NCBI RefSeq assembly: GCF_035975855.1
Contig: NZ_CP109055.1
Coordinates: forward strand, 5,456,001 to 5,520,000
Origin: Streptomyces sp. NBC_01304
GTDB taxonomy: Bacteria > Actinomycetota > Actinomycetes > Streptomycetales > Streptomycetaceae
Length of the DNA: 64,000 nucleotides
Direction: 5' to 3'
In this document: one piece after another, positions 1-64,000 of the stretch
Layout of the letters: each line of letters begins with the position of its first letter
Numbering within the stretch: position 1 is the first letter of the stretch
Program-made: the position numbers and the translations under genes
Notes under the pieces: generated by a model
Seen by the model: the letters and a program-made list of their open reading frames with translations, nothing else
What the model was told of the DNA's origin: nothing
Database searches by the model: none

Positions 1-2
1 GC

Positions 3-554
3 AAGGTGCGGGTCGTCTACGGAGGCGGGGGCGCCGACGGCTTCGGCACCCGCAGCCACACCTTCAGCCAGGACACCCCGGGCGTCGCGGGTACGGCCGA
101 GGACGGCGACGCCTTCGGGGTCAAGCTGGCCGCGGGCGAGCTCACCGGGGACGGCAGGGACGACCTGGTGGTCGGAGCGCCCGGCGAGGCGATCGGCACG
201 GCGCGGTGGGCGGGTTCGGCGACCGTGCTGACCTCGGGCCCGGACGGCGTGCTCGACGCCTCGGGGGCCGCCAAGTCGGTGGCCTGGCACCAGAACTCCA
301 CCGGGGTCCCGGGGACGGCGGAGACCCTCGACTCGTTCGGCTCGGCTGTGGCCGTCGCGGACTACGACGGCGACGGTGACGGGGACATCACGGTCGGCGC
401 CGACGACGAGAACAGCCAGGAGTGGGAGGAGACCCTCAGCACGGGAGGTGTCTGGACCCTGCCGAACGGCGCCGGGACGGGCTCCAAGGCACTGACGCCG
501 CGGCTGTTCGGGCTGCGCGGAGCGATGAATTACGGGCAGGTGCTCGGGCACTGA
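3..554 (+). CDS. FG-GAP/VCBS repeat protein, 5' end outside window
   Basis: C-terminal part of an integrin-alpha-like beta-propeller protein; the start lies upstream of the window. Two full FG-GAP blades are visible. Each has a DAFG or DSFG lead, then a calcium-binding loop (GELTGDGRDDLVVGAPGE near residues 48-65 of the visible part, and DYDGDGDGDITVG). Stop TGA at 552. It is the first of four tandem paralogues and is followed by a strong hairpin at 591-628, so it probably ends its own transcript. Proteins of this kind are usually secreted; the signal peptide would lie outside the window. Molecular function unknown. Confidence 0.85.
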   Translation, partial: KVRVVYGGGGADGFGTRSHTFSQDTPGVAGTAEDGDAFGVKLAAGELTGDGRDDLVVGAPGEAIGTARWAGSATVLTSGPDGVLDASGAAKSVAWHQNSTGVPGTAETLDSFGSAVAVADYDGDGDGDITVGADDENSQEWEETLSTGGVWTLPNGAGTGSKALTPRLFGLRGAMNYGQVLGH

Positions 555-590
555 GCCCGGTCCTTGCTGCTGTCTGCGGCGCTGCTCTAC

Positions 591-628
591 GCGGCGCGGC
601 CGTTGCGGGATCGCAAGGGCCGCGCCGC
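591..628 (+). terminator. Rho-independent-type hairpin after first FG-GAP gene
   Basis: Perfect 11-bp stem GCGGCGCGGCC / GGCCGCGCCGC with an inner TTGC/GCAA pairing in the loop, 37 bp after the stop codon. There is no T-run, as is usual in Streptomyces. It separates the first FG-GAP gene from the next. Confidence 0.7.
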
Positions 629-636
629 AAGCATGT

Positions 637-678
637 GGGCGTACGGGCATGGGCGTACGGGCATGGGCGTACGCGCAT
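637..678 (+). repeat. 14-bp tandem repeat, 3 copies
   Basis: Three head-to-tail copies of GGGCGTACGGGCAT (the third reads GGGCGTACGCGCAT). They lie in the 381-bp gene-free stretch 555-935, between a terminator and the next FG-GAP gene. The rest of this stretch shows no convincing gene; it should contain the promoter of the 936 gene. Confidence 0.75.
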
Positions 679-935
679 ATCAGGCACAGGCCTCAACCGG
701 AACAAACTGACCATCCCTATCCGGCAATTGACGAACCGGGACACGGTCACCGCGGCTTCACACCTCCCGCAAAAATTCTCCGCAACCCCATACAACCCTC
801 GACCCCCATCGAGGGTCTCCTGATCGCCAACTGCCCAGTGGCCCCTAGGACAACTCCAGGTAAACACGGGCAACAGGCACCCATCGACTTCGGATGCCCG
901 CCAGGTGTCCGCCCGTATGCCGCAGGAGATCCCAC

Positions 936-2417
936 ATGGCGAAGCACAAGCGCATCCCGGCACCGTCCCCGAGCCGGATACGGCTGGCCGCTGCCACGGC
1001 CGCCGCTGCCGCCCTCACCGGCGGACTGGTCAGCGCGGCCGCGAGCAGCGCCGTCGCCGCCGAGGCCCCCGACACGGACGGCGCCGACTTCAACGGCGAC
1101 GGCTTCACCGACGCGGCCGTCTCGGCCCCCACCGCGTACGTGAACGGCCAGAAGGGCGCGGGTGCGATCACCGCGATCTACGGCGGTGCCACCAGCACCC
1201 ACAAGGTCACCTTCAGCCAGAACAGCGCCGGTGTGCCCGGCACGGCCGAGGCCATCGACAACTTCGGTTACGACTCCGCGTACGGCGACTTCGACGACGA
1301 CGGCTTCGACGACCTCGCGGTCGGCACCCCCGGCGAGGACGTCGGCACCGACAAGGACGGCGGCTCCGTCACCATCCTGTGGGGCTCCGCCGGCGGCCTG
1401 AAGGGCGGCACCACCCTCAAGGACCCGCGTCCCACCAAGCACGACCTCTGGGGCGGCCCGGTCGAGGCCGGCGACTTCGACGGCGACGGCAAGGACGACC
1501 TGGCCGTCGGCTCCCGCTCGGGCGCCGCCACGATCGACCTCTTCGACGACGGCATCCAGCGCAACGGCAGCTACGGCCACCGCTACACGGTGACCCCGCC
1601 GATCACCAACTACGAGTACGAGGGCCCGCTCAACCTGCACTCGGGCGACGTCAACGGCGACGGCAAGGACGACCTGATCGTCGACGGCTTCTCCACCACC
1701 CCGGACGGCGAGAACAGCAACTACTGGCTGCCCGGCAGCGACGCGGGCGTCACCCTGACCGGTGTGCAGCGCCTGCCCGGCGGCCACATCACCGACGTCG
1801 GCGACACCGACAACGACGGCTACGGCGACATCGTCATCGGCATGGTCTGGGACGAGGGCATCGCCGGCGCCAACCTCGGCGGCACCGTGCACGTCGTGAA
1901 GGGCAACGCCAACGGCCCGTACGGCGCCCACCAGGCCATCACGCAGGACTCGGAGGGCGTCCCCGGCGGCGGCGAGACCGGCGACGGCTTCGGCCAGGAG
2001 CTGGAGCTCGGCGACGTCAACGGCGACGGCAACCTCGACCTGGTCGTCGGCGCGCCGGGCGAGAACCTCGCCGGTGTCGCGGACGCGGGTTCGGTCACCG
2101 TCCTGTACGGCGCCGCGGACGGCTCCGGCATCACGACGGCCGGCGCGAAGTTCCTCGACCAGAACACCGCGGGCGTCCCCAACTCCAACGAGAAGCTGGA
2201 CCAGTTCGGCTCCGACGTCCACCTCGACGACCTGGACAAGGACGGCCGCGACGACCTCCTGATCGGCGCGTCGGGCGAGAACGAGTACAACGGCGCGGTC
2301 TACGCCCTGAAGTCCAACGCCGACGACACCCTGACCGCGCCCGGCGGCCTCTACCCGTCGGCAGTCGGCATCTCGACGACGGGCACCCCGCAGTTCGGCG
2401 TCAACTTCACGGACTGA
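936..2417 (+). CDS. Secreted seven-bladed FG-GAP/VCBS beta-propeller protein
   Basis: 493 aa. The ATG at 936 is preceded by AGGAG seven bases upstream and opens a basic, hydrophobic signal peptide (about residues 1-41, ending in AVAAEA); an upstream in-frame ATG at 894 lacks this. Seven calcium loops of the DxDGDGxxDLxxG type follow, for example DFNGDGFTD, DFDDDGFDD, DFDGDGKDD, DVNGDGKDD, DTDNDGYGD, DVNGDGNLD and DLDKDGRDD. This matches the seven blades of an integrin-alpha propeller. Role unknown; extracellular adhesion, polysaccharide binding or calcium-dependent binding are guesses. It is paralogous to its neighbours on both sides. Confidence 0.9.
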   Translation: MAKHKRIPAPSPSRIRLAAATAAAAALTGGLVSAAASSAVAAEAPDTDGADFNGDGFTDAAVSAPTAYVNGQKGAGAITAIYGGATSTHKVTFSQNSAGVPGTAEAIDNFGYDSAYGDFDDDGFDDLAVGTPGEDVGTDKDGGSVTILWGSAGGLKGGTTLKDPRPTKHDLWGGPVEAGDFDGDGKDDLAVGSRSGAATIDLFDDGIQRNGSYGHRYTVTPPITNYEYEGPLNLHSGDVNGDGKDDLIVDGFSTTPDGENSNYWLPGSDAGVTLTGVQRLPGGHITDVGDTDNDGYGDIVIGMVWDEGIAGANLGGTVHVVKGNANGPYGAHQAITQDSEGVPGGGETGDGFGQELELGDVNGDGNLDLVVGAPGENLAGVADAGSVTVLYGAADGSGITTAGAKFLDQNTAGVPNSNEKLDQFGSDVHLDDLDKDGRDDLLIGASGENEYNGAVYALKSNADDTLTAPGGLYPSAVGISTTGTPQFGVNFTD

Positions 2418-2445
2418 CCCGACCCCACCCACCGCCCATGAACGG

Positions 2446-2483
2446 CCGGGCCCCGCTCCGCACCCCCGGGGAGCTGGGCCCGG
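2446..2483 (+). terminator. Hairpin terminator with T-run
   Basis: CCGGGCCC / GGGCCCGG stem with a 22-nt loop, followed within a few bases by CCTTTTCC. It sits between the second and third FG-GAP genes, so readthrough between the paralogues may be limited. Confidence 0.6.
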
Positions 2484-2510
2484 CACCTTTTCCTCACCCC
2501 GGAGTTCCCT

Positions 2511-3947
2511 TTGCGCAAGCGCGCCCTGCTGCTCACCGCTGCCCTGTCGGGCGGCCTGCTGTCCCTCACCTCGCCCGCTTCGGCGGCTCCTTCGGGGCTG
2601 CAGGGGGACTTCAACGGGGACGGCTACCGCGATGTGGCCTTCGCCGCGCCCTACGCCAATGTCGCCGGCAAGGGCATGGCGGGATACGTCGCCGTCGTCT
2701 ACGGCGGTGCGACGGGCCTGGACCCGGCCAAGCGCACCGTGATCAACCAGAGTTCGGCGGGGATACCCGGCACCCCGGAGGCCGAGGACGTCTTCGGCGA
2801 TGCCCTCGCCGTGGCCGACTTCAACGGCGACAAGTACGCGGACCTAGCCGTCGGCGCCTCCGGTGAGGCCATCGGCACGGAGGACAACGCGGGCAGCGTC
2901 ACCATCGTGTGGGGCGGCGCTGCCGGGCTCTCGGGCGGTACGACGGTCAAGGACCCGGCGACTTCGCAGCACAGCGAGTTCGGCCGGGTGCTTGCCGCGG
3001 GCGACTTCGACGGGGACGGCAAGCCCGACCTGGCCGCCGGTACCTCCGAAGGGCACGCCTACGTCGTCAAGGGCGGCTTCACCAAGTCCGGCTCCACCGG
3101 CGCCGCCCAGAAGGTCGTCATGCCCGACGAGGTGAAGTACGGCATCGACGCCATCGCGGCCGGCGACACCAACGGCGACAAGAAGGCCGACCTCGTCCTC
3201 ACCTATCGCACCTCCACCCAGGACTTCGAGGACTGGTCGAAGGGAGTCGCCTTCCTCGGCACCTCGTCCGGCCTGGAGACCGCCGTGCCCCGCCCGCTGA
3301 ACGGCGGCACCTCACTCGCCCTCGGCGACATCGACGGCGACGGCTACGACGAGATCGCCATCGGCAACGTATTCGCCAAGGAGGACGACCACACCGGCAC
3401 CCTCGGCGGCAGGGTCGTCGTGATCCGCGGCTCGCAGGGCGGCCCGATCAACGGCGACATCCCCATGGCCACGCTCACCCAGGACAGCAACGGCGTCCCC
3501 GGCACGGACGAGAAGGGCGACGGATTCGGAAACGCCGTGTCCATCGCCGACACCGACAAGGACGGCTACGCGGAGCTCGCCATCGGTGTCGTCTTCGAGG
3601 ACATCGGCACGGCCGAGGACACCGGCTCCGTCATCGTGATGCGCGGCTCGGCCGAAGGCGTCGCGCGGACCGGTGCGCTCTCCCTCAACCAGTCCACCGC
3701 CGGGGTCCCCGGGGCCGCTGAGTCGATGGACTACTTCGGTTCCGACGTGCTGCTCTCCGACGTGACGAAGGACGGCCGCGCCGACCTCACCACGGCGGCC
3801 GGCTTCGAGAACGAGGGCGCCGGAGCCGTCTGGGCCCTGCGCTCGACGACCACGGGCGTCAGCACCACCGGCGCCAAGAGCTTCGGCCCGAGCGCCTTCA
3901 ACCTGCCCACGAAGTACGGCGCGTTCGGCTCCGGCCTCACCGGCTGA
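2511..3947 (+). CDS. Secreted seven-bladed FG-GAP/VCBS beta-propeller protein
   Basis: 478 aa. It starts with TTG at 2511, with GGAG six bases upstream, giving a short signal peptide (MRKRALLLTAALSGG..., cleavage probably near PASAAP). Seven calcium loops are visible (DFNGDGYRD, DFNGDKYAD, DFDGDGKPD, DTNGDKKAD, DIDGDGYDE, DTDKDGYAE, DVTKDGRAD), so a complete seven-bladed propeller. No further domain is present. It is close in layout to the 936 and 4019 proteins. Function unknown. Confidence 0.9.
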   Translation: MRKRALLLTAALSGGLLSLTSPASAAPSGLQGDFNGDGYRDVAFAAPYANVAGKGMAGYVAVVYGGATGLDPAKRTVINQSSAGIPGTPEAEDVFGDALAVADFNGDKYADLAVGASGEAIGTEDNAGSVTIVWGGAAGLSGGTTVKDPATSQHSEFGRVLAAGDFDGDGKPDLAAGTSEGHAYVVKGGFTKSGSTGAAQKVVMPDEVKYGIDAIAAGDTNGDKKADLVLTYRTSTQDFEDWSKGVAFLGTSSGLETAVPRPLNGGTSLALGDIDGDGYDEIAIGNVFAKEDDHTGTLGGRVVVIRGSQGGPINGDIPMATLTQDSNGVPGTDEKGDGFGNAVSIADTDKDGYAELAIGVVFEDIGTAEDTGSVIVMRGSAEGVARTGALSLNQSTAGVPGAAESMDYFGSDVLLSDVTKDGRADLTTAAGFENEGAGAVWALRSTTTGVSTTGAKSFGPSAFNLPTKYGAFGSGLTG

Positions 3948-4018
3948 CCTTCCGACCGAAGGGCTCGGCCAACCACTCGGCACGGGCCCTTCCCCGCCCC
4001 CACCTTCAGGACTTCCCC

Positions 4019-5365
4019 ATGCGCATGAGAACCCGCACAGCCATCGCCGCACTCCTCACCGCGGGCCTGGTCCCGCTCTCCGGGACGGCCCCGGCCTCCG
4101 CGGCCCCCGCCAAGCACGCGGACGACTTCAACGGCGACGGCTACCGGGACTACGTCCACACCTGGTGGGGCGGATCCGCGGGCGGCGGGCTCCGGGTCAC
4201 CTTCGGCACCGCCAACGGGCCCGGGACGGCAACCCAGTTGATCGACCAGGGCAGCCCCGGCGTCCCCGGCGCCGACGAGACCGACGACATGTTCGGCGAG
4301 GTCAGGGCCGCCGCCGACTTCGACCGGGACGGGTACGGCGACCTCGCGGTGGCAGCGCTCGGCGAAGACGTCGACGGCCGCGAGGACCAGGGCGCGGTCA
4401 CCATCCTGTGGGGCTCGGCCTCCGGCCTGTCCGGCGGTACGTCCGTGCCCAACAAGGGCGCCAAGCAATCGTTCGGGCACTTCGGCCAGGACCTGGCCAC
4501 CGGCGACTTCAACGGTGACGGCAAGCCGGACCTGGCCGCCGTAAGCGCGTCCAAGGCGTACGTCTACCGGGGCACCCTGACCCGCTCCGGCACGACCGGC
4601 TCGGTCACCACGCTCGACAAGACCTCCTTCAACGCCGAGGCGCTGATCGCGGGCAAGGTGACGAAGGACTCGGCGACCGATCTGGTCATCATCGGGGAGG
4701 TCGTCTCACCCGGAGTGCGGGCCGCCGACGCCTGGTTCATCAAGGGCGGCTCCACGCTCACCTCCGGCAAGACGCTGCGCGTCAACAAGTCCGCCACCGA
4801 GGGCGGAGACGGCCTGGTCGCCGACTTCGACAAGGACGGATACGGCGACATCGCGATCGGCAACGGGGCCGACGCGAAGCACAAGGGCGCCGTGAGCATC
4901 TGGCGCGGCGGCTCCACCGGCCCCGGCACCAGCACCCGCCTCACCCAGGCCTCGTCCGGCGTCGCGGGCACGCCCGAGGCCGAGGACAACTTCGGCGCCG
5001 ACCTCTCCGCCGGGGACACCAACGGCGACGGCTACCCCGACCTCGCGGTCGGCGCGTACGGCGAGGCCGTCGACGGCAGCGACTACGCGGGTGGCGTGCA
5101 CATCCTGCGCGGCGGCTCCGGCGGCGTGACCGGCACCGCCTCCCAGTGGTTCGCCCGCAACAGCCCCGGCATCCCCGGCGCCCTGGACATGGACGACTAC
5201 TTCGGCGCGACCGTCCGCCTCCGCGACACCGACCGCGACGGATTCGCCGACCTGTACGTCACCGGCACCGTCGGCTCACTGCGCCTGTCGGGCTCGTCGT
5301 CTGGCATCACGACGGCCGGGGCGACCGCGGTGGACACCGAACTGGTGGGCGGGTTCCTCCAGTAG
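4019..5365 (+). CDS. Secreted FG-GAP/VCBS beta-propeller protein, most diverged copy
   Basis: 448 aa. ATG at 4019 (a second in-frame ATG at 4025 is also possible), with a signal peptide ending near PASAAPA. Blade loops are DFNGDGYRD, DFDRDGYGD, DFNGDGKPD, a decayed KVTKDSATD, DFDKDGYGD, DTNGDGYPD and DTDRDGFAD. One of the seven calcium sites has therefore lost its acidic pattern, and the first blade has an unusual Trp-rich strand (HTWWGG). It is the last of the four tandem paralogues. Function unknown. Confidence 0.9.
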   Translation: MRMRTRTAIAALLTAGLVPLSGTAPASAAPAKHADDFNGDGYRDYVHTWWGGSAGGGLRVTFGTANGPGTATQLIDQGSPGVPGADETDDMFGEVRAAADFDRDGYGDLAVAALGEDVDGREDQGAVTILWGSASGLSGGTSVPNKGAKQSFGHFGQDLATGDFNGDGKPDLAAVSASKAYVYRGTLTRSGTTGSVTTLDKTSFNAEALIAGKVTKDSATDLVIIGEVVSPGVRAADAWFIKGGSTLTSGKTLRVNKSATEGGDGLVADFDKDGYGDIAIGNGADAKHKGAVSIWRGGSTGPGTSTRLTQASSGVAGTPEAEDNFGADLSAGDTNGDGYPDLAVGAYGEAVDGSDYAGGVHILRGGSGGVTGTASQWFARNSPGIPGALDMDDYFGATVRLRDTDRDGFADLYVTGTVGSLRLSGSSSGITTAGATAVDTELVGGFLQ

Positions 5366-5482
5366 GTGCCCGTACGGGGCAGTAGGGAGCACCCCCTAGG
5401 GGTTGTCACAGCTCAGCCGCAAACCCCCGCCAAATCGCCCACCCGTCCACCGGGCACAGCCGAACCAGGTACGTTCGAATGC

Positions 5483-6436
5483 GTGGCTGGATTCAGGATC
5501 GGACGCGGCCGGGACAACCGCTCGACGGGGCCCCGCCCCCAACAACAACCGCAGCAGCCGTACGGCGGCCAGGGACCGGCGCCGTACGGCGGGCCTCCCG
5601 CGCCCCCGTACCCAGGGCAGGGCGGTGGCCAGGGCTACCCGCAGCAGCAGTGGCCCCAGGCCGGCGGGCATGGTGGACACGGCGGTCATGGCGGGCACGG
5701 CGGTCATGGCGGGCACGGTGAGCCCGAGTACTTCGATCAGGGTCACCAGGGCGGCCACGGCGGGGGCTACCCGCCGAACGACCCGTACGCCCCGAACAAC
5801 AACCCCGGTCACACCCAGGCCTTCTCCATCGGCGAGGACCCGTACAACCAGGGCCAGACCTACCAGGCGGGCGCCGCGCCGGCCGGTCCGATCGGGCCCC
5901 GGCTGCACTGGAAGCAGCTGATCAGCGGGATCTTCAGCCGCCCCGGCCCGACCTTCCTCCAGATGCGCGACTACACGCTCTGGGGCCCGGCCCTGATCAT
6001 CACGTTCCTCTACGGCGCACTCGCGGTCTTCGGCTTCGACGGCGCCCGCGAGGACGCGATCAACGCCACACTCTCCACGAGCATCCCGATCGTCCTGACC
6101 ACGGGCGTCGCGATCACCATCAGCATGCTCGTGCTCGGCGTGGTCACCCACACCCTGGCCCGCCAGATGGGCGGCGACGGCGCCTGGCAGCCGACGGTCG
6201 GCCTCTCCATGCTGATCGCGTCCCTCACGGACGCGCCGCGCCTGGTCTTCGCGATGTTCCTCGGCGGCGACAACTCGCTCGTCCAGGTCCTCGGCTGGGC
6301 CACCTGGCTCCTCGCGGGCTTCCTGCTGACGACGATGGTCAGCAAGTCCCACGACCTGCCCTGGCCCAAGGCCCTCGGCGCCTCCGCGATCCAGCTGATC
6401 GCGCTGCTCTCGATCATCAAGCTGGGCACGTTCTAG
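5483..6436 (+). CDS. Yip1 domain membrane protein with low-complexity N-terminus
   Basis: 317 aa from GTG at 5483 (protein start VAGFRIGRGRDNR); I chose this over more distal in-frame starts because the sequence upstream looks non-coding. Residues 14-140 are disordered and rich in Gln, Pro, Gly and His, with repeated GGH units encoded by a short DNA repeat near 5668-5720. The C-terminal half has five hydrophobic segments typical of Yip1-family integral membrane proteins. The bacterial role of the family is not established. It converges on the phosphoribosyltransferase gene, with a strong bidirectional terminator between them. Confidence 0.85.
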   Translation: MAGFRIGRGRDNRSTGPRPQQQPQQPYGGQGPAPYGGPPAPPYPGQGGGQGYPQQQWPQAGGHGGHGGHGGHGGHGGHGEPEYFDQGHQGGHGGGYPPNDPYAPNNNPGHTQAFSIGEDPYNQGQTYQAGAAPAGPIGPRLHWKQLISGIFSRPGPTFLQMRDYTLWGPALIITFLYGALAVFGFDGAREDAINATLSTSIPIVLTTGVAITISMLVLGVVTHTLARQMGGDGAWQPTVGLSMLIASLTDAPRLVFAMFLGGDNSLVQVLGWATWLLAGFLLTTMVSKSHDLPWPKALGASAIQLIALLSIIKLGTF

Positions 6437-6456
6437 CCCAGTTGCTGCTTTCTGTT

Positions 6457-6511
6457 CCTGTACGTGGAGGGGCCCGGCGGAAATTTTCCGCCGGGCCCCT
6501 CCACGTACAGG
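6457..6511. terminator. Perfect 55-nt palindromic bidirectional terminator
   Basis: 27-nt arms starting CCTGTACGTGGAGGGGCCCG are perfectly complementary around a central AAATTTT. They separate the convergent Yip1 and phosphoribosyltransferase genes and would form a hairpin in either transcript. Confidence 0.9.
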
Positions 6512-6525
6512 TCGAAAATCCGCCG

Positions 6526-7014
6526 TCAGGCGTCCAGCACCTGGCCCGCCCGCTTCACCACGGGCGCTTCGACGCTCCACGGGAAGTTGATCCACTCATC
6601 CGTGCGCTTCCACACGTACTCGCACTTCACCAGGGAGTGCGACTTCTCATAGATCACCGCGCTGCGGACCTCGGCCACCTCGTCCAGGCAGAAGTCGTGG
6701 ACCAGCTTCAGCGTCTTGCCGGTGTCGGCGACGTCGTCCGCGATCAGGACCTTCTTGTTGGAGAAGTCGATCGCGTTCGGGACGGGCGCCAGCATGACCG
6801 GCATTTCGAGCGTCGTGCCGACGCCCGTGTAGAACTCCACGTTCACCAGGTGGATGTTCTTGCAGTCCAGGGCGTACGCCAGGCCGCCCGCCACGAAGAC
6901 GCCGCCGCGCGCGATGCTCAGGATGATGTCGGGCTGGTAGCCGTCGTCCGCGATGGTCTGCGCCAGCTCGCGCACGGCCGTCCCGAACTTCTCGTACGTG
7001 AGGTTCTCGCGCAC
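6526..7014 (-). CDS. Phosphoribosyltransferase
   Basis: 162 aa from GTG at 7014, which has GGAGGAGGAG immediately upstream. An ATG at 7035 overlapping the dcd stop (TGATG) would add seven Gly-rich residues and is the alternative. The PRPP-binding loop VLIADDVADTGKT is clear, and the fold is type I PRTase of the hypoxanthine/xanthine group. It probably salvages purine bases with PRPP in the cytoplasm, although the base is not decidable from sequence. Translationally coupled to dcd, forming a small nucleotide-metabolism operon. Confidence 0.9.
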   Translation of the reverse strand: MRENLTYEKFGTAVRELAQTIADDGYQPDIILSIARGGVFVAGGLAYALDCKNIHLVNVEFYTGVGTTLEMPVMLAPVPNAIDFSNKKVLIADDVADTGKTLKLVHDFCLDEVAEVRSAVIYEKSHSLVKCEYVWKRTDEWINFPWSVEAPVVKRAGQVLDA

Positions 7015-7034
7015 CTCTCCTCCTCCGCCCGCCA

Positions 7035-7610
7035 TCAGACCTGGGTCCGGTGGAAGTTGAGGAACGAGCGCGAGGCCGTCGGGCCGCGCTGGCCCTGGTA
7101 GCGGGAGCCGTAGCGCTCGCTGCCGTACGGGTGCTCGGCGGGTGAGCTCAGCCGGAACATGCAGAGCTGGCCGATCTTCATGCCCGGCCAGAGCTTGATC
7201 GGGAGCGTCGCGAGGTTGGAGAGCTCCAGGGTCACGTGGCCCGAGAAGCCGGGGTCGATGAACCCGGCCGTGGAGTGCGTGACCAGCCCGAGGCGGCCGA
7301 GGCTGGACTTGCCCTCGAGGCGGCTCGCGAGGTCGTCGGGGAGCGTGATGACCTCGTACGTCGAGGCCAGCACGAACTCGCCGGGGTGCAGGATGAAGGG
7401 CTCGTCGCCCTCCGGCTCCACCGTGCGCGTCAGGTCGGCCTGCTCGACGGCAGGGTCGATGTGGGGGTAGCGGTGGTTCTCGAACACCCGGAAGTAGCGG
7501 TCCAGCCGCACATCGATGCTCGAGGGCTGCACCATGGATTCGTCGTACGGGTCGATCCGGACCCGTCCGGCGTCGATCTCGGCCCGGATGTCCTTGTCTG
7601 AGAGAAGCAC
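7035..7610 (-). CDS. dcd: dCTP deaminase
   Basis: 191 aa, the usual length. Starts [17 protein letters not shown] and carries the trimeric dUTPase-like core, with the active-site stretch [12 protein letters not shown] (Ser and Arg for phosphate contacts), then [19 protein letters not shown] and the C-terminal lid ([15 protein letters not shown]). It deaminates dCTP to dUTP, feeding dTMP synthesis. First gene of a two-gene unit with the phosphoribosyltransferase. Confidence 0.97.
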
Positions 7611-7689
7611 GCCCCGAGGATACGCAGAGCGCGCGGGCCCGCCCCAATCGGACGGTCCCGCGCGCCAGGTGTTCGGCCTTCGGCCTGCC

Positions 7690-7848
7690 TCAGTTCCGCG
7701 CGGTCGCTACCGGCACGGCATGCCGCAACCGGGCACAGCGCGGGCAGCGGATGAGCCGGCCCGGACCGAGCCGGTCGGCCTTCTGCATCGGAAACGAAGC
7801 GGTGCTGAACACGTGCCCCTCGGCACAACGGACGACGGTGCGCTCCAT
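7690..7848 (-). CDS. Small zinc-ribbon-like conserved protein
   Basis: 52 aa from ATG at 7848, with GAGGA five bases upstream; longer in-frame starts lack a ribosome site. One Cys-x4-His pair near the N-terminus (RCAEGHVF) and a CPRC pair near the C-terminus (RCPRCARLR) could form one zinc site. It is small and basic, possibly nucleic-acid binding. Function unknown. Confidence 0.7.
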
Positions 7849-7999
7849 CAAGTCCTCGGATCCCTTCCCCACTACCAGTGAAAGACGAAACCTCACATTA
7901 CGGGATGAAAGGGACGCAGTTCCAGGCGCCGCTCCGGTCGCCAACCGTACGCCTCAACTCCCCGCCCCCGCAGCCCCATCCATGCTCCGGACAGCACAA

Positions 8000-8029
8000 A
8001 GGCCCCCAAGCCGAATGCGTCGGGGGCCT
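8000..8029. terminator. Hairpin between zinc-ribbon gene and tRNA-Gly
   Basis: AGGCCCCC / GGGGGCCT, an 8-bp stem with a 14-nt loop, 50 bases before the tRNA. It may be a terminator or a structured part of the tRNA leader. The stretch 7849-8079 holds no other gene I can support. Confidence 0.45.
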
Positions 8030-8079
8030 GCCATGAGGTAGTGTGTGTCGCGATGCGCCGGGCAGCGTTCCGACGTCTC

Positions 8080-8150
8080 GCGAGTGTAGTTTAATGGTAG
8101 AACATGAGCTTCCCAAGCTTATAGCGCGGGTTCGATTCCCGTCACTCGCT
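8080..8150 (+). tRNA. tRNA-Gly (anticodon CCC)
   Basis: The acceptor stem GCGAGTG pairs with CACTCGC. The D-arm has TTTAATGGTAGAA, the anticodon stem is TGAGC/GCTTA with loop TTCCCAA (anticodon CCC), and the T-arm has GGGTTCGATTCCC. Discriminator T is followed by CCA at 8151-8153, so the CCA end appears to be encoded. It reads GGG glycine codons. Confidence 0.95.
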
Positions 8151-8162
8151 CCATGATCACCC

Positions 8163-8190
8163 AACCCCCAGGCCGTTGAGGCCGGGGGTT
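8163..8190 (+). terminator. tRNA-Gly terminator
   Basis: AACCCCC-A-GGCC / GGCC-GGGGGTT stem with a GTTGA loop, followed by the T-rich GTTTGTTG, ten bases after the tRNA 3' end. Confidence 0.75.
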
Positions 8191-8262
8191 GTTTGTTGTC
8201 CGGACCGCATGAGGCGCCTTGGGCCAGATCCGTGCCCGTCGACTCGGGTTCCCCACTTCGAG

Positions 8263-8457
8263 TCACTCGGTGCGAAGGATGGTGACCGTGGGTCCAGGCA
8301 GGACCGTCGCTTCCTCCCCATCGTCGTACGTCACGACGTAGAGCTGTCTTCCTAATTCGCCGACGACTGCGGTGATCTCGCCTTCCCGGATGTCGCCTCC
8401 TCTGCTCTGGGCCCCTCTGGTCTTGACCCTGATGCGGTCTCCGACCTCTGCGCGCAT
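8263..8457 (-). CDS. DUF1918 domain protein
   Basis: 64 aa from ATG at 8457 (MRAEVGDRIRVKTRG), with GGGAGG seven bases upstream. The small all-beta DUF1918 fold is recognisable by VGDRI near the start and YDDGEEATVLPGP near the end. Such proteins are common and uncharacterised in actinobacteria. It probably forms a single-gene unit between tRNA-Gly and the RCK membrane protein. Confidence 0.85.
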   Translation of the reverse strand: MRAEVGDRIRVKTRGAQSRGGDIREGEITAVVGELGRQLYVVTYDDGEEATVLPGPTVTILRTE

Positions 8458-8575
8458 ACCTCGCCCTCCCACGCCCGCCGCCCTGTCACTGTTGTAGGCG
8501 GCGCCGAGCAGCTTGGCCAGGGTTCGGGTTGTTTTGTCGTGTGCTCGCCGACGCTGCCGGACCACAGGCCCGGCC

Positions 8576-10555
8576 CTAGGGCCTCACCCGGTGTCGGGTG
8601 CCGTGGCGGCCCAGGAGTTCTGCGAGGCCTCGGCGGGTGGCGACCAGGACGACGCGGTCCTGGGGGCCCAGGATGTATGCGGCGGGGAGGTCTCGGACCA
8701 GGCCCTTCTCCGTGTCGAGGGCGATCACGCGCCAGGCGCCGGGGCGGAAGGCCTCGGCGACCGTGTGACCGTCGAGTAGGGGGTGGCCCGCGACCGGGAT
8801 CGCGGCGAAGAGCAGGACCTTGCGTTCGACCGGGATGGCGCCCAGGATCTGCCGGCCCATCATCGCGCCGGCGAAGGCGGGTGCGGCGAGCGTCGTGACG
8901 CTGCGGCTGCGGGTCCGGGCGCCGGGGTGGGCGGCGCGCAGGGTGCGGTAGACGGCGGTGGCGAACTCGTCGTCGTACAGCCGCAGCGCGACCCGGAGGT
9001 CGGGCTTCACCGAGCGGGCGTACAGGGCCGCTTCGAGGTTGGTGGTGTCGACGCTGGTGAGGGCGAGCAGGGCGTGGGCGCGCTTGATCTTCGCGGCTTC
9101 CAGGACGCCCTCGTCGGTGACGTCGCCGAGGACGACCGGGACCCGCAGGCTGCGGGCGAGCGGGATGCCGCGGGCCTCGGGGTCCTCCTCCACGCAGACC
9201 ACGGGGATGTCGAGCTCCCGCAGCCGGGCCAGCACGCGGGTGCCGATCTTGCCGAGGCCGAGCAGGACGACATGGCCGGAGAGGCCGCGGGGCGGGCGGC
9301 GCAGGGCGGATGCGGAGCGGAACGTGCCGAGTGCTTCCAGGACCGCGGCCATCAGGACCGGGAGGACGAGCAACCCGGCAAGGCCGGAGAGGAGTTGGAG
9401 GATCTGGTGGCTCAGGGGGAGGCCGGTCGCCGGGTCGTTGATGGCGAAGAGGTCGAGGAGTGTGATGTACGCGGCGTGCAGGGGGTGGTCGCCGGTGATC
9501 AGGGCGGAGGCGATCGCCAGGCCGAGTACGCAGGCCACGAGGCCGGCCAGGGACCAGCGCAGGCGGCGGGAGAAGAGCTGGCCGAGCGGGGCGCCGCGGC
9601 CGGTGAGGCGGCCCTGTGGGCGGGTGCTGCCGGAGTAGGAGACGGCCTCCAGGACGAAGGCGCCACGGCTGGTGGCGGCGACCGCCTCGTCGTCGGGCAG
9701 GAGTCGGGGGCCGTCGGCGCCGCTGTGCTCCGAACCCTCCGTGCCCGCCGGGTCCTTGCTCGTCGACGAGAGCAGGGCGAGGGTGCACAGGCCGGGGCCC
9801 GCGATCCCGCCGTTGCGGGGCGGGGCCAGCTCGACCGCCTGCAGCATCAGCCCGCCGGCCATGACGACCTTGCTGGTCCCGGCGACCGCGGTGGCGGCGA
9901 GGGCCGGGGCGGCGGTGTCGGCGTCCGAGAGCACGGTGGTGGACGCGTCGAGTGCGGCCGCCGTATCGCTTCCATGGGACGCCAACGCGGCCGTCTGGTC
10001 GAGCAGTTGCTCCAGGTGCTGGCCGAGCTTGCGGTTGTAGAGGCGGATGACGAGGCGCAGGCGGGGGTTGAGGCGGCGGGCCGTGAGCGCGGCCCTGATG
10101 TTGGTCTCGTCCTCCCGGTGGACCAGGGCGAGGGCCGCCGCCTCCTCGATGCCGGCCGCGACGAGGATGTCGTCGGTGACCTCGGTCGCCTCCACGAAAC
10201 GGACCGGGGCGGGGGTGTCGGGGTCGCCGGGCCCGGACCCGGACCCGGTGGGCCCGCCGCCGTTGCCATTTCCGTTCACGTGGGCGTTTCCGTTGCCCGC
10301 CGCGCGGCCCACCGCGGCCGAGACCCGGCCGAGCAGGGCGGTGGCCCGGGCCCGGCCCGTGAGCGGCGGCTGCGGCATGCGGCCGGCCGGGGGCAGGACC
10401 AGCGTCACCGACTCGCCGTAGACCTCCCGCAGTTCACCGGCCAGGCGCTGGGCCAGGGCGTCGTCGCCGCAGACGATCATGTGTCCCGGGCGCGCGGTGG
10501 GCGGCGGCGGGGACGGCTGTGGCGACTGTGGCGACTGCTGGGGTAGGGAGGTCAC
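8576..10555 (-). CDS. Two-RCK (TrkA-N) membrane protein, channel-like
   Basis: 659 aa from GTG at 10555 (no clear ribosome site). An N-terminal Rossmann/RCK domain spans about residues 25-190, interrupted by an Asn/Gly-rich insert (88-110). Two hydrophobic segments follow (about 335-355 and 385-408) with a short pore-like stretch between them, then a second RCK domain from about 427 with the nucleotide-binding HVVLLGLGKIG. The segment between the helices (YITLLDLFAINDPATG) lacks the TVGYG potassium filter, as in CASTOR/POLLUX-like channels. Probably a nucleotide-regulated cation channel or conductance regulator; selectivity unknown. Confidence 0.8.
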   Translation of the reverse strand: MTSLPQQSPQSPQPSPPPPTARPGHMIVCGDDALAQRLAGELREVYGESVTLVLPPAGRMPQPPLTGRARATALLGRVSAAVGRAAGNGNAHVNGNGNGGGPTGSGSGPGDPDTPAPVRFVEATEVTDDILVAAGIEEAAALALVHREDETNIRAALTARRLNPRLRLVIRLYNRKLGQHLEQLLDQTAALASHGSDTAAALDASTTVLSDADTAAPALAATAVAGTSKVVMAGGLMLQAVELAPPRNGGIAGPGLCTLALLSSTSKDPAGTEGSEHSGADGPRLLPDDEAVAATSRGAFVLEAVSYSGSTRPQGRLTGRGAPLGQLFSRRLRWSLAGLVACVLGLAIASALITGDHPLHAAYITLLDLFAINDPATGLPLSHQILQLLSGLAGLLVLPVLMAAVLEALGTFRSASALRRPPRGLSGHVVLLGLGKIGTRVLARLRELDIPVVCVEEDPEARGIPLARSLRVPVVLGDVTDEGVLEAAKIKRAHALLALTSVDTTNLEAALYARSVKPDLRVALRLYDDEFATAVYRTLRAAHPGARTRSRSVTTLAAPAFAGAMMGRQILGAIPVERKVLLFAAIPVAGHPLLDGHTVAEAFRPGAWRVIALDTEKGLVRDLPAAYILGPQDRVVLVATRRGLAELLGRHGTRHRVRP

Positions 10556-10640
10556 AAGGCGAAGACTGTCTCAGGACACCCACTGGTTCCAATCGCCGTG
10601 CGGGGCGGGGCACTTCGGCCGCCTTCCGCCCTGCGGGCGG

Positions 10641-10667
10641 TGTCCTCAAAACGCCGGACGGACTGAT
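10641..10667. repeat. Half copy of the REP-like palindrome
   Basis: TGTCCTCAAAACGCCGGACG followed by GACTGAT matches one arm of the palindromes at 39066, 45834 and 58699 with one insertion and one change. The opposite arm is missing, so it cannot form the hairpin. It lies in the intergenic region 10556-10765 between the divergent RCK and esterase genes. Confidence 0.7.
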
Positions 10668-10765
10668 GAAGGACTGATGGAAGATGAAAGGTGTACCCAG
10701 CACCACCCCCACCACGGTGGCTGCCCGGCTGCTCGCCCGCACCCCCACTTCATACGGTTGTCTAC

Positions 10766-12391
10766 ATGCTGAAGCGGACCGCACACACAGCCATCGCCCT
10801 CTCGCTCGCCACCGTCGCCGCCGTGACCCTCACGGCCGGGTCCACGAGCTCCGCCGTCGCGGCGGACGGACAGCGCACCGATTCGCAGAAGGTCGTACGC
10901 ACCGACAAGGGAGCCGTGCGTGGCACGGTCACCGATGCCGTACGCACCTTCGAAGGCATCCCCTACGCCGCCCCGCCCACCGGCGACCGCCGCTGGGCCC
11001 CGACCGCGCCGGCCGCGGGATGGCGTGGCGTGCGGGACGCCCGGGAGCCGGGTGCCGCCTGCCCGCAGACCGGGTTCGTCCCGCCCGTCGGGCCGTACTC
11101 CGACATCGAGGACTGCCTCTCCCTCAACGTCACCACACCGCGCACCACCTCGGCCGGGCCCCGCCCCGTGATGGTCTACCTGCACGGCGGCGACCACACC
11201 GACGGCTCGGGCGCCATGAACGGGGCCGCACGACTCGCCGCACAGGGTGACGTGGTCGTCGTGACGGTCAACTACCGCCTGGGGGCGCTGGGTTACCTCG
11301 CCCACCCCGACCTGGAGAAGAAGGGGCGCGGCGAGTCCGGCAACTACGGCTTCCTCGACCAGCAGGCCGCCCTGCGCTGGGTGCAGCGCAACGCGGCGGC
11401 CTTCGGCGGCGACCCCGGCAACGTCACGCTCTTCGGCGAGTCCGGCGGCGGCCACAGCACCTGCGCCCACCTGGTCGCCCCGTCGTCTGCGGGACTGTTC
11501 CACCGGGTCGTCACCCAGAGCGCGCCGTGCCTGGGCAAGGACGGCAAGCTCGACCGCGCCCACGCGCTGAAGCAGGGCGAGCAGACCGCCAGGGCCATCA
11601 CGGAGAAGGTCGCGGGGCAGGGCAAGGACTGGCGCACCGCGGGCGCCAAGGACATGGTGAACCCCTTCGGCCAGGGCCCCGAGTACGCCCCCGTGTACGG
11701 CGGCAAGCTGCTGCCGCTCAAGCCCCAAGAGGCCTTCGCCACCGGGCAGTTCAACAAGGTCCCGGTTCTGCAGGGCATCAACCACGACGAGTCACGGGCC
11801 ATGGTCTACGGCCAGGAGCTCTTCAAGCGGCAGCAGACGAACGACCCGGACGCGCAGATCAGCGAGGCCGAGTACCGGGCCGGCCTGGAGGCGGAGTTCG
11901 GGCCGGAGCGGGCTCCCGCGATCGCCGCCCGCTACCCGGTGAGCGCGTACGACGGCTCCCCCGCCCTGGCCCTCGCGGCGGCCCTGACCGACGGCACCTG
12001 GGCCCGCCACAGCGTCGAGACCGGGCGGGCGCTCGCCACCCAAGTACCCACGTACAGCTTCGAGTTCAATGACTCGGACACGCCCTGGTACCGGGACCAC
12101 GCCGCCTACCCGAAGCCGTCCTTCGAGCCGGGTGCCGGGCACCTGTCCGAGCTGCCGTACCTCTTCGAGCTGGCCGAGTTCGAGAGCGTGCCCGACGGCC
12201 CGCACCGTGCGCTGAGCGACGCCATGATCCGCATCTGGACGGAGTTCGCCCGCACCGGCCGCGCCGACTGGAAGCCGACCACGCCGACGGCACCCAACGT
12301 CCAGTCCCTGGCCTCGGGCCCGGGCGGCATCCGCCCGGTGGACTTCGCGAAGGATCACCGGTACGAGTTCTGGAAGGCCCTCGGCGCATGA
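10766..12391 (+). CDS. Secreted type-B carboxylesterase
   Basis: 541 aa from ATG at 10766 (MLKRTAHTAIALS...), with a signal peptide cleaved near AVAAD (about residue 33). Carboxylesterase/lipase family features: EDCLSLNV near 115-122, the oxyanion region YLHGGDHTDGSG, nucleophile elbow GESGGG with catalytic Ser226, and a C-terminal His in GAGHLSELPYLF. It hydrolyses ester bonds of unknown substrates outside the cell. The stop codon overlaps the first unit of a 21-bp tandem repeat. Confidence 0.93.
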   Translation: MLKRTAHTAIALSLATVAAVTLTAGSTSSAVAADGQRTDSQKVVRTDKGAVRGTVTDAVRTFEGIPYAAPPTGDRRWAPTAPAAGWRGVRDAREPGAACPQTGFVPPVGPYSDIEDCLSLNVTTPRTTSAGPRPVMVYLHGGDHTDGSGAMNGAARLAAQGDVVVVTVNYRLGALGYLAHPDLEKKGRGESGNYGFLDQQAALRWVQRNAAAFGGDPGNVTLFGESGGGHSTCAHLVAPSSAGLFHRVVTQSAPCLGKDGKLDRAHALKQGEQTARAITEKVAGQGKDWRTAGAKDMVNPFGQGPEYAPVYGGKLLPLKPQEAFATGQFNKVPVLQGINHDESRAMVYGQELFKRQQTNDPDAQISEAEYRAGLEAEFGPERAPAIAARYPVSAYDGSPALALAAALTDGTWARHSVETGRALATQVPTYSFEFNDSDTPWYRDHAAYPKPSFEPGAGHLSELPYLFELAEFESVPDGPHRALSDAMIRIWTEFARTGRADWKPTTPTAPNVQSLASGPGGIRPVDFAKDHRYEFWKALGA

Positions 12392-12491
12392 CGACCGGCA
12401 CGGCTCGTATGACGACCGGCACGGCTCGCATGACGACCGGCACGGCTCGCATGACGACCGGCACGGCTCGCATGACGACCGGCACGGCTCC
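12388..12491 (+). repeat. 21-bp tandem repeat, about 5 copies
   Basis: Five head-to-tail copies of ATGACGACCGGCACGGCTCG(C/T), the last truncated. The first ATGA overlaps the esterase stop codon. The unit is a multiple of three, so each copy offers an in-frame ATG (MTTGTAR), but there is no ribosome site. I treat it as a minisatellite, not a gene. Confidence 0.9.
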
Positions 12492-12524
12492 CGGGAAGCC
12501 CTTCGGGAAAACGATTCGGCTGCT

Positions 12525-12725
12525 TCAGCCGGCCTTCCAGATCAGCCACACCACTCCGGCCCACGCCGCGACGACCGTGAGCGCGGCCAGCAGGAAGAAC
12601 AGGGCTGCCCCGGAAGAGAGTTCGGGACCCTTCTCGGGCTTGGGCGGCTCGACAGGGCAGCACTTCGAGCAGTGTGGTCCCACCTCGTCCGGCATAGCCG
12701 GAGCATGCCGGAGCTGACGCGACAT
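12525..12725 (-). CDS. Small Cys-rich single-pass membrane protein
   Basis: 66 aa from ATG at 12725; an internal ATG at 12695 would give 56 aa. A CSKCCP motif and a Pro/Glu linker precede one C-terminal transmembrane helix (about residues 43-63, rich in Ala, Leu and Val, ending WLIWKAG). Neither start has a strong ribosome site, so the call rests on composition. Convergent with the esterase and divergent from the RHH regulator. Function unknown. Confidence 0.55.
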   Translation of the reverse strand: MSRQLRHAPAMPDEVGPHCSKCCPVEPPKPEKGPELSSGAALFFLLAALTVVAAWAGVVWLIWKAG

Positions 12726-12795
12726 CAGCAAGAGGCCTTCTCGGCCGAAACCAGCCCTGTCCGGTTCGTCCGGGCAGGGCTGACCGCAGCCGGCG

Positions 12796-12845
12796 TAGCA
12801 CCACTGTGGCGCCACATGACTTGCAATGGCGCCATGGTGGTGCCA
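12796..12845. promoter_or_regulatory. Octamer array in front of RHH regulator (candidate autoregulatory operator)
   Basis: Four TGGCGCCA-like octamers precede the RHH gene by 11-60 bases: TAGCACCA 12796-12803, TGGCGCCA 12807-12814 (inside GTGGCGCCAC), TGGCGCCA 12827-12834 (inside ATGGCGCCAT) and TGGTGCCA 12838-12845. Their centres are 11, 20 and 11 bp apart, so all face one side of the helix. Tandem short sites fit binding by stacked RHH dimers. Confidence 0.6.
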
Positions 12846-12855
12846 TCATTGCGTT

Positions 12856-13392
12856 ATGGACCTCACTCCCTACGTTGACAATCTCCGGCACGAGCTCGGA
12901 GCCGCCGCCGAGGCAGGCGGGGACGAAGCCCGCGCCCTGGCCGACCGGCTCGCCTCCCAGCTCGAGTCGACCGCCCGGCTCACGCTCCTTAACGCGCTGT
13001 CCGACGCCATGGACGAGGTCACCCGTGACCTGGCCCCCGGCTCGGTCGACGTACGGCTGCGCGGGCTCAACCCCGAGTTCGTGGTCACGGCCCCGCCCAC
13101 CACGGACCCCTTCGACGAGGACGACGCCCCCGCGCACCCGGCGCCCGTCGCACCACCGGCCCCGAGTGCGGCCGAGGCCGACGACGGCACCACCTCGCGC
13201 ATCAACTTCCGCCCGCCCACCCAGCTCAAGGTCCGGGTCGAGGAGGCCGCGAGCCGCGAAGGGCTCTCGGTCAACGCCTGGCTGGTGCGCGCCGTGACCG
13301 CCGCCCTGGAACCCGGGGCCGACCGCGGCCGGCCCGCCCGCCCGAACTTCACGTCCGGGGCGGGGCAGGGCTTCACCGGGTGGGTGCGCTAG
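12856..13392 (+). CDS. Ribbon-helix-helix (HicB/CopG-like) regulator
   Basis: 178 aa from ATG at 12856 (MDLTPYVDNLRHEL). The N-terminal half is helical and Ala/Glu-rich, followed by a Pro/Ala/Asp linker (about 78-112) and a C-terminal RHH DNA-binding unit (about 114-155: RINFRPPTQLKVRVEEAASR, then the helix GLSVNAWLVRAVTAAL). No HicA toxin lies beside it, so antitoxin annotation would mislead; a transcription repressor is likelier. It precedes the DUF4097 gene by 114 bp, and both have the same octamer motif upstream. Confidence 0.85.
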   Translation: MDLTPYVDNLRHELGAAAEAGGDEARALADRLASQLESTARLTLLNALSDAMDEVTRDLAPGSVDVRLRGLNPEFVVTAPPTTDPFDEDDAPAHPAPVAPPAPSAAEADDGTTSRINFRPPTQLKVRVEEAASREGLSVNAWLVRAVTAALEPGADRGRPARPNFTSGAGQGFTGWVR

Positions 13393-13432
13393 GGCGCCGA
13401 GCGGGGCGGGGCGTGGCGCTATCGCGGCGCCA
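13392..13432. promoter_or_regulatory. Octamer pair in front of DUF4097 gene
   Basis: TGGCGCTA at 13414-13421 and CGGCGCCA at 13425-13432 have centres 11 bp apart; a weaker GGGCGCCG lies at 13392-13399. The same motif occurs in front of the RHH gene and of the ABC exporter at 37235. Confidence 0.5.
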
Positions 13433-13506
13433 TCCGTCTCCGTACCGCAACTCGCCGCCGGAACCCAGCACTTCACTCACCCCACAGCCAAGAGGACGGC
13501 ACTGTC

Positions 13507-14340
13507 ATGCCAAGTTTCGACACTCCTGAACCCGTCTCCGCCACGATCGAGATCGTCGGGCCGGCTCAGATCGTTGCCAGCAAGCGCACCGACACGGTGG
13601 TCGAGGTGCGCCCGATGAACCCCGACAGCAAGAAGGACGTACAGGCCGCCGAGGAAACCAAGGTCACCTTTTCCGGCGGCAAGCTGACGGTCATGGACCC
13701 GAAGGTGCGCTCCGTCATCGGCAGGAAGGGGCTGGTCGAGGTATCCATCCAGCTGCCCGCGGGCTCCGAGCTCAACGGCGTCAGCGCGCTGGGGGACTTC
13801 CTGTGCGAGGGACGCTTCGGGCCGGTCAGGCTCAAGACGGCCACCGGCAACATCCAGATCGACGAGGCCGCGTCCGTGTGGCTCAGGACCCCGCTCGGTG
13901 ATGTCCTCGTGGACCAGGTCACGGGCGATGCCGAGGTGCAGGGCGGCGGGCGGGTGCGTATCGGCAGGATCGACGGCACCGCGAGCATCAAGAACCTCAA
14001 TGGTGAGACCGCGCTCGGTGAGGTCGACGGGGATCTCACGGTGAAGTCGTCCAACGGGTCGATCAGCGTGGTGCGGGCCGGGGGCTCGGTCGACGCGAAG
14101 TCCGCGAACGGGTCCATCCGGGTCGATGAGGTGCGGCGTGGCCGCGTGACCTTGCAGACCGCGGCGGGTGGGCTCGAGGTCGGTATCCCCACTTCCACCG
14201 CGGCGTGGCTCGATGTGCGGTCCAAGGCGGGGCGGGTGCGCAATGAGCTCGGGGCTGCGGAGGGGCCTGCGGAGGCTGAGGAGACGGTTGAGGTTCGGGG
14301 GCGTACGAGCTTCGGTGACATCGTGATTCGTAGGGCTTGA
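13507..14340 (+). CDS. DUF4097 family beta-helix-like protein
   Basis: 277 aa from ATG at 13507, with AGGA about ten bases upstream. The protein is built of repeating short beta strands (for example LGDFLCEGRFGPVRLKTATG, GNIQIDEA, LGDVLVDQVTGDAEVQ, SNGSISVVRAGGSVDAKSAN), the DUF4097/putative adhesin pattern of a right-handed beta-helix. No signal peptide or membrane helix is visible, so it is probably cytoplasmic despite the adhesin label. Downstream of the RHH regulator. Biochemical role unknown. Confidence 0.85.
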   Translation: MPSFDTPEPVSATIEIVGPAQIVASKRTDTVVEVRPMNPDSKKDVQAAEETKVTFSGGKLTVMDPKVRSVIGRKGLVEVSIQLPAGSELNGVSALGDFLCEGRFGPVRLKTATGNIQIDEAASVWLRTPLGDVLVDQVTGDAEVQGGGRVRIGRIDGTASIKNLNGETALGEVDGDLTVKSSNGSISVVRAGGSVDAKSANGSIRVDEVRRGRVTLQTAAGGLEVGIPTSTAAWLDVRSKAGRVRNELGAAEGPAEAEETVEVRGRTSFGDIVIRRA

Positions 14341-14381
14341 GTGGGGTGGGCGTCGCGGGGCTTCGCCCGGAGTGAGGGCCC

Positions 14382-14407
14382 GACGCACTAGGGAGACGCA
14401 CTAGGGA
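14382..14407. repeat. 13-bp tandem duplication spanning the kdpD stop
   Basis: GACGCACTAGGGA occurs twice head to tail. The second copy supplies the kdpD stop codon (CTA at 14401-14403 on the plus strand). Confidence 0.8.
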
Positions 14408-16908
14408 TTCGGGCTCACCGGCAGGGTCAGCACCATCGTCAACCCGCCACCCGGCGTGTCCTCCGCCCACAGCGTGCCCGCCATCGACTCCGTGAAGCCT
14501 CGGGCCACCGCCAGGCCGAGGCCCACGCCCGCGCCTCTCGGGGCGTCGCCGTAGCGCTGGAAGGGCTCGAAGATGCGGTCCTTCGCGTCGTCGGGGACAC
14601 CGGGGCCCCGGTCCACGACCCGGACCTCGACCCGCTCGCCGAGGGTGCTGGCCGCGACCAGGACCGGCTCGGCGTCGGGGCTGTACTTGACCGCGTTCTC
14701 GACGATGTTCGCCACGACCCGTTCCAGCAGGCCCTTGTCGACCGTGACCATGGGCAGGTTCTCGGGGATGTCCAGCTCGACGCTCTCCAGTGGTACGCCG
14801 CCGAGCGCCATCGGGACCACCTCGTCGAGGTCGATCTCGCGGATGAGCGGGGAGACCGTGCCGGTCTGCAGGCGGGACATGTCGAGGAGGTTGCCGACCA
14901 GGTGGTCGAGGCGGTCCGCGCCGTCCTCGATGCCTTCCAGGAGCTCCGCCTGGTCCTCGGGCGACCAGTCGACGTCCTCCGAGCGCAGCGACGTGACCGA
15001 GGCCTTGATCCCGGCGAGCGGGGTGCGCAGGTCGTGGCTGACCGCCGCGAGCAGCGCCGTGCGGATCCGGTTGCCCTCCGCGAGGCCGCGCGCCTGCTGG
15101 GCCTCGTCCTGCAGCCGCCGGCGGTCGATGACCACCGCGGCCTGCGCGGCGAACGCGGCCAGGACCCGGCGGTCCTCGGCCGGAAGGACGCGGCCGGACA
15201 GGGCGAGCGCCATGTGGTCGCCGGCCGGCATGTCGACGTCGGCGTCCTCGGGGCGGTCCAGCGGCGCCCCGGTGCCCACGCGTCCCGTGCAGGTCCAGGG
15301 GTCGACGTCGCTCGCCCGCTCCAGGAGCGCCACGGACTCCATCGCGAAGGTCTCCCGGACCCGTTCGAGCAGCGCGTCCAGGGTGGTCTCGCCGCGCAGG
15401 ACGCTGCCCGCGAGGAAGGACAGGATCTCCGACTCGGCCCGCAGCCGCGCCGCCTGCTGGGTGCGCCGAGCCGCCAGGTCCACCACCGAGGCGACCGAGA
15501 CCGCGACACCGACGAAGACCACGATGGCCACGATGTTCTTCGGGTCGGAGATGGTGAGGGTGTGCACGGGTGGGGTGAAGTACCAGTTGAGGAGCATCGA
15601 CCCGACGGCCGCCGAGGCCAGCGCCGGCCACCGCCCGCCGAGCAGGGCCGCACCCACCGTGAGCGACAGGAACACCAGCATGTCGTTGGCGAGCCCGAGG
15701 TCCGGGAGCACGCTGCTCAGCAGGAAGGTGAGCACCGGCGGACCCGCCACGCCGACCAGCCAGCCCCACAGCAGCCGGGCCTTGCCGAGCCGCGCCCCGC
15801 GCGCCACGGGCAGCCCCCGGCCCCGGCCCATCGCGTCGTGCGTGACCAGGTGGACGTCGAGGTCGGGCCCCGAGTCACGGGCGATGGTCGCGCTGACGCC
15901 CGGCCCGAACACGTACTGCCACGGCTTGCGGCGGGAGACGCCGAGGACGATCTGGGTGGCGTTGACCCCCCGGGCGAATTCGAGGAGCGCGGACGGTACG
16001 TCGTCGCCTATGACGTGGTGGAAGGTGCCGCCCAGGTCCTCCACGAGGGTGCGCTGGAGGGCGAGTTCCTTCGGCGATGCGGAGGTCAGGCCGTCGCTGC
16101 GGGCGATGTACACGGCCAACACCTCACCGCCCGCGCCCTTTTCGGCGAGGCGGGCCGCGCGGCGGATCAGCGTACGGCCCTCGGGTCCGCCGGTGAGGCC
16201 GACGACGATGCGTTCGCGGGAGCCCCAGATCTTGGAGACGCGGTGCTCGGAGCGGTACTCCTTGAGGTACTCGTCGACCCGGTCCGCCGTCCACAGCAAC
16301 GCCAACTCCCGCAGTGCCGTGAGGTTTCCGGGGCGGAAGTAGTTGGACAGGGCCGCGTCGACCTTGTCGGCCTTGTAGATGTTGCCGTGCGCCATGCGTC
16401 GGCGCAGTGCCTGCGGGGACATGTCGACCAGTTCGATCTGGTCGGCCCGGCGGACGATTTCGTCGGGGACCGTCTCCTGCTGGCGTACGCCCGTGATCGA
16501 CTCGACGACGTCGGCCAGGGACTCCAGGTGCTGGATGTTGACCGTCGATATGACGTCGATGCCGGCCGCCAGCAGCTCCTCGATGTCCTGCCAGCGCTTG
16601 GCGTTGCGGGAGCCGGGGACGTTGGTGTGCGGCAGCTCGTCGACGAGGGCCACGGCGGGGCGGCGGGCGAGGACCGCGTCCACGTCCATCTCGGTGAACT
16701 CGCCGCCCCGGTAAGTGAGTTCCTTGCGTCCGATCACCTCCAGGCCGTGCAGCATCACCTCGGTGCGCGGCCGGTCGTGGTGCTCCAGGAAGGCGACCAC
16801 GCAGTCCGTGCCGCGCTCGACCCTCCGGTGGCCCTCGGCGAGCATCGCGTACGTCTTGCCGACGCCCGGTGCCGCGCCCAGGTAGATGCGGAGCTTGCCG
16901 CGTCCCAT
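14401..16908 (-). CDS. kdpD: Potassium-sensing histidine kinase KdpD
   Basis: 835 aa. The N-terminal KdpD domain has the Walker A motif GAAPGVGKT (residues 11-19). A universal-stress-like domain follows, then four membrane helices (about 395-495, DUF4118), a GAF-like region, the H-box AVSHDLRTPLAG with phospho-acceptor His625, and the ATPase domain (NIVENAVKYS, DRGPGVPDD, GAGVGLGLAVARG). It phosphorylates KdpE under potassium limitation or osmotic stress. Starts 13 bp after kdpE, so the order here is kdpE-kdpD. Confidence 0.96.
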   Translation of the reverse strand: MGRGKLRIYLGAAPGVGKTYAMLAEGHRRVERGTDCVVAFLEHHDRPRTEVMLHGLEVIGRKELTYRGGEFTEMDVDAVLARRPAVALVDELPHTNVPGSRNAKRWQDIEELLAAGIDVISTVNIQHLESLADVVESITGVRQQETVPDEIVRRADQIELVDMSPQALRRRMAHGNIYKADKVDAALSNYFRPGNLTALRELALLWTADRVDEYLKEYRSEHRVSKIWGSRERIVVGLTGGPEGRTLIRRAARLAEKGAGGEVLAVYIARSDGLTSASPKELALQRTLVEDLGGTFHHVIGDDVPSALLEFARGVNATQIVLGVSRRKPWQYVFGPGVSATIARDSGPDLDVHLVTHDAMGRGRGLPVARGARLGKARLLWGWLVGVAGPPVLTFLLSSVLPDLGLANDMLVFLSLTVGAALLGGRWPALASAAVGSMLLNWYFTPPVHTLTISDPKNIVAIVVFVGVAVSVASVVDLAARRTQQAARLRAESEILSFLAGSVLRGETTLDALLERVRETFAMESVALLERASDVDPWTCTGRVGTGAPLDRPEDADVDMPAGDHMALALSGRVLPAEDRRVLAAFAAQAAVVIDRRRLQDEAQQARGLAEGNRIRTALLAAVSHDLRTPLAGIKASVTSLRSEDVDWSPEDQAELLEGIEDGADRLDHLVGNLLDMSRLQTGTVSPLIREIDLDEVVPMALGGVPLESVELDIPENLPMVTVDKGLLERVVANIVENAVKYSPDAEPVLVAASTLGERVEVRVVDRGPGVPDDAKDRIFEPFQRYGDAPRGAGVGLGLAVARGFTESMAGTLWAEDTPGGGLTMVLTLPVSPNP

Positions 16909-16921
16909 GATGAAAGTGCCC

Positions 16922-17608
16922 CTACTGCTCGAAGCGGTACCCCATGCCCGGCTCCGTGATCAGGTACCGGGGATGGGAGGGGTCGGCTTCGAGCTTGCGT
17001 CTCAACTGGGCCATGTAGACCCGGAGATAGTTCGTACGGTTGCCGTGGCTGGTGCCCCAGACCTCCTGCAGCAGGCGTTTCTGGCTGATGAGGCGGCCCG
17101 GGTTGCAGATCAGGATTTCCAACAGGTGCCACTCGGTCGGCGTGAGCCGGATGTCCCGGCCGGCCCGCCTGGCCTTCTTGGCGACGAGGTCGACGGTGAA
17201 CTCGTCCGTGGTCACCAGCGTCGCGCCGATCCGCGCGGGCGGCCCGTCGTCCGTACGGCGGACCGCCGCGCGCAGTCTGGCGAGGAGCTCGTCCATGCTG
17301 AACGGCTTGGTGATGTAGTCATCCGCACCCGCGTCCAGGGCCTCGACCTTCTCCTCGGACGCGCGCCGCGCGGAGAGCACCAGGATCGGCACCCGGGTCC
17401 AGCCGCGCAGACCCTTGATGACGTCGACGCCGTCCATGTCGGGCAGGCCCAAGTCCAGCACCACGACGTCGGGTTGGCGGGCGGCGGCGATCCTGAGGGC
17501 CGTGGCCCCGTCCGGTGCGGCGTCCACCCCGTACTTCCGCACCTGCATGTTGATCACGAGGGCCCGCACGAGCTGCGGGTCGTCCTCGACGACGAGTACC
17601 CGTGTCAT
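16922..17608 (-). CDS. kdpE: Response regulator KdpE
   Basis: 228 aa, OmpR/PhoB type. The receiver domain has the acidic pair EDD at 8-10, phospho-acceptor Asp52 in VVLDLGLPDMDG and Lys in the TKPFSMDELLARL segment. The C-terminal winged helix includes RDIRLTPTEWHLLEIL and the recognition region TNYLRVYMAQLRRKLE. It activates the kdp operon. It lies downstream of kdpC in the same direction, across an 88-bp gap. Confidence 0.95.
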   Translation of the reverse strand: MTRVLVVEDDPQLVRALVINMQVRKYGVDAAPDGATALRIAAARQPDVVVLDLGLPDMDGVDVIKGLRGWTRVPILVLSARRASEEKVEALDAGADDYITKPFSMDELLARLRAAVRRTDDGPPARIGATLVTTDEFTVDLVAKKARRAGRDIRLTPTEWHLLEILICNPGRLISQKRLLQEVWGTSHGNRTNYLRVYMAQLRRKLEADPSHPRYLITEPGMGYRFEQ

Positions 17609-17696
17609 CTCTCCACCGCCCGCACCCGCGTCATCCCGCCACCACCCGCATCCACGTCATCCCCGCACCACCCGCACCCGCGTAACCGGTGTGTCA
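17609..17696. repeat. Degenerate CACCCGC-rich repeats between kdpC and kdpE
   Basis: The 88-bp spacer consists largely of imperfect units such as CCACCCGCACCCGCGTCATCC. It may contain a separate kdpED promoter, but none is obvious. Confidence 0.5.
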
Positions 17697-18368
17697 TCAG
17701 CCCTTCCCGGTCAGCTGCTTCAGCGCGATGTTGAGCTTCAGGACGTTCACCGTGGGCTCCCCCATGAAGCCCAGGATCCGGCCGTCGGTGTGCTCCTTGA
17801 CGAGCTTCTCGACCTGCGCGACGGAGAGGCCGTTCTTCTCCGCGATCCGGTGCACCTGGATCCGTGCGTACGTAGGTGAGATGTCCGGGTCGAGACCCGA
17901 TCCGGAGGACGTGACGGCCTCGGCCGGGACCTCGGAGGGCTTGACCGTGTAGCCGTTCACCGAGTTGTCCTTGATGACGGCCTTCTTGGCGTCGTCGATC
18001 GCCTTGATCAACTCGGTGTTGTTCCCGGCCTTGTTGGTGGCACCGGAGAGGAGGAGCTTGTACTGCGTGTTCACCGCGTTGGCGCCGAGCCCGTTGGAAG
18101 GCCGCGGCTGGAACCACTTGAGGTCCGCGGCCGGGGTCTCCTCGCCCTTCTTCAGCGGCAGGTTGTACGTCTGGCCGATGAGCTCGGAGCCGACGACCTT
18201 GCCCTGTGCGTCCTTGACCTCGGACCCGTTGGCCTTGTTGCCGAAGGCGGCCTGCGCGATCCCGGTCACGGCGAGCGGATAGATGACGCCGCACAGGACG
18301 GTCAGGACGAGCAGGGCACGGAGACCCGCTCCCATCAACCGGGCGGTGTTTCCTACGGAGTTGTTCAT
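17697..18368 (-). CDS. kdpC: Potassium-transporting ATPase subunit C
   Basis: 223 aa. One N-terminal transmembrane helix (about residues 13-37) precedes an extracytoplasmic domain with conserved KdpC features (FQPRPSNGLGANAVNT; SGSGLDPDISPTYARIQVHR; GEPTVNVLKLNIAL). It assembles and stabilises the KdpFABC pump. Starts 9 bp after kdpB. Confidence 0.96.
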   Translation of the reverse strand: MNNSVGNTARLMGAGLRALLVLTVLCGVIYPLAVTGIAQAAFGNKANGSEVKDAQGKVVGSELIGQTYNLPLKKGEETPAADLKWFQPRPSNGLGANAVNTQYKLLLSGATNKAGNNTELIKAIDDAKKAVIKDNSVNGYTVKPSEVPAEAVTSSGSGLDPDISPTYARIQVHRIAEKNGLSVAQVEKLVKEHTDGRILGFMGEPTVNVLKLNIALKQLTGKG

Positions 18369-18377
18369 GATGCGCCT

Positions 18378-20483
18378 CTACCGGATCCCGGGAATGAGCG
18401 AGATGAGCATGTCGATGAGCTTGATGCCGATGAACGGCGCGACCAGACCGCCGAGGCCGTAGATCCCGAGGTTGCGGCGCAGCAGCTTGTCCGCGCTCAC
18501 CGGCCGGTACTGGACGCCCTTCAGGGCCAGCGGGACCAGGGCGATGATGATCAGCGCGTTGAAGACGACGGCCGACAGGATCGCGGTCTGCGAGCTGTGC
18601 AGGCTCATGATGTCGAGCTTGTCTAGGCCCGGGTACAGGCCCGCGAAGAGCGCCGGGATGATCGCGAAGTACTTGGCGACGTCGTTGGCGATGGAGAAGG
18701 TCGTCAACGCGCCCCGTGTGATGAGGAGTTGCTTGCCGATCTCGACGATCTCGATGAGCTTGGTCGGGTTGGAGTCGAGGTCGACCATGTTCCCGGCTTC
18801 CTTGGCTGCGGAAGTACCGGTGTTCATGGCGACGCCCACGTCGGCCTGCGCGAGGGCGGGCGCGTCGTTGGTGCCGTCGCCCGTCATCGCGACCAGCTTG
18901 CCGCCGGCCTGCTCGCGCTTGATCAGGGCCATCTTGTCCTCGGGAGTGGCCTCCGCGAGAAAGTCGTCGACGCCCGCCTCCTCGGCGATCGCCTTCGCCG
19001 TCAGCGGGTTGTCACCCGTGATCATCACGGTCTTGATGCCCATGCGGCGCAGTTCGTCGAACCGCTCCCGCATCCCGTCCTTCACCACGTCCTTGAGGTG
19101 GATGACGCCCAGGACGCGGGCCCCGTCGGTGTCGTCGACCGCCACGAGCAGCGGCGTACCGCCCGCCTGGGAGATCTTGTCGGTGAGCGTCTGCGCCTCC
19201 TCGGAGACGGAGCCGCCACGCTCCTTGACCCAGGCGACGACCGAGCCGGTCGCGCCCTTGCGGACCATGCGCCCGTCCACGTCCACGCCCGACATGCGGG
19301 TCTGGGCCGTGAACTCGATCCAGGTCGCGTGCGTCAACTCACCCTGGTGGCGCTCGCGCAGGCCGTACTTCTCCTTCGCCAGAACGACGATCGAGCGGCC
19401 CTCCGGCGTCTCGTCGGCCAGCGAGGACAGCTGGGCCGCATCGGCGACCTCGGCCTCCGTCGTCCCCCGTACCGGCACGAACTCCGAAGCCTGACGGTTG
19501 CCGAGCGTGATGGTTCCGGTCTTGTCGAGGAGGAGGGTCGATACGTCGCCTGCCGCCTCAACTGCCCTTCCGGACATGGCCAGTACGTTGCGCTGCACGA
19601 GCCGGTCCATGCCCGCGATGCCGATCGCCGAGAGCAGTGCCCCGATCGTCGTCGGGATCAGGCAGACCAGCAGAGCGACGAGCACGATCATCGACTGCCC
19701 CTCGCCCGCGAACGTCGCGAACGGCTGCAGGGTGACCACGGCGAGCAGGAAGACGATCGTCAGCGAGGCGAGCAGGATGTTGAGCGCGATCTCGTTGGGC
19801 GTCTTCTGCCGGGCGGCGCCCTCGACCAGGTTGATCATGCGGTCGATGAAGGTCTCGCCCGGCTTCGTCGTGATCTTGATGACGATGCGGTCGGAGAGGA
19901 CCTTCGTGCCACCGGTGACGGCCGAGCGGTCACCGCCGGACTCCCGGATGACCGGCGCCGATTCACCGGTGATCGCGGACTCGTCGACGGAAGCGACCCC
20001 CTCGACGACATCACCGTCGCCGGGGATGATGTCGCCCGCCTCGCACACCACCCGGTCCCCGATGGTGAGTGCGGTGCCGGGGACCTGCTCCTCGCTCGTG
20101 CCGTCCTTGGACAGCCGCCGGGCGACGGTGTCGGTCTTGGCCTTGCGCAGGGTGTCCGCCTGCGCCTTGCCCCGGCCCTCCGCCACGGCCTCCGCGAGGT
20201 TCGCGAAGACGACGGTCAGCCACAGCCAGGCGGTGATCGCCCAGCCGAACCAGTCGCCCGGGTCCTTGACGGCGAAGACCGTGGTCAGCACGGACCCGAT
20301 CAACACCACGAACATCACCGGGGACTTGACCATCACCCGCGGATCGAGCTTGCGCAGCGCGTCCGGCAGCGACTTGACCAGGGCCTTGGGGTCGAAGATC
20401 CCGCCGCCGACCTTGCCCTTGGAGGGGGAGTTACCGCCGGGCACGTCGCTGTGCGGTGCCCGGGAGGGAGTGATGGTGCTCAT
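18378..20483 (-). CDS. kdpB: Potassium-transporting ATPase ATP-binding subunit B
   Basis: 701 aa P-type ATPase from ATG at 20483, overlapping the kdpA stop (ATGA). It has the phosphorylation motif DKTGT with Asp320, the actuator motif [26 protein letters not shown] in the P-domain and the usual membrane segments. It hydrolyses ATP to drive potassium uptake through KdpA. The N-terminal 40 residues are Ser/Pro/Gly-rich and variable. Confidence 0.97.
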
Positions 20484-22168
20484 GACGCGAGCCCTTCGGC
20501 GAGCGGACCCAGCGCCAGGGCCGGGAAGTAGGTCAGACCGGTGACGATCAGGATCGTGCCGACCAACAGGCCGGTGAACAGGGGCTTTTCCGTACGCAGC
20601 GTCCCCGCGGTGGCCGGCACCGGCTTCTGCTCGGCGAGCGAGCCGGCCAGGGCCAGCACGAACACCATCGGCAGGAAGCGGCCGAGCAGCATCGCGAGGC
20701 CGATCGTGGTGTTGTACCAGGGGGTGTCGGCGTTCAGGCCGGCGAAGGCCGAGCCGTTGTTGTTGGCGCCCGAGGTGTAGGCGTACAGGATCTCGGAGAA
20801 GCCGTGGGCGTGCGAACCGCCGACCGCGTTCGCCGCCGTGTTGGTGATCGACTCCGGGGGCTGCTTCAGGGCGACCGCGGCCGCGGTGAAGCCGAGCACC
20901 AGGACCGGCGTGATCAGGATGTAGCAGGCGGCGAACTTGATCTCGCGGGTGCCGATCTTCTTGCCCAGGTACTCGGGCGTACGGCCCACCATCAGTCCGG
21001 CGATGAACACCGCGATGATCGCCATGATCAGCATGCCGTAGAGGCCGGAGCCCACACCGCCGGGCGCGATCTCGCCGAGCTGCATGCCCAGCATGTTGAG
21101 GCCGCCGCCGAGACCGGTGTTGGAGGAGTGGAAGGAGTTGACCGCGCCGGTCGAGGTCAGCGTGGTGGCGACCGAGAAGATCGCGGACGCGCCGATGCCG
21201 AAGCGGGTCTCCTTGCCCTCCATCGCGCCGCCCGCGAGGTCGAACGCCGGGCCGTGGTGGGCGAATTCGGTCCACATCATGAGGGCCGTGAAGCCGATCC
21301 AGATGGTGACCATCGTGGCGAGGATCGCGTAACCCTGCTTGAGGTTGCCGACCATCCGGCCGAAGGTCCGCGTGATCGCGAACGGGATCAGCAGGATCAG
21401 GAAGATCTCGAAGAGGTTGGAGAAGGCGTTCGGGTTCTCCAAGGGGTGGGCGCTGTTGGCGTTGAAGTAGCCGCCGCCGTTGGTGCCCAGCTCCTTGATG
21501 ACCTCCTGCGAGGCGACCGCGCCGCCGTTCCACTGCTGGTGGCCGCCCACGAACTGGCCGACCTCGTGGATGCCGGAGAAGTTCTGGATGGCGCCACAGG
21601 CGACCAGGACCACCGCGCCGATGACCGACAGCGGCAGCAGGATGCGTACGGTGCCGCGCACCAGGTCGGCCCAGAAGTTGCCGAGCTCACCGGTGCGGGA
21701 CCGGGCGAAACCGCGTACGAGCGCGACCGCCACGGCGATCCCCACGGCCGCCGAGACGAAGTTCTGCACCGCGAGGCCGCCGGTCTGCACGAGGTGGCCC
21801 ATGGCCTGCTCACCCGCGTACGACTGCCAGTTGGTGTTGGAGACGAAGGACGCGGCGGTGTTGAACGCCTGGTCCGGGTCGATCGCCTTGAAGCCGAGCG
21901 AGCCGGGCAGGTGCGGCTGGAGCCGCATCAGTCCGTAGAGGAACAGGACGCTCGCCAGCGAGAAGACGAGGACGCCGCGCAGATAGGCGGGCCAGCGCAT
22001 CTCGGCGTCGGGGTTGGCGCCGATGGCCTTGTAGATCCACTTCTCGAAGCGCAGGTGCTTCTTCGACTCGTAGACCTTGGCCATGTAGTCGCCAAGCGGT
22101 CGGTATGCGAGGGCCAGCGCCGCCATCAGGGCGAGCAGCTGGAGCACACCGGCAAGTACGGGACTCAT
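20480..22168 (-). CDS. kdpA: Potassium-transporting ATPase subunit A
   Basis: 562 aa, about ten membrane helices. The four pore-loop repeats of the SKT superfamily are visible, including [50 protein letters not shown] and [20 protein letters not shown]. It is the potassium-binding channel subunit. Starts 8 bp after kdpF and overlaps kdpB by 4 bp. Confidence 0.97.
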
Positions 22169-22176
22169 ATCCGGGC

Positions 22177-22266
22177 TCAGAACCTCTCCGGCTTGACGAG
22201 GGCGAGGACCAGGTAACCGAGGAGGGCGACGGCCACGACGAGACCGACGATGTTTTCGGCACTCAC
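22177..22266 (-). CDS. kdpF: KdpF small membrane subunit
   Basis: 29 aa from GTG at 22266, with the G-rich GGGGGTGG upstream. It is one transmembrane helix ending [11 protein letters not shown], the conserved KdpF C-terminus. It stabilises the KdpABC complex. The start overlaps the stop of the 27-aa peptide upstream (GTGA), which predicts translational coupling. Confidence 0.88.
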
Positions 22267-22346
22267 AGCTTTGCCACCCCCTTGGCGATGAGAGCCACCA
22301 GCGCGAATACCGCGATCGTGGTGACTACGAAGGCCACATCGGCCAT
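22263..22346 (-). CDS. 27-aa membrane peptide leading the kdp operon
   Basis: 27 aa from ATG at 22346, with AGGAG six bases upstream. It starts [20 protein letters not shown] and ends with Lys-containing KGVAKL, so it is almost entirely one transmembrane helix with a positive C-terminus. It overlaps kdpF by 4 bp. It looks like a second KdpF-sized subunit, or a leader peptide controlling kdpF translation. No function known to me. Confidence 0.75.
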
Positions 22347-22466
22347 CGCGAGCTCCTGAATGAGATGCGGGAACTGAACGGACTTCTTGAGGAGAACCCG
22401 TGTTTCGCCGCCCACAGCACGCGTTGACACCTCCCATACGCGGACGGACCCGGCCTTGACGGATCT

Positions 22467-24317
22467 CTAACGGGACCCCGGCAGCCGGAAGCGCAGCCGG
22501 CAGATCACCGCGTCCGTGTCCCGCCGCACCGCGTGCGCGACGACCGCGCCGCGCTGGTTCTGCAGCATCCGCTGCCACAGCCGGGCCGGCTCGACCTCGG
22601 GGATCAGGACGGTGACGCGGGTGCCCGGGTGGTAGTCGTGGATCTTCCGTACGTACGCGGCCACCGGACGCCCCACCGTGCGGTGCGCGGACTTCAGCTC
22701 GACGAGGTCGACGCCCGGATTCCACAGCTCCCAGTCGCGGCGCAGGGCGGCGGCCGCCGCGCGGTCCTCGGCCTCCAGGTGGCTGACGGTGACGGCCCGC
22801 ACCTCGTCGCCGAGCGAGACGGCCGCGTTCAGGGCCTCGCAGGTCAGCTTGGACAGGCCCGACACGGGCACGATCACCAACGACCGCTCCCGGTGCGGGA
22901 CTTCGGGCACCCGGCCGATGCCGAGCCGCTCACCGAGCCGCGCGTACGCCCGCTGCACGGCCTCGAAGGCCGCGACCAGGACGGGCAGGGCGACCACGAT
23001 CAGCCAGGCCCCGTCGTGAAACTTGGTGGCGGTGACGACGACGGCGCTGACCCCGGTGAGGAGCGCCCCGAGGCCGTTGAGCAGCGCCTTGCCGAGCCAC
23101 CTCGGGCCGCGCTCACGGCGCCAGTGGAGCACCATCCCGGTCTGGGCGAGGGTGAAGCCGACGAAGACGCCGATCGCGAAGAGCGGCACGAGGGTGTTGG
23201 TGTCGCCGCCGGAGAAGAGGAGCAGGGCGGCGGAGACGGCGGCGAGGGCGAGGACGCCGTGCCGGTGGACCTGGCGGTCGGCCTTGAGGGCGAAGACGTG
23301 CGGCAGGTAGTTGTCGCGGGCGAGCAGTTTCAGCAGGACCGGGAGGCCGCCGAAGGACGTGTTCGCGGACAGGGCGAGCAGGATCATCGTGGCGAACTGG
23401 ATGACGTAGAAAGCCCAGTTGTGCCCGAGCGAGGCGTCCGCGAGCTGCGCGAGGACGGTCACGCCCTCGACCGGCTGCAGGCCGAAGCGGGAGATCAGCA
23501 CCGCGAGGCCGATCAGCATCACCCCGAGGATCGCGCCGAGCGCGACCTCCGCGTGCTGGGCCCGTTTGGCGCGCGGCGTACGGAAGTTGGGGACGGCGTT
23601 GGCGATGGCCTCGACACCGGTGAGCGCGGAGCAGCCGGAGGCGAAGGCCTTCAGCAGAAGCAGGGCGCCGACGGTGGTGGCGTTGTCGCCGAGTACGGAG
23701 GCGTGGCCCTCGGCGGCGGCCGTCGAGACCGGGCCGTCCCGGAAGAGGCCGACGACTATCAGCGTGAGGATCGCGACGACGAAGACGGCCGTCGGCACGA
23801 TGAAGGCCTTCGCCGACTCGACGATGCCGCGCAGATTCACGGCCGTGACGAGGACGAGGACGCCCAGGCAGATGACCAGGCGGTCCCCGTACAGCTCGGG
23901 AAAGGCCGAGGTCAGCGCGGCGACTCCGGCGGTGACGGCCACCGCGACGTTCAGTACGTAGTCCAGGACGAGCGAGGCCGCGGCGACCAGGCCGGTGCGC
24001 CTGCCGAGGTACGTCCTGGCCACGGCGTAGGAGCCGCCGCCGTCCGGGAAGGCGGCGATCACCTGCCGGTAGGAGGCGACGAGGACCGCGAGCAGGGCGG
24101 CGATGGCGAGGGTGACGGGGAGGGTGAAGCCGAGCCCGTACCCGCCGGCTGCGGCGAGGACGAGCACGATCGCCTCGGGGCCGTAGGCGACGGAGGCCAT
24201 GGCGTCGAGGGAGAGCGCGGCGAGGCCGGTGACGGCGGTGAGGCGGTGGCGTTCGCCGGTATCGGGGGGTTGCTCGGCGGTGAGCGGGGCGGCGGCGCGG
24301 GTGGTCAGGACGGACAT
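22467..24317 (-). CDS. APC-superfamily transporter, KimA-like potassium importer candidate
   Basis: 616 aa. About twelve membrane helices (residues 30-430) follow the APC fold (LDAMASVAYGPEAIV in the first helix; FASGCSALTGVEAIANAVPN). A cytoplasmic C-terminal domain of about 180 residues (RSLVIVPVSGLSKLTCEALN onward) resembles a universal-stress domain. This length and layout match KimA/YdaO potassium transporters, and the kdp operon follows 120 bp downstream on the same strand. Many databases would call it an amino acid permease, so potassium as substrate is inference. Confidence 0.8.
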   Translation of the reverse strand: MSVLTTRAAAPLTAEQPPDTGERHRLTAVTGLAALSLDAMASVAYGPEAIVLVLAAAGGYGLGFTLPVTLAIAALLAVLVASYRQVIAAFPDGGGSYAVARTYLGRRTGLVAAASLVLDYVLNVAVAVTAGVAALTSAFPELYGDRLVICLGVLVLVTAVNLRGIVESAKAFIVPTAVFVVAILTLIVVGLFRDGPVSTAAAEGHASVLGDNATTVGALLLLKAFASGCSALTGVEAIANAVPNFRTPRAKRAQHAEVALGAILGVMLIGLAVLISRFGLQPVEGVTVLAQLADASLGHNWAFYVIQFATMILLALSANTSFGGLPVLLKLLARDNYLPHVFALKADRQVHRHGVLALAAVSAALLLFSGGDTNTLVPLFAIGVFVGFTLAQTGMVLHWRRERGPRWLGKALLNGLGALLTGVSAVVVTATKFHDGAWLIVVALPVLVAAFEAVQRAYARLGERLGIGRVPEVPHRERSLVIVPVSGLSKLTCEALNAAVSLGDEVRAVTVSHLEAEDRAAAAALRRDWELWNPGVDLVELKSAHRTVGRPVAAYVRKIHDYHPGTRVTVLIPEVEPARLWQRMLQNQRGAVVAHAVRRDTDAVICRLRFRLPGSR

Positions 24318-24455
24318 GTACGCGTGCTCCTCCGGGGCAGGGGCGGCAGGTCGCCAGGTCCGCTCAGGTTCCGTCCCTGCCGGTCGCCGCCTGCCTCCGC
24401 GCGTACGTTCCTTGCGCGTTCTTCGCGCCGAACGGGCCGCTCTTCACGGGGCCTT

Positions 24456-24515
24456 GACGCGACTCTGGACGCAACCCGGGACGCGACTCGGGACGCAACC
24501 TGGGACGCAACCCGG
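24456..24515. repeat. 12-bp tandem repeat, 5 copies
   Basis: Five units of the type GACGC(A/G)AC(C/T)C(G/T)G with an exact 12-bp period, in the 231-bp gap between the APC transporter start and the MarR stop. Nothing else is recognisable in this gap. Confidence 0.75.
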
Positions 24516-24548
24516 GTCTGACACGACCGGGGCCACCGGCCCGCCCCG

Positions 24549-25034
24549 TCAGCCCTTCTGACGCACCCGCCGTGCCGCCCGCGGCCCCTCTTCCGCTGTC
24601 TCCAGATGGCCCGCGACCAGCCGGTTCAGCGCCCGCAGCAGCACCACGCGCTCGTCGTCGGGCAGGGCGTCGAGGGCGCTCTGGTGGACGTGGTCGACGA
24701 TCTTCTGGCTCTTCTTGGCGACCTTCGCCCCGTCCTCGGTCACCGCGATGATCCGGGCCCGCCGGTCGGTGCTCGACGGCCTGCGCTCGGCGAGGCCCGC
24801 CTTCTCCAGGGCGTCGACGGTCACCACCATCGTGGTCTTGTCCATGTCCCCGATCTCGGCGAGCTGCGCCTGGGTGCGCTCCTCCTCCAGGGCGTGCACG
24901 AGGACGCAGTGCATGCGCGGGGTCAGCCCGATCTCGCCGAGCCGCGCACTCATCTGGGTCCGCAACACGTGGCTGGTGTGGTCCAGGAGGAAGGACAGGT
25001 CCGGTTCGGTGCGTCGGGGTGCCATGGCTGTCAT
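24549..25034 (-). CDS. MarR family transcriptional regulator
   Basis: 161 aa from ATG at 25034 (MTAMAPRR; a second ATG lies at 25025). The winged helix spans about 50-115: QAQLAEIGDMDKTTMVVTVDALEKAGLAERRPSSTDRRAR, with the typical DRR wing. It is divergent from an MFS exporter, with a perfect palindrome between them, so it most likely represses the exporter and itself. Confidence 0.92.
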   Translation of the reverse strand: MTAMAPRRTEPDLSFLLDHTSHVLRTQMSARLGEIGLTPRMHCVLVHALEEERTQAQLAEIGDMDKTTMVVTVDALEKAGLAERRPSSTDRRARIIAVTEDGAKVAKKSQKIVDHVHQSALDALPDDERVVLLRALNRLVAGHLETAEEGPRAARRVRQKG

Positions 25035-25067
25035 GTCTGCCAGCGTAACCGAACTCCGATCCGTGAA

Positions 25068-25091
25068 AGATAGTCTGCAACGGAACTATCT
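25068..25091. promoter_or_regulatory. MarR operator candidate
   Basis: AGATAGT-N10-ACTATCT, a perfect 7-bp inverted repeat in the 133-bp region between the MarR and MFS genes. This is the AT-rich MarR-type palindrome expected at such a promoter. Confidence 0.7.
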
Positions 25092-25167
25092 GCTACGGTC
25101 TCTCTTGTTGCCCCGACCGGCCCGCCCGCAACGGCCGTTCACCAGGCCCGCCCGACTGGAGAAGCGA

Positions 25168-26655
25168 ATGTCTGCCACCGCCACCGCCGCAGCCCCCCTC
25201 AGCACCGATGCCGAGTCCGCCCCCCTCAGCACCGAAGCCGAATCCGCCCCGGCCCCCACCCGCTCCCGCTGGCTCGCCCTCGGCGTCCTCGCCACCGGGA
25301 TGCTGATGACGGTCCTCGACGGCAGCATCGTCACCGTCGCCATGCCGGCCATCCAGGACGACCTCGGATTCACCCCGACCGGACTGAGCTGGGTCGTCAA
25401 CGCCTACCTCATCGCCTTCGGTTCGCTGCTCCTGCTGGCCGGGCGCCTCGGCGATCTCATCGGCCGCAAACGGATGTTCCTGGCAGGGACGGGGGTGTTC
25501 ACCGGCGCCTCACTCCTCGCCGGAGTCGCCGCATCGCCCGCGGTCCTGATCGCCGCCCGCTTCCTCCAGGGCGTCGGCAGTGCGATGGCCGCCGCCGTCA
25601 GTCTCGGCATCCTGATCACGCTCTTCACCGAACCCCGCGAACGGGCCAAGGCCATCGCGATATTCAGCTTCACCGGCGCGGCCGGCGCCTCGATCGGGCA
25701 GGTCCTCGGCGGCGTACTCACCGAGGCGCTCACCTGGAACTGGATCTTCTTCATCAACCTCCCGATCGGCATCGCGGCCCTGCTCGTCGCCCTCCCCGCC
25801 CTGCCCGGCGACCGCGGCCTCGGCCTGAAGGCCGGCGCGGACGCGCTCGGCGCGCTGCTCGTCACCTCCGGCCTGACGCTCGGCATCTACACGGTGGTCA
25901 AGATCGAGGAGTACGGCGCCACTTCGGCCCACACGCTCGGCCTCGGCTCTCTCGCACTCGCCCTGCTCGCCGGCTTCGTCGTCCGCCAGGCCAAGACGGC
26001 CAACCCCCTGATGCCGCTCCGGATCTTCCGCTCCCGCAGCGTGACCGGCGCGAACGTCGTCCAGATGCTGATGATCGCCGCCCTCTTCTCCTTCCAGGTC
26101 CTCGTCGCGCTCTACCTGCAGAACGTCCTCGGCTACGGCGCCGCCAAGACCGGCCTCGCGATGCTGCCGGCCGCGGTCGTCATCGGCGCGGTCTCCCTGG
26201 GCGTCTCGGCCCGCCTCAACGCCCGCTTCGGCGAGCGCAACGTGCTGCTGGCCGGCCTTGTCCTCCTCGTCGGCGTACTCGGCCTCCTGACCCGACTGCC
26301 CGACCAGGCCGCCCAGGTCAACTACTTCACCGACCTGCTCCCCGTGATGCTCCTCGCCGCCGGCTTCGGCCTGGCGCTGCCCGCCCTGACCTCGCTGGGC
26401 ATGTCCGGCGCGAAGTCCGAGGACGCGGGTCTGGCCTCCGGCCTCTTCAACACGACCCAGCAGATCGGCATGGCCGTCGGCGTCGCGGTCCTCTCCACCC
26501 TTGCCGCCTCCCGCACGGAGTCCCTGACCGAGGCGGGCCGCTCCGCCTCCGAAGCCCTGACCGGCGGATTCCACCTGGCCTTCGGGGTCGGGGCGGGCCT
26601 GATCGTCGCGGCCTTCGCGGTGGCCTTCACGGTCCTTCGGGCGCCGCGCCGCTAG
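25168..26655 (+). CDS. MFS drug/proton antiporter (DHA2/EmrB-QacA type)
   Basis: 495 aa from ATG at 25168, with GGAGAAG five bases upstream. About 14 membrane helices. Motif A-like GRLGDLIGRKRMF lies between helices 2 and 3, motif D-like LDGSIVTVAMPAIQ in helix 1 and an antiporter motif C-like SIGQVLGGVL in helix 5. The N-terminus contains a duplicated segment (LSTDAESAP / LSTEAESAP). It probably exports hydrophobic toxicants and is controlled by the divergent MarR. Confidence 0.92.
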   Translation: MSATATAAAPLSTDAESAPLSTEAESAPAPTRSRWLALGVLATGMLMTVLDGSIVTVAMPAIQDDLGFTPTGLSWVVNAYLIAFGSLLLLAGRLGDLIGRKRMFLAGTGVFTGASLLAGVAASPAVLIAARFLQGVGSAMAAAVSLGILITLFTEPRERAKAIAIFSFTGAAGASIGQVLGGVLTEALTWNWIFFINLPIGIAALLVALPALPGDRGLGLKAGADALGALLVTSGLTLGIYTVVKIEEYGATSAHTLGLGSLALALLAGFVVRQAKTANPLMPLRIFRSRSVTGANVVQMLMIAALFSFQVLVALYLQNVLGYGAAKTGLAMLPAAVVIGAVSLGVSARLNARFGERNVLLAGLVLLVGVLGLLTRLPDQAAQVNYFTDLLPVMLLAAGFGLALPALTSLGMSGAKSEDAGLASGLFNTTQQIGMAVGVAVLSTLAASRTESLTEAGRSASEALTGGFHLAFGVGAGLIVAAFAVAFTVLRAPRR

Positions 26656-27089
26656 TCCTCGCTGAGGGCGTCGCACTCGAACCAGACGGTTTTGCCCGGT
26701 CGGGCAGCGGGGTCGGGGTTCCGGGCGACGCCCCAGCGGTCAGTTACACCCTCGATGAGGAGCAACCCCCGGTTGTTCTCGGTCAGTTCGGAGCCCTCGT
26801 CTGCCGTACGCGGCAGACGGGGGCTCTTGTCGTCGACCTCGACCCGGATCCCCTCGGGGCGGCGGGCGATCAGGATCGTGCAGCGCCTGCCCGGGACATG
26901 CCTTATGACGTTCGAGGCCAGCTCGGTGAGCGCGAGCCCGGCGCCGTCCGTGAGTTCCGGCATGCGCCAGGCGTGCAGGAGCAGACGGAGGATCTGGCGC
27001 AGGTGCCGGGCGGAGTGCGCACCGACGGTGAGGCTCATGCGGTACGAGGGGTCAAGGGGCGGGGCCTGGGCGGGAGTTGGGTGATTCAT
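26652..27089 (-). CDS. GHKL ATP-binding (anti-sigma-like) protein
   Basis: 145 aa. HATPase_c_2 domain: the N-box TELASNVIRH, the G1-like VEVDDKSPRLP and the lid region ENNRGLLLIEGVTDRWG. These RsbW/SpoIIAB-like proteins are abundant in Streptomyces and often sit beside XRE-DUF397 pairs, as here. Its stop overlaps the MFS stop (convergent, TAG/TAG within 4 bp). Kinase activity and partner unknown. Confidence 0.88.
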   Translation of the reverse strand: MNHPTPAQAPPLDPSYRMSLTVGAHSARHLRQILRLLLHAWRMPELTDGAGLALTELASNVIRHVPGRRCTILIARRPEGIRVEVDDKSPRLPRTADEGSELTENNRGLLLIEGVTDRWGVARNPDPAARPGKTVWFECDALSED

Positions 27090-27174
27090 GTCACCAGGGT
27101 GGAGTGGGGTGATTACGCTGGGCTACGGCTTGAACCGGACGCCGCGAGGCGTGAGCTTGGGGGTGGCTGTCACC

Positions 27175-28023
27175 ATGGCCAACATCCGCGATCTGGATCC
27201 CGGCGCTTCGCCGCTGGACTACTACGGCTCGGAACTGCGCCGCCTGCGCGAGGACGCGGACCTCAGACAAGGGGAGCTGGGCTCCGTCGTCTTCTGCTCC
27301 GGCTCACTGATCGGCCAGATCGAGACGGCCCACAAGGTCCCCACCCGCGAGCTCTCGGAGCGGCTCGACGCCGCACTCGGCTCGGACGGGCACTTCACGC
27401 GGCTCGTGGGCCTTGTGCTGCGCAGCCAGTTGCCGACGTGGTTCCAGGCGTACGCGGAGCTGGAAGCGAAGGCCGCGTACATCTCCACCTACCAGGCCCA
27501 GTTGGTGTACGGCCTGCTGCAGACCGAGGCGTACGCACGGGCCGTACTCGGCGTACGCGGCGAGGACGACCTCGACACCAAGGTCGCCGCGCGACTGGAG
27601 CGCCAGCGGATCCTGGAGCGCGAGGAACCGCCGCTGATCTGGGTCGTACTGAGCGAGGCGGTGCTGCACCAGGAGATCGGCGGCCCGGAGGTCATGCGAA
27701 ACCAACTCGCCCATCTGTTGGGTACGCGGCAGCGGGAGTGGGTGCGGTTGCAGGTTCTGCCGTTTGAGGTGGGTGAGCATGCGGGACTGCCGGGCACGTT
27801 CAATCTCTTGCGCTTCGATGGCGACCCGGACCTCGTCTACACCGAGGACTTCGTCCAGGGCCACATGACCGCCAACCCGCAAGCTCTCAGGGAGGGTTCG
27901 CTCCGTTACGATCATTTGCAGGCTGCCGCGCTCTCCGTAGAGAAATCGGCGGCACTGATCGCCCGCGTATCGGAGGAGCGTTATGGACAGGCAGCTGGAC
28001 CTGACGGCCGCGCTGTGGCGTAA
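27175..28023 (+). CDS. XRE family regulator with DUF5753
   Basis: 282 aa from ATG at 27175, with a G-rich ribosome site; a GTG at 27151 is the alternative. The N-terminal HTH_31/XRE domain (about 14-70: YGSELRRLREDADLRQGELG, CSGSLIGQIETAHKVPTREL) is followed by the DUF5753 ligand-like domain (about 95-270). WhiJ-like family. It overlaps the downstream DUF397 gene by 41 bp, the usual regulator/small-partner pairing in Streptomyces development. Confidence 0.93.
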   Translation: MANIRDLDPGASPLDYYGSELRRLREDADLRQGELGSVVFCSGSLIGQIETAHKVPTRELSERLDAALGSDGHFTRLVGLVLRSQLPTWFQAYAELEAKAAYISTYQAQLVYGLLQTEAYARAVLGVRGEDDLDTKVAARLERQRILEREEPPLIWVVLSEAVLHQEIGGPEVMRNQLAHLLGTRQREWVRLQVLPFEVGEHAGLPGTFNLLRFDGDPDLVYTEDFVQGHMTANPQALREGSLRYDHLQAAALSVEKSAALIARVSEERYGQAAGPDGRAVA

Positions 28024-28258
28024 GTCCTCGTACAGCAGCGACACCGGCGGCGACTGCATCGAGTGCGCCCCCCTGGACGGCGCCGCATGGCGTAAGTCCT
28101 CGTACAGCGGAGACACCGGCGGCGAGTGCGTCGAGATCGCTCACCTCAACCCCCACGTCGCCGTCCGCGACTCCAAGAACCCCCAAGGCCCCGCCTTCAC
28201 CGTCAGCCCCGAAGCCTTCGCCCGCTTCGTCGAGGCCGCTGTGCAGGGGGAGCTCTAG
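27983..28258 (+). CDS. DUF397 protein with duplicated N-terminal motif
   Basis: 91 aa, longer than the usual 60-70. The DUF397 signature WRKSSYS-DTGG-C-E occurs twice (about residues 12-29 and 36-53), from an in-frame 72-bp duplication at 28016-28069 and 28088-28141. The usual VAVRDSKNPQGPAF and a helical end follow. It is the probable partner of the overlapping XRE regulator. Confidence 0.9.
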   Translation: MDRQLDLTAALWRKSSYSSDTGGDCIECAPLDGAAWRKSSYSGDTGGECVEIAHLNPHVAVRDSKNPQGPAFTVSPEAFARFVEAAVQGEL

Positions 28259-28330
28259 CTGTTCTGTCCCGGGAGGTTGTGGACGGGCCGACATCTCAGT
28301 CTCCAAGATCCCCGACCTCGTCACCCGCGA

Positions 28331-29341
28331 TCAGCTCTGCGTCTCCTCGTGGCGTCCAATAGCGGCCGCATCGGGTACGAGGAGCAGCTTGCCGGTGGTA
28401 CGCCGAGCCTCCAGATCGCTGTGGGCCTGGGCGGCCTCGGACAATGCGTAGCGGCCCGTCACGGTGACCTCAAGCGCCTTGGAGCGCACCCACTCGAACA
28501 CATCGGCGGCCCGTCGGAGCAGTTCGGACCGATCGGCGATGAAGTCCCCGAGGCTGGGCCGGATCAGGGTCAGCGAACCGCCATGGGCGAGCCGAATCGG
28601 ATCAAACGGCGGCACGGCACCACTTGCCGCGCCGAAGAGCACGAGATGGCCGCGGGTTCGCAGGCTGGCGAGGCTCGCATCGAAGGTGTGCGCGCCGACG
28701 CCGTCGAAGACAACCGGCAGTCCCTGACCGCCGTTGAGCCGCCTCACCTCGGTTGCGAGATCGTCGACTGCGGAGGAAAGGATCACCTCAGCGGCCCCGG
28801 CACGCTTCGCCAGCTCGGCCTTGGCCGTGGTCGACGTCGTGCCGATCACCCTGCCGCCGAGATGGGTGATGAGCTGGGTCAAAAGCAGCCCCATGCCGCC
28901 GGCAGCCGCATGCACGAGCACCGTGTCGCCCCCCTGAACCGGGTAGGCGTCCTTGACGAGATAGTGCGCGGTCATGCCTTGGAGGAGCACGGCGGCGGCT
29001 GTCTCGAAGCCGATGTCGTCGGGCAGCGGCACCAGCCGGGAGGAGTCCACGACGGCCCGCTCGGCATACGTGCCGGGAATCTCCACCCAACCGACCCGGT
29101 CCCCGACTGCGACGTCAGCGACGCCGGGTCCCACTTCGACGACCGTGCCGGCGCCCTCGGCGCCCGGGGTGAAGGGCAGCGGGAGGCTGTACCGGCCTTC
29201 GCGGTGGTAGACGTCGAGGAAGTTGACCCCGGATGCGGCGACCTCCACGACCGCCTCGCCCGGACCCGGCCGCGGCTGGTCCACCTCGGCCTCCTGCAGC
29301 ACCTCGGGACCGCCCACTTCGTACACCTGAATCGCTCGCAT
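28331..29341 (-). CDS. Zinc-independent quinone oxidoreductase (MDR family)
   Basis: 336 aa from ATG at 29341, with GGAGGG four bases upstream. A GroES-like N-terminal domain (GEAVVEVAASGVNFLDVYHR) is followed by the NADPH-binding Rossmann domain (VLVHAAAGGMGLLLTQL). The zinc ligands of alcohol dehydrogenases are absent, so it is a quinone oxidoreductase/zeta-crystallin type reducing quinones or enones with NADPH. It stands alone, upstream of the large inverted repeat. Confidence 0.93.
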   Translation of the reverse strand: MRAIQVYEVGGPEVLQEAEVDQPRPGPGEAVVEVAASGVNFLDVYHREGRYSLPLPFTPGAEGAGTVVEVGPGVADVAVGDRVGWVEIPGTYAERAVVDSSRLVPLPDDIGFETAAAVLLQGMTAHYLVKDAYPVQGGDTVLVHAAAGGMGLLLTQLITHLGGRVIGTTSTTAKAELAKRAGAAEVILSSAVDDLATEVRRLNGGQGLPVVFDGVGAHTFDASLASLRTRGHLVLFGAASGAVPPFDPIRLAHGGSLTLIRPSLGDFIADRSELLRRAADVFEWVRSKALEVTVTGRYALSEAAQAHSDLEARRTTGKLLLVPDAAAIGRHEETQS

Positions 29342-29470
29342 GACCCTCCAATAACGGCTCATCCCCCACCAACCCCGTTGATGGCGATCCGATTCCCGGA
29401 AAGCAGACCAGCCCGCCGCCCCCACCGAGAGCTGAGACGCCTGCTTTGCACCGGGTCCGGGACAGGAGAC

Positions 29471-29500
29471 CGAGGCCGAGGCCGAGGCCGAGGCCGAGGC
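29471..29500. repeat. 6-bp tandem repeat (CGAGGC)5
   Basis: Five exact CGAGGC units in the gene-free stretch 29342-30694. Between 29342 and 29585 I see no gene and no other structure. Confidence 0.85.
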
Positions 29501-29585
29501 CGTCAAGGGTCCACCGCACTCGCAGGCAAACCACCCGCAAGCCGCGTCCCCAACCTAACGAGGCAATACATCTAGCCGGCGAAAC

Positions 29586-29791
29586 TGATCAACTGCCTGA
29601 TTGCGTGGCTGGTGGGGGTGGGTGGTTGCGCGGACCTCCGTCTGTTTCGTCACTGGCTGCGGGTGCTCTTTTGGCTGGCTTTCCCCAACTGATGTCAGTA
29701 CGGGGCCCAGGGGGGAAGTTGCCGGTGATGGAAGAGGCGGGGGAAGAGCAAAGACGAAAGACAAAGACCGCAGCGAGGGGAGGGGATGGAG
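29586..29791 (+). repeat. Left arm of large inverted repeat
   Basis: About 206 bp, starting TGATCAACTGCCTGATTGCG, that recurs in reverse complement at 30481-30679 with about nine in ten positions identical. Differences are scattered and include a 7-bp indel near 29753, which would shift any reading frame; this argues against a conserved protein. The repeat arrays lie inward of it. Confidence 0.93.
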
Positions 29792-29851
29792 GGGGTGGGC
29801 TGGGGCTCGGAGGGTGGGCGAGGGAAGGGCGCGGGCTCGGGCTCGGGCTCG

Positions 29852-29997
29852 GAGAGCGGGCGCGGGCTCGGAGGCTGGGCGAGGGAAAGGCGCGGGCTCG
29901 GAGAGCGGGCGCGGGCTCGGAGGCTGGGCGAGGGAAAGGCGCGGGCTCGGAGAGCGGGCGCGGGCTCGGAGAGCGGGCGAGGGAAGGGAGAGCGGGC
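29852..29997 (+). repeat. 49-bp tandem repeat array inside the inverted repeat
   Basis: Units beginning GAGAGCGGGCGCGGGCTCGG recur at 29852, 29901 and 29950 with an exact 49-bp period, flanked by degenerate GGCGAGGGAAAGG pieces. The plus strand is almost pure purine plus C, with strong GC skew. All three frames give Gly/Arg/Ala/Ser low complexity, which I read as non-coding. Confidence 0.85.
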
Positions 29998-30042
29998 GAG
30001 GGAAGGGAGCGGGCGAGGGCTCGGAGGGCGGGTTGGGGGCCT

Positions 30043-30107
30043 AGTGGGGGAAAAGGGGCAACAGAACCAGCACAAAAGGGACGCTCTTGCGCCCCATTTC
30101 CCCCACT
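30043..30107. repeat. Inner inverted repeat at the centre of the element
   Basis: AGTGGGGGAAAAGGGGC at 30043-30059 is mirrored by GCCCCATTTCCCCCACT near 30091-30107, with one mismatch and a 31-bp loop. This is a second nested dyad at the middle of the 1.1-kb element. Confidence 0.8.
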
Positions 30108-30244
30108 AAGCCTTCAGGCGCCGCCCTCCGCCGCCTCGTGACGGGAAAGGAGCTCGCCTAACGGGCAAACCGGGCACCTCGACGCCACTTTCCGCACTGC
30201 TAGCCCCAGCGTCCCGGCCCCGGGCTCGCGCCTCCCCCACCCGA

Positions 30245-30475
30245 GCGCGCACTCCCCGCCCCGGGCCTGCACTTCCCCGTCCCGGGCCCGCACTTCCCCG
30301 TCCCGAGCCCGCACCTCCCCCCGCCGGGCCCGCACTTCCCCGTCCCGAGCCCGCACCTCCCCCCACCGGACCCGCACTTCCCGTGCCGGGCCCGCACCTC
30401 CCCCCGCCTAGCCCGCACCCCCAGCCCCGGGCCCGCACCTCCCCCGCCGGGCCCGCACCTCCCCTCCAGCCCCCT
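30245..30475 (-). repeat. About 20-bp GC-rich repeats in the right half
   Basis: Roughly a dozen imperfect units on the plus strand of the form CCCGCACTTCCCCGTCCCGAG. They differ completely in period from the 49-bp units of the left half, so the two halves have expanded independently. Confidence 0.75.
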
Positions 30476-30480
30476 CCCCC

Positions 30481-30679
30481 CTCCGTCCCCTTCTCTCGCT
30501 GCGGTCTTTGTCTTTGCCCTGCCCCCACCTCTTCCATCACCGGCAGCCACCTCCCTGGGCCCCGTACTGACAGCAATTGGGGAAAGCCAGCCAAGAGAGC
30601 ACCCGCAGCCAGCAACGAAACAGACGGAGGTCCGCGCAACCACCCACCCCCACCAGCCACGCAATCAGGCAGTTGAGCA
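30481..30679 (-). repeat. Right arm of large inverted repeat
   Basis: Reverse complement of the left arm at 29586-29791, about 199 bp. Its outer edge carries three head-to-tail GTTGAGCA units (30672-30694). It ends a few bases from the stop codon of the HTH gene at 30695. Confidence 0.93.
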
Positions 30680-30694
30680 GTTGAGCAGTTGCCC

Positions 30695-31309
30695 CTACCC
30701 CTCCCCACCCTCCGCCCCCACCGCACAGCCAGCCCCAGCCCCAGCCCCAGACCCAACCCCAGCCCCAGCCCCAACCCCAGCCGCCCCCTCCGCCGGAAAC
30801 AGGATCGGGCTGATCAGGTACCGCGTCCGCTCCGGCGAGGGCTCCTGGCCGATCCGGCGTACCAGCACGTCCCGCAACTCGCCGATCAGCTCGCCCAGTT
30901 CATCCGGGCTGAGCCACATCGCATGCTGCCGGTACCCCACCAGGTCGGCGGCAGGGTCGGCGTCGGGCCGGTCGAGGTAGGCGTTGAACTCGGCCAGCAG
31001 CGTCGCCATCGCCACGGCGAACACCTGCCGGTGCCCCTCGACCGAGACGGACGCGGCGGCATCCGCGTCGATCACGGCGCGCTCCCGCCGCAGCCGGTAG
31101 CGGCGCTCGACCGCACCCCGCACGCGCTGCTCGCCCTCGACTTCGAGCAGGCCCCCATCGGCGAGCAGGCCGACGTGGCGGTACACCGTCGCCTTCGACA
31201 CGTCGGGCAGCAGCGCGCACAACTGCGAGGTGGTCAGCGTCCGTTCGCCGGACATCGCGTGCACGATGCGCAGCCGTACGGGATGCAGAAGCAGGTCGAC
31301 CGTGTCCAT
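30695..31309 (-). CDS. Winged-helix (ArsR-like) regulator with Gly-Ala tail
   Basis: 204 aa from ATG at 31309. The N-terminal winged helix is MDTVDLLLHPVRLRIVHAMS then LTTSQLCALLPDVSKATVYRH (recognition helix), with an effector region up to about 170. The last 30 residues are Gly/Ala/Val low complexity, encoded by CCAGCC-type 6-bp repeats at 30728-30784. It is divergent from an alpha/beta hydrolase, with a palindrome between them, and is probably its repressor. Confidence 0.88.
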   Translation of the reverse strand: MDTVDLLLHPVRLRIVHAMSGERTLTTSQLCALLPDVSKATVYRHVGLLADGGLLEVEGEQRVRGAVERRYRLRRERAVIDADAAASVSVEGHRQVFAVAMATLLAEFNAYLDRPDADPAADLVGYRQHAMWLSPDELGELIGELRDVLVRRIGQEPSPERTRYLISPILFPAEGAAGVGAGAGVGSGAGAGAGCAVGAEGGEG

Positions 31310-31337
31310 GCCTGAACGATCTCATGAGTGATACCGT

Positions 31338-31351
31338 TCTCAAACTTGAGA
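31338..31351. promoter_or_regulatory. Operator-like palindrome between HTH and hydrolase genes
   Basis: TCTCAA-AC-TTGAGA, a perfect 6-bp inverted repeat 20 bp before the hydrolase ATG and 29 bp from the regulator start. It is the best candidate site for the winged-helix regulator. Confidence 0.6.
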
Positions 31352-31371
31352 CCGTAAGGCGGGAGCGGCGC

Positions 31372-32316
31372 ATGACCGGCACGACGACCACACCTCCCCT
31401 CGGGCGGCTGCACGACATCGGTGCCGGCCGCCACCTGATGCTGCACCGCTCCGGCACCGGCGGCCCCACCGCGGTGTTCCTGGCAGGGGTGGGCATGATG
31501 AGCCTGGACTACCTGAACATCCACCGCCGTGTCGCCGAGTCGACCACGAGCGTCCTCTACGACCGTGGCGGCAACGGCTGGAGCTACCCCGCCCAACTCC
31601 CCCGCACGGCAGGTGAAGTCACCGACGAACTGCGCCAGTTGCTGCACGACGCCGACGTTCCCGGACCGTACCTGCTGATCGGCCACTCCCTGGGCGGCGC
31701 CTACGCGCGCCACTACGCGAGGCGATTCCCGCACGAGGTGGCCGGGCTGCTGCTGCTCGACCCCTTCCATGAGGACCTGGCGGTCCGGGCGCCCCGGCAG
31801 GCGCGGGAGAGGCTCGACGCGATGATGGAGCAGATGGGGAGTCAGGAGTCGGAGTCGGAGTCAGAGTCAGAGTCGGAGTCGGAGTCGGTCGAGTTCACGG
31901 CGGAACAGCTCGAACAGGCCCGAGCCCAGCTCGTCCAGCACTTCGCCCCTTGGCCGGAGGCGGTCCGTGGGCCGCTGGCCGAGCGGCACCTCGACACCTG
32001 GCGAACCGCCGGGCGGGAGAACCAGAACCTGTACGACAAGGTCGCCGACGAACTCCGCGACGCCCCCGCCACCCCGGACGTACCCCTGATCGTGCTCACG
32101 GCGATGGGCCACGACGCGACCCAGGCCCACTTGTGGCCCGCGGAACTTCTGCACGAGATCAACGAGCTCAAGCGCACGCTGCACGCCGAGTTGGCAGCCG
32201 AGTCTCCGTACGGCGAGCAGCGGGTTCTCGGTGACGCGGGGCACGGGTGGCTGCACGAGGAGCGGCCGGACGCGGTGACTCAGGCCGTCAACGACCTGCT
32301 CTCGCGCGCCAGTTGA
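31372..32316 (+). CDS. Alpha/beta hydrolase with Ser-Glu repeat insert
   Basis: 314 aa from ATG at 31372, with GGGAG upstream; an ATG at 31324 would run through the presumed operator and is less likely. The nucleophile elbow is IGHSLGG, and the catalytic His is probably in GDAGHGWLHEE. A run of alternating Glu-Ser residues (31849-31887, 6-bp GAGTCG/GAGTCA repeats) is inserted in the cap region. Substrate unknown. Confidence 0.9.
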   Translation: MTGTTTTPPLGRLHDIGAGRHLMLHRSGTGGPTAVFLAGVGMMSLDYLNIHRRVAESTTSVLYDRGGNGWSYPAQLPRTAGEVTDELRQLLHDADVPGPYLLIGHSLGGAYARHYARRFPHEVAGLLLLDPFHEDLAVRAPRQARERLDAMMEQMGSQESESESESESESESVEFTAEQLEQARAQLVQHFAPWPEAVRGPLAERHLDTWRTAGRENQNLYDKVADELRDAPATPDVPLIVLTAMGHDATQAHLWPAELLHEINELKRTLHAELAAESPYGEQRVLGDAGHGWLHEERPDAVTQAVNDLLSRAS

Positions 32317-32364
32317 CGATGGCGCGCATCAGGAGGCCTATCAGGGCGCGCATCAGAACGCGTA

Positions 32365-33165
32365 TCAGAACGCGTCGTCCGCGAGCAGCGACAGCGCCCT
32401 GCCTCGCGGGAGTGCGCGGATGACCCTGGCCATGAAGGCGTTGGCGCGCCCGGGGACGACCGTGGGCCGGCGGTGTCGGCGTAGGGCCTTCAGGGCGGAA
32501 GTGACGACGGCCCCGGGTTCCATGACCAGCGCGGACGGGACGTCGTCGTGCAGGCCGGGGCGTGTGGCCGTCGGGCCCGGGCAGAGGGCCAGTACTTGGA
32601 CTCCGCGCGGCTTCTGCTCGTACCAGAGCGCTTCCGAGAAGGACGCGACGAAGGCCTTGGTCGCGCTGTAGACGGCCTGCCCGGGCTTGGGCGTGAAGGC
32701 GAGAGTGGAGGCGACGTTGACCAGGGCCGCTCCGGGGCGCGCGGCGGCGAGGAAGGCGTGGGAGAGGGTGACGACCGCCTCGCAGTTCAGGCGGATCATC
32801 GGGCCGGCCCGGTCCACGGGGGTGTCGGTGAAGGGGCCGGCGTGGGCGAGGCCCGCGTTGTTGACCAGGAGGTCGTAGGGGGCGCCCTTAGTGCCCTTCG
32901 CGTCCGTCAGGGCGTCCGCGACCGTGCCGATCCCCTCGGGCGTGGCCAGGTCCGCCACGATGAAGTCGTGGTCCCCCGGGCCGAGTTCGGACAGTTCGGC
33001 CAGTTCGGCAAGTTCGGCCATGAGGGCCAGCAGTCGGTGCTCGGTGCGGGCGACGGCTGTGACCGTATGGCCCTCGGCCGCCAGGGCCAGCGCGAAGGCT
33101 CGGCCCAGGCCCTCGGAGGCGCCCGTGATCAGCGCGCGGCGGTGGGGTTCGGGTTCGGTGCTCAC
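32365..33165 (-). CDS. Short-chain dehydrogenase/reductase
   Basis: 266 aa. Classical SDR motifs: cofactor loop TGASEGLG, NNAG, catalytic Ser in VNVASTLAF and YSATK. The Arg in ARTEHR after strand 2 suggests NADP(H). A short AEL/SEL repeat lies near residue 50. The start overlaps the stop of the NTF2-like gene (ATGA), so the two form one transcript. Confidence 0.92.
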   Translation of the reverse strand: MSTEPEPHRRALITGASEGLGRAFALALAAEGHTVTAVARTEHRLLALMAELAELAELSELGPGDHDFIVADLATPEGIGTVADALTDAKGTKGAPYDLLVNNAGLAHAGPFTDTPVDRAGPMIRLNCEAVVTLSHAFLAAARPGAALVNVASTLAFTPKPGQAVYSATKAFVASFSEALWYEQKPRGVQVLALCPGPTATRPGLHDDVPSALVMEPGAVVTSALKALRRHRRPTVVPGRANAFMARVIRALPRGRALSLLADDAF

Positions 33166-33779
33166 TTCTCCGCCTTCGGGGCCGTCTCGGGGGCGTAGAG
33201 GAAGGAGAAGCGCTCCATCACGTTCGCCCGCTGGGTGTTCTGGAAGGCCGCGACGCGCCAGGCGCCGTCCGTGTCGCGGACCAGGGTGTACGTCTGGACC
33301 TTGGTCAGGTCCGTCGCGCTGGGCTTGTCGCCGGTGTAGTCGTCGCCGCGCGTGGTGACGACGGCGGCGTCCTTCCCGAGGAAGCGCAGGTTGAGGTAAC
33401 TCGCCGCGAGCTGCGTGTCCTTGACGAACTCCTTGAACAGCGCCTGGTGGCCCTGCGTGATGTCGTCCCGGCCCTCGTAGTGGCTGCCGACGTACGTGGT
33501 GTACGTGGCGTCCTCGGTGAACTGACGGCCGTACGCGTCCGCGTCGCCCTCACCCCAGGCGTCGATGAGCGCATCGAGGGTGGCGCAGACGGCCTGGCCG
33601 TCGGCCCGGTCGGCGCCCGCCGGGATCACCTTGGCGCAGGCATCCGTGCCGGTGCGCTTCACGTCGGAGGTCTGGTCGAGGTAGAGGTACCCGCCGCCGG
33701 CCCCGAGGGCGAGGACGGCGGCCGCGATCAGGGCGGAGCGCTTGACGATCTTCTTGGTCTTGGCGGTCATGGCGTTCAT
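33162..33779 (-). CDS. Membrane-anchored NTF2-like (SgcJ/EcaC type) protein
   Basis: 205 aa. An N-terminal signal anchor (about residues 13-34) is followed by a SnoaL/NTF2-like cone fold (VCATLDALIDAWGEGDADAYGRQFTEDATYTTYVGSHYEGRDDI...). No catalytic function can be assigned. Translationally coupled to the SDR and divergent from a MarR regulator. Confidence 0.88.
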   Translation of the reverse strand: MNAMTAKTKKIVKRSALIAAAVLALGAGGGYLYLDQTSDVKRTGTDACAKVIPAGADRADGQAVCATLDALIDAWGEGDADAYGRQFTEDATYTTYVGSHYEGRDDITQGHQALFKEFVKDTQLAASYLNLRFLGKDAAVVTTRGDDYTGDKPSATDLTKVQTYTLVRDTDGAWRVAAFQNTQRANVMERFSFLYAPETAPKAEK

Positions 33780-33896
33780 GGCAGTACCTCTCAGTCAGTC
33801 AGTCAGTCGGCCGGACAGTCGGCCGGCCGGGCGAGCACGGTGGATGACTGCAGCCGCCGCGTTGATTAGACTGGCGCAACAACTGCACGCATGCAT

Positions 33897-33916
33897 TATC
33901 TGCACACGTGCAGATA
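33897..33916. promoter_or_regulatory. MarR operator candidate, 20-bp palindrome
   Basis: TATCTGCAC-AC-GTGCAGATA, perfect 9-bp arms, 24 bp before the MarR start, with a related half site TGCACGCATGCA at 33884-33895. It lies in the 161-bp region between the MarR gene and the divergent NTF2-SDR operon. That region also holds a (CAGT)n run near 33790. Confidence 0.72.
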
Positions 33917-33940
33917 TTAGGCAAGGGGAAAGGTGTCGCG

Positions 33941-34462
33941 ATGGCGGAGATGGCAGAGCAGGACGACCGGCGTGCGGTCTTCCGGGACTACGTCGATGCC
34001 GTGGGGCTGCACGCCATGGCGGGCGCGGAGGCGGCCGGCCTCCAGGCGTCGGAGTGGTACGCGCTCAGCCGCATCACCCTGGAGGGCGGGCTCACCTCGG
34101 GCGAACTCGCGGCCGGGACAGGGCTCACGACGGGCGCGACGACCCGGCTGATCGACCGGCTGGAGCGCGCCGGATACGTACGCCGCGCCGCCGACCCGGC
34201 CGACCGGCGCAAGGTCGTGGTCGAGGCCGTACCCGGCGCGCTCGCGGAGGTCGAGGGGGCGGTGGGCCCGGCCCGGCGGCGGATCGGCGCGGTCCTCGCC
34301 GAGTTCACCCCGGAGCAACAGGACGTGCTCTTCGCCTACTTCACCCGCGCGGCCCCGGCGTTCCGCGAGGCGACGAACGAGATCCGCGAGGCCACGCACG
34401 GGCGCAAGAAGGACGGCAAGGACGGCAAGGACCGCGAGGGCGGCAAGGCGAAGCCCCGCTGA
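33941..34462 (+). CDS. MarR family transcriptional regulator
   Basis: 173 aa from ATG at 33941, with GGGGAAAGG upstream. The winged helix covers about 45-105 (SGELAAGTGLTTGATTRLIDRLERAGYVRRAADPADRRK). The C-terminus is Lys/Gly/Asp-rich (KKDGKDGKDREGGKAK). Followed by a strong terminator, so the MMPL gene downstream is a separate unit. It probably controls itself and the divergent SDR operon. Confidence 0.9.
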   Translation: MAEMAEQDDRRAVFRDYVDAVGLHAMAGAEAAGLQASEWYALSRITLEGGLTSGELAAGTGLTTGATTRLIDRLERAGYVRRAADPADRRKVVVEAVPGALAEVEGAVGPARRRIGAVLAEFTPEQQDVLFAYFTRAAPAFREATNEIREATHGRKKDGKDGKDREGGKAKPR

Positions 34463-34488
34463 ATCCGGGCAACCCTCACCCCCAATCC

Positions 34489-34531
34489 CAGCCCCTGACA
34501 GCCGGCCCCACGCCGGGCCTGTCAGGGGCTG
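34489..34531 (+). terminator. Terminator after MarR gene
   Basis: CAGCCCCTGACAG / CTGTCAGGGGCTG, a perfect 13-bp stem with further pairing in the loop, followed by ATCGTTTTC. Confidence 0.88.
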
Positions 34532-34666
34532 ATCGTTTTCTGTCAGCGCGCTGTCAGCCGCGCCCGGCAGTCTCCTGCCCATCGAGAACGACAGTGCTGC
34601 CCAGGCGCCGATCCGCAATCACGCAGTCACGCAGTCGACCGAACCGAACCAACCGGGAGCCCCACC

Positions 34667-36934
34667 ATGGCTACGTTCCTTTCCAAGCTCGGCCGCCTCG
34701 CCTTTCGGCGAAGGGGGGTGATGGTGCTCCTCTGGCTGCTGATATTCGGCGGCGTCGGCTTCGCCGCCTCCTCCGCGCCCGCACCACCCGCCGACACGTT
34801 CTCGATGCCGGGCACCGAGTCGCAGGAGGCCTTCGACCTGCTGACGGAGAAGTTCCCGGACGCGAGCGCCGACGGCGCCAGCGCCCGGGTCGTCGTCCGG
34901 GCCCCCGAGGGCAAGAAGATCACCGACCCCGAGCAGAAGGCCGAAGTCGGCAAGCTGGTCGGGGAGTTGGGCACGTCCTCCCCGCAAGTCGTGAGCGCCG
35001 CCGACCCGTACAGGACCCCCGAGGTCAGCATCAGCAAGGACGGCACGACCGCCTACACGGTGGTGACGTACAAGGTCTCCGCGATGGAGGTCAGCGACAA
35101 GGCGCACGACGCGCAGGAAGCGGCCATCAAGAAGGCCGAGAAGACGGGCCTGACCGTCGAGGCCGGCGGTGACGCCGTCAAGATCGACCAGGCGATGGGC
35201 GGCACCGGCGAGCAGATCGGCATCCTGATCTCCGCGGTCGTGCTCGTCCTGACCTTCGGCTCGATGCTCGCGGCGGGCATGCCGCTGCTCACCGCGCTGA
35301 TCGGGGTCGGGGTCGGCATCTCCGGCATCACCGCCCTCGCCTCCACCTTCGACCTTTCCGCCACCACCTCGACGCTCGCGATGATGATCGGCCTCGCGGT
35401 CGGCATCGACTACGCGCTGTTCATCGTGTCCCGCTTCCGCGCCGAGCGGATCGAGGGGCGCACCCCCGAGGAGGCCGCGGGACGCGCCGTCGGCACCGCG
35501 GGTTCGGCCGTCGTCTTCGCCGGGCTGACCGTCATCGTCGCCCTCGCCGGACTGGCCGTCGTCAACGTCCCGATGCTCACCAAGATGGGCCTCGCCGCGG
35601 CCGGCACCGTCGCGGTCGCCGTGCTCGTCGCGATCACCCTGATCCCCGCCCTGCTCGGCTTCGCCCCGGTCAAGGTGATGGCCCGCAAGACCCGCCTGCA
35701 GTACGCCATCAAGCCCCTGTCGGAGAAGAAGCAGGGCGTGGCCGCCAAGCGCGCCGCCAGGCTCGCGAAGAAGGGCGGGCAGGACCGGCCCAACCTCGGC
35801 TCCCGCTGGGCGCGTTACGTGCTTCGCCACCCCGTGGCCGTGCTGCTCGTCGGCGTGGTCGGCCTCGGCGCCATCGCCGTACCGGCCGCGAGCCTCGAAC
35901 TCGGCCTGCCCGGCGAGGGCTCGATGTCGACGAAGACCACGCAGCGCAAGGCGTACGACATGCTCTCGGAGTCCTTCGGGCCCGGGTTCAACGGACCGCT
36001 GATGGTCACCGTGCAGGCGGACGACGCCGAGGCGGCGGGCAACAAGGTCGGCGACGCCCTGCGCGACGCGGACGGCGTGGTCTCGGTCTCCCCGGCCGGC
36101 GCCAACAAGGCGAACGACACCGCGATCGTCAACGTCATCCCCAAGACCGGCCCGACCGAGAAGAAGACCGAGGAGCTGGTACGCGAACTCCGCGGTGCCG
36201 CAGGTGAGTTGGAGCGGACCACCGCGTCCACGATCCTCGTGACCGGCCAGACGGCCATGTTCATCGACTTCTCGAAGACCCTCGACGACGCGCTCCTGCC
36301 CTACCTGGGCCTGGTCGTGGGCCTCGCCTTCCTGCTCCTGATGGTGGTCTTCCGCTCGATCCTGGTCCCGCTGAAGGCCGCCCTCGGATTCCTGCTCTCG
36401 GTGACCGCCGCACTCGGCGCCGTCGTGGCGGTCTTCCAGTGGGGCTGGCTCGCGGACGTCCTCGGCATCGAGCAGACCGGCCCGATCATGAGCACGATGC
36501 CGATCTTCATGATCGGAATCGTCTTCGGCCTCGCGATGGACTACGAGGTCTTCCTGGTCAGCCGGATGCGCGAGTCGTACGCCCACGGGGCACGCCCCGC
36601 CGATGCGGTCGTGGACGGCTTCCGGCACGGCGGCCGGGTCGTCGCCGCGGCCGCGGTCATCATGATGAGCGTCTTCTCCGGCTTCATCGTGGAGGACAAC
36701 GACTTCATCAAGATGATCGGCTTCGCCCTCGCGATCGCCGTCCTCTTCGACGCCTTCGTCGTCCGCATGGCGATCGTGCCCGCGCTCTTCGCCCTGCTCG
36801 GCAAGACCGCCTGGTGGCTGCCGAAGTGGCTGGACCGGATCCTGCCGAGGGTGGACGTCGAGGGCGAGAAGCTCGACGCCGCCGCGACCTCCGCTCCGCG
36901 GGCACCGCGCCGGGAGAGCACCCTCGTCGGCTGA
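34667..36934 (+). CDS. MMPL/RND family transporter
   Basis: 755 aa with two repeats. Each has one leading helix, a large extracytoplasmic loop and five clustered helices (about 180-340 and 545-715). The proton-relay motifs GIDYALFIVSRFR and AMDYEVFLVSRMR are intact. It is an MmpL-type exporter of lipids or hydrophobic compounds, substrate unknown. It stands alone between two terminators. Confidence 0.93.
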   Translation: MATFLSKLGRLAFRRRGVMVLLWLLIFGGVGFAASSAPAPPADTFSMPGTESQEAFDLLTEKFPDASADGASARVVVRAPEGKKITDPEQKAEVGKLVGELGTSSPQVVSAADPYRTPEVSISKDGTTAYTVVTYKVSAMEVSDKAHDAQEAAIKKAEKTGLTVEAGGDAVKIDQAMGGTGEQIGILISAVVLVLTFGSMLAAGMPLLTALIGVGVGISGITALASTFDLSATTSTLAMMIGLAVGIDYALFIVSRFRAERIEGRTPEEAAGRAVGTAGSAVVFAGLTVIVALAGLAVVNVPMLTKMGLAAAGTVAVAVLVAITLIPALLGFAPVKVMARKTRLQYAIKPLSEKKQGVAAKRAARLAKKGGQDRPNLGSRWARYVLRHPVAVLLVGVVGLGAIAVPAASLELGLPGEGSMSTKTTQRKAYDMLSESFGPGFNGPLMVTVQADDAEAAGNKVGDALRDADGVVSVSPAGANKANDTAIVNVIPKTGPTEKKTEELVRELRGAAGELERTTASTILVTGQTAMFIDFSKTLDDALLPYLGLVVGLAFLLLMVVFRSILVPLKAALGFLLSVTAALGAVVAVFQWGWLADVLGIEQTGPIMSTMPIFMIGIVFGLAMDYEVFLVSRMRESYAHGARPADAVVDGFRHGGRVVAAAAVIMMSVFSGFIVEDNDFIKMIGFALAIAVLFDAFVVRMAIVPALFALLGKTAWWLPKWLDRILPRVDVEGEKLDAAATSAPRAPRRESTLVG

Positions 36935-36960
36935 GTAGTTCCCGAATGGCACCACGATGG

Positions 36961-36996
36961 CGCCCCCGTACCGACCCCATGGCCGGTACGGGGGCG
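36961..36996 (+). terminator. Terminator after MMPL gene
   Basis: CGCCCCCGTACCG / CGGTACGGGGGCG, a perfect 13-bp stem with a 10-nt loop, 26 bp after the stop codon. It isolates the MMPL gene from the ABC exporter. Confidence 0.88.
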
Positions 36997-37056
36997 TCGT
37001 CGCATGCGGTGCACGCCAAGTAATTTCGCGAGCATCGCTGCAGCTCAGACAGGATC

Positions 37057-37175
37057 TTGCGCCATGATGCGAAGTTCTGGCGCCATACAGGGTCGCCATG
37101 GCGCCACTCGTGTGCCATAGTGATGACGCAAGCACGGCAGCGCGGAACGCAGTGCATAGCGCCAGACATGCGCCA
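37057..37175. promoter_or_regulatory. TGGCGCCA octamer array in front of the ABC exporter
   Basis: The 238-bp gap between the MMPL terminator and the ABC start holds TTGCGCCA 37057-37064, TGGCGCCA 37078-37085, TGGCGCCA 37099-37106, GTGTGCCA 37110-37117, TAGCGCCA 37157-37164 and ATGCGCCA 37168-37175. The first three are exactly 21 bp apart, and the later ones form pairs 11 bp apart. The motif and spacing match those in front of the RHH gene, so the RHH protein is the likely regulator. Confidence 0.62.
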
Positions 37176-37234
37176 CCTTGAGCCATCTCGTTCGCCATCC
37201 CCTCGGACTCCCCGAAAAGAAGGGCCCGCCCACC

Positions 37235-38236
37235 ATGAACACCGCGACCACAGCGGCCTCCAGCACGCGCCCCGCGGCGATCTCCGCCGTCGGACTGCGC
37301 AAGTCCTACGGCGACAAGGTGGTGCTCGACGGCATCGACCTGCGCATCCCGGAAGGCTCGGTCTTCGCCCTGCTCGGCCCGAACGGCGCCGGCAAGACCA
37401 CCACCGTGGAGATCCTGTCCACCCTCATCTCCGCCGACGGCGGCGAGGCGCAGATCGCGGGCCACGACGTCTTCACGGACCCCGCCGGCGTACGCGGCCA
37501 GATCGGCGTCACCGGACAGTTCGCGGCGGTCGACGGACTGCTCACCGCCGAGGAGAACCTGCTCCTCATGGCCGACCTGGAGCACCTGCCCCGGCGCGAG
37601 GGCAAGCGCCGCGCCGCCGAGCTCCTGGAGCGCTTCGAGCTGACCGAGGCGGCCAGGAAGAACGTCGCCACCTTCTCCGGCGGCATGCGCCGCAAGCTGG
37701 ACCTGGCGATGAGCCTGGTGGCCCGGCCGAACATCATCTTCCTCGACGAGCCGACCACCGGCCTCGACCCGCGCAGCCGCCGCGTCATGTGGGAGCTCAT
37801 CCGGGACCAGGTGGCCCAGGGCGTGACCATCTTCCTCACCACGCAGTACCTGGAGGAGGCCGACCAACTCGCCGACCGCATCGCGGTGTTGGACCACGGC
37901 AAGCTGGTCGCCGAGGGCACCGCGGCCGAGCTGAAGCGGATGATCCCCGGTGGTCACATCCGCGTCCAGTTCGCCGACGCGGCCCACCTCGACAAGGCGG
38001 CCGAACTCTTCGGCGTGGCCACCCGCGACGACGAGTCGCTCACCCTGCAGATCCCCAGCGACGGCTCGATCCCCAATCTCCGCGCGGTCCTCGACGCCCT
38101 GGACTCCACCGACGTACAGGCCGAGTCGCTCACCGTGCACACGCCCGACCTGGACGACGTCTTCCTCACCCTGACCGGCCGGCAGAACGCCCCCGCCGCC
38201 GCCGCCGCCAACTCCCCGAAGGAGTCGAACCGATGA
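37235..38236 (+). CDS. DrrA-type ABC exporter ATPase
   Basis: 333 aa from ATG at 37235 (MNTATTAASST). Walker [10 protein letters not shown], signature FSGGMRRKLDLAM, Walker [16 protein letters not shown] and a switch His replaced by Gln (TTQYLEEADQ), as is usual in the DrrA group. The C-terminal DrrA domain (about 230-315) ends TPDLDDVFLTLTG. It powers export of an unknown drug-like substrate. Overlaps the permease gene (ATGA). Confidence 0.94.
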   Translation: MNTATTAASSTRPAAISAVGLRKSYGDKVVLDGIDLRIPEGSVFALLGPNGAGKTTTVEILSTLISADGGEAQIAGHDVFTDPAGVRGQIGVTGQFAAVDGLLTAEENLLLMADLEHLPRREGKRRAAELLERFELTEAARKNVATFSGGMRRKLDLAMSLVARPNIIFLDEPTTGLDPRSRRVMWELIRDQVAQGVTIFLTTQYLEEADQLADRIAVLDHGKLVAEGTAAELKRMIPGGHIRVQFADAAHLDKAAELFGVATRDDESLTLQIPSDGSIPNLRAVLDALDSTDVQAESLTVHTPDLDDVFLTLTGRQNAPAAAAANSPKESNR

Positions 38237-39054
38237 GCACCGCGACCATCACCCCGGCCAAGGCCACCGAGCCGGCTCGCTCCTACGCCCTGCGCGACTC
38301 GATGACGATGCTGCGCCGCAACCTCAAGCACATGCGGCGCTACCCGTCGCTGACGGTCATGATCGTCATGATGCCGATCGTGATGCTGCTGCTGTTCGTG
38401 TACGTCTTCGGCGGCACGCTCGGCACCGGCAGCGGCGGCATGACCCGCGGCGAGTACACCAACTACGTGGTCCCCGGCATCATCCTGATGGCCGTGACCT
38501 CCGGCGCCCTCTCGACCGCCATCACCGTCTGCACCGACAAGACGGAAGGCATCGTCAACCGCTTCCGTACGATGTCGGTCTCGCGCGGGGCCATGCTCAG
38601 CGGCCACGTCTTCGGCAGCGTCGTCCAGGCCGTGGCGATCCTCGTCCTGATCATCGGAGCCTCGCTCGCGGTGGGCTTCCGCCCCGACGCCTCGCCCGTC
38701 GAATGGCTCGCCGCCATCGGTCTGCTGCTCTTCCTGTCCTTCGGCCTGAGCTGGATCACCGCCGCGATGGGCATGGGCGCCAAGACCATCGAGTCCGCGT
38801 CCAACGCCCCGATGCCGCTGACCTTCCTGCCCTTCCTCGGCAACGCGATCGTCTCCACGGACTCCATGCCGACCGGGCTGCGCTGGTTCGCCGAGTACCA
38901 GCCCTTCACCCCGATCATCGACACCCTGCGCGGGCTGCTGCTCGGCACGGAGATCGGCAACACCGGCTGGATCGCCCTGGCCTGGTGCACCGGCCTCGCC
39001 GTCCTCGGCTACTGGTGGGCCCGCTCGGTCTTCAACCGCGAGGTCACGCGCTGA
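38233..39054 (+). CDS. DrrB-type ABC-2 permease
   Basis: 273 aa. Six membrane helices in the ABC-2 arrangement, with the cytoplasmic CTDKTEGIVNRFRTMSVSRG loop typical of DrrB. It partners with the overlapping ATPase to form a dimeric exporter. A REP-like palindrome follows 11 bp after the stop. Confidence 0.94.
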   Translation: MSTATITPAKATEPARSYALRDSMTMLRRNLKHMRRYPSLTVMIVMMPIVMLLLFVYVFGGTLGTGSGGMTRGEYTNYVVPGIILMAVTSGALSTAITVCTDKTEGIVNRFRTMSVSRGAMLSGHVFGSVVQAVAILVLIIGASLAVGFRPDASPVEWLAAIGLLLFLSFGLSWITAAMGMGAKTIESASNAPMPLTFLPFLGNAIVSTDSMPTGLRWFAEYQPFTPIIDTLRGLLLGTEIGNTGWIALAWCTGLAVLGYWWARSVFNREVTR

Positions 39055-39065
39055 CCGATCACCCT

Positions 39066-39122
39066 TTGTCCTCAAACGCCGGACGGGCTGGTAAAACCAG
39101 CCCGTCCGGCGTTTGAGGACAA
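39066..39122. repeat. REP-like palindrome, copy 1 (probable terminator)
   Basis: 27-bp perfect arms starting TTGTCCTCAAACGCCGGACG around an AAA loop. The tail GAAGCCGGCGGCAGCC and GGGAAGGGGCGGGGCGGGG follow to about 39170. The same core and tail recur at 58699, and the core at 45834. Confidence 0.93.
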
Positions 39123-39189
39123 TCTTTTGAAGCCGGCGGCAGCCTTACGGGAAGGGGCGGGGCGGGGAGAAAGAAGTAGCCTGATCTTC

Positions 39190-39606
39190 ATGGGAGCGCA
39201 CCGATCACTGCGCGGCCAGGGCCGGACCCTCGTCGCCGTCGCACTCGGTGGTGCAACGGGAGCCGGCGCCCGCTACGGCGCCTCCCTCATCTGGCCCACC
39301 CCCCACGGAACCTTCCCCTGGACCACCCTCGCCGTGAACACCGTGGGCTGCGCACTCATGGGCGTCCTCATGGTGGCCCTCACCGAGGGCAGACCACGAC
39401 ACCCCCTCCTCAAGCCCTTCTTCGGCACGGGAGTGCTCGGCGGCTTCACCACCTTCTCGACGTACGCCGTGGACATCGAGCGCCTCACCGACGCCCAACA
39501 GGCCCGCACCGCCCTCGCCTACCTCGCGCTGACCCTGCTGACCGCACTGCTCGCGGTCTGGGCCGCCGCCACGGTCACGCGCAAGCTCCTGCACGGGAGG
39601 CGATGA
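39190..39606 (+). CDS. crcB: Fluoride channel CrcB/Fluc, first subunit
   Basis: 138 aa from ATG at 39190. Four membrane helices with the Fluc signatures [29 protein letters not shown] (pore Asn) and [12 protein letters not shown] (Phe box and sodium site). It exports fluoride as a dual-topology dimer; the paired downstream gene suggests a heterodimer. I saw no fluoride riboswitch upstream. Confidence 0.93.
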
Positions 39607-39609
39607 GAG

Positions 39610-39993
39610 GTGAACTGGATCCTCGTCCTCCTCGGCGGAGCCGTCGGCGCCCCTCTGCGTTATCTCACCGACCGCACCGTCCGGTTGCGGCACGGCGCCG
39701 GGGACGGCGGCTTTCCCTGGGGCACCTTCGTCGCCAACGTCACGGCCTGCCTGATCCTGGGCGTGCTGACCGGCGCGGTCCTCGCCGGGGCCGCCTCGTC
39801 GCAGCTGGCGCTGCTGCTCGGGACGGGGCTGTGCGGGGCGCTCTCCACGTACTCGACGTTCTCGTACGAGACGCTCAGGCTCGCCGAGTCGGGGGCCCGC
39901 TTCCTGGCCGCGATGAACGCCGTGACCAGCGTCGTGGCCGGGCTCGGTGCGGCGTTCGTGGGGATCGCGGTCGCGCAGGGCCTGTGGACGTAG
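39610..39993 (+). CDS. crcB: Fluoride channel CrcB/Fluc, second subunit
   Basis: 127 aa from GTG at 39610, with GGAGG eight bases upstream, just after the first crcB. Signatures are GGAVGAPLRYLTD, WGTFVANVTACLILG and GLCGALSTYSTFSYET. It differs enough in charge placement from its partner to be the oppositely inserted half of a heterodimer. Confidence 0.92.
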   Translation: MNWILVLLGGAVGAPLRYLTDRTVRLRHGAGDGGFPWGTFVANVTACLILGVLTGAVLAGAASSQLALLLGTGLCGALSTYSTFSYETLRLAESGARFLAAMNAVTSVVAGLGAAFVGIAVAQGLWT

Positions 39994-40027
39994 GAACCGC
40001 GTACCCGGCAGCGTAGAAACAGTCGTC

Positions 40028-40486
40028 ATGTGCCACTACTGCGGTTGCCGCGACATCCCCCTGATCAAGGAGTTCATCGCCGAGCACGAGCGCGTCACCG
40101 ACGCCGCGGGCGATGCCCTGCGCGCCCTGGAGCGCGGTGACATCGCCCGCGCCCGTGAGCTGGTCGCCGCGATGGCGGTCGAGCTGGACAAGCACTGGCG
40201 GGGCGAGGAGGAGGGGCTCTTCGCGGTGATGCGCGAGGACCCGGAGTACGCGGACTACATCGCGGACCTGGAGGGGGAACACCGGGAGCTCGCCGCCCTG
40301 TTGCCCAGGCTCGACCTGGCGGACCCGGCGGACGTACGTACGCTCCACGAGGCCGTCGACGAGCTGCACCATCACATCGCGAAGGAGGAGGACGGGCTCT
40401 TCCCGGCCTCGCTCACCGCGCTGTCCGGGGACGAGTGGGACAGGTCCATGGCGGCCTGGAGGTCGGCCCACCCGTCGTCGTCCTGA
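40028..40486 (+). CDS. Hemerythrin HHE domain protein
   Basis: 152 aa from ATG at 40028. It starts with a Cys-rich MCHYCGCRD and then a four-helix HHE domain with iron-ligand candidates in EFIAEHERV, LDKHWRGEEEGLF, LEGEHREL and ELHHHIAKEEDGLFP. Probable diiron protein for oxygen, nitric oxide or redox sensing. Its 3' end overlaps an antisense gene by 115 bp. Confidence 0.92.
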   Translation: MCHYCGCRDIPLIKEFIAEHERVTDAAGDALRALERGDIARARELVAAMAVELDKHWRGEEEGLFAVMREDPEYADYIADLEGEHRELAALLPRLDLADPADVRTLHEAVDELHHHIAKEEDGLFPASLTALSGDEWDRSMAAWRSAHPSSS

Positions 40487-40713
40487 CCGAGTTGACCGAC
40501 CTCAATGTCCTGACTGTCCTGACTGTCCTGACCACTGTCACTGCCCTGGACCAGCGAGATCTGCGTGACCTTGGGGGCGCGCTCCTCCGTGGTCGCGTTG
40601 CCCTCCTGGACGACGAGCAGCACCAGCGCGCTGGTGAGCAGCAGAACCGCTGCCACCGTCACGCCGACCAGATGGATCCTGCGCTGCTCCTGGATCTGCT
40701 CCTGAGCCTTCAT
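40372..40713 (-). CDS. Small single-pass membrane protein, antisense overlap with hemerythrin gene
   Basis: 113 aa from ATG at 40713, with GAGGA five to six bases upstream. One transmembrane helix (about residues 14-35, HLVGVTVAAVLLLTSALVLL) precedes an extracytoplasmic tail rich in Gln, Ser and Asp, partly encoded by the 9-bp repeats at 40506-40532. The last third lies antisense to the hemerythrin gene, so the true stop may differ. Function unknown. Confidence 0.5.
   Translation of the reverse strand: MKAQEQIQEQRRIHLVGVTVAAVLLLTSALVLLVVQEGNATTEERAPKVTQISLVQGSDSGQDSQDSQDIEVGQLGQDDDGWADLQAAMDLSHSSPDSAVSEAGKSPSSSFAM
40506..40532. repeat. 9-bp tandem repeat (TGTCCTGAC)3
   Basis: Three exact copies starting 20 bp after the hemerythrin stop codon, with related TCCTGAC and TTGAC pieces back to the stop itself. 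Read on the minus strand it encodes the SGQDSQDSQD stretch of the antisense protein. Confidence 0.8.
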
Positions 40714-40907
40714 CGGATTCCTCATGGACCGAGGCAAGCACGCCGGCACCGGCGAAATCGAGGCAAATGGCCTGTTGTCGCCGAACGGTCATAAAACAGG
40801 TTGCTTATGGTCATACGCCGCCACCCTGGGCCCTTCGCGTGGACTTCCCCGCGCGTCCCCGCCCGGGGCACCCGGCGCGGGGACGGCGCTGACTACGGTC
40901 CGCGGAC

Positions 40908-41072
40908 ATGGACACGATCATCTTCGGTGGCCTGCTCGCCACCTGGTTCGCGATCTACCGACAGCGCTCGCGCACCGTCGTGCTCGGCGCCTGGGCCTTC
41001 ATGATCCTTCTCGTCGCCATCCTGCTGAACCACCACGTCACCAGCAGCCTCAAGCTCGGACTGAGTTACTGA
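40908..41072 (+). CDS. DUF5993 family membrane peptide
   Basis: 54 aa from ATG at 40908, ending TGA at 41072, one base before the DsbB-like start. It begins MDTIIFGGLLATWFAIYRQR and has two short hydrophobic helices separated by RQRSRT. Small proteins of this family sit next to DsbB homologues, suggesting a partner role in disulfide chemistry or membrane assembly (inference). Confidence 0.82.
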   Translation: MDTIIFGGLLATWFAIYRQRSRTVVLGAWAFMILLVAILLNHHVTSSLKLGLSY

Positions 41073-41073
41073 C

Positions 41074-41712
41074 ATGGCCTCCATGACGGCTCCGCGCGAG
41101 ATCTCCGAGGGTTCCGGCGTCCTCGGCAAGGTCCAGTACTGGTTCGCCTGCTTCTTCGCCGTCGGCTGGACGGCGATCGTCTGCTGCGGGCTCGGGGTGC
41201 AGTTCATCAGCTGGGACTACCCCTGCCCGCTCTGCATGGTCCAGCGCATGTTCATGCTGCTCGCCGCGCTCGGCGCCGCGACCATCGTGCGCAAGGGCAT
41301 GACCGGGACGATCGGCGGCCGCGACTACATGATGGGCTGGGGCCTCGCCCTGGTCGCCTGCATCGGCGGGGCGTTCACGGCCTGGCGGCAGACGATGCTG
41401 CACATCCTGCCGGGCGACAAGGGCTACGGCAGCCCGGTGCTCGGCCTGCACATGTACGTCTGGGCGTGGATCCTCTTCATGCTCTCGATCGTCGGCATCG
41501 GCATCATCATGGCGCTCGCGCATCTGACCGCCGACCGTACGGTCCCGACGACCGGCCTCTACTGGATCCTCGGCCGTGCCGTCCTCTGGTTCATCGCCCT
41601 GATCATCGCGATCGACCTGGTGGCGGTCTTCTTGGAGGAGGGCTTCCACTGGTGGCTGCCGGACGACCCGACCCGCTACCAGTTCTTCTACGACGTGGGA
41701 ATCCTTGACTGA
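41074..41712 (+). CDS. DsbB-like disulfide bond formation protein
   Basis: 212 aa, four to five membrane helices. The CPLC redox pair in DYPCPLCMVQRMFML and the CCGLG segment match DsbB/VKOR-type quinone-linked thiol oxidases, but the second periplasmic Cys pair of DsbB is not seen in the later loop. It re-oxidises an extracytoplasmic thiol oxidase. Likely co-transcribed with DUF5993 and the FUSC gene, whose start it overlaps. Confidence 0.85.
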   Translation: MASMTAPREISEGSGVLGKVQYWFACFFAVGWTAIVCCGLGVQFISWDYPCPLCMVQRMFMLLAALGAATIVRKGMTGTIGGRDYMMGWGLALVACIGGAFTAWRQTMLHILPGDKGYGSPVLGLHMYVWAWILFMLSIVGIGIIMALAHLTADRTVPTTGLYWILGRAVLWFIALIIAIDLVAVFLEEGFHWWLPDDPTRYQFFYDVGILD

Positions 41713-42871
41713 CTCGCCCTCGGCCGATTCGCGCACGAACAAGGCGAGTTGGTGGTCCCGGGCGACGGCCGGCTTCGGCGACGGCACGATGGTGCTGCGG
41801 GCCGCGCTCGCGTCCGGGATCTCCTGGTGGATCGCGACCGCCCTGCTGCACTCGGAGGCGGCCTCGCTCGCCCCGGCGGGCGCGATCCTCGCCGCGCAGA
41901 CGACGCCGTACGCGACCGCCCGCAAGAGCCTGCAGCGGGCGGCCGGGATCCTCTTCGGGTTCCTGCTCGGCGTGGTGGCGGCCCGGACGGTCGGGGTGAA
42001 CGGCGTCAGCGTCGTGTGCGTCGTGGCCCTCGGGATGTACGCGGGGCGGCTGTTCCGGCTCGGCCCGCAGATGCACCAGGTCGCCCTGACCGCGGTCCTG
42101 GTGATGGGCACGGCCTCGCACTTCGGCTACGGCGCGTCCCGCCTGGAGGACAACGTGGTCGGCGTCCTCATCGGCACCCTGGTCGGCCTGGTCCTGCCCG
42201 CGCCCGGCTTCAGCAGTCGCGCGGGCGACGAACTTGCCCGGCTGACAAGGGAAATGGCCGCACTCCTGGACACGGTGGCCCGGCACCTGAGTGCCGGTGA
42301 CTGGTCCGCGCACACCGGGGAGTGGGTGCGTCAGGCCCGCGCGCTGTCCAAGCGCCTGGAGAAGGTACGCGGCGCCGTCCGGGACGCCGAGGACGCCGTG
42401 CGCTGGCGGCCGCGCGGGCGGGCGGCGCGGCCCCGCATCAACCGGCTCGCCGAGGCCACCCAGTGCCTCGACCACGTGGGCAGCCAGCTGCGCGGCCTGA
42501 CCCGCGGCCTGTACAACCTCACCTTCCGCGAGGGGCGCCCGCCCGCGCTGCACGACGGTGCGGGCGACGGGGAGCGGGTCGAGGTGGCGGCGCCGGACGG
42601 GCTCGACCGGATGCTGGCCGACCTGGCCGCGATGCTCGGCGACCTGGCCGACGTACACACCCTGGAGAACCCTCCGACGCCCGAACTCCACGCCAGGCTC
42701 GCGCAGTTGCTCGGGGAGGCGGAGACCAGCTATCTGCGGACGGCCCTCGCGCAGAACCCGGCGTACGCGGACTGGCGGGTGCTGTGCACGGCCGGGATCC
42801 TGGAGGACGCGCGGCGGATGCTGCACGAGCTGGATCCGGAACTCGGCCCGCACACAGGGGCGTTCAGCTGA
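41705..42871 (+). CDS. FUSC family (aromatic acid exporter-like) protein
   Basis: 388 aa from TTG at 41705, overlapping the DsbB-like stop by 8 bp. An N-terminal membrane block of about six helices (residues 27-170, DUF939/FUSC-like: AALASGISWWIATALL, AGAILAAQTTPYATARKSLQR) is followed by a cytoplasmic helical domain (about 180-388). Probable exporter of aromatic acids or similar compounds; the substrate is unproven. Convergent with the APC permease. Confidence 0.88.
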   Translation: MTDSPSADSRTNKASWWSRATAGFGDGTMVLRAALASGISWWIATALLHSEAASLAPAGAILAAQTTPYATARKSLQRAAGILFGFLLGVVAARTVGVNGVSVVCVVALGMYAGRLFRLGPQMHQVALTAVLVMGTASHFGYGASRLEDNVVGVLIGTLVGLVLPAPGFSSRAGDELARLTREMAALLDTVARHLSAGDWSAHTGEWVRQARALSKRLEKVRGAVRDAEDAVRWRPRGRAARPRINRLAEATQCLDHVGSQLRGLTRGLYNLTFREGRPPALHDGAGDGERVEVAAPDGLDRMLADLAAMLGDLADVHTLENPPTPELHARLAQLLGEAETSYLRTALAQNPAYADWRVLCTAGILEDARRMLHELDPELGPHTGAFS

Positions 42872-42878
42872 TCCGGAG

Positions 42879-44876
<1,998 letters not shown>

Positions 44877-44975
44877 CTTGGCCTGGGGTGGGGGTGGCGG
44901 CGAGTTGGGGAGCCCGTCTCGGACCTGGCTGCGGAACCCCTTCCGAGGGCGCGCTCGGGGCGGCAGGGTGGACGG

Positions 44976-45782
44976 ATGACGACGTACGAGGCATCTGATG
45001 CATCCGAGTCATCCGAGATACCCGCGGCATCCAAGGCCCCTGAGGCGACCGAAACGTTCCTCGCCGCCTTCGTCGCGGCGATCGTGCCCGTCGTGCCGCT
45101 GCGTGCGGTGTGGGCGCACGGTTCGCTGGGCGGGGGTGACTATCAGGAGGGCCGGAGCGATCTCGACCTCGTGGCGGTCCTGGAGCGGCCGTGCACTTCG
45201 GCCGAGCGAGCGGGCCTCGACTCGGCCCATCGCCGCGTGGGCGCGACCAGCCCTCTCGCGCCTCATCTGCACTGTGCCTACGTGCCGGTGGCCGAGCTCG
45301 GGGAGCTCGACGCCCCTCATCTGTCCTGGTGGTACGAGGAACTCTGCGACCACCGGCCCGTCACCGAGGTGACCCGGCGCGAGCTGCACGCCTTCGCGCG
45401 CGTGCTGCACGGGGAGGCTCCGGCGGGGCTGCTTCCGCCGGTCACGGATGCCGAGCTCTCGGCTTTCATCCGCCGCGATCTGACCGGGTTCTGGCGCAAG
45501 GCCCTTGCGAATGAGGCTAATTGGCGCCAGGACATCTGGATCGACGGTGGTCTGCTGGTCCTTGCCAGGGCGTCGGTCACGCTTCGGTCGGGGCGCCTGA
45601 TCACGAAGGCGGAGGCCCTCGACGTGCTCGTCGAGCTGGGGGCTCCGGGGGAGCTGGTGGCGGATGTACGCAATCGCCGGTACGGCCTCACCGGCCCGGA
45701 CGCTCGCACCGAAGAGTGGCTGGCCCGGCGGGCCGAGCTGGCGGTGTCCTTTCTGGACGCGCAGATCCGGCGGGTGGAGTGA
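44976..45782 (+). CDS. Nucleotidyltransferase (aminoglycoside adenylyltransferase-like)
   Basis: 268 aa from ATG at 44976, with AGGGTGG upstream. Residues 1-25 form an acidic Ser/Glu/Ala leader. The nucleotidyltransferase core has [20 protein letters not shown], with the two catalytic Asp, and a DUF4111-like helical C-terminal domain follows. It is similar in outline to AadA-type enzymes. It may adenylylate a small molecule; resistance cannot be inferred from sequence alone. Confidence 0.85.
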
Positions 45783-45783
45783 T

Positions 45784-45928
45784 TTTCCCCCCGCCCCGCC
45801 CCTTCCCGTAAGACTGCCGTCGGCTTCAAAGACTGTCCTCAAACGCCGGACGGGCTGATTTCATCAGCCCGTCCGGCGTTTGAGGACACAGCTCCGCAGG
45901 ATTTCGGGAAGGGGCGGGGCGGGGAGAA
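45784..45928. repeat. REP-like palindrome, copy 2, with mirrored flanks
   Basis: Core TGTCCTCAAACGCCGGACGG...ATTTCAT... at 45834-45888 with 26-bp perfect arms. This copy also has a second, outer dyad: CCCCGCCCCGCCCCTTCCCG at about 45790-45809 against CGGGAAGGGGCGGGGCGGGG at about 45905-45924. It sits between the nucleotidyltransferase stop and the next promoter (gap 45783-46002). Confidence 0.92.
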
Positions 45929-46002
45929 AAACAGCTCCGAGTTGCCGGACCCCCCGCTCCGGTGTGCCCTGGATAGGGGGCGACGAGAGAGGAAGCTCCG
46001 TC

Positions 46003-46389
46003 ATGGCACATGCCGCACCCGCACCGTCCCGCATGAGCGGCACCCGCATCGGCTCAGCCGCCAAGCTGGCCCCGGTCCTCGCCGTCGTCTACGGCATCTG
46101 GGCCGCCGGAATCAACCGCCACGCAGGCCCGATCACGGGCATGAACGTGCTGTTCGGCATCGTCACCGGCGTAGCCCTGGGCGTGCTCTACCTCGCCGTG
46201 CTCAGGCTCGCCCCCCGCCTGCCCCGCGAGCTGCGCGCCTTCGCCTGGGCCGCCCTCGCCGGCGGTGCCTTCGGGTTCCTCTACAGCCTCACCGGCGTGA
46301 GCATCCTGCGCTCCGCCGGCCACGCGGCCCTGGTCGCGGGCGCCGTGGCCTGCGCCGTGTTCTACCGGTTCTACACCTCCGAGGACTGA
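46003..46389 (+). CDS. Small multi-pass membrane protein
   Basis: 128 aa from ATG at 46003, with AGAGGA about ten bases upstream. Four hydrophobic segments ([72 protein letters not shown]) and no catalytic motif. It may be co-transcribed with the SH3-like gene 34 bp downstream. Function unknown. Confidence 0.8.
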   Translation: MAHAAPAPSRMSGTRIGSAAKLAPVLAVVYGIWAAGINRHAGPITGMNVLFGIVTGVALGVLYLAVLRLAPRLPRELRAFAWAALAGGAFGFLYSLTGVSILRSAGHAALVAGAVACAVFYRFYTSED

Positions 46390-46423
46390 GCGCCTCACCG
46401 CCCGAGCCCTCCAGGAGGCGCTC

Positions 46424-46918
46424 ATGCCCACACTCCGGATAGGTCCCCTGCGTGCGCTGGGCGCCGCCCTGCTGCTGACCGGGGCCCTCACCCTCACCTC
46501 CGTCGGGACGGCCGAGGCCGCCCCGGCCAACAACAACGGCGGTCCCGTCTGGGGCACCGTCGTCTCCCGCGGCGACATGAACCTGCGGGCCGACCCCGAC
46601 ACCGGGTCCCGGGTCGTCGGCTACCTCCCCTCCGGCAGCCAGGACCGCCTGGAGTGCGCGACGTACGGGACGTACGTGAACGGGAATCCGTACTGGTACT
46701 GGCTGGGCGGCGCCCGCGCCTGGGCCAGCGGCGCGTTCATGCAGCCGGACCGGCAGGTGCCGATGTGCGGCGGCCGGCCGGGCCACCACACGAACACGAA
46801 CTGCAACGAGGAGTGCTGGGACCCGTGCTGGCACGGCGGTCGCAGATCCGACGAGCGGTACGACGGGCGGCACGAGGGCCGTTACGAGAACGGGCGGTGG
46901 GTACCGAGGCGGTCGTAG
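46424..46918 (+). CDS. Secreted SH3-like domain protein
   Basis: 164 aa from ATG at 46424, with AGGAGG upstream. Signal peptide ending near AEAAPA (about residue 33). A bacterial SH3 domain follows (VVSRGDMNLRADPDTGSRVVGYLPSGS ... YWYWLGGARAWASGAFMQ). The tail has four Cys (MCGG, NCNEECWDPCW) and a basic Arg/Gly/His end. Probably binds cell-wall peptides. Confidence 0.9.
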   Translation: MPTLRIGPLRALGAALLLTGALTLTSVGTAEAAPANNNGGPVWGTVVSRGDMNLRADPDTGSRVVGYLPSGSQDRLECATYGTYVNGNPYWYWLGGARAWASGAFMQPDRQVPMCGGRPGHHTNTNCNEECWDPCWHGGRRSDERYDGRHEGRYENGRWVPRRS

Positions 46919-47042
46919 GACCAAGGCAGTCGTAGGACCAACTGCCCCCAAACAAATAGTGCTCAGGTGCGATGAGTTTGCGTGACGCCCGGAGTCATCC
47001 TTGCGTCGAGCGTGAAACCGCCACCCCCGGAGGGACCGCACC

Positions 47043-48119
47043 ATGAGCAAGCAGTTGTCGTCGGCCGGTTTGGCCATCGAGACCGCGGGTCTGGTGAAGA
47101 CCTTCGGTGAGAACCGCGCCGTCGACGGCGTGGACCTCTCCGTCCCGGCCGGCACGGTCTACGGCGTCCTCGGCCCGAACGGCGCGGGCAAGACCACCAC
47201 CGTGAAAATGCTGGCCACCCTGCTCCGCCCGGACGGCGGCGAGGCCCATGTCTTCGGCCACGACGTCGTCCGGGAAGCGGATGCCGTACGCAGCCGGGTC
47301 AGCCTCACCGGTCAGTACGCCTCCGTCGACGAGGACCTGACCGGCACCGAGAACCTGGTGCTCCTGGCCCGTCTGATGGGCCACTCCAAGAAGGCCTCGT
47401 ACAGCAGGGCAGGTCAGCTCTTGGAAGCCTTCGGGCTGACGGACGCGGCCGCACGGCAGGTGAAGAACTACTCGGGCGGCATGCGGCGCCGCATCGACAT
47501 CGCCGCGTCCATTCTCAACACCCCCGACCTGCTCTTCCTGGACGAGCCGACGACGGGCCTCGACCCGCGCAGCCGCAACCAGGTCTGGGACATCGTGCGC
47601 GCGGTCGTCGGGCAGGGCACGACGGTCCTGCTGACCACCCAATACCTGGACGAGGCCGACCAGTTGGCGTCCCGGATCGCCGTCATCGACAAGGGCAAGG
47701 TCATCGCCGAGGGCACGAAGGGCGAGCTCAAGGCGTCGGTCGGCGCGGGCGCCGTGCATCTGCGGCTGCGGGACGCGGCCCAGCGCGCCGAGGCCGAGCG
47801 GATCCTGCACCTCGCCCTCGACGCCCAAGTCCAGTTGGAGGCCGACCCGTTGGCGCTCACGGCGCGCGTGGGCAACGGCCAATATTCGCGCGGCGACAGC
47901 CGCTCCGGTGGAGCCGTCGCTTGCGACGGGGGCCAGGGCGCCGCCGAGAAGGCATCCCGCGCGCTCGCCGAACTCGCCCACCACGGCATCACCGTCGACA
48001 ACTTCTCCCTCGGCCAGCCCAGCCTGGACGAGGTCTTCCTCGCCCTCACCGACCGCAAGCCCGAGTCGACCGACACCGATACCGACACCGACGCGCTCTC
48101 CGAGGAGGCGGCAGCATGA
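47043..48119 (+). CDS. DrrA-type ABC exporter ATPase with C-terminal insert
   Basis: 358 aa. Walker [10 protein letters not shown], signature [13 protein letters not shown] and Walker [16 protein letters not shown]. The DrrA C-terminal domain is interrupted by about 20 extra residues (near 277-297, [20 protein letters not shown]) with uncharacteristic CAA and TAT codons. It ends with a TDTDTDTD run. Operon with the permease at 48116 (ATGA overlap). Paralogue of the 37235 ATPase, but without the octamer motif upstream. Confidence 0.94.
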
Positions 48120-48964
48120 GCACCGCGACCAGCACCGAAGCCGCCGAACTGGCGCCCGTGCACACCGAGACCCTCGCCGAACTCCTCATCGCCAAGGACC
48201 GCCCGCCCCGGCCCAGCGCCGTCTCGACCTCGCTCACCTTCGGCTGGCGGGCCATCCTGAAGATCAAGCACGTGCCCGAGCAGCTCTTCGACGTCACCGC
48301 CTTCCCGATCATGATGGTCGTGATGTACACGTACCTCTTCGGCGGCGCCCTGGCCGGCTCGCCGAGCGCGTACATCCAGCAACTGCTGCCCGGCATCATG
48401 GTGATGAGCGTCGTGATGATCACGATGTACACGGGTGTCGCGGTCAACACGGACATCGAGAAGGGCGTCTTCGACCGATTCCGTACGCTGCCGATCTGGC
48501 GGCCCGCGCCGATGGTCGGCTATCTGCTCGGCGATGCCCTGCGCTACACCATGGCCTCGCTCGTGATGCTCACGGTCGGCCTGATCATGGGCTTCAGGCC
48601 GGACGGCGGGCCGGTCGGGGTGCTTGCCGGGATCGCCCTGCTGATCGTCTTCTCGTTCGCGTTCTCGTGGGTGTGGACGATGTTCGGGCTGCTGCTCCGC
48701 AGCGAGAAGTCCGTGATGGGCGTCAGCATGATGGTGCTGTTCCCGCTGACCTTCCTCAGCAACATCTTCGTCGACCCGATCACCATGCCGGGCTGGCTGC
48801 AGGCCTTCGTGAACAACAGCCCCATCACCCATCTGGCCACCGCCGTACGCGAGTTGATGGCGGGGAACTGGCCGGCGGCCGACCTGCTCTGGTCCCTCGG
48901 CTGGGCCGGCCTGTTCGTGCTGATCTTCGGGCCGGTGACGATGCGGCTCTACAGCCGCAAGTAG
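48116..48964 (+). CDS. DrrB-type ABC-2 permease
   Basis: 282 aa from ATG at 48116, with GAGGAGG upstream. Six helices of the ABC-2 type, with [19 protein letters not shown] in the cytoplasmic loop and [22 protein letters not shown] near the end. Forms the exporter with the overlapping ATPase. Confidence 0.94.
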
Positions 48965-48979
48965 CCCCCGCTCAGCCGC

Positions 48980-49918
48980 TTGGCCCTGTCCCTCACTCGT
49001 GCGCACCACCACATCTCGCGGCTCCGCATCCGGTCCCCAAGCCTGGGGAGGGTGCGGAGTCAGCGGAGTTTTCGGGGAATTGCGGCTGTGGTGCTGCTCG
49101 TGCTCGCCTGCCTGCTCGCGCCGCTCGGTGCGCTGTCGACCTGGGCGAAGTACGACATCGGTGACACGGATGCGTACGTACAGAACATGGCCCCGCTCGC
49201 CTCGAACGCGGCCGTGCAGGACGCCGTGGCCGACGCGGTCACCAAAGAGGTCATGAAGGCCGTCGACCTGGGGCCACTGACCGGCACCGTCGAGACCTTC
49301 ATCAACGACGCCGTGAAGTCCTTCACCGGCACCAAGGCCTTCCAGACCGCCTGGAACGCGGCCGTGCGCGCCGCCCACGACGCCGTGCAGCGGGCCCTCG
49401 ACGACGGCTCGACCGACACCGTCACCATCGACCTCGCGCCCATCACCAAGCAGCTGAAACAGCAGCTCGTCGACGAGGGCGCGCCCTTCGCCAAGAACAT
49501 CCCGGTCCAGCACACCGAGATCACCGTCATGACCGGCAACGACCTCGGCTCCCTGCGGAAGGGGTTCCACATGCTTCAGATCGCGGGCATCTGGCTGCCC
49601 GTCGCCTCCGTGCTGTGCGCGCTCGCGGGCATCGCGCTCGCGGTACGCCGCCGTCGGGCGATCACCGCGACGGGGCTCGGCGTCGCCCTGGCCGCCGTCC
49701 TGCTCGGCATCGCGCTCCTCATCTCCCGGCACCTGACCCTGAGCGATCTCCCGCCGGACATCTCGCGGGACGCGGCCGCGGCCGTGTACGACGCGCTGAC
49801 GTCGGCGCTGCGGCTCGCGGTGTGGGTGATGTTGGGAGTCGGGCTCGCGGTGGCCCTCGGGGCGTTCCTCGCCGGGCGCTTCTCCGGGCGGTCGAACTCT
49901 TCAGGCGAGCGGGTCTGA
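48980..49918 (+). CDS. Membrane protein with large extracytoplasmic domain
   Basis: 312 aa if started at TTG 48980; a GTG at 49052, after GGGGAGG, is an alternative that removes 24 basic residues. One N-terminal helix (about 32-54), an extracytoplasmic helical domain (about 55-190) and two to three C-terminal helices (about 192-300). No recognised domain. It directly follows the ABC exporter (15-bp gap), so it may be an accessory gene. Its 3' end overlaps the MocR stop by 18 bp. Confidence 0.78.
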   Translation: MALSLTRAHHHISRLRIRSPSLGRVRSQRSFRGIAAVVLLVLACLLAPLGALSTWAKYDIGDTDAYVQNMAPLASNAAVQDAVADAVTKEVMKAVDLGPLTGTVETFINDAVKSFTGTKAFQTAWNAAVRAAHDAVQRALDDGSTDTVTIDLAPITKQLKQQLVDEGAPFAKNIPVQHTEITVMTGNDLGSLRKGFHMLQIAGIWLPVASVLCALAGIALAVRRRRAITATGLGVALAAVLLGIALLISRHLTLSDLPPDISRDAAAAVYDALTSALRLAVWVMLGVGLAVALGAFLAGRFSGRSNSSGERV

Positions 49919-51241
49919 GGCGGCAAGTTCCGCAAGGGTCCCGAGGGCATACGCGAGGGTGTCGTGCGCCGGTGTCGCGAGGCCGAGCCGCACCGCGTCC
50001 GGCGCCGAGTGCGCCCCGATCGCGAAGGCCGCCCCCTCGGTGAGCGCGATGCCCCGCCCGGCCGCGGCGGCCGCGAAGGTCTCGCCCCGCCAGGGCGCGG
50101 GCAGCCGCCACCAGGCGAAGTAGCCGTGCGGATCGGCCCGTACGTCCTGACCGGCCAGGCACTCCGCCAGAATCCGCTGCCGCGCCGCCGCGTCCTCGCG
50201 CTTGGCCTCGACGAGGCGGGCGACCGTGCCGTCGCCCAGCCACCGCGTGGCCGCCTCGAGCCCGAACCGGGACGCCGTCCAGCCCCCGCCCCGCAGCGCC
50301 TCGGCGACCCGCTCGCCCCGCCCATCGGGGGCAACGACGAAGCCGACGGTCAGGCCGGGGGCGACGCGCTTGGAGAGGCCGTCGATGAGGTGGGTGCGTT
50401 CGGGGGCGTACGCGGCGAGGGGTGGTTCCGGGCCCTCGTGGAGGAAGGACCAGATCCGATCCTCGACGATGGGCAGCCGCAACTCCCTTGCGGTCTCGGC
50501 CAGTTGCCTCCGCCGGCCGTCGGGCATCGTCACCGACGTCGGGTTCTGCAGGGTCGGCTGTACGTAGAGCGCGCCGAGCGGCGCCGACCGGTGGGCGGCC
50601 GCGAGCGCGTCGGGCCGCAGCCCCGCCTCGTCCGTGGCGAGCGGGACCAGCTGGACGCTCAGACGGGCGGCGATCTCCTTGACCAGCGGATAGGTCAGCG
50701 CCTCCACACCGACCCGGCCCCCGGGACGTACCAGCGCGGAGAGCGTGCCCGCGATCGCCTGCCGCGCGTTACCGGCGAAGAGCAGCTGCTCCGGCGCGGG
50801 TCGCCAGCCCGCACGGGTGAGCAGCGCGGCCGTCGCCGCCCGCGCCGCGGGGGTTCCGTCGGCGGGGGCCGGGCGGGTCGCCGCGGCGAGGACGTCGGGG
50901 CGGGTGAGGGCGCGCAGGGCGGGGGCGATGAGCTCCGACTGGCCGGGCGCGCAAGGGTAGTTGAGCTGCAGATTGACCTCGGCGTCCGAGGGTCCGTAGG
51001 GCTCCGCAAGGGCCCGCCCGGACTCCGGCTCGGGCGCCGCCCGCACGAAGGTGCCGCGCCCCACCTCGCCGACGACGAGGCCGCGCCGCACCAGCTCGGC
51101 GTAGACGCGGCCTGCGGTGGAGTCGGCGATGCGGCGGCGCCTGGCGAAGGCGCGCTGGGTGGGGAGGCGGTCGCCGGGCCTGAGGCGGCCGCTGCGGATG
51201 TCGCCGGCGACGGTGTCGGCGATGCGGCGGTAGTCGTGCAT
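49901..51241 (-). CDS. MocR-type regulator (GntR HTH plus aminotransferase domain)
   Basis: 446 aa from ATG at 51241 (MHDYRRIADTVAGDIRSG). An N-terminal GntR winged helix (about 1-70: RLRPGDRLPTQRAFARRRRIADSTAGRVYAELVRRGL) joins a fold-type I aminotransferase domain with the PLP lysine in GLSKRVAPG. It senses PLP or an amino compound and regulates the divergent hydrolase at 51345, 103 bp away. Confidence 0.92.
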   Translation of the reverse strand: MHDYRRIADTVAGDIRSGRLRPGDRLPTQRAFARRRRIADSTAGRVYAELVRRGLVVGEVGRGTFVRAAPEPESGRALAEPYGPSDAEVNLQLNYPCAPGQSELIAPALRALTRPDVLAAATRPAPADGTPAARAATAALLTRAGWRPAPEQLLFAGNARQAIAGTLSALVRPGGRVGVEALTYPLVKEIAARLSVQLVPLATDEAGLRPDALAAAHRSAPLGALYVQPTLQNPTSVTMPDGRRRQLAETARELRLPIVEDRIWSFLHEGPEPPLAAYAPERTHLIDGLSKRVAPGLTVGFVVAPDGRGERVAEALRGGGWTASRFGLEAATRWLGDGTVARLVEAKREDAAARQRILAECLAGQDVRADPHGYFAWWRLPAPWRGETFAAAAAGRGIALTEGAAFAIGAHSAPDAVRLGLATPAHDTLAYALGTLAELAASDPLA

Positions 51242-51344
51242 GCGCTGGCCCCCTGCTGCGTACGGATTCCCGCTGCGTACATATTGCACCGAGAGCAAAT
51301 GATTCTATTGCCCCGAGAAAGGCTCCCTTTCTACGCTCCTGACC

Positions 51345-52142
51345 ATGGCAAACGCACTCCTCAACGGCATCACTGTCGGCTACGACGACAAGGGCCCGAC
51401 CGACGGCGTCCCGCTGGTCCTGGTCCACGGGCACCCCTTCGACCGCAGCATGTGGGCGCCCCAACTTGCCGCGTTCTCCGGTGACTTCCGGGTGATCGCG
51501 CCCGATCTGCGGGGCTATGGCGAGTCCGACGTCGTACCGGGAAAGACACTGCTCTCGACGTTCGCCGAGGACCTGGCGGCCCTCCTCGACCACCTCGGCG
51601 TACGGGACTTCGTCCTCGGCGGTCTTTCGATGGGCGGGCAGATCGTCATGGAGTGCCACCGGCAGTTCGGCGCGCGGATCCGGGGCCTGGTCCTCGCGGA
51701 CACGTTCCCGGCGGCGGAGACGGAGGAGGGCAAGGCCTGGCGTCGGGAGCTCGCGGAGCGGCTGGTGCGCGAAGGGATGCGGGGCCATGCGGACGAGGTC
51801 CTGTTCAAGATGGTCGCGCCCGACGCCGCACCCGAGGTGGCCTCGCACGTCCTGCGCATGATGACTTCAACATCCCCCGAAGGCGCGGCGGCGGCGCTGC
51901 GGGGACGGGCCGAACGGCCCGACTACCGCGAGCTGTTGACCCGGGTGTCGGTGCCCGCGCTGGTGGTCGTGGGCCGGGACGACGAGTTCACGCCGGTCGC
52001 GGACGCGGAGGCGATGCACGCGGCGCTGCCCGACTCGACCCTGTGCGTGGTCGAAGGGGCGGCCCACATGCCCAATCTGGAGCGGCCGGAGGAGTTCAAC
52101 GCGGCGTTGGGGGCGTTCCTGGCCCGGCTGGACCGACCCTGA
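51345..52142 (+). CDS. Alpha/beta hydrolase
   Basis: 265 aa from ATG at 51345. Oxyanion HGHPFD, nucleophile elbow GGLSMGGQ, acid in VVGRDDEFTP and catalytic His in EGAAHMPNLERPE. Typical of 3-oxoadipate enol-lactonase-like and related hydrolases; substrate unknown. No good ribosome site is visible, so it may be leaderless. Probably controlled by the divergent MocR. Confidence 0.92.
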   Translation: MANALLNGITVGYDDKGPTDGVPLVLVHGHPFDRSMWAPQLAAFSGDFRVIAPDLRGYGESDVVPGKTLLSTFAEDLAALLDHLGVRDFVLGGLSMGGQIVMECHRQFGARIRGLVLADTFPAAETEEGKAWRRELAERLVREGMRGHADEVLFKMVAPDAAPEVASHVLRMMTSTSPEGAAAALRGRAERPDYRELLTRVSVPALVVVGRDDEFTPVADAEAMHAALPDSTLCVVEGAAHMPNLERPEEFNAALGAFLARLDRP

Positions 52143-52233
52143 TCCGACCGTGAACCGACCTCTGAATTGACCCCTTTTTATGCCCGGCAATTGCACCTTC
52201 AGCAGGGGTCATTGGCCGCATAAAGTTGTCCTC

Positions 52234-52755
52234 ATGAACAGCGACAGCAACAACATCAGCAGCAACGCCGCCGCCCTCAAGCCCGTCCTGACCCGCGCCG
52301 CCAACGCCGAGACCACCAGCGACCCCAGCAGTGTCATGACCCTGCTCGCCGACGCCGGCACCGACGGCAGCTCGATCACCAGCTACCGCTCGACCTTCGC
52401 CAAGGGCGCGGTGGGCGCCCCCGCCCACTTCCACACCAAGGCCTCGGAGATGTTCTTCGTCGTCGACGGCTCCCTCCAGGTCCTGGTCGACGACGAGGTC
52501 AAGGTCCTCACCTCCGGCGACTTCCTGCTCGTCCCGCCGCACACCCCGCACGCCTTCGCCGCCGCGCCCGACGCCACGGCCGACGTGCTGTTCGTCTTCA
52601 CGCCGGGCATGCCGCGCTTCGACTACCTGCGGCTGCTCGGCCGGGTGATGCGGGGCGAGGCGAGCCCGGCGGAGATCGCGGCGTCCTCCGAGCAGTACGA
52701 CAACCACTACGTGGACAGCCCGGTGTGGAAGGCCGCGCTCGAAGCGGCCAACTAG
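52234..52755 (+). CDS. Cupin domain protein
   Basis: 173 aa from ATG at 52234 (MNSDSNNISS). Cupin motif 1 (GAPAHFHTKASEMFFVVDGSL) with metal ligands His-x-His and Glu, and motif 2 (PPHTPHAFAA). Quercetinase-like single-domain cupin. Enzymatic role unknown. Confidence 0.9.
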   Translation: MNSDSNNISSNAAALKPVLTRAANAETTSDPSSVMTLLADAGTDGSSITSYRSTFAKGAVGAPAHFHTKASEMFFVVDGSLQVLVDDEVKVLTSGDFLLVPPHTPHAFAAAPDATADVLFVFTPGMPRFDYLRLLGRVMRGEASPAEIAASSEQYDNHYVDSPVWKAALEAAN

Positions 52756-52840
52756 GCCGCCTGGGCCTCCTCCACATGCGGCCCCGGCCGCCCCGGGTGA
52801 TCCTGCGGGGACAACCGGAGGCCGTACGGAGGAGAGACCC

Positions 52841-53269
52841 ATGTCCCAGCAGACCGCACCCGGCTCGGGCCCGGCCCCCCGCCCCGAGGGCTCCCCGTGG
52901 GCGTCGGGCGGCACCGCCTTCGCCGGCGTCCTGATGCTCTGCTCCGGCATCATCGGCGCCCTTCAGGGCATCGCCGCGATCGCGAAGGACGACGTCTACA
53001 CCCGCCTCGGCGACTACGTCTTCGCCTTCAACCTCACCACCTGGGGCTGGATCCACCTCCTCCTCGGCCTCGCGGTGGCGGCCACCGGCTACGGCATCCT
53101 CAAGGGCCAGGACTGGGCGCGCGGGGCGGGCATCGCGATGGCGGCGGTGTACGTGGTGGCGTACTTCCTCTTCCTGCCGTACGCGCCGGTGTGGTCGGTG
53201 ATCGTGATCGCGATGGCGGTGTTCGTGATGTGGGCGCTGGCCACCTCGGTGGGGTCGAAGCAGAGCTGA
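52841..53269 (+). CDS. Four-helix membrane protein (DUF7144-like)
   Basis: 142 aa from ATG at 52841, with GGAGGAGAG upstream. A Pro/Gly-rich start is followed by four membrane helices. GDYVFAFNLTTWGWIHLLLG and GYGILKGQDWARG are the conserved-looking parts of this actinobacterial family. The stop codon lies within the first copy of the 53267 repeat. Function unknown. Confidence 0.82.
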   Translation: MSQQTAPGSGPAPRPEGSPWASGGTAFAGVLMLCSGIIGALQGIAAIAKDDVYTRLGDYVFAFNLTTWGWIHLLLGLAVAATGYGILKGQDWARGAGIAMAAVYVVAYFLFLPYAPVWSVIVIAMAVFVMWALATSVGSKQS

Positions 53270-53346
53270 GGCGTCAGGAACGTACGGGCTTACGGGCTGA
53301 GGCGTCAGGAACGCTCAGCGCTGAAGTGAGCTGAGGCGTCGGGAAC
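53267..53346. repeat. Three copies of a GCTGAGGCGTCRGGAACG repeat
   Basis: GCTGAGGCGTC(A/G)GGAACG occurs three times at about 33-bp spacing. The first copy contains the stop of the 52841 gene, and the third lies in the last codons of the convergent MauE-like gene. Confidence 0.8.
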
Positions 53347-53851
53347 GTACAGCCAGAACCCGCAGCACCCCGGCCGTCCCGAGCGCGACCGCCACCGCGA
53401 GACCCACCGAGGCGGCGGCCGGCAGTCCGGCCGGGGGCGACGGGCGGGCCAGGGCACCCGCCAGCGCCCCGCCCGTCAGGGCGAGCAGCGCCGCGTTGCG
53501 GAGCAGGGTGCCAGGACCGATGGGCGCCGCCGAGGCCGTGCCGAAGCAGGAGCACGCCGGGTGGCGGCCCTGCGCCAGCTGAACCCCGATCGCCGCCGTG
53601 AACACCGCGAGCAGCACGAGGCCCGCCCCCGCCGCCCACGCCGCGGACGCGGGCACCAGCACGGCGACGGCCACCGCTGCCTCCGAGAGCACCAGGGCCC
53701 GCGCGGCCGTCGGCACGAACGGCGCCGGGACCCCGAACTCGCGCACCGCCCGCCACGTGGCCATCCGCGCCCGGAGCTTCCCGTACGCGGCCACCGCGAA
53801 GACCGCCGCGACGAGGAGGCGGGCGGTCCAGGCCAGGTGGTCGACGAGCAT
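53315..53851 (-). CDS. MauE/DoxX-like redox membrane protein
   Basis: 178 aa with four membrane helices. HPACSCFG after helix 3 is the Cys pair of the MauE family, which supports disulfide formation or electron transfer to secreted partners. The N-terminus (ARLLVAAVFAVAAYGKLRA) is DoxX-like. No Mau operon is present, so the partner is unknown. Confidence 0.86.
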   Translation of the reverse strand: MLVDHLAWTARLLVAAVFAVAAYGKLRARMATWRAVREFGVPAPFVPTAARALVLSEAAVAVAVLVPASAAWAAGAGLVLLAVFTAAIGVQLAQGRHPACSCFGTASAAPIGPGTLLRNAALLALTGGALAGALARPSPPAGLPAAASVGLAVAVALGTAGVLRVLAVRSRRLSSLQR

Positions 53852-54030
53852 GCGGAAACCCTAGAACCCTTCGACGAACCTTCGACGATCCCTTCGACGA
53901 ACCCTCTGGCGGGGACGTACCGGGCGCCCCGTTTCGATCATGTGGCAGACCCTCCGGCGGTCTTGACGCCGCTCCGCAGGGCGACTGGGATCCACAGAAG
54001 ACCCCGCCCCGCCCGCCCGGAGGGACCCTC

Positions 54031-55473
54031 ATGAACGCCCACGCCCCCGACGCCCTCGCGCTGGCCGCCGCCGTCCGGACCGGGGAGGTCAGCCCCGTCG
54101 AGCTGGTCGAGGAGAGCCTCGCCCGGATCGAGGCCGGGAACGACGCGCTCGGCGCCTTCGTCACCGTCACCGCCGAGGCCGCCCGCGCCCAGGCCAAGGC
54201 GGCCGAGCAGCGGGTCCGGGACGAGGGTCCCGACGGGCTGCCCCCGCTGTTCGGCGTGCCGACCGCCATCAAGGACCTGACGGCCACGGCAGGCGTACGC
54301 ACCGCCTACGGGTCACGGGCGTACGCCGACCACGTCCCGGTCGCCGACGCGCACAGCGTGACGCGGCTGCGGGCCGCGGGGACGATCAGCGTCGGCAAGA
54401 CCAATACGCCGGAGTTCGGGCTCACCGGGTACACCGAGAACGACGTGGCGGGTTCCGCCCGCACCCCCTGGGACCTCGCGCGTTCGGCGGGCGGGTCGAG
54501 CGGGGGCGCGGCGGCGGCCGTGGCGGCGGGGCTCGTGCCCGTCGCGCACGGCAGCGACGGGGGCGGGTCGCTACGGATTCCGGCGAGCGTGTGCGGGATC
54601 TTCGGGCTGAAGCCTTCGCGGGGGCGGGTCAGTTCGGGGCCCGACGCCCTCGACATGGCGGGCCTCGCGATCGAGGGGCCGCTCAGCCGCACCGTCCGCG
54701 ACGCCGCCGCCTTCCTGGACGCGCTGGCCGGGCCGATGCCCGGCGACGCCTACTGGGCGCCGCCCCTGCCCGCGGGCGAGACCTTCCTCGATCACACCCG
54801 CCGCGACCCGGGCCGCCTGCGCATCGCCCGTTACGCCGACCTGGGCGAGGGCAACGCCGCGGCGGACCCGGCGTGCCTGGCCGCGTACGAGGAGGCGAGC
54901 GAGCTGCTCGGCTCCCTCGGCCACGAGGTCGAGGACATCCGCAACCCCTTCGCGCTCCCGGGGGAGGACCTGGGCAAGCTGTTCTTCACGACCTGGGCCG
55001 TGCAGTCCCTGCGCCATCAACTCCCGGACCCGGACGAGGAGTTGCTGCGTCCGGTGACCCGGTTCTGGCGCGAGCGCGGGCGGGAGCTGTCGGGCGAGCG
55101 GTTCTACCGGGCGCTCGTGGGGCTGCAGGCGCTCACCCATCGGGTCGTCACCGCCCTTCAGCCGTACGACGCCGTCCTCACGCCGACGCTCGGGCTGCCG
55201 CCCCAGCTCCCGGAGTTCTTCGAAGGGGCGGGCAAGGGTGTGGAGGCCATCGACGTACTGCGCCGGCAGACCCTGTTCACCCCGTACACCGGCGGCTGGA
55301 ACGTCACCGGTCAGCCCGCCGCGTCGCTGCCCCTGCACTGGACGGACGCCGGCCTCCCGATCGGCGTGACGCTGGTCGGCCGCCCGGCCGGTGAGGCCCA
55401 ACTCCTGTCGCTCTGCGCCCAGGTGGAGGCGGCGCGGCCGTGGGCCGGGCGGCGTCCTCCCTTCGTGGGCTGA
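54031..55473 (+). CDS. Amidase (amidase signature family)
   Basis: 480 aa, with GGAGG nine bases upstream. Catalytic triad of the family: Lys in PTAIKDLTAT, cis-Ser and nucleophile Ser in SAGGSSGGAAAAVAAGLVP and GSDGGGSLRIPAS. It hydrolyses amides of unknown identity and could be related to GatA or 6-aminohexanoate-type hydrolases. The stop codon opens a 9-bp repeat array. Confidence 0.93.
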   Translation: MNAHAPDALALAAAVRTGEVSPVELVEESLARIEAGNDALGAFVTVTAEAARAQAKAAEQRVRDEGPDGLPPLFGVPTAIKDLTATAGVRTAYGSRAYADHVPVADAHSVTRLRAAGTISVGKTNTPEFGLTGYTENDVAGSARTPWDLARSAGGSSGGAAAAVAAGLVPVAHGSDGGGSLRIPASVCGIFGLKPSRGRVSSGPDALDMAGLAIEGPLSRTVRDAAAFLDALAGPMPGDAYWAPPLPAGETFLDHTRRDPGRLRIARYADLGEGNAAADPACLAAYEEASELLGSLGHEVEDIRNPFALPGEDLGKLFFTTWAVQSLRHQLPDPDEELLRPVTRFWRERGRELSGERFYRALVGLQALTHRVVTALQPYDAVLTPTLGLPPQLPEFFEGAGKGVEAIDVLRRQTLFTPYTGGWNVTGQPAASLPLHWTDAGLPIGVTLVGRPAGEAQLLSLCAQVEAARPWAGRRPPFVG

Positions 55474-55557
55474 GCCGCTGAGCCCCTGAGCCCCTGAGCC
55501 GCTGAGCCGCTGAGCCCTGGAGTCGCTGAAGTCGCCGAGCCACTGAAGTCGCCTGGA
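55471..55557. repeat. TGAGCCSCT 9-bp repeats starting at the amidase stop
   Basis: About five to six units of TGAGCCGC(T)/TGAGCCCC, then degenerate GAAGTCGCC units. The amidase stop TGA (55471-55473) is the first three bases of the array. Confidence 0.82.
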
Positions 55558-55659
55558 GCGCAACCTTCCCGCCCAAATCCCCGTCTTTCCCAAAGTATTC
55601 GGGCACTCTGCAATCCGCAGTCGCCGTGGCTGCGCAGCGCGAGTGGAGAGGGCAGCCCC

Positions 55660-56685
55660 TTGGCGACCGAGACGACGGATCCCCGGGCCGGGCAGCTCGA
55701 CCCCGGCCCGCCCCCGCCGGACAGGCCCCCGACCTGGCGGCGCGTCGTCAGCTGGCTCTCGGGACTCGCCCTGGGCGGCGTCAGCGTCGTCCTGGCCTGC
55801 CGGGCCGCGGACGTCGACGGGATCACGCCCATCCCTCAGCTGCTCGCCTTCCTGCCCTGGCTGCTGATCCCCGTGACCGTGGCGCTCGCCCTCGCCGCGC
55901 TGGCCCGCTGGCGGCTCGGGGTCGTCTGGGCGCTCGTCGTGGCCGTCGGCACCGGGTGGTTCACGCAGCCGTACGGGGACGGGGCGAACCGGCCCGAAGG
56001 ACCCGCCCTCGCGAAGGTGCGGGTACTGACCTCGAACGTCGAATTCGGCTGGGCGACAAGCGAGTTGAGCGCGACCATCCGCCGGGAGAAGCCCGACATC
56101 GTCTTCGCCGAGGAGTGCGACTCGCCCTGCAGTGCGGCGCTGCGGGGCGAGTTCGCCGCCGAGTACCCGTACACGCGCGTCGTCGAGGCCCACGGCCCCG
56201 AAGGCTCCGCCCTGCTCAGCCGGTACCCGCTCAAGGACGCCCCCGGCATCGCGGCCACCCTCGGCATGCCGGGCGCGGTCGCCGAGATCGCGGGCCGGCC
56301 CGTCCAGCTGCAGCTCGCCCACCCGATGCCGCCCAGGCCCGGCGGCATCGGCCTGTGGCGGACCGAGCTCGGCGCCCTGCGCGACTACGCGGCCGACCGG
56401 GCCGGGGTCCCCACCATCCTCGCCGGTGACTTCAACGCCTCCCAGGACCACGCGGCCTTCCGCCGCATCCTCGACACGGGGCTGCACGACAGCGCGCGCC
56501 TGGCCGGTGATTCGCGGGCGCCGTCCTGGCCCTCGGCCACCGCGCCGCCGCTCGGTACGCAGATCGACCATGTGCTGGTGAGCCGGGACTTCTCGGTGGG
56601 CTCGGCCCGGTTCCTCGATCTTGCGAACACGGACCATCGGTCCTTGCTGGCCGAGCTGACATTGCACGGGGCCGGGCCGGGCTGA
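55660..56685 (+). CDS. Endonuclease/exonuclease/phosphatase family membrane protein
   Basis: 341 aa from TTG at 55660, with GGAGAGG upstream. A Pro-rich start, three membrane helices (about 29-48, 57-80, 85-104) and an extracytoplasmic EEP domain with LTSNVEFGW, FAEECDSPC, AGDFNASQDH and the catalytic DH of NTDHRSL. A metal-dependent phosphodiesterase or phosphatase acting outside the membrane. Substrate unknown. Confidence 0.9.
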   Translation: MATETTDPRAGQLDPGPPPPDRPPTWRRVVSWLSGLALGGVSVVLACRAADVDGITPIPQLLAFLPWLLIPVTVALALAALARWRLGVVWALVVAVGTGWFTQPYGDGANRPEGPALAKVRVLTSNVEFGWATSELSATIRREKPDIVFAEECDSPCSAALRGEFAAEYPYTRVVEAHGPEGSALLSRYPLKDAPGIAATLGMPGAVAEIAGRPVQLQLAHPMPPRPGGIGLWRTELGALRDYAADRAGVPTILAGDFNASQDHAAFRRILDTGLHDSARLAGDSRAPSWPSATAPPLGTQIDHVLVSRDFSVGSARFLDLANTDHRSLLAELTLHGAGPG

Positions 56686-56710
56686 GCGCGCCGCGGCACA
56701 TAATGGGCGT

Positions 56711-58696
56711 ATGTCCCGAAAGTCCGATGCCCGCCCCGACACCTCCCGGGGCTTCGCCCCGCCCGAGTGGCTGGTTCGGACTCTTGATCCGTTGAAGCCT
56801 CAGAAGGCTCCCGTTCCCTGGCCGGCCGTCGCCCGTGCCGCCATCGCGATGACGTTGCCGCTCGTGATCGGTCTTGCCACCGGCTACCCGGGCTATGGCG
56901 CGCTCGCCTCCATGGGCGCCCTCTCCGGGGTCATCGGCGACACGGCGACCGCGTACCGGATGCGGGTCTACAACATCGCCGTGCCGCAGCTCTTCGGCGC
57001 GATCGGCGTGACGCTCGGGACGCTGGTGTTCGGGCACGGCTGGGTCGCCGTGGGTGTGGTGACCCTGGTCGCCCTGGTCTCCGGGATGATCTCGACGATC
57101 GGCGCGGTGGCCTCGGTCTCCGGGCTGCTCCTCCTCCTGAACGCCGTGGTCGGGGCGGGACTTCCGATGCCGGGCGACTGGTGGCTCGCGCCCCTGCTGA
57201 TGTGCGGCGGCGGACTGCTCGTGCTCGTTCTCGCGCTGCTCGCCTGGCCGTTCAGATCGGGGGTGCCGGAGCGGATCGCGGTGGCCGGGACCTTCCGCGC
57301 GGTGGCCGACCTCCTTGAGACCGCGAGCAAGGACGCGGCCGCGTACGCCGCCGCCCGCCAGGCCGTCACCCAGTCCCTCAACCAGACGTACGACCTGGTG
57401 CTCGCCCGGCGCGCCCGCGACCACGGCCGCAACGAGGACCTGGTCCGCCTTGTCGCGCCGCTGAACGCGCTGATGGCCGTGATCGAGGCGGCGCCCGCGG
57501 CCCACCAGTGCGGGCAGCCGCTGCCGCAGCAGGTGCCGGCTGCCGTACGTTCCCTCGCCGATGCCGTGCAGAGCGGCTTCGCCGGGCCCGTCGACCTGCG
57601 GCTGCCCGAACCCGAGGGCCCGGCCGCCCGCGCCGTCGACGACGCGGTGCGCCACGTCGCCGCCGCCCTGACCGACGTGGACCCGGGCAATGTGGACGAC
57701 CGCCTCGGCCGGCCCGCCGCACTGCGCGAGCGGGTCCGGCGCACCGCCCGCAACGTGCTGCTCTCCGCGGCCTCCTGGCGGTACGGGCTGCGGCTCGCGC
57801 TGTGCATCGGGCTCGCGCAGGCGCTGGTGTCGCTGATCGAGGTCGAGCGCTCGTACTGGGTGCCGCTGACCATCACCTTCGTGATGAAGCCCGACTTCGG
57901 GTCGGTGTTCTCGCGGGCCGTGCTGCGCGCCTTCGGCACCGCGGCGGGGCTGGTGCTCGCGGCCGGGGTGCTCTCGCAGGTGCCGCGCGGGTGGTGGGAC
58001 GTCCTGGTGATGCTGCTCCTCGCCCCGCTCATCCCGGCGCTCACCCCGCGCGGCTACGGCTACCAGACCATGGCCATCACACCGGTCATCCTGGTCCTGT
58101 CGGACGTGCTCAACCACGCGGGTTTCGGCCTGGTCATGCCGCGTCTGTACGACAGCCTCATGGGGTGCGGGATCGCGCTCGTGGCGGGGTATCTGCTGTG
58201 GCCGGAGAGCTGGGGCACCCGGATCGGGGACCGCCTCGCGGACGCGGTGGCCGACGCCGCAGGCTATGTCGAGATCGCCTTCCTCGACCCGGCCTCGCCC
58301 GGCGCCCCCGACGTCGCCGCGCGGGCCCGGCTGCGGCGCCGCCTGTACCGGGACCTGTCCGTCGTCCGTACGGAGTTCCAGCGGGCGCTGACCGAGCCGC
58401 CGCCGGTGGGGACCCGGGCGGCGGCGTGGTGGCCGTTGGTGGTCGCGGTGGAGCGGGTCGTCGACGCGACCACCGCGGCGCGGGTGCGGATTCGGCATGG
58501 GGCGGTGCGGCCCGCTCCCGCGGAGGGCGAGGAAATCGCCGGGCAATTGCGGGAGTTGGCGGCCGGGCTGCGCTCGGCGAAGCGGCTCGACGAGGTCTCG
58601 GCACTCCTTCCGGAGGAGGACCAGGACGGGGTCCTGGCACCGCTTCGGCAGGAGGTCCGGTCGGCTCGGGCCATCGCGTCGCCCAGCGAGCGCTAA
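56711..58696 (+). CDS. FUSC family membrane protein
   Basis: 661 aa. Two membrane blocks (about 40-180 and 355-505), each of about six helices, separated and followed by cytoplasmic helical domains. YWVPLTITFVMKPDFGSVFSRAVLR is the FUSC signature. A p-hydroxybenzoic-acid-efflux-like transporter of aromatic compounds. No ribosome site is visible before the ATG, and TAATGG lies close upstream, so a leaderless transcript is possible. Confidence 0.9.
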   Translation: MSRKSDARPDTSRGFAPPEWLVRTLDPLKPQKAPVPWPAVARAAIAMTLPLVIGLATGYPGYGALASMGALSGVIGDTATAYRMRVYNIAVPQLFGAIGVTLGTLVFGHGWVAVGVVTLVALVSGMISTIGAVASVSGLLLLLNAVVGAGLPMPGDWWLAPLLMCGGGLLVLVLALLAWPFRSGVPERIAVAGTFRAVADLLETASKDAAAYAAARQAVTQSLNQTYDLVLARRARDHGRNEDLVRLVAPLNALMAVIEAAPAAHQCGQPLPQQVPAAVRSLADAVQSGFAGPVDLRLPEPEGPAARAVDDAVRHVAAALTDVDPGNVDDRLGRPAALRERVRRTARNVLLSAASWRYGLRLALCIGLAQALVSLIEVERSYWVPLTITFVMKPDFGSVFSRAVLRAFGTAAGLVLAAGVLSQVPRGWWDVLVMLLLAPLIPALTPRGYGYQTMAITPVILVLSDVLNHAGFGLVMPRLYDSLMGCGIALVAGYLLWPESWGTRIGDRLADAVADAAGYVEIAFLDPASPGAPDVAARARLRRRLYRDLSVVRTEFQRALTEPPPVGTRAAAWWPLVVAVERVVDATTAARVRIRHGAVRPAPAEGEEIAGQLRELAAGLRSAKRLDEVSALLPEEDQDGVLAPLRQEVRSARAIASPSER

Positions 58697-58698
58697 AG

Positions 58699-58756
58699 AT
58701 TGTCCTCAAGCGCCGGACGGGCTGATCTATCAGCCCGTCCGGCGCTTGAGGACAAT
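58699..58756. repeat. REP-like palindrome, copy 3 (probable terminator)
   Basis: 28-bp perfect arms starting ATTGTCCTCAAGCGCCGGAC around a CT loop, three bases after the FUSC stop. It carries a compensated change relative to copy 1 (AAACGCC to AAGCGCC, mirrored in the other arm). The tail GAAGCCGGCGGCAGCC and GGGAAGGGGCGGGG follow to about 58800. Confidence 0.93.
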
Positions 58757-58843
58757 CCTTGAAGCCGGCGGCAGCCTTTCGGGAAGGGGCGGGGTGGGGG
58801 ATCAAAACATGCCCCCCGGCCCCGACCTCGCGACGATGGACCC

Positions 58844-59560
58844 ATGGCCCCGCACCGCGTACGCCGCACCCTGCTCCTCGCGGCCCTCGGCCTGACACTC
58901 GCCGCGACACTGACCGCCTGCACCGACGCCGAAGGCGTACACAGTGACGGCCCCATGGACGACGTCACCGCCCCCCTCACCCTCTGGCCCGACACCGTCC
59001 CCTCCCACGCCTCGGCCGAACAACGCCCAGGCACCCCCACCACCGTGGACGGCGTCCCGAAGGTGCCCTCGGGCGACATGGACGACGCGGACGCCCTCGA
59101 AGTCGTCAAGGCCGACATCGCCGAGTCAGGCAGGACCGACAAGGGCAGCGGCCGCCTCGTCTCCCCCCAGGCGGTGAAGCGGCTCGCGGACTGCACGGGC
59201 AAGGCCTGCCCGGTCCGCAAGCCCGTGCTGCACGACCTCACCGGGGACGGCAAGGACGAGCTGATCACGGCCGTGGACATCGACGGGCGGACCAGCGAGC
59301 TGCGGGTCTACACGGTCCGGCGCGGGCAGGTCGTCCGGGTGCTCGCCCGGCGCGCGGTCCTGGAGGGCGTCGAGGTCGCGGCGGGCCACCTCGCCATCCG
59401 GGAGCCGACCAGCAACCCGGAGTACGTGAGCGTCTCCGACTACATCTGGGACGACGCGGCGATGGACGGCAAGGGCGCCATGGTCCTGTCCGGGGTCACC
59501 CTCGACGAGTGCCGCTCCCGCAAGTCCTCCGACGAGCCCTGCCCCAAGGTCCTCTCATGA
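58844..59560 (+). CDS. Lipoprotein with one VCBS-like calcium loop
   Basis: 238 aa. Signal peptide II with lipobox LTAC, Cys26 being the lipidation site. The mature part includes LHDLTGDGKDELITAVDIDG, a single FG-GAP/VCBS-type loop, and two Cys in CTGKACP. Its stop overlaps the start of a histidine kinase (ATGA). By analogy with the CseA lipoprotein of the CseBC system it may modulate that kinase at the membrane (inference). Confidence 0.88.
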   Translation: MAPHRVRRTLLLAALGLTLAATLTACTDAEGVHSDGPMDDVTAPLTLWPDTVPSHASAEQRPGTPTTVDGVPKVPSGDMDDADALEVVKADIAESGRTDKGSGRLVSPQAVKRLADCTGKACPVRKPVLHDLTGDGKDELITAVDIDGRTSELRVYTVRRGQVVRVLARRAVLEGVEVAAGHLAIREPTSNPEYVSVSDYIWDDAAMDGKGAMVLSGVTLDECRSRKSSDEPCPKVLS

Positions 59561-60786
59561 GGCTGCGCTGGAAGATCTCGCTCACCATCACCGCCGTCTG
59601 CTGCGCCGTCGCCGTCGTGCTCGGCGTCCTCGTGCACAACGTCGTGGCGAAGCAGACCGTGGGGGAGGTGAGGAAGGAGATCCGGCTCGCCCTCGACAAC
59701 GCGATCGCCGCGTACGAGTACGGCACCTCCACCAGCGGCAGCAACACCGAGCTGGAGCCTCGTGAACTGCCCGATGAACTCAAGGAGTTGGTCAAGCGGG
59801 GCGAGCGCGGCAGCATGGTCGGCGAGCGGGCCGGGCAGCCCGTGATGTGGGCCGCGGCGCCCGCCGACAAGAAGGCCCTCGCGGTGTGGACGCCGTACGC
59901 GAGCACCCGCACCCGGCTGGACACCATCGACACCGCCATCCTCGGCTCGGCCCTGCTCGCCGCCGGCCTGGTCACCCTCGCCGGGCTCTTTCTCGCGGCC
60001 CGCATCAGCCGCCGCCTCGGCGCGGCTGCGCAGTTCGCCCGACGCATCACCGAGGGCGATCTGGACGCCCGGGTGGGGATGGACGCGGGCCGGGGGAAGG
60101 GGCGGGACGAGGTGCGGGACGTCGCCCATGCCCTCGACACGATGGCGAGCTCGCTGCAGTCGCGGATCGAGACGGAGAAGCAGTTCACCGCGGATGTCGC
60201 CCATGAGCTGCGTACGCCCCTGACCGGCATGGTCGCGGCGGCCGGACTGCTGCCCGAGGGCCGCCCCAAGGAGATGATCAACGACCGGCTGCAGGCGCTG
60301 CGGCTGCTCACCGAGGATCTCCTGGAGATCTCCCGCCTCGACTCGGGCGCCGAGACCGCCGACCTCGACGAGCATCAACTGGGCGCGCTGGTACGGCATT
60401 CCGTACGGGCGTCGGGCCTTGAGGCGCAGGTGCGGGTGGTGCGGGACGTCGCCGTGCGGACGGACCGGCGGCGCGTCGACCGCATCCTCGCCAATCTGAT
60501 CGCCAACGCCCATCGGCACGGGCGTCCACCGGTGGAGATCACGGTGGACGGGCTCGTGGTGGTCGTGCGCGACCACGGCGACGGCTATCCGCGGGAGCTG
60601 GTCGAGCACGGCCCGCAGCGGTTCAGGACCGGCGATCCGGGGCGGGGCAAGGGGCACGGCCTGGGGCTGACGATCGTGGCGGGGCAGGCCTCGGTGCTCG
60701 GCATCGTGGTCGAGTTCACCAACGCGCCGGACGGCGGGGCGAGGACCGTCCTTCGACTGCCGGCCTCGCCCCCCGATCCTCTCTGA
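59557..60786 (+). CDS. HAMP sensor histidine kinase without adjacent regulator
   Basis: 409 aa from ATG at 59557. Helix 1 (about 8-28), an extracytoplasmic sensor of about 100 residues, helix 2 (about 128-150), HAMP (about 150-205), the H-box FTADVAHELRTPLTG with His216, and the ATPase domain (NLIANAHRHG, RDHGDGYP, GKGHGLGLTIVAG). Some ATPase residues are reduced (G1 is DHGDGYP). No response-regulator gene lies on either side, so its partner is elsewhere. Confidence 0.92.
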   Translation: MRLRWKISLTITAVCCAVAVVLGVLVHNVVAKQTVGEVRKEIRLALDNAIAAYEYGTSTSGSNTELEPRELPDELKELVKRGERGSMVGERAGQPVMWAAAPADKKALAVWTPYASTRTRLDTIDTAILGSALLAAGLVTLAGLFLAARISRRLGAAAQFARRITEGDLDARVGMDAGRGKGRDEVRDVAHALDTMASSLQSRIETEKQFTADVAHELRTPLTGMVAAAGLLPEGRPKEMINDRLQALRLLTEDLLEISRLDSGAETADLDEHQLGALVRHSVRASGLEAQVRVVRDVAVRTDRRRVDRILANLIANAHRHGRPPVEITVDGLVVVVRDHGDGYPRELVEHGPQRFRTGDPGRGKGHGLGLTIVAGQASVLGIVVEFTNAPDGGARTVLRLPASPPDPL

Positions 60787-60800
60787 TTCCCTCTGACCTG

Positions 60801-61451
60801 CTACGACACCTTGTCGAGGCCCTTCACCAGGCCGTTCTGCCAGAGGGACTCCACCTCGGCCCGCTCATTGGCGTCCGGGTTCGGGTTGGTGCAGGACGGG
60901 CCGGGCCCGCCGCCGGACATCAGCTCGCTGCACGGCCCTTCGTAGTGGTCCGGCAGGCCGAGGACGTGCCCGGTCTCGTGCGCGGTGATCCGGGTGGGGT
61001 CGTACTCCTGGGCCTGGGAGTAGTCGATGAAGATGTAGCCGCGGCCGTGCCCGTCCGTGGAGGCGTACGAACCACGGGAGTCATTGCCTTCGCGGTACGA
61101 GAAGTCCGCGCCGCTCGAACCCGCCTGGAGCTGGACGTTGCCGACCGAGCTGTTCCATATCTGGGTGCTGCTGGCTATCTCCTGGGCGAAGCTGGGCGCG
61201 GCGGACGCGTCGTAGACGACGGTCACGGACTGGGCGCCCGGGTTCGCGGCGCGCTTCTTGGCGACCGAGTCCATGACGGCCTGGTAGAAGGCGCGGTTGG
61301 CCTTGGCGTTCTCACCGGACTTCTCGTACGTGGCGTACGACGAGGCCGAGGCCGGCGCTGTGGGGGCGGAGGCCGCGGTGGCCGGGGACGTGACGAGCGC
61401 GGCGGCGGCGAGGCCGAGGGCGGCGGTCAGGGCGGGCTTGGCAAGTCTCAT
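60801..61451 (-). CDS. snpA: Snapalysin, secreted small neutral metalloprotease (M7)
   Basis: 216 aa from ATG at 61451. Signal peptide to about residue 27 (PATAASA), a short propeptide, then the M7 domain with the metzincin-like zinc motif [11 protein letters not shown] (His158, Glu159, His162, Asp168) and two Cys in GPCSEL and GPSCTN. It cleaves secreted milk-type and other proteins on the amino side of aromatic residues. Divergent from its LysR activator, as in other streptomycetes. Confidence 0.95.
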
Positions 61452-61558
61452 GCGACGGGCTCCTACTCGTGTGGGGCGAGTGGTCGTCCACTCGTGTGGG
61501 GCGAGCGGGTCATCCAGGAGTGTCGGGCCGGGCGGGGGCCGCCGGGATGATGCCAATC

Positions 61559-61581
61559 GGCGATAGGCCCGTGCTATCGCC
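61559..61581. promoter_or_regulatory. LysR box between snpA and its regulator
   Basis: GGCGATAG-N7-CTATCGCC, perfect 8-bp arms containing the T-N11-A spacing of LysR-type sites, 108 bp upstream of the snapalysin start and 94 bp upstream of the LysR start. Probable activation and autoregulation site. Confidence 0.78.
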
Positions 61582-61674
61582 CCCTTCGGGGGGCTCCGTG
61601 GGCGCCAACTCGGCGTGTTCTGCGGGGTTTTGGTCGTCTGGTGCGAGGCGTACGACAGTTCTACGCTCAACGTC

Positions 61675-62661
61675 ATGGACCTCGAGGTGAGGCACCTCCG
61701 CGCCGTGTGCGCCATCGCCGACACCGGCAGCCTGCACAAGGCGGCGCGTCAACTGGGCATGACCCAGCCCTCGTTGACGACCCAGCTGCGCCGCATCGAG
61801 GACACCCTCGGCGGCCGGCTCTTCGCCCGAGAGCGCACCGGCTGCCGCCCGACACCGCTCGGCCGGGTCCTGCTCAGCCGGGCCCGGCCGGTGATAGCGG
61901 AGATGCGGGACCTGGTCGCCGAGGCACGGACGGCGGCCGCGCGGGCGGGCGGGCCCCAGCTGCGCATCGGCTCCACCGCGAGCCGCGCCATCCCGGGCTG
62001 GCTGCGCCGGCTGCGCGTACGCCTGGCCCAGACGGAATCGCCCGCCGACCCCACGCTGCAGATGGACGTGTCGGCGAACGCCCTGCTCAGGATGGTCGCC
62101 GACGGCGAGCTGGATGTGGCCTTCGTGCACGAAGTGGAGGGCTGTCCGCTGCGGATGCCGCCCGGACTGCGCCAGCGGGTGCTGATGGAGCGCGAGCCGC
62201 AGTTCGTCTCGCTCGCCGTGGACCATCCGGCGGCGCGCGGACGGACCGTGCGTCTCGGGGAGCTGGCCGGGGACCAGTGGATGGTCGACCCGACGGTGGA
62301 CGGGGAACGCGAGGCGCTGGTCCGTGTGTTGCGTGCCGCGGGCCTCAACCCCCGTGTGCTGCACGGGGATTACCTCACCGCGGCCACCCTGGTGGCGACC
62401 GGCGAGGTGGTCACGGTCTGCCAGCCCACCTCGCGCGCGCGTCCCGACATGGCGATCCGCCCCCTGGAAGGGGATCCCCTTGCCGTACGCCTCCTCCTGG
62501 TGGCGCGCGGGACGGCGGACGCCGACGGCAGCCTCGACGGCATCTACGACGACCTGGAGGCCGCCTATTGGGAGGCGGCCCGCGGGGCGGCGGGGTACCG
62601 GGAGTGGCTGCTCGGCACGGGCGCAGGCGTCGGCGGGCGGGGTGACGGAAGGGCCGCCTGA
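61675..62661 (+). CDS. LysR family activator of snapalysin
   Basis: 328 aa from ATG at 61675 ([20 protein letters not shown]). N-terminal winged helix (about 1-60, [20 protein letters not shown]) and a periplasmic-binding-like effector domain (about 90-300). It is divergent from the M7 protease, with a LysR box between them, the known arrangement of snapalysin genes (regulator called SnpR or MprR in other strains). Confidence 0.93.
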
Positions 62662-62699
62662 CCCTCCCCCCTCGGGACCTTTGGCCCGTTATCCACCTT

Positions 62700-62760
62700 T
62701 ACAAATGCGTGCGCCGGATTCGCCCTGATCGTTACATTGCTTACGCATTACCCAAACATG
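62700..62760 (+). promoter_or_regulatory. AT-rich promoter region of the 62868 gene
   Basis: The 206-bp gap 62662-62867 contains an unusually AT-rich stretch (GTTACATTGCTTACGCATTACC, 62732-62753, split here by description only) with three TTAC elements. The strongest base-composition dip in this end of the window. Exact -35 and -10 boxes are not assignable. Confidence 0.4.
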
Positions 62761-62867
62761 ACCCTCGTAGCTTCGTTGTTGTCGCCGCCGCGAAGGGCTG
62801 CCGCCGGAGGGCGCGACCACCACTGGCTTTGCAGCCCAACGAAGATCTACGAGGAAGAGCAGACATC

Positions 62868-63950
62868 ATGCGCGCCACCCGCCGTACCCTCCGTACCTCC
62901 GTCATCGCCGCCGGTGTCGTCGCCGGTCTGGCCCTCCCGGCCGCGGCCGCGTTCGCCGACTCCCCGACTGTTCCCGACAGCAACAAGGAGCAGGTCCTTC
63001 CGGGCAAGGACGACGCCAAGAAGGACGAGGGCAAGAAGGACGAGACCCCGAAGCCCGGCGGCTGGGAGTCCAAGGGCTCCAAGGACCTGGGCGACGGCTG
63101 GTCCGCCGACGTCTCCGTAAACGCCTCCGCCCGCATGGCCAAGGCCGAGATAGCCCTGAACAAGTCCCTCCAGGGCTCGCTGCAGGCCAACGGCAAGACC
63201 GCCACCGCCAAGATCGGCGAGTACACCTTCACCCTGACCGCCGACGGCCAGGTCTCCAAGAAGAAGACCGGCGGCGAGACCCCGAAGCCCGGCAGCTGGA
63301 AAGACCTCGGCACCAAGGACCTCGGCAACGGCTGGTCCGCCAACGTCTCCGTGAACGCCTCCGCCCGCATGGCCAAGGCCGACATCTACTTCTCGAAGGC
63401 CGGCAAGGGCTCCCTGAAGGCGGTCGACGGCAAGACCGCGACCACCAAGATCGACGGCAACACCTTCACGCTGACCGCCGACGGCCAGATCTCGATGAAG
63501 AAGGGTGAGAAGCCGACCCCCGACGGCCGCACCTTCGTCCGCGAGTACAAGAACATCGGCGGCTCCGGCTTCGACGCCAAGGTCTACAAGGTCAAGGGCG
63601 GCTACGACGCCGAGATGTGGGGCAAGAACCCCGAGGGCAAGTACATCAAGTGGGACACCCTGCAGCAGCGCGGCAACAAGGCCGCGTACGGCGGGCACAA
63701 CGGCGCCCACTTCGTCCTCAACCCCGACGGCACCATGAAGGGCTGGGTCGAGGGCGGCAAGAAGGACCAGCACAAGAAGCCCGTCGCGCCGGTCAAGCCG
63801 GGCACCCCGAAGGGCGGCGTCAAGGCCGGCGCCGAGGGCGTCGGCGCCTCGGACAACACCGAACTGCTCGCCGCCGGCGGCGGCATCGCGGCGGCCGGTG
63901 CCGCGGGCCTCGGCTTCGCGATGCTGCGCCGCGGCCGCGAGCAGGGCTGA
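62868..63950 (+). CDS. Secreted repeat protein with C-terminal membrane anchor
   Basis: 360 aa from ATG at 62868, with GAGGAAG upstream. Signal peptide to about residue 30 (AFADS). After a Lys/Asp-rich linker come two close repeats of about 68 residues (66-133 and 144-212; each with KDLG-GWSA-VSVNASARMAKA and FTLTADGQ-S-KK), then a third, diverged unit (222-297). A C-terminal hydrophobic helix (333-353) ends RRGREQG like a sortase-substrate tail, but no LPXTG or LAXTG is present. Codon use is strongly biased to abundant codons, suggesting high expression. Function unknown. Confidence 0.88.
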   Translation: MRATRRTLRTSVIAAGVVAGLALPAAAAFADSPTVPDSNKEQVLPGKDDAKKDEGKKDETPKPGGWESKGSKDLGDGWSADVSVNASARMAKAEIALNKSLQGSLQANGKTATAKIGEYTFTLTADGQVSKKKTGGETPKPGSWKDLGTKDLGNGWSANVSVNASARMAKADIYFSKAGKGSLKAVDGKTATTKIDGNTFTLTADGQISMKKGEKPTPDGRTFVREYKNIGGSGFDAKVYKVKGGYDAEMWGKNPEGKYIKWDTLQQRGNKAAYGGHNGAHFVLNPDGTMKGWVEGGKKDQHKKPVAPVKPGTPKGGVKAGAEGVGASDNTELLAAGGGIAAAGAAGLGFAMLRRGREQG

Positions 63951-64000
63951 AGCCTGCCGGAACGGTCGGGCCGGCCACGGCTCCCCGGCCATCCGTAGCT

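Follow-up and report, generated by a model that had tools for sequence, protein, structure and literature searches.

A mirror-pair repeat family of a Streptomyces chromosome and its probable relatives on plasmids and integrative elements

Main finding

The window analysed here, 64,000 nucleotides of contig NZ_CP109055.1 of Streptomyces sp. NBC_01304 (positions 5,456,001 to 5,520,000), contains a 1.1-kb quasi-palindrome that is real and not a one-off. Each of its arms appears to be a chromosomal relative of an intergenic element of about 100 bp carried by Streptomyces plasmids and integrative conjugative elements (ICEs), with descent probably leading from replicon to chromosome. On plasmids and ICEs the element is usually present in one copy, often close to genes for replication or transfer control. 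In the lineage of NBC_01304 it would have been amplified to its present copies, mostly inward-facing pairs around a hairpin, and the copies would be kept alike by recombination between loci, of which the mosaic pattern is observed. We favour a DNA element that is borne by replicons and bound by a protein, and that was amplified here into mirror pairs and homogenised through recombination, and place the probability of this reading at slightly under one half. The element would act at the level of double-stranded DNA and not through an RNA or protein product, and a putative protein would read repeats such as GTGGCTGA. On plasmids that protein may serve the replication or transfer of its replicon; on the chromosome, mirror pairs near XRE/DUF397/HATPase clusters might be two-way docking sites that act on the clusters or titrate a plasmid factor. 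An earlier note, made from the letters of the window, missed both the kinship with plasmid and integrative-element sequence and the link to these clusters.

Architecture of the palindrome in the window

The features of the palindrome and of the adjacent cluster are as follows.

26652 to 27089, minus strand: HATPase_c_2 protein (Pfam) of the neighbouring cluster
27088 to 28023, plus strand: XRE regulator with HTH_31 and DUF5753
27983 to 28258, plus strand: DUF397 protein, whose 3' side faces the element if the inserted stretch 28289-29577 is set aside
29586 to 29791, plus strand: left arm, conserved core 29599-29710 (GATTGCGTGGCTGG...GGCTTTCCCC...GTCAGTACGG), with short TCAACTGC-type repeats immediately outside the core
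29793 to 30032, plus strand: G-rich tandem repeats on the hairpin side, with 49-bp and 19/30-bp periods
30038 to 30112, no strand assigned: central hairpin GTGGGGGAAAAGGGGC...GCCCCATTTCCCCCAC
30113 to 30211, no strand assigned: asymmetric conserved stretch beside the hairpin
30212 to 30464, minus strand: C-rich tandem repeats on the other side, with a 21/41-bp period
30481 to 30694, minus strand: right arm, mirroring the left, with its conserved core at 30555-30666 and TCAACTGC-type repeats on the outer side at 30667-30694

The earlier note had described inverted arms of about 200 bp that are roughly nine-tenths identical, and this is borne out: the stretches 29583-29758 and 30507-30682 (176 nt, separated by a 748-nt spacer) are 92% complementary, and blastn of one arm over its full 206 bases gives 89% identity to the other (partner place 5486481-5486679). 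The arms are thus as proposed, but the most conserved part is shorter than the 200 bp that had been suggested, about 110 bp in each (29599-29710 and 30555-30666). The 49-bp repeats reported on the left were recovered with a period of 49 and 3.0 copies at 29840-29985, the repeats of about 20 bp on the right with a period of 21 (12.2 copies) or 41 at 30212-30464, and the nested central dyad as two 22-nt arms, 30038-30059 and 30091-30112, that are 91% complementary. The 7-bp indel said to separate the arms is likewise present in the arm alignment.

The counterpart of the G-rich stretch 29793-30032 varies in length among the other loci displayed. The asymmetric stretch 30113-30211 is also found at other loci of the genome, for example L033, L034 and L038, and in reversed orientation at L035, L036, L037 and L040; its presence gives the element a direction. 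When the central stretch (query 30028-30215) was searched against plasmids, no Streptomyces match was returned, only four weak rows from Azospirillum.

The left arm is not bordered by unique DNA, as an insertion-sequence remnant (28289-29577) stops 8 bp before it and stands between the arm and the cluster of the window. The remnant holds a quinone-oxidoreductase-like gene, for which 27 of 391 other Streptomyces genomes have a match of at least 1 kb at 92-98% identity, together with the final 66 bases of a transposase that is IS481-like (both names being a reading of the proteins). In some other genomes more transposase lies between the parts of the remnant. The stretch looks like a widely spread insertion sequence with a passenger gene.

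Several other repeats were observed. Outside the arm, short TCAAAGAT/C repeats occur in several species and in the genome's own copies (L144, L146, L157, L033 and L050), and the TCAACTGC form of these outer repeats is found in many full-type copies; this outer feature lies beyond the span of the profiles used below. Three hexanucleotide arrays, possibly variable in length, fall within 2.4 kb: GAGGCC x6 at 29466-29502, CCAGCC x9 at 30729-30782, in the 3' end of a regulator frame, and GGAGTC x8 at 31838-31888, in a hydrolase-like frame. A further dispersed repeat, a tight inverted pair of TCAGCCCGTCCGGCGTTTGAGGAC, is located at 39068-39120, 45835-45887 and 58702-58753, with relatives in the flanks of loci L043, L044, L049 and L050.

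The arm family in the genome of NBC_01304

With the window arm as blastn query, 34 arm copies were found at 19 loci of the genome, the sister copies being 84-94% identical to the window arm. Profile R1, built from alignment A1 of these 34 arms only, returned the same 34 from the genome, after which the E values jump from 1.2e-23 to 0.035. The arms are paired at 15 of the 19 loci and single at four, and they face inward in every pair. The search of the arm elsewhere that the earlier note had called for thus recovers it both paired and single, and its description of two copies of one unit facing each other is borne out. The palindrome might have been a one-off local inverted duplication without relatives, and the window arm by itself indeed has no match among plasmids; the 34 copies in its own genome refute this explanation.

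Full-type loci comprise 11 pairs (0.5-1.5 kb) and one single arm. The seven diverged loci consist of four pairs (321, 350, 400 and 1503 bp) and three singles. Pair middles are filled with locus-specific G-rich and C-rich repeats, of which there is little in the short pairs. A hairpin of the form GTGGGG..AAA..GGGC / GCCC..TTT..CCCCAC is present at 18 of the 19 loci (17 by pattern and L047 by eye, the pattern rows for L044 and L047 being false matches to the arm) and was not seen in L044. Gene calls outside the annotated plasmids are rough, being based on a GC3 rule, and called frames that overlap the elements at L040, L047 and L049 were taken for wrong starts.

The 19 loci are confined to one stretch, from 3.77 to 8.08 Mb, that makes up 40% of the 10.66-Mb main contig. 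Nineteen points placed uniformly would span as narrow a range with a probability of 9.7e-7, and dnaA, at 5.64 Mb, is inside the element-bearing stretch. A wider reading, which we consider unlikely, is that the chromosome captured the replicon element of about 100 bp and doubled it into 15 inverted pairs about the origin, often adjoining XRE/DUF397/HATPase clusters, as an array that would control or interfere with incoming plasmids and ICEs; the element would then be common to unrelated replicons and read by a chromosomal or element-encoded factor.

At 12 informative sites in the 23 full-type arms, all four allele combinations occur at 44 of 66 site pairs, some of them 4 bp apart. Such a mosaic is the pattern expected of exchange between loci; recombination is inferred from it, and repeated mutation could contribute. 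Arms of the same palindrome are 0.919 alike (11 pairs) versus 0.928 for arms of different palindromes, so that conversion within a palindrome, matching its two arms to each other, finds no support. An empty-site comparison at L045 yielded no empty site: its best matches span one flanking gene only, and the two flanks were not seen side by side.

Neighbouring gene clusters

A DUF397 gene lies within 2 kb of 11 of the 19 loci. Random placement gives a mean of 0.27 such loci, 11 being reached in none of 20000 simulations, and the expectation is 0.40 when placement is confined to 3.5-8.3 Mb. The other eight loci are not near DUF397. Of the 32 DUF397 matches counted, 12 have an element nearby, one locus accounting for two of the 12, and 20 have none (39 rows were reduced to 32 by leaving out six second pieces of one gene and one row on contig C2).

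At L033, L034 and L038 the element closely follows the stop codon of a HATPase-type gene, those at L033 and L038 scoring just under the Pfam cut-off. The flanking clusters of these three loci are paralogues, 76% alike for L033/L038 and 68% and 69% for the other two comparisons (L033/L034 and L034/L038), in which the arms are 92-93% alike as against 68-69% for the clusters. For L033/L038, the HATPase genes (93%) are as alike as the arms (91%), so that recent duplication explains this pair and it gives no evidence for extra conservation of the arms.

The proximity to DUF397 at 11 loci would also fit a cis-regulatory site, with the arms bound by an XRE protein that controls its own cluster and the plasmid copies served by similar regulators. 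An XRE/DUF5753 gene at a distance of about 0.3 kb from L147, a single copy, and HATPase-type genes 0.7-4.3 kb from L145 (below the Pfam cut-off), L159 and L234 are in line with such a site. The 20 chromosomal DUF397 matches without an element tell against it, as do the 21 annotated plasmid places described below, where most neighbours are other genes, and we regard this explanation as quite improbable.

Relatives in other genomes

Searched alone against 99 other genomes, with at most eight candidates scored per genome, the window arm gave one weak 33-bp match (L031) that was judged to be chance. Profile R1 reached further: at E<=1e-3 its matches fall in NBC_01304 and in 7 of 391 other Streptomyces genomes, which makes 8 of 392 in all. 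Among them is Streptomyces mesophilus, in which the match falls on a contig of 15,091 bases; this contig was also the sole match of a contig pattern scan, from which the genome itself and very near genomes may be omitted. S. mesophilus carries a short mirror pair of about 310 bp and one single arm, and a HATPase-like gene, below the Pfam cut-off, lies about 0.8 kb from the pair. The other R1 matches are mostly single copies amid plasmid-like or integrative-element-like genes.

At E<=0.01 a wider profile, R2, had matches, some of them weak, in 13 of 20 selected genomes; six of those 20 had supplied copies for its training. Among the five closest relatives examined (82-84% identity at one gene), R2 found three arms in G244, a single copy in G319 and nothing in the other three genomes (G327, G162 and G404). 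The copies L144 and L158 of genome G127 both neighbour the same transposase-like gene, at distances of 363 and 453 bp, and this gene points away from them. Four relative copies used as blastn queries at E<=1 hit 34, 53, 23 and 18 plasmid records, those from Streptomyces numbering 34, 46, 22 and 12; the places hit barely exceed the records (36, 59, 24 and 19). Among the Streptomyces plasmid rows listed, no annotated feature lies beneath the match.

Profile R3 derives from 34 copies on plasmids and integrative elements, with no sequence of NBC_01304 or S. mesophilus among them. Its source copies were reached through searches begun with the arms of NBC_01304, so that the genome's own sequence is absent from the profile while the choice of copies is not independent of it. 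The alignment behind it (A3) holds 34 of 40 sequences, L144, L146, L147, L149, L158 and L159 being left out, and R3 matches all six of these held-back copies. It also matches the three S. mesophilus arms at E 2.5e-6 to 3.7e-6. In the genome of NBC_01304, the nine best of 35 listed matches all fall on known arms, with E values of 1.6e-4 to 0.04 and, in most cases, an alignment over nearly the whole profile; 13 of the 34 arms are among the 35. The two arms of the window are absent from the R3 lists even at E<=10; within the window R3 lists two other short stretches, 36406-36449 (E 0.0097) and 2789-2821 (E 0.054). The kinship of the window arms to the plasmid element is accordingly supported by the profile through their sister copies, which at 84-94% identity would carry the relation by likeness of sequence.

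Of 295 Streptomyces genomes searched with R3, NBC_01304 among them, 165 carry the element, in one to seven copies each and with scores of up to 89 bits. Few candidates were scored per genome in the genus runs of R1 and R3, so copy numbers are lower bounds; in the stricter genus-wide R3 run, two matches pass in NBC_01304 as against its 34 arms.

Context of the plasmid and integrative-element copies

From the plasmid rows listed, 23 places in 22 records were examined, and 21 of the 23 places have annotated genes (the PLSDB gene table is incomplete). In 10 of these 21 the element lies 480-723 bp upstream, on the same strand, of a 453-bp MarR-type gene with a small partner gene, which is labelled RepL2 in eight and is of the same size and unlabelled in two. 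In three more the genes downstream are a different, unlabelled pair, at a distance of 512-669 bp, which brings the places with the element 480-723 bp upstream of a repL1/repL2-type or similar gene pair to 13 of 21. An NCBIfam scan of four of the six proteins of those unlabelled pairs, and of the MarR/RepL2-type pair of L181, gave a name to none of them; being blank on a RepL2-type pair too, the scan is uninformative on a role in replication. One place has a MarR gene on the opposite strand and a primase downstream. The remaining seven have no rep-like gene close by, their neighbours being GntR/XRE/NUDIX, toxin-antitoxin or other genes.

Two of the copies borne on chromosomes stand out by their neighbours: L233 with GntR, RepSA (E 1.8e-148) and an FtsK match that falls short of the Pfam cut-off, and L234 with a strong FtsK match and GntR. 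Judged from these gene matches, the surroundings of both are pSAM2-type elements. Among the other three 19-kb regions, rough gene calls showed nothing of this kind at L236 and L237 and only XRE-/NUDIX-like genes at L235. In the window the element takes the form of a mirror pair, not of a single copy, and its neighbours are an XRE/DUF397/HATPase cluster and an insertion-sequence remnant, with no rep gene adjoining.

The commonest 8-mer of the plasmid and integrative-element copies is GTGGCTGA, with 40 exact occurrences in the 34 copies. With one mismatch allowed, at least two occurrences are present in 25 of the 34, compared with a shuffled mean of 0.10.

Protein, RNA and mobile-element explanations

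Besides the 7-bp indel, a 1-nt gap is present in 13 of the 23 full-type arms, so there is no single reading frame common to the arm family. A Pfam scan of eight open frames in the interior of the window palindrome gave no family match. A protein-coding gene pair was rejected on these 1-nt and 7-nt indels together with the Pfam result. The earlier note had held that DNA or RNA is conserved here and not protein; the exclusion of protein stands, and the RNA half of the statement finds no covariation behind it.

The same note had suggested a paired non-coding RNA and a covariance analysis of arm homologues. RNAalifold on the 34 arms of NBC_01304 predicted 28 pairs, none with change on both sides, in what is a weak test because many columns never vary. 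On the 34 plasmid and integrative-element copies it gave -2.08 kcal/mol, with both-sided change in two of nine pairs, in one sequence each, and Rfam returned no family at gathering score. A structured RNA was rejected on these covariation and Rfam negatives. A palindrome of this kind could also form a two-way transcription terminator: the arm pair and central dyad have hairpin potential, and several copies lie just past gene 3' ends. Single arms exist, however, and the RNAalifold and Rfam results weigh against a terminator and a structured RNA alike, so that we think either very improbable. As no convincing RNA structure emerged, the element is read as a DNA site for a protein.

Of greater weight is a MITE-like non-autonomous element, in which the arms would be terminal inverted repeats mobilised by a transposase or recombinase encoded elsewhere, with no host function. 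The earlier note had listed a non-autonomous mobile element among its candidates, and this holds as far as dispersal goes: inverted ends are present, 15 of 19 loci are paired, the 19 loci are scattered within one genome, and presence among the five closest relatives is patchy, from none to three arms. The flanking target duplications that it had proposed to look for were not found in any of 15 pairs, the longest direct repeat across the element being 6.2 nt, compared with 6.15 +- 0.25 for swapped flanks, and a clean transposon was rejected on this ground. Between paired arms no transposase was seen, by rough gene calls and, for the window copy, by Pfam, though a partner element with altered ends may exist. 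The arms end in ragged short repeats, many plasmids and genomes carry related copies singly, and the loci cluster beside DUF397 genes, all of which speak against a MITE. We hold it to be the likeliest of the alternatives, though a rather improbable one.

Comparison with known systems

An unlabelled element shared by 165 of 295 Streptomyces genomes, by pSAM2-type elements and by plasmids in which the adjacent gene pairs differ points to a common step of replication, transfer or control, and the window would be an example of a chromosome multiplying such an element. The R3 profile could also aid the detection of plasmids and integrative elements from their non-coding sequence.

Three groups of known systems bear comparison. 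The repL1/repL2 genes form the replication region of pSLA2-L-type linear plasmids, and the 10 of 21 plasmid places upstream of a MarR/RepL2-type pair on the same strand resemble this arrangement. The element differs in that the window has no rep gene beside it, and in that it is also found by other gene pairs and in pSAM2-type elements and so is not peculiar to RepL replicons.

The pSAM2-type integrative conjugative elements of actinomycetes have a cis-acting transfer locus (clt) that is read by the FtsK-like protein TraB. RepSA, GntR and a weak FtsK match at L233, and a strong FtsK match with GntR at L234, are shared with these elements, and the 8-bp direct repeats recall TraB recognition sequences. 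However, there are only about two GTGGCTGA copies per element, and we know of no TraB site with this 8-mer. Against the background of repL1/repL2 and TraB-clt, replication, transfer or control may be considered candidate roles.

With MITEs and BIME/REPIN-type repeats the family shares dispersal, palindromic form and the lack of a recognised gene inside. It differs from them in its size of 0.3-1.5 kb, its variable repeat-filled middle, the lack of a target duplication, the relation of its arms to a plasmid element and the mosaic between loci. What is special to the genome of NBC_01304 is the amplification of the element into mirror pairs, many of them beside XRE/DUF397/HATPase clusters.
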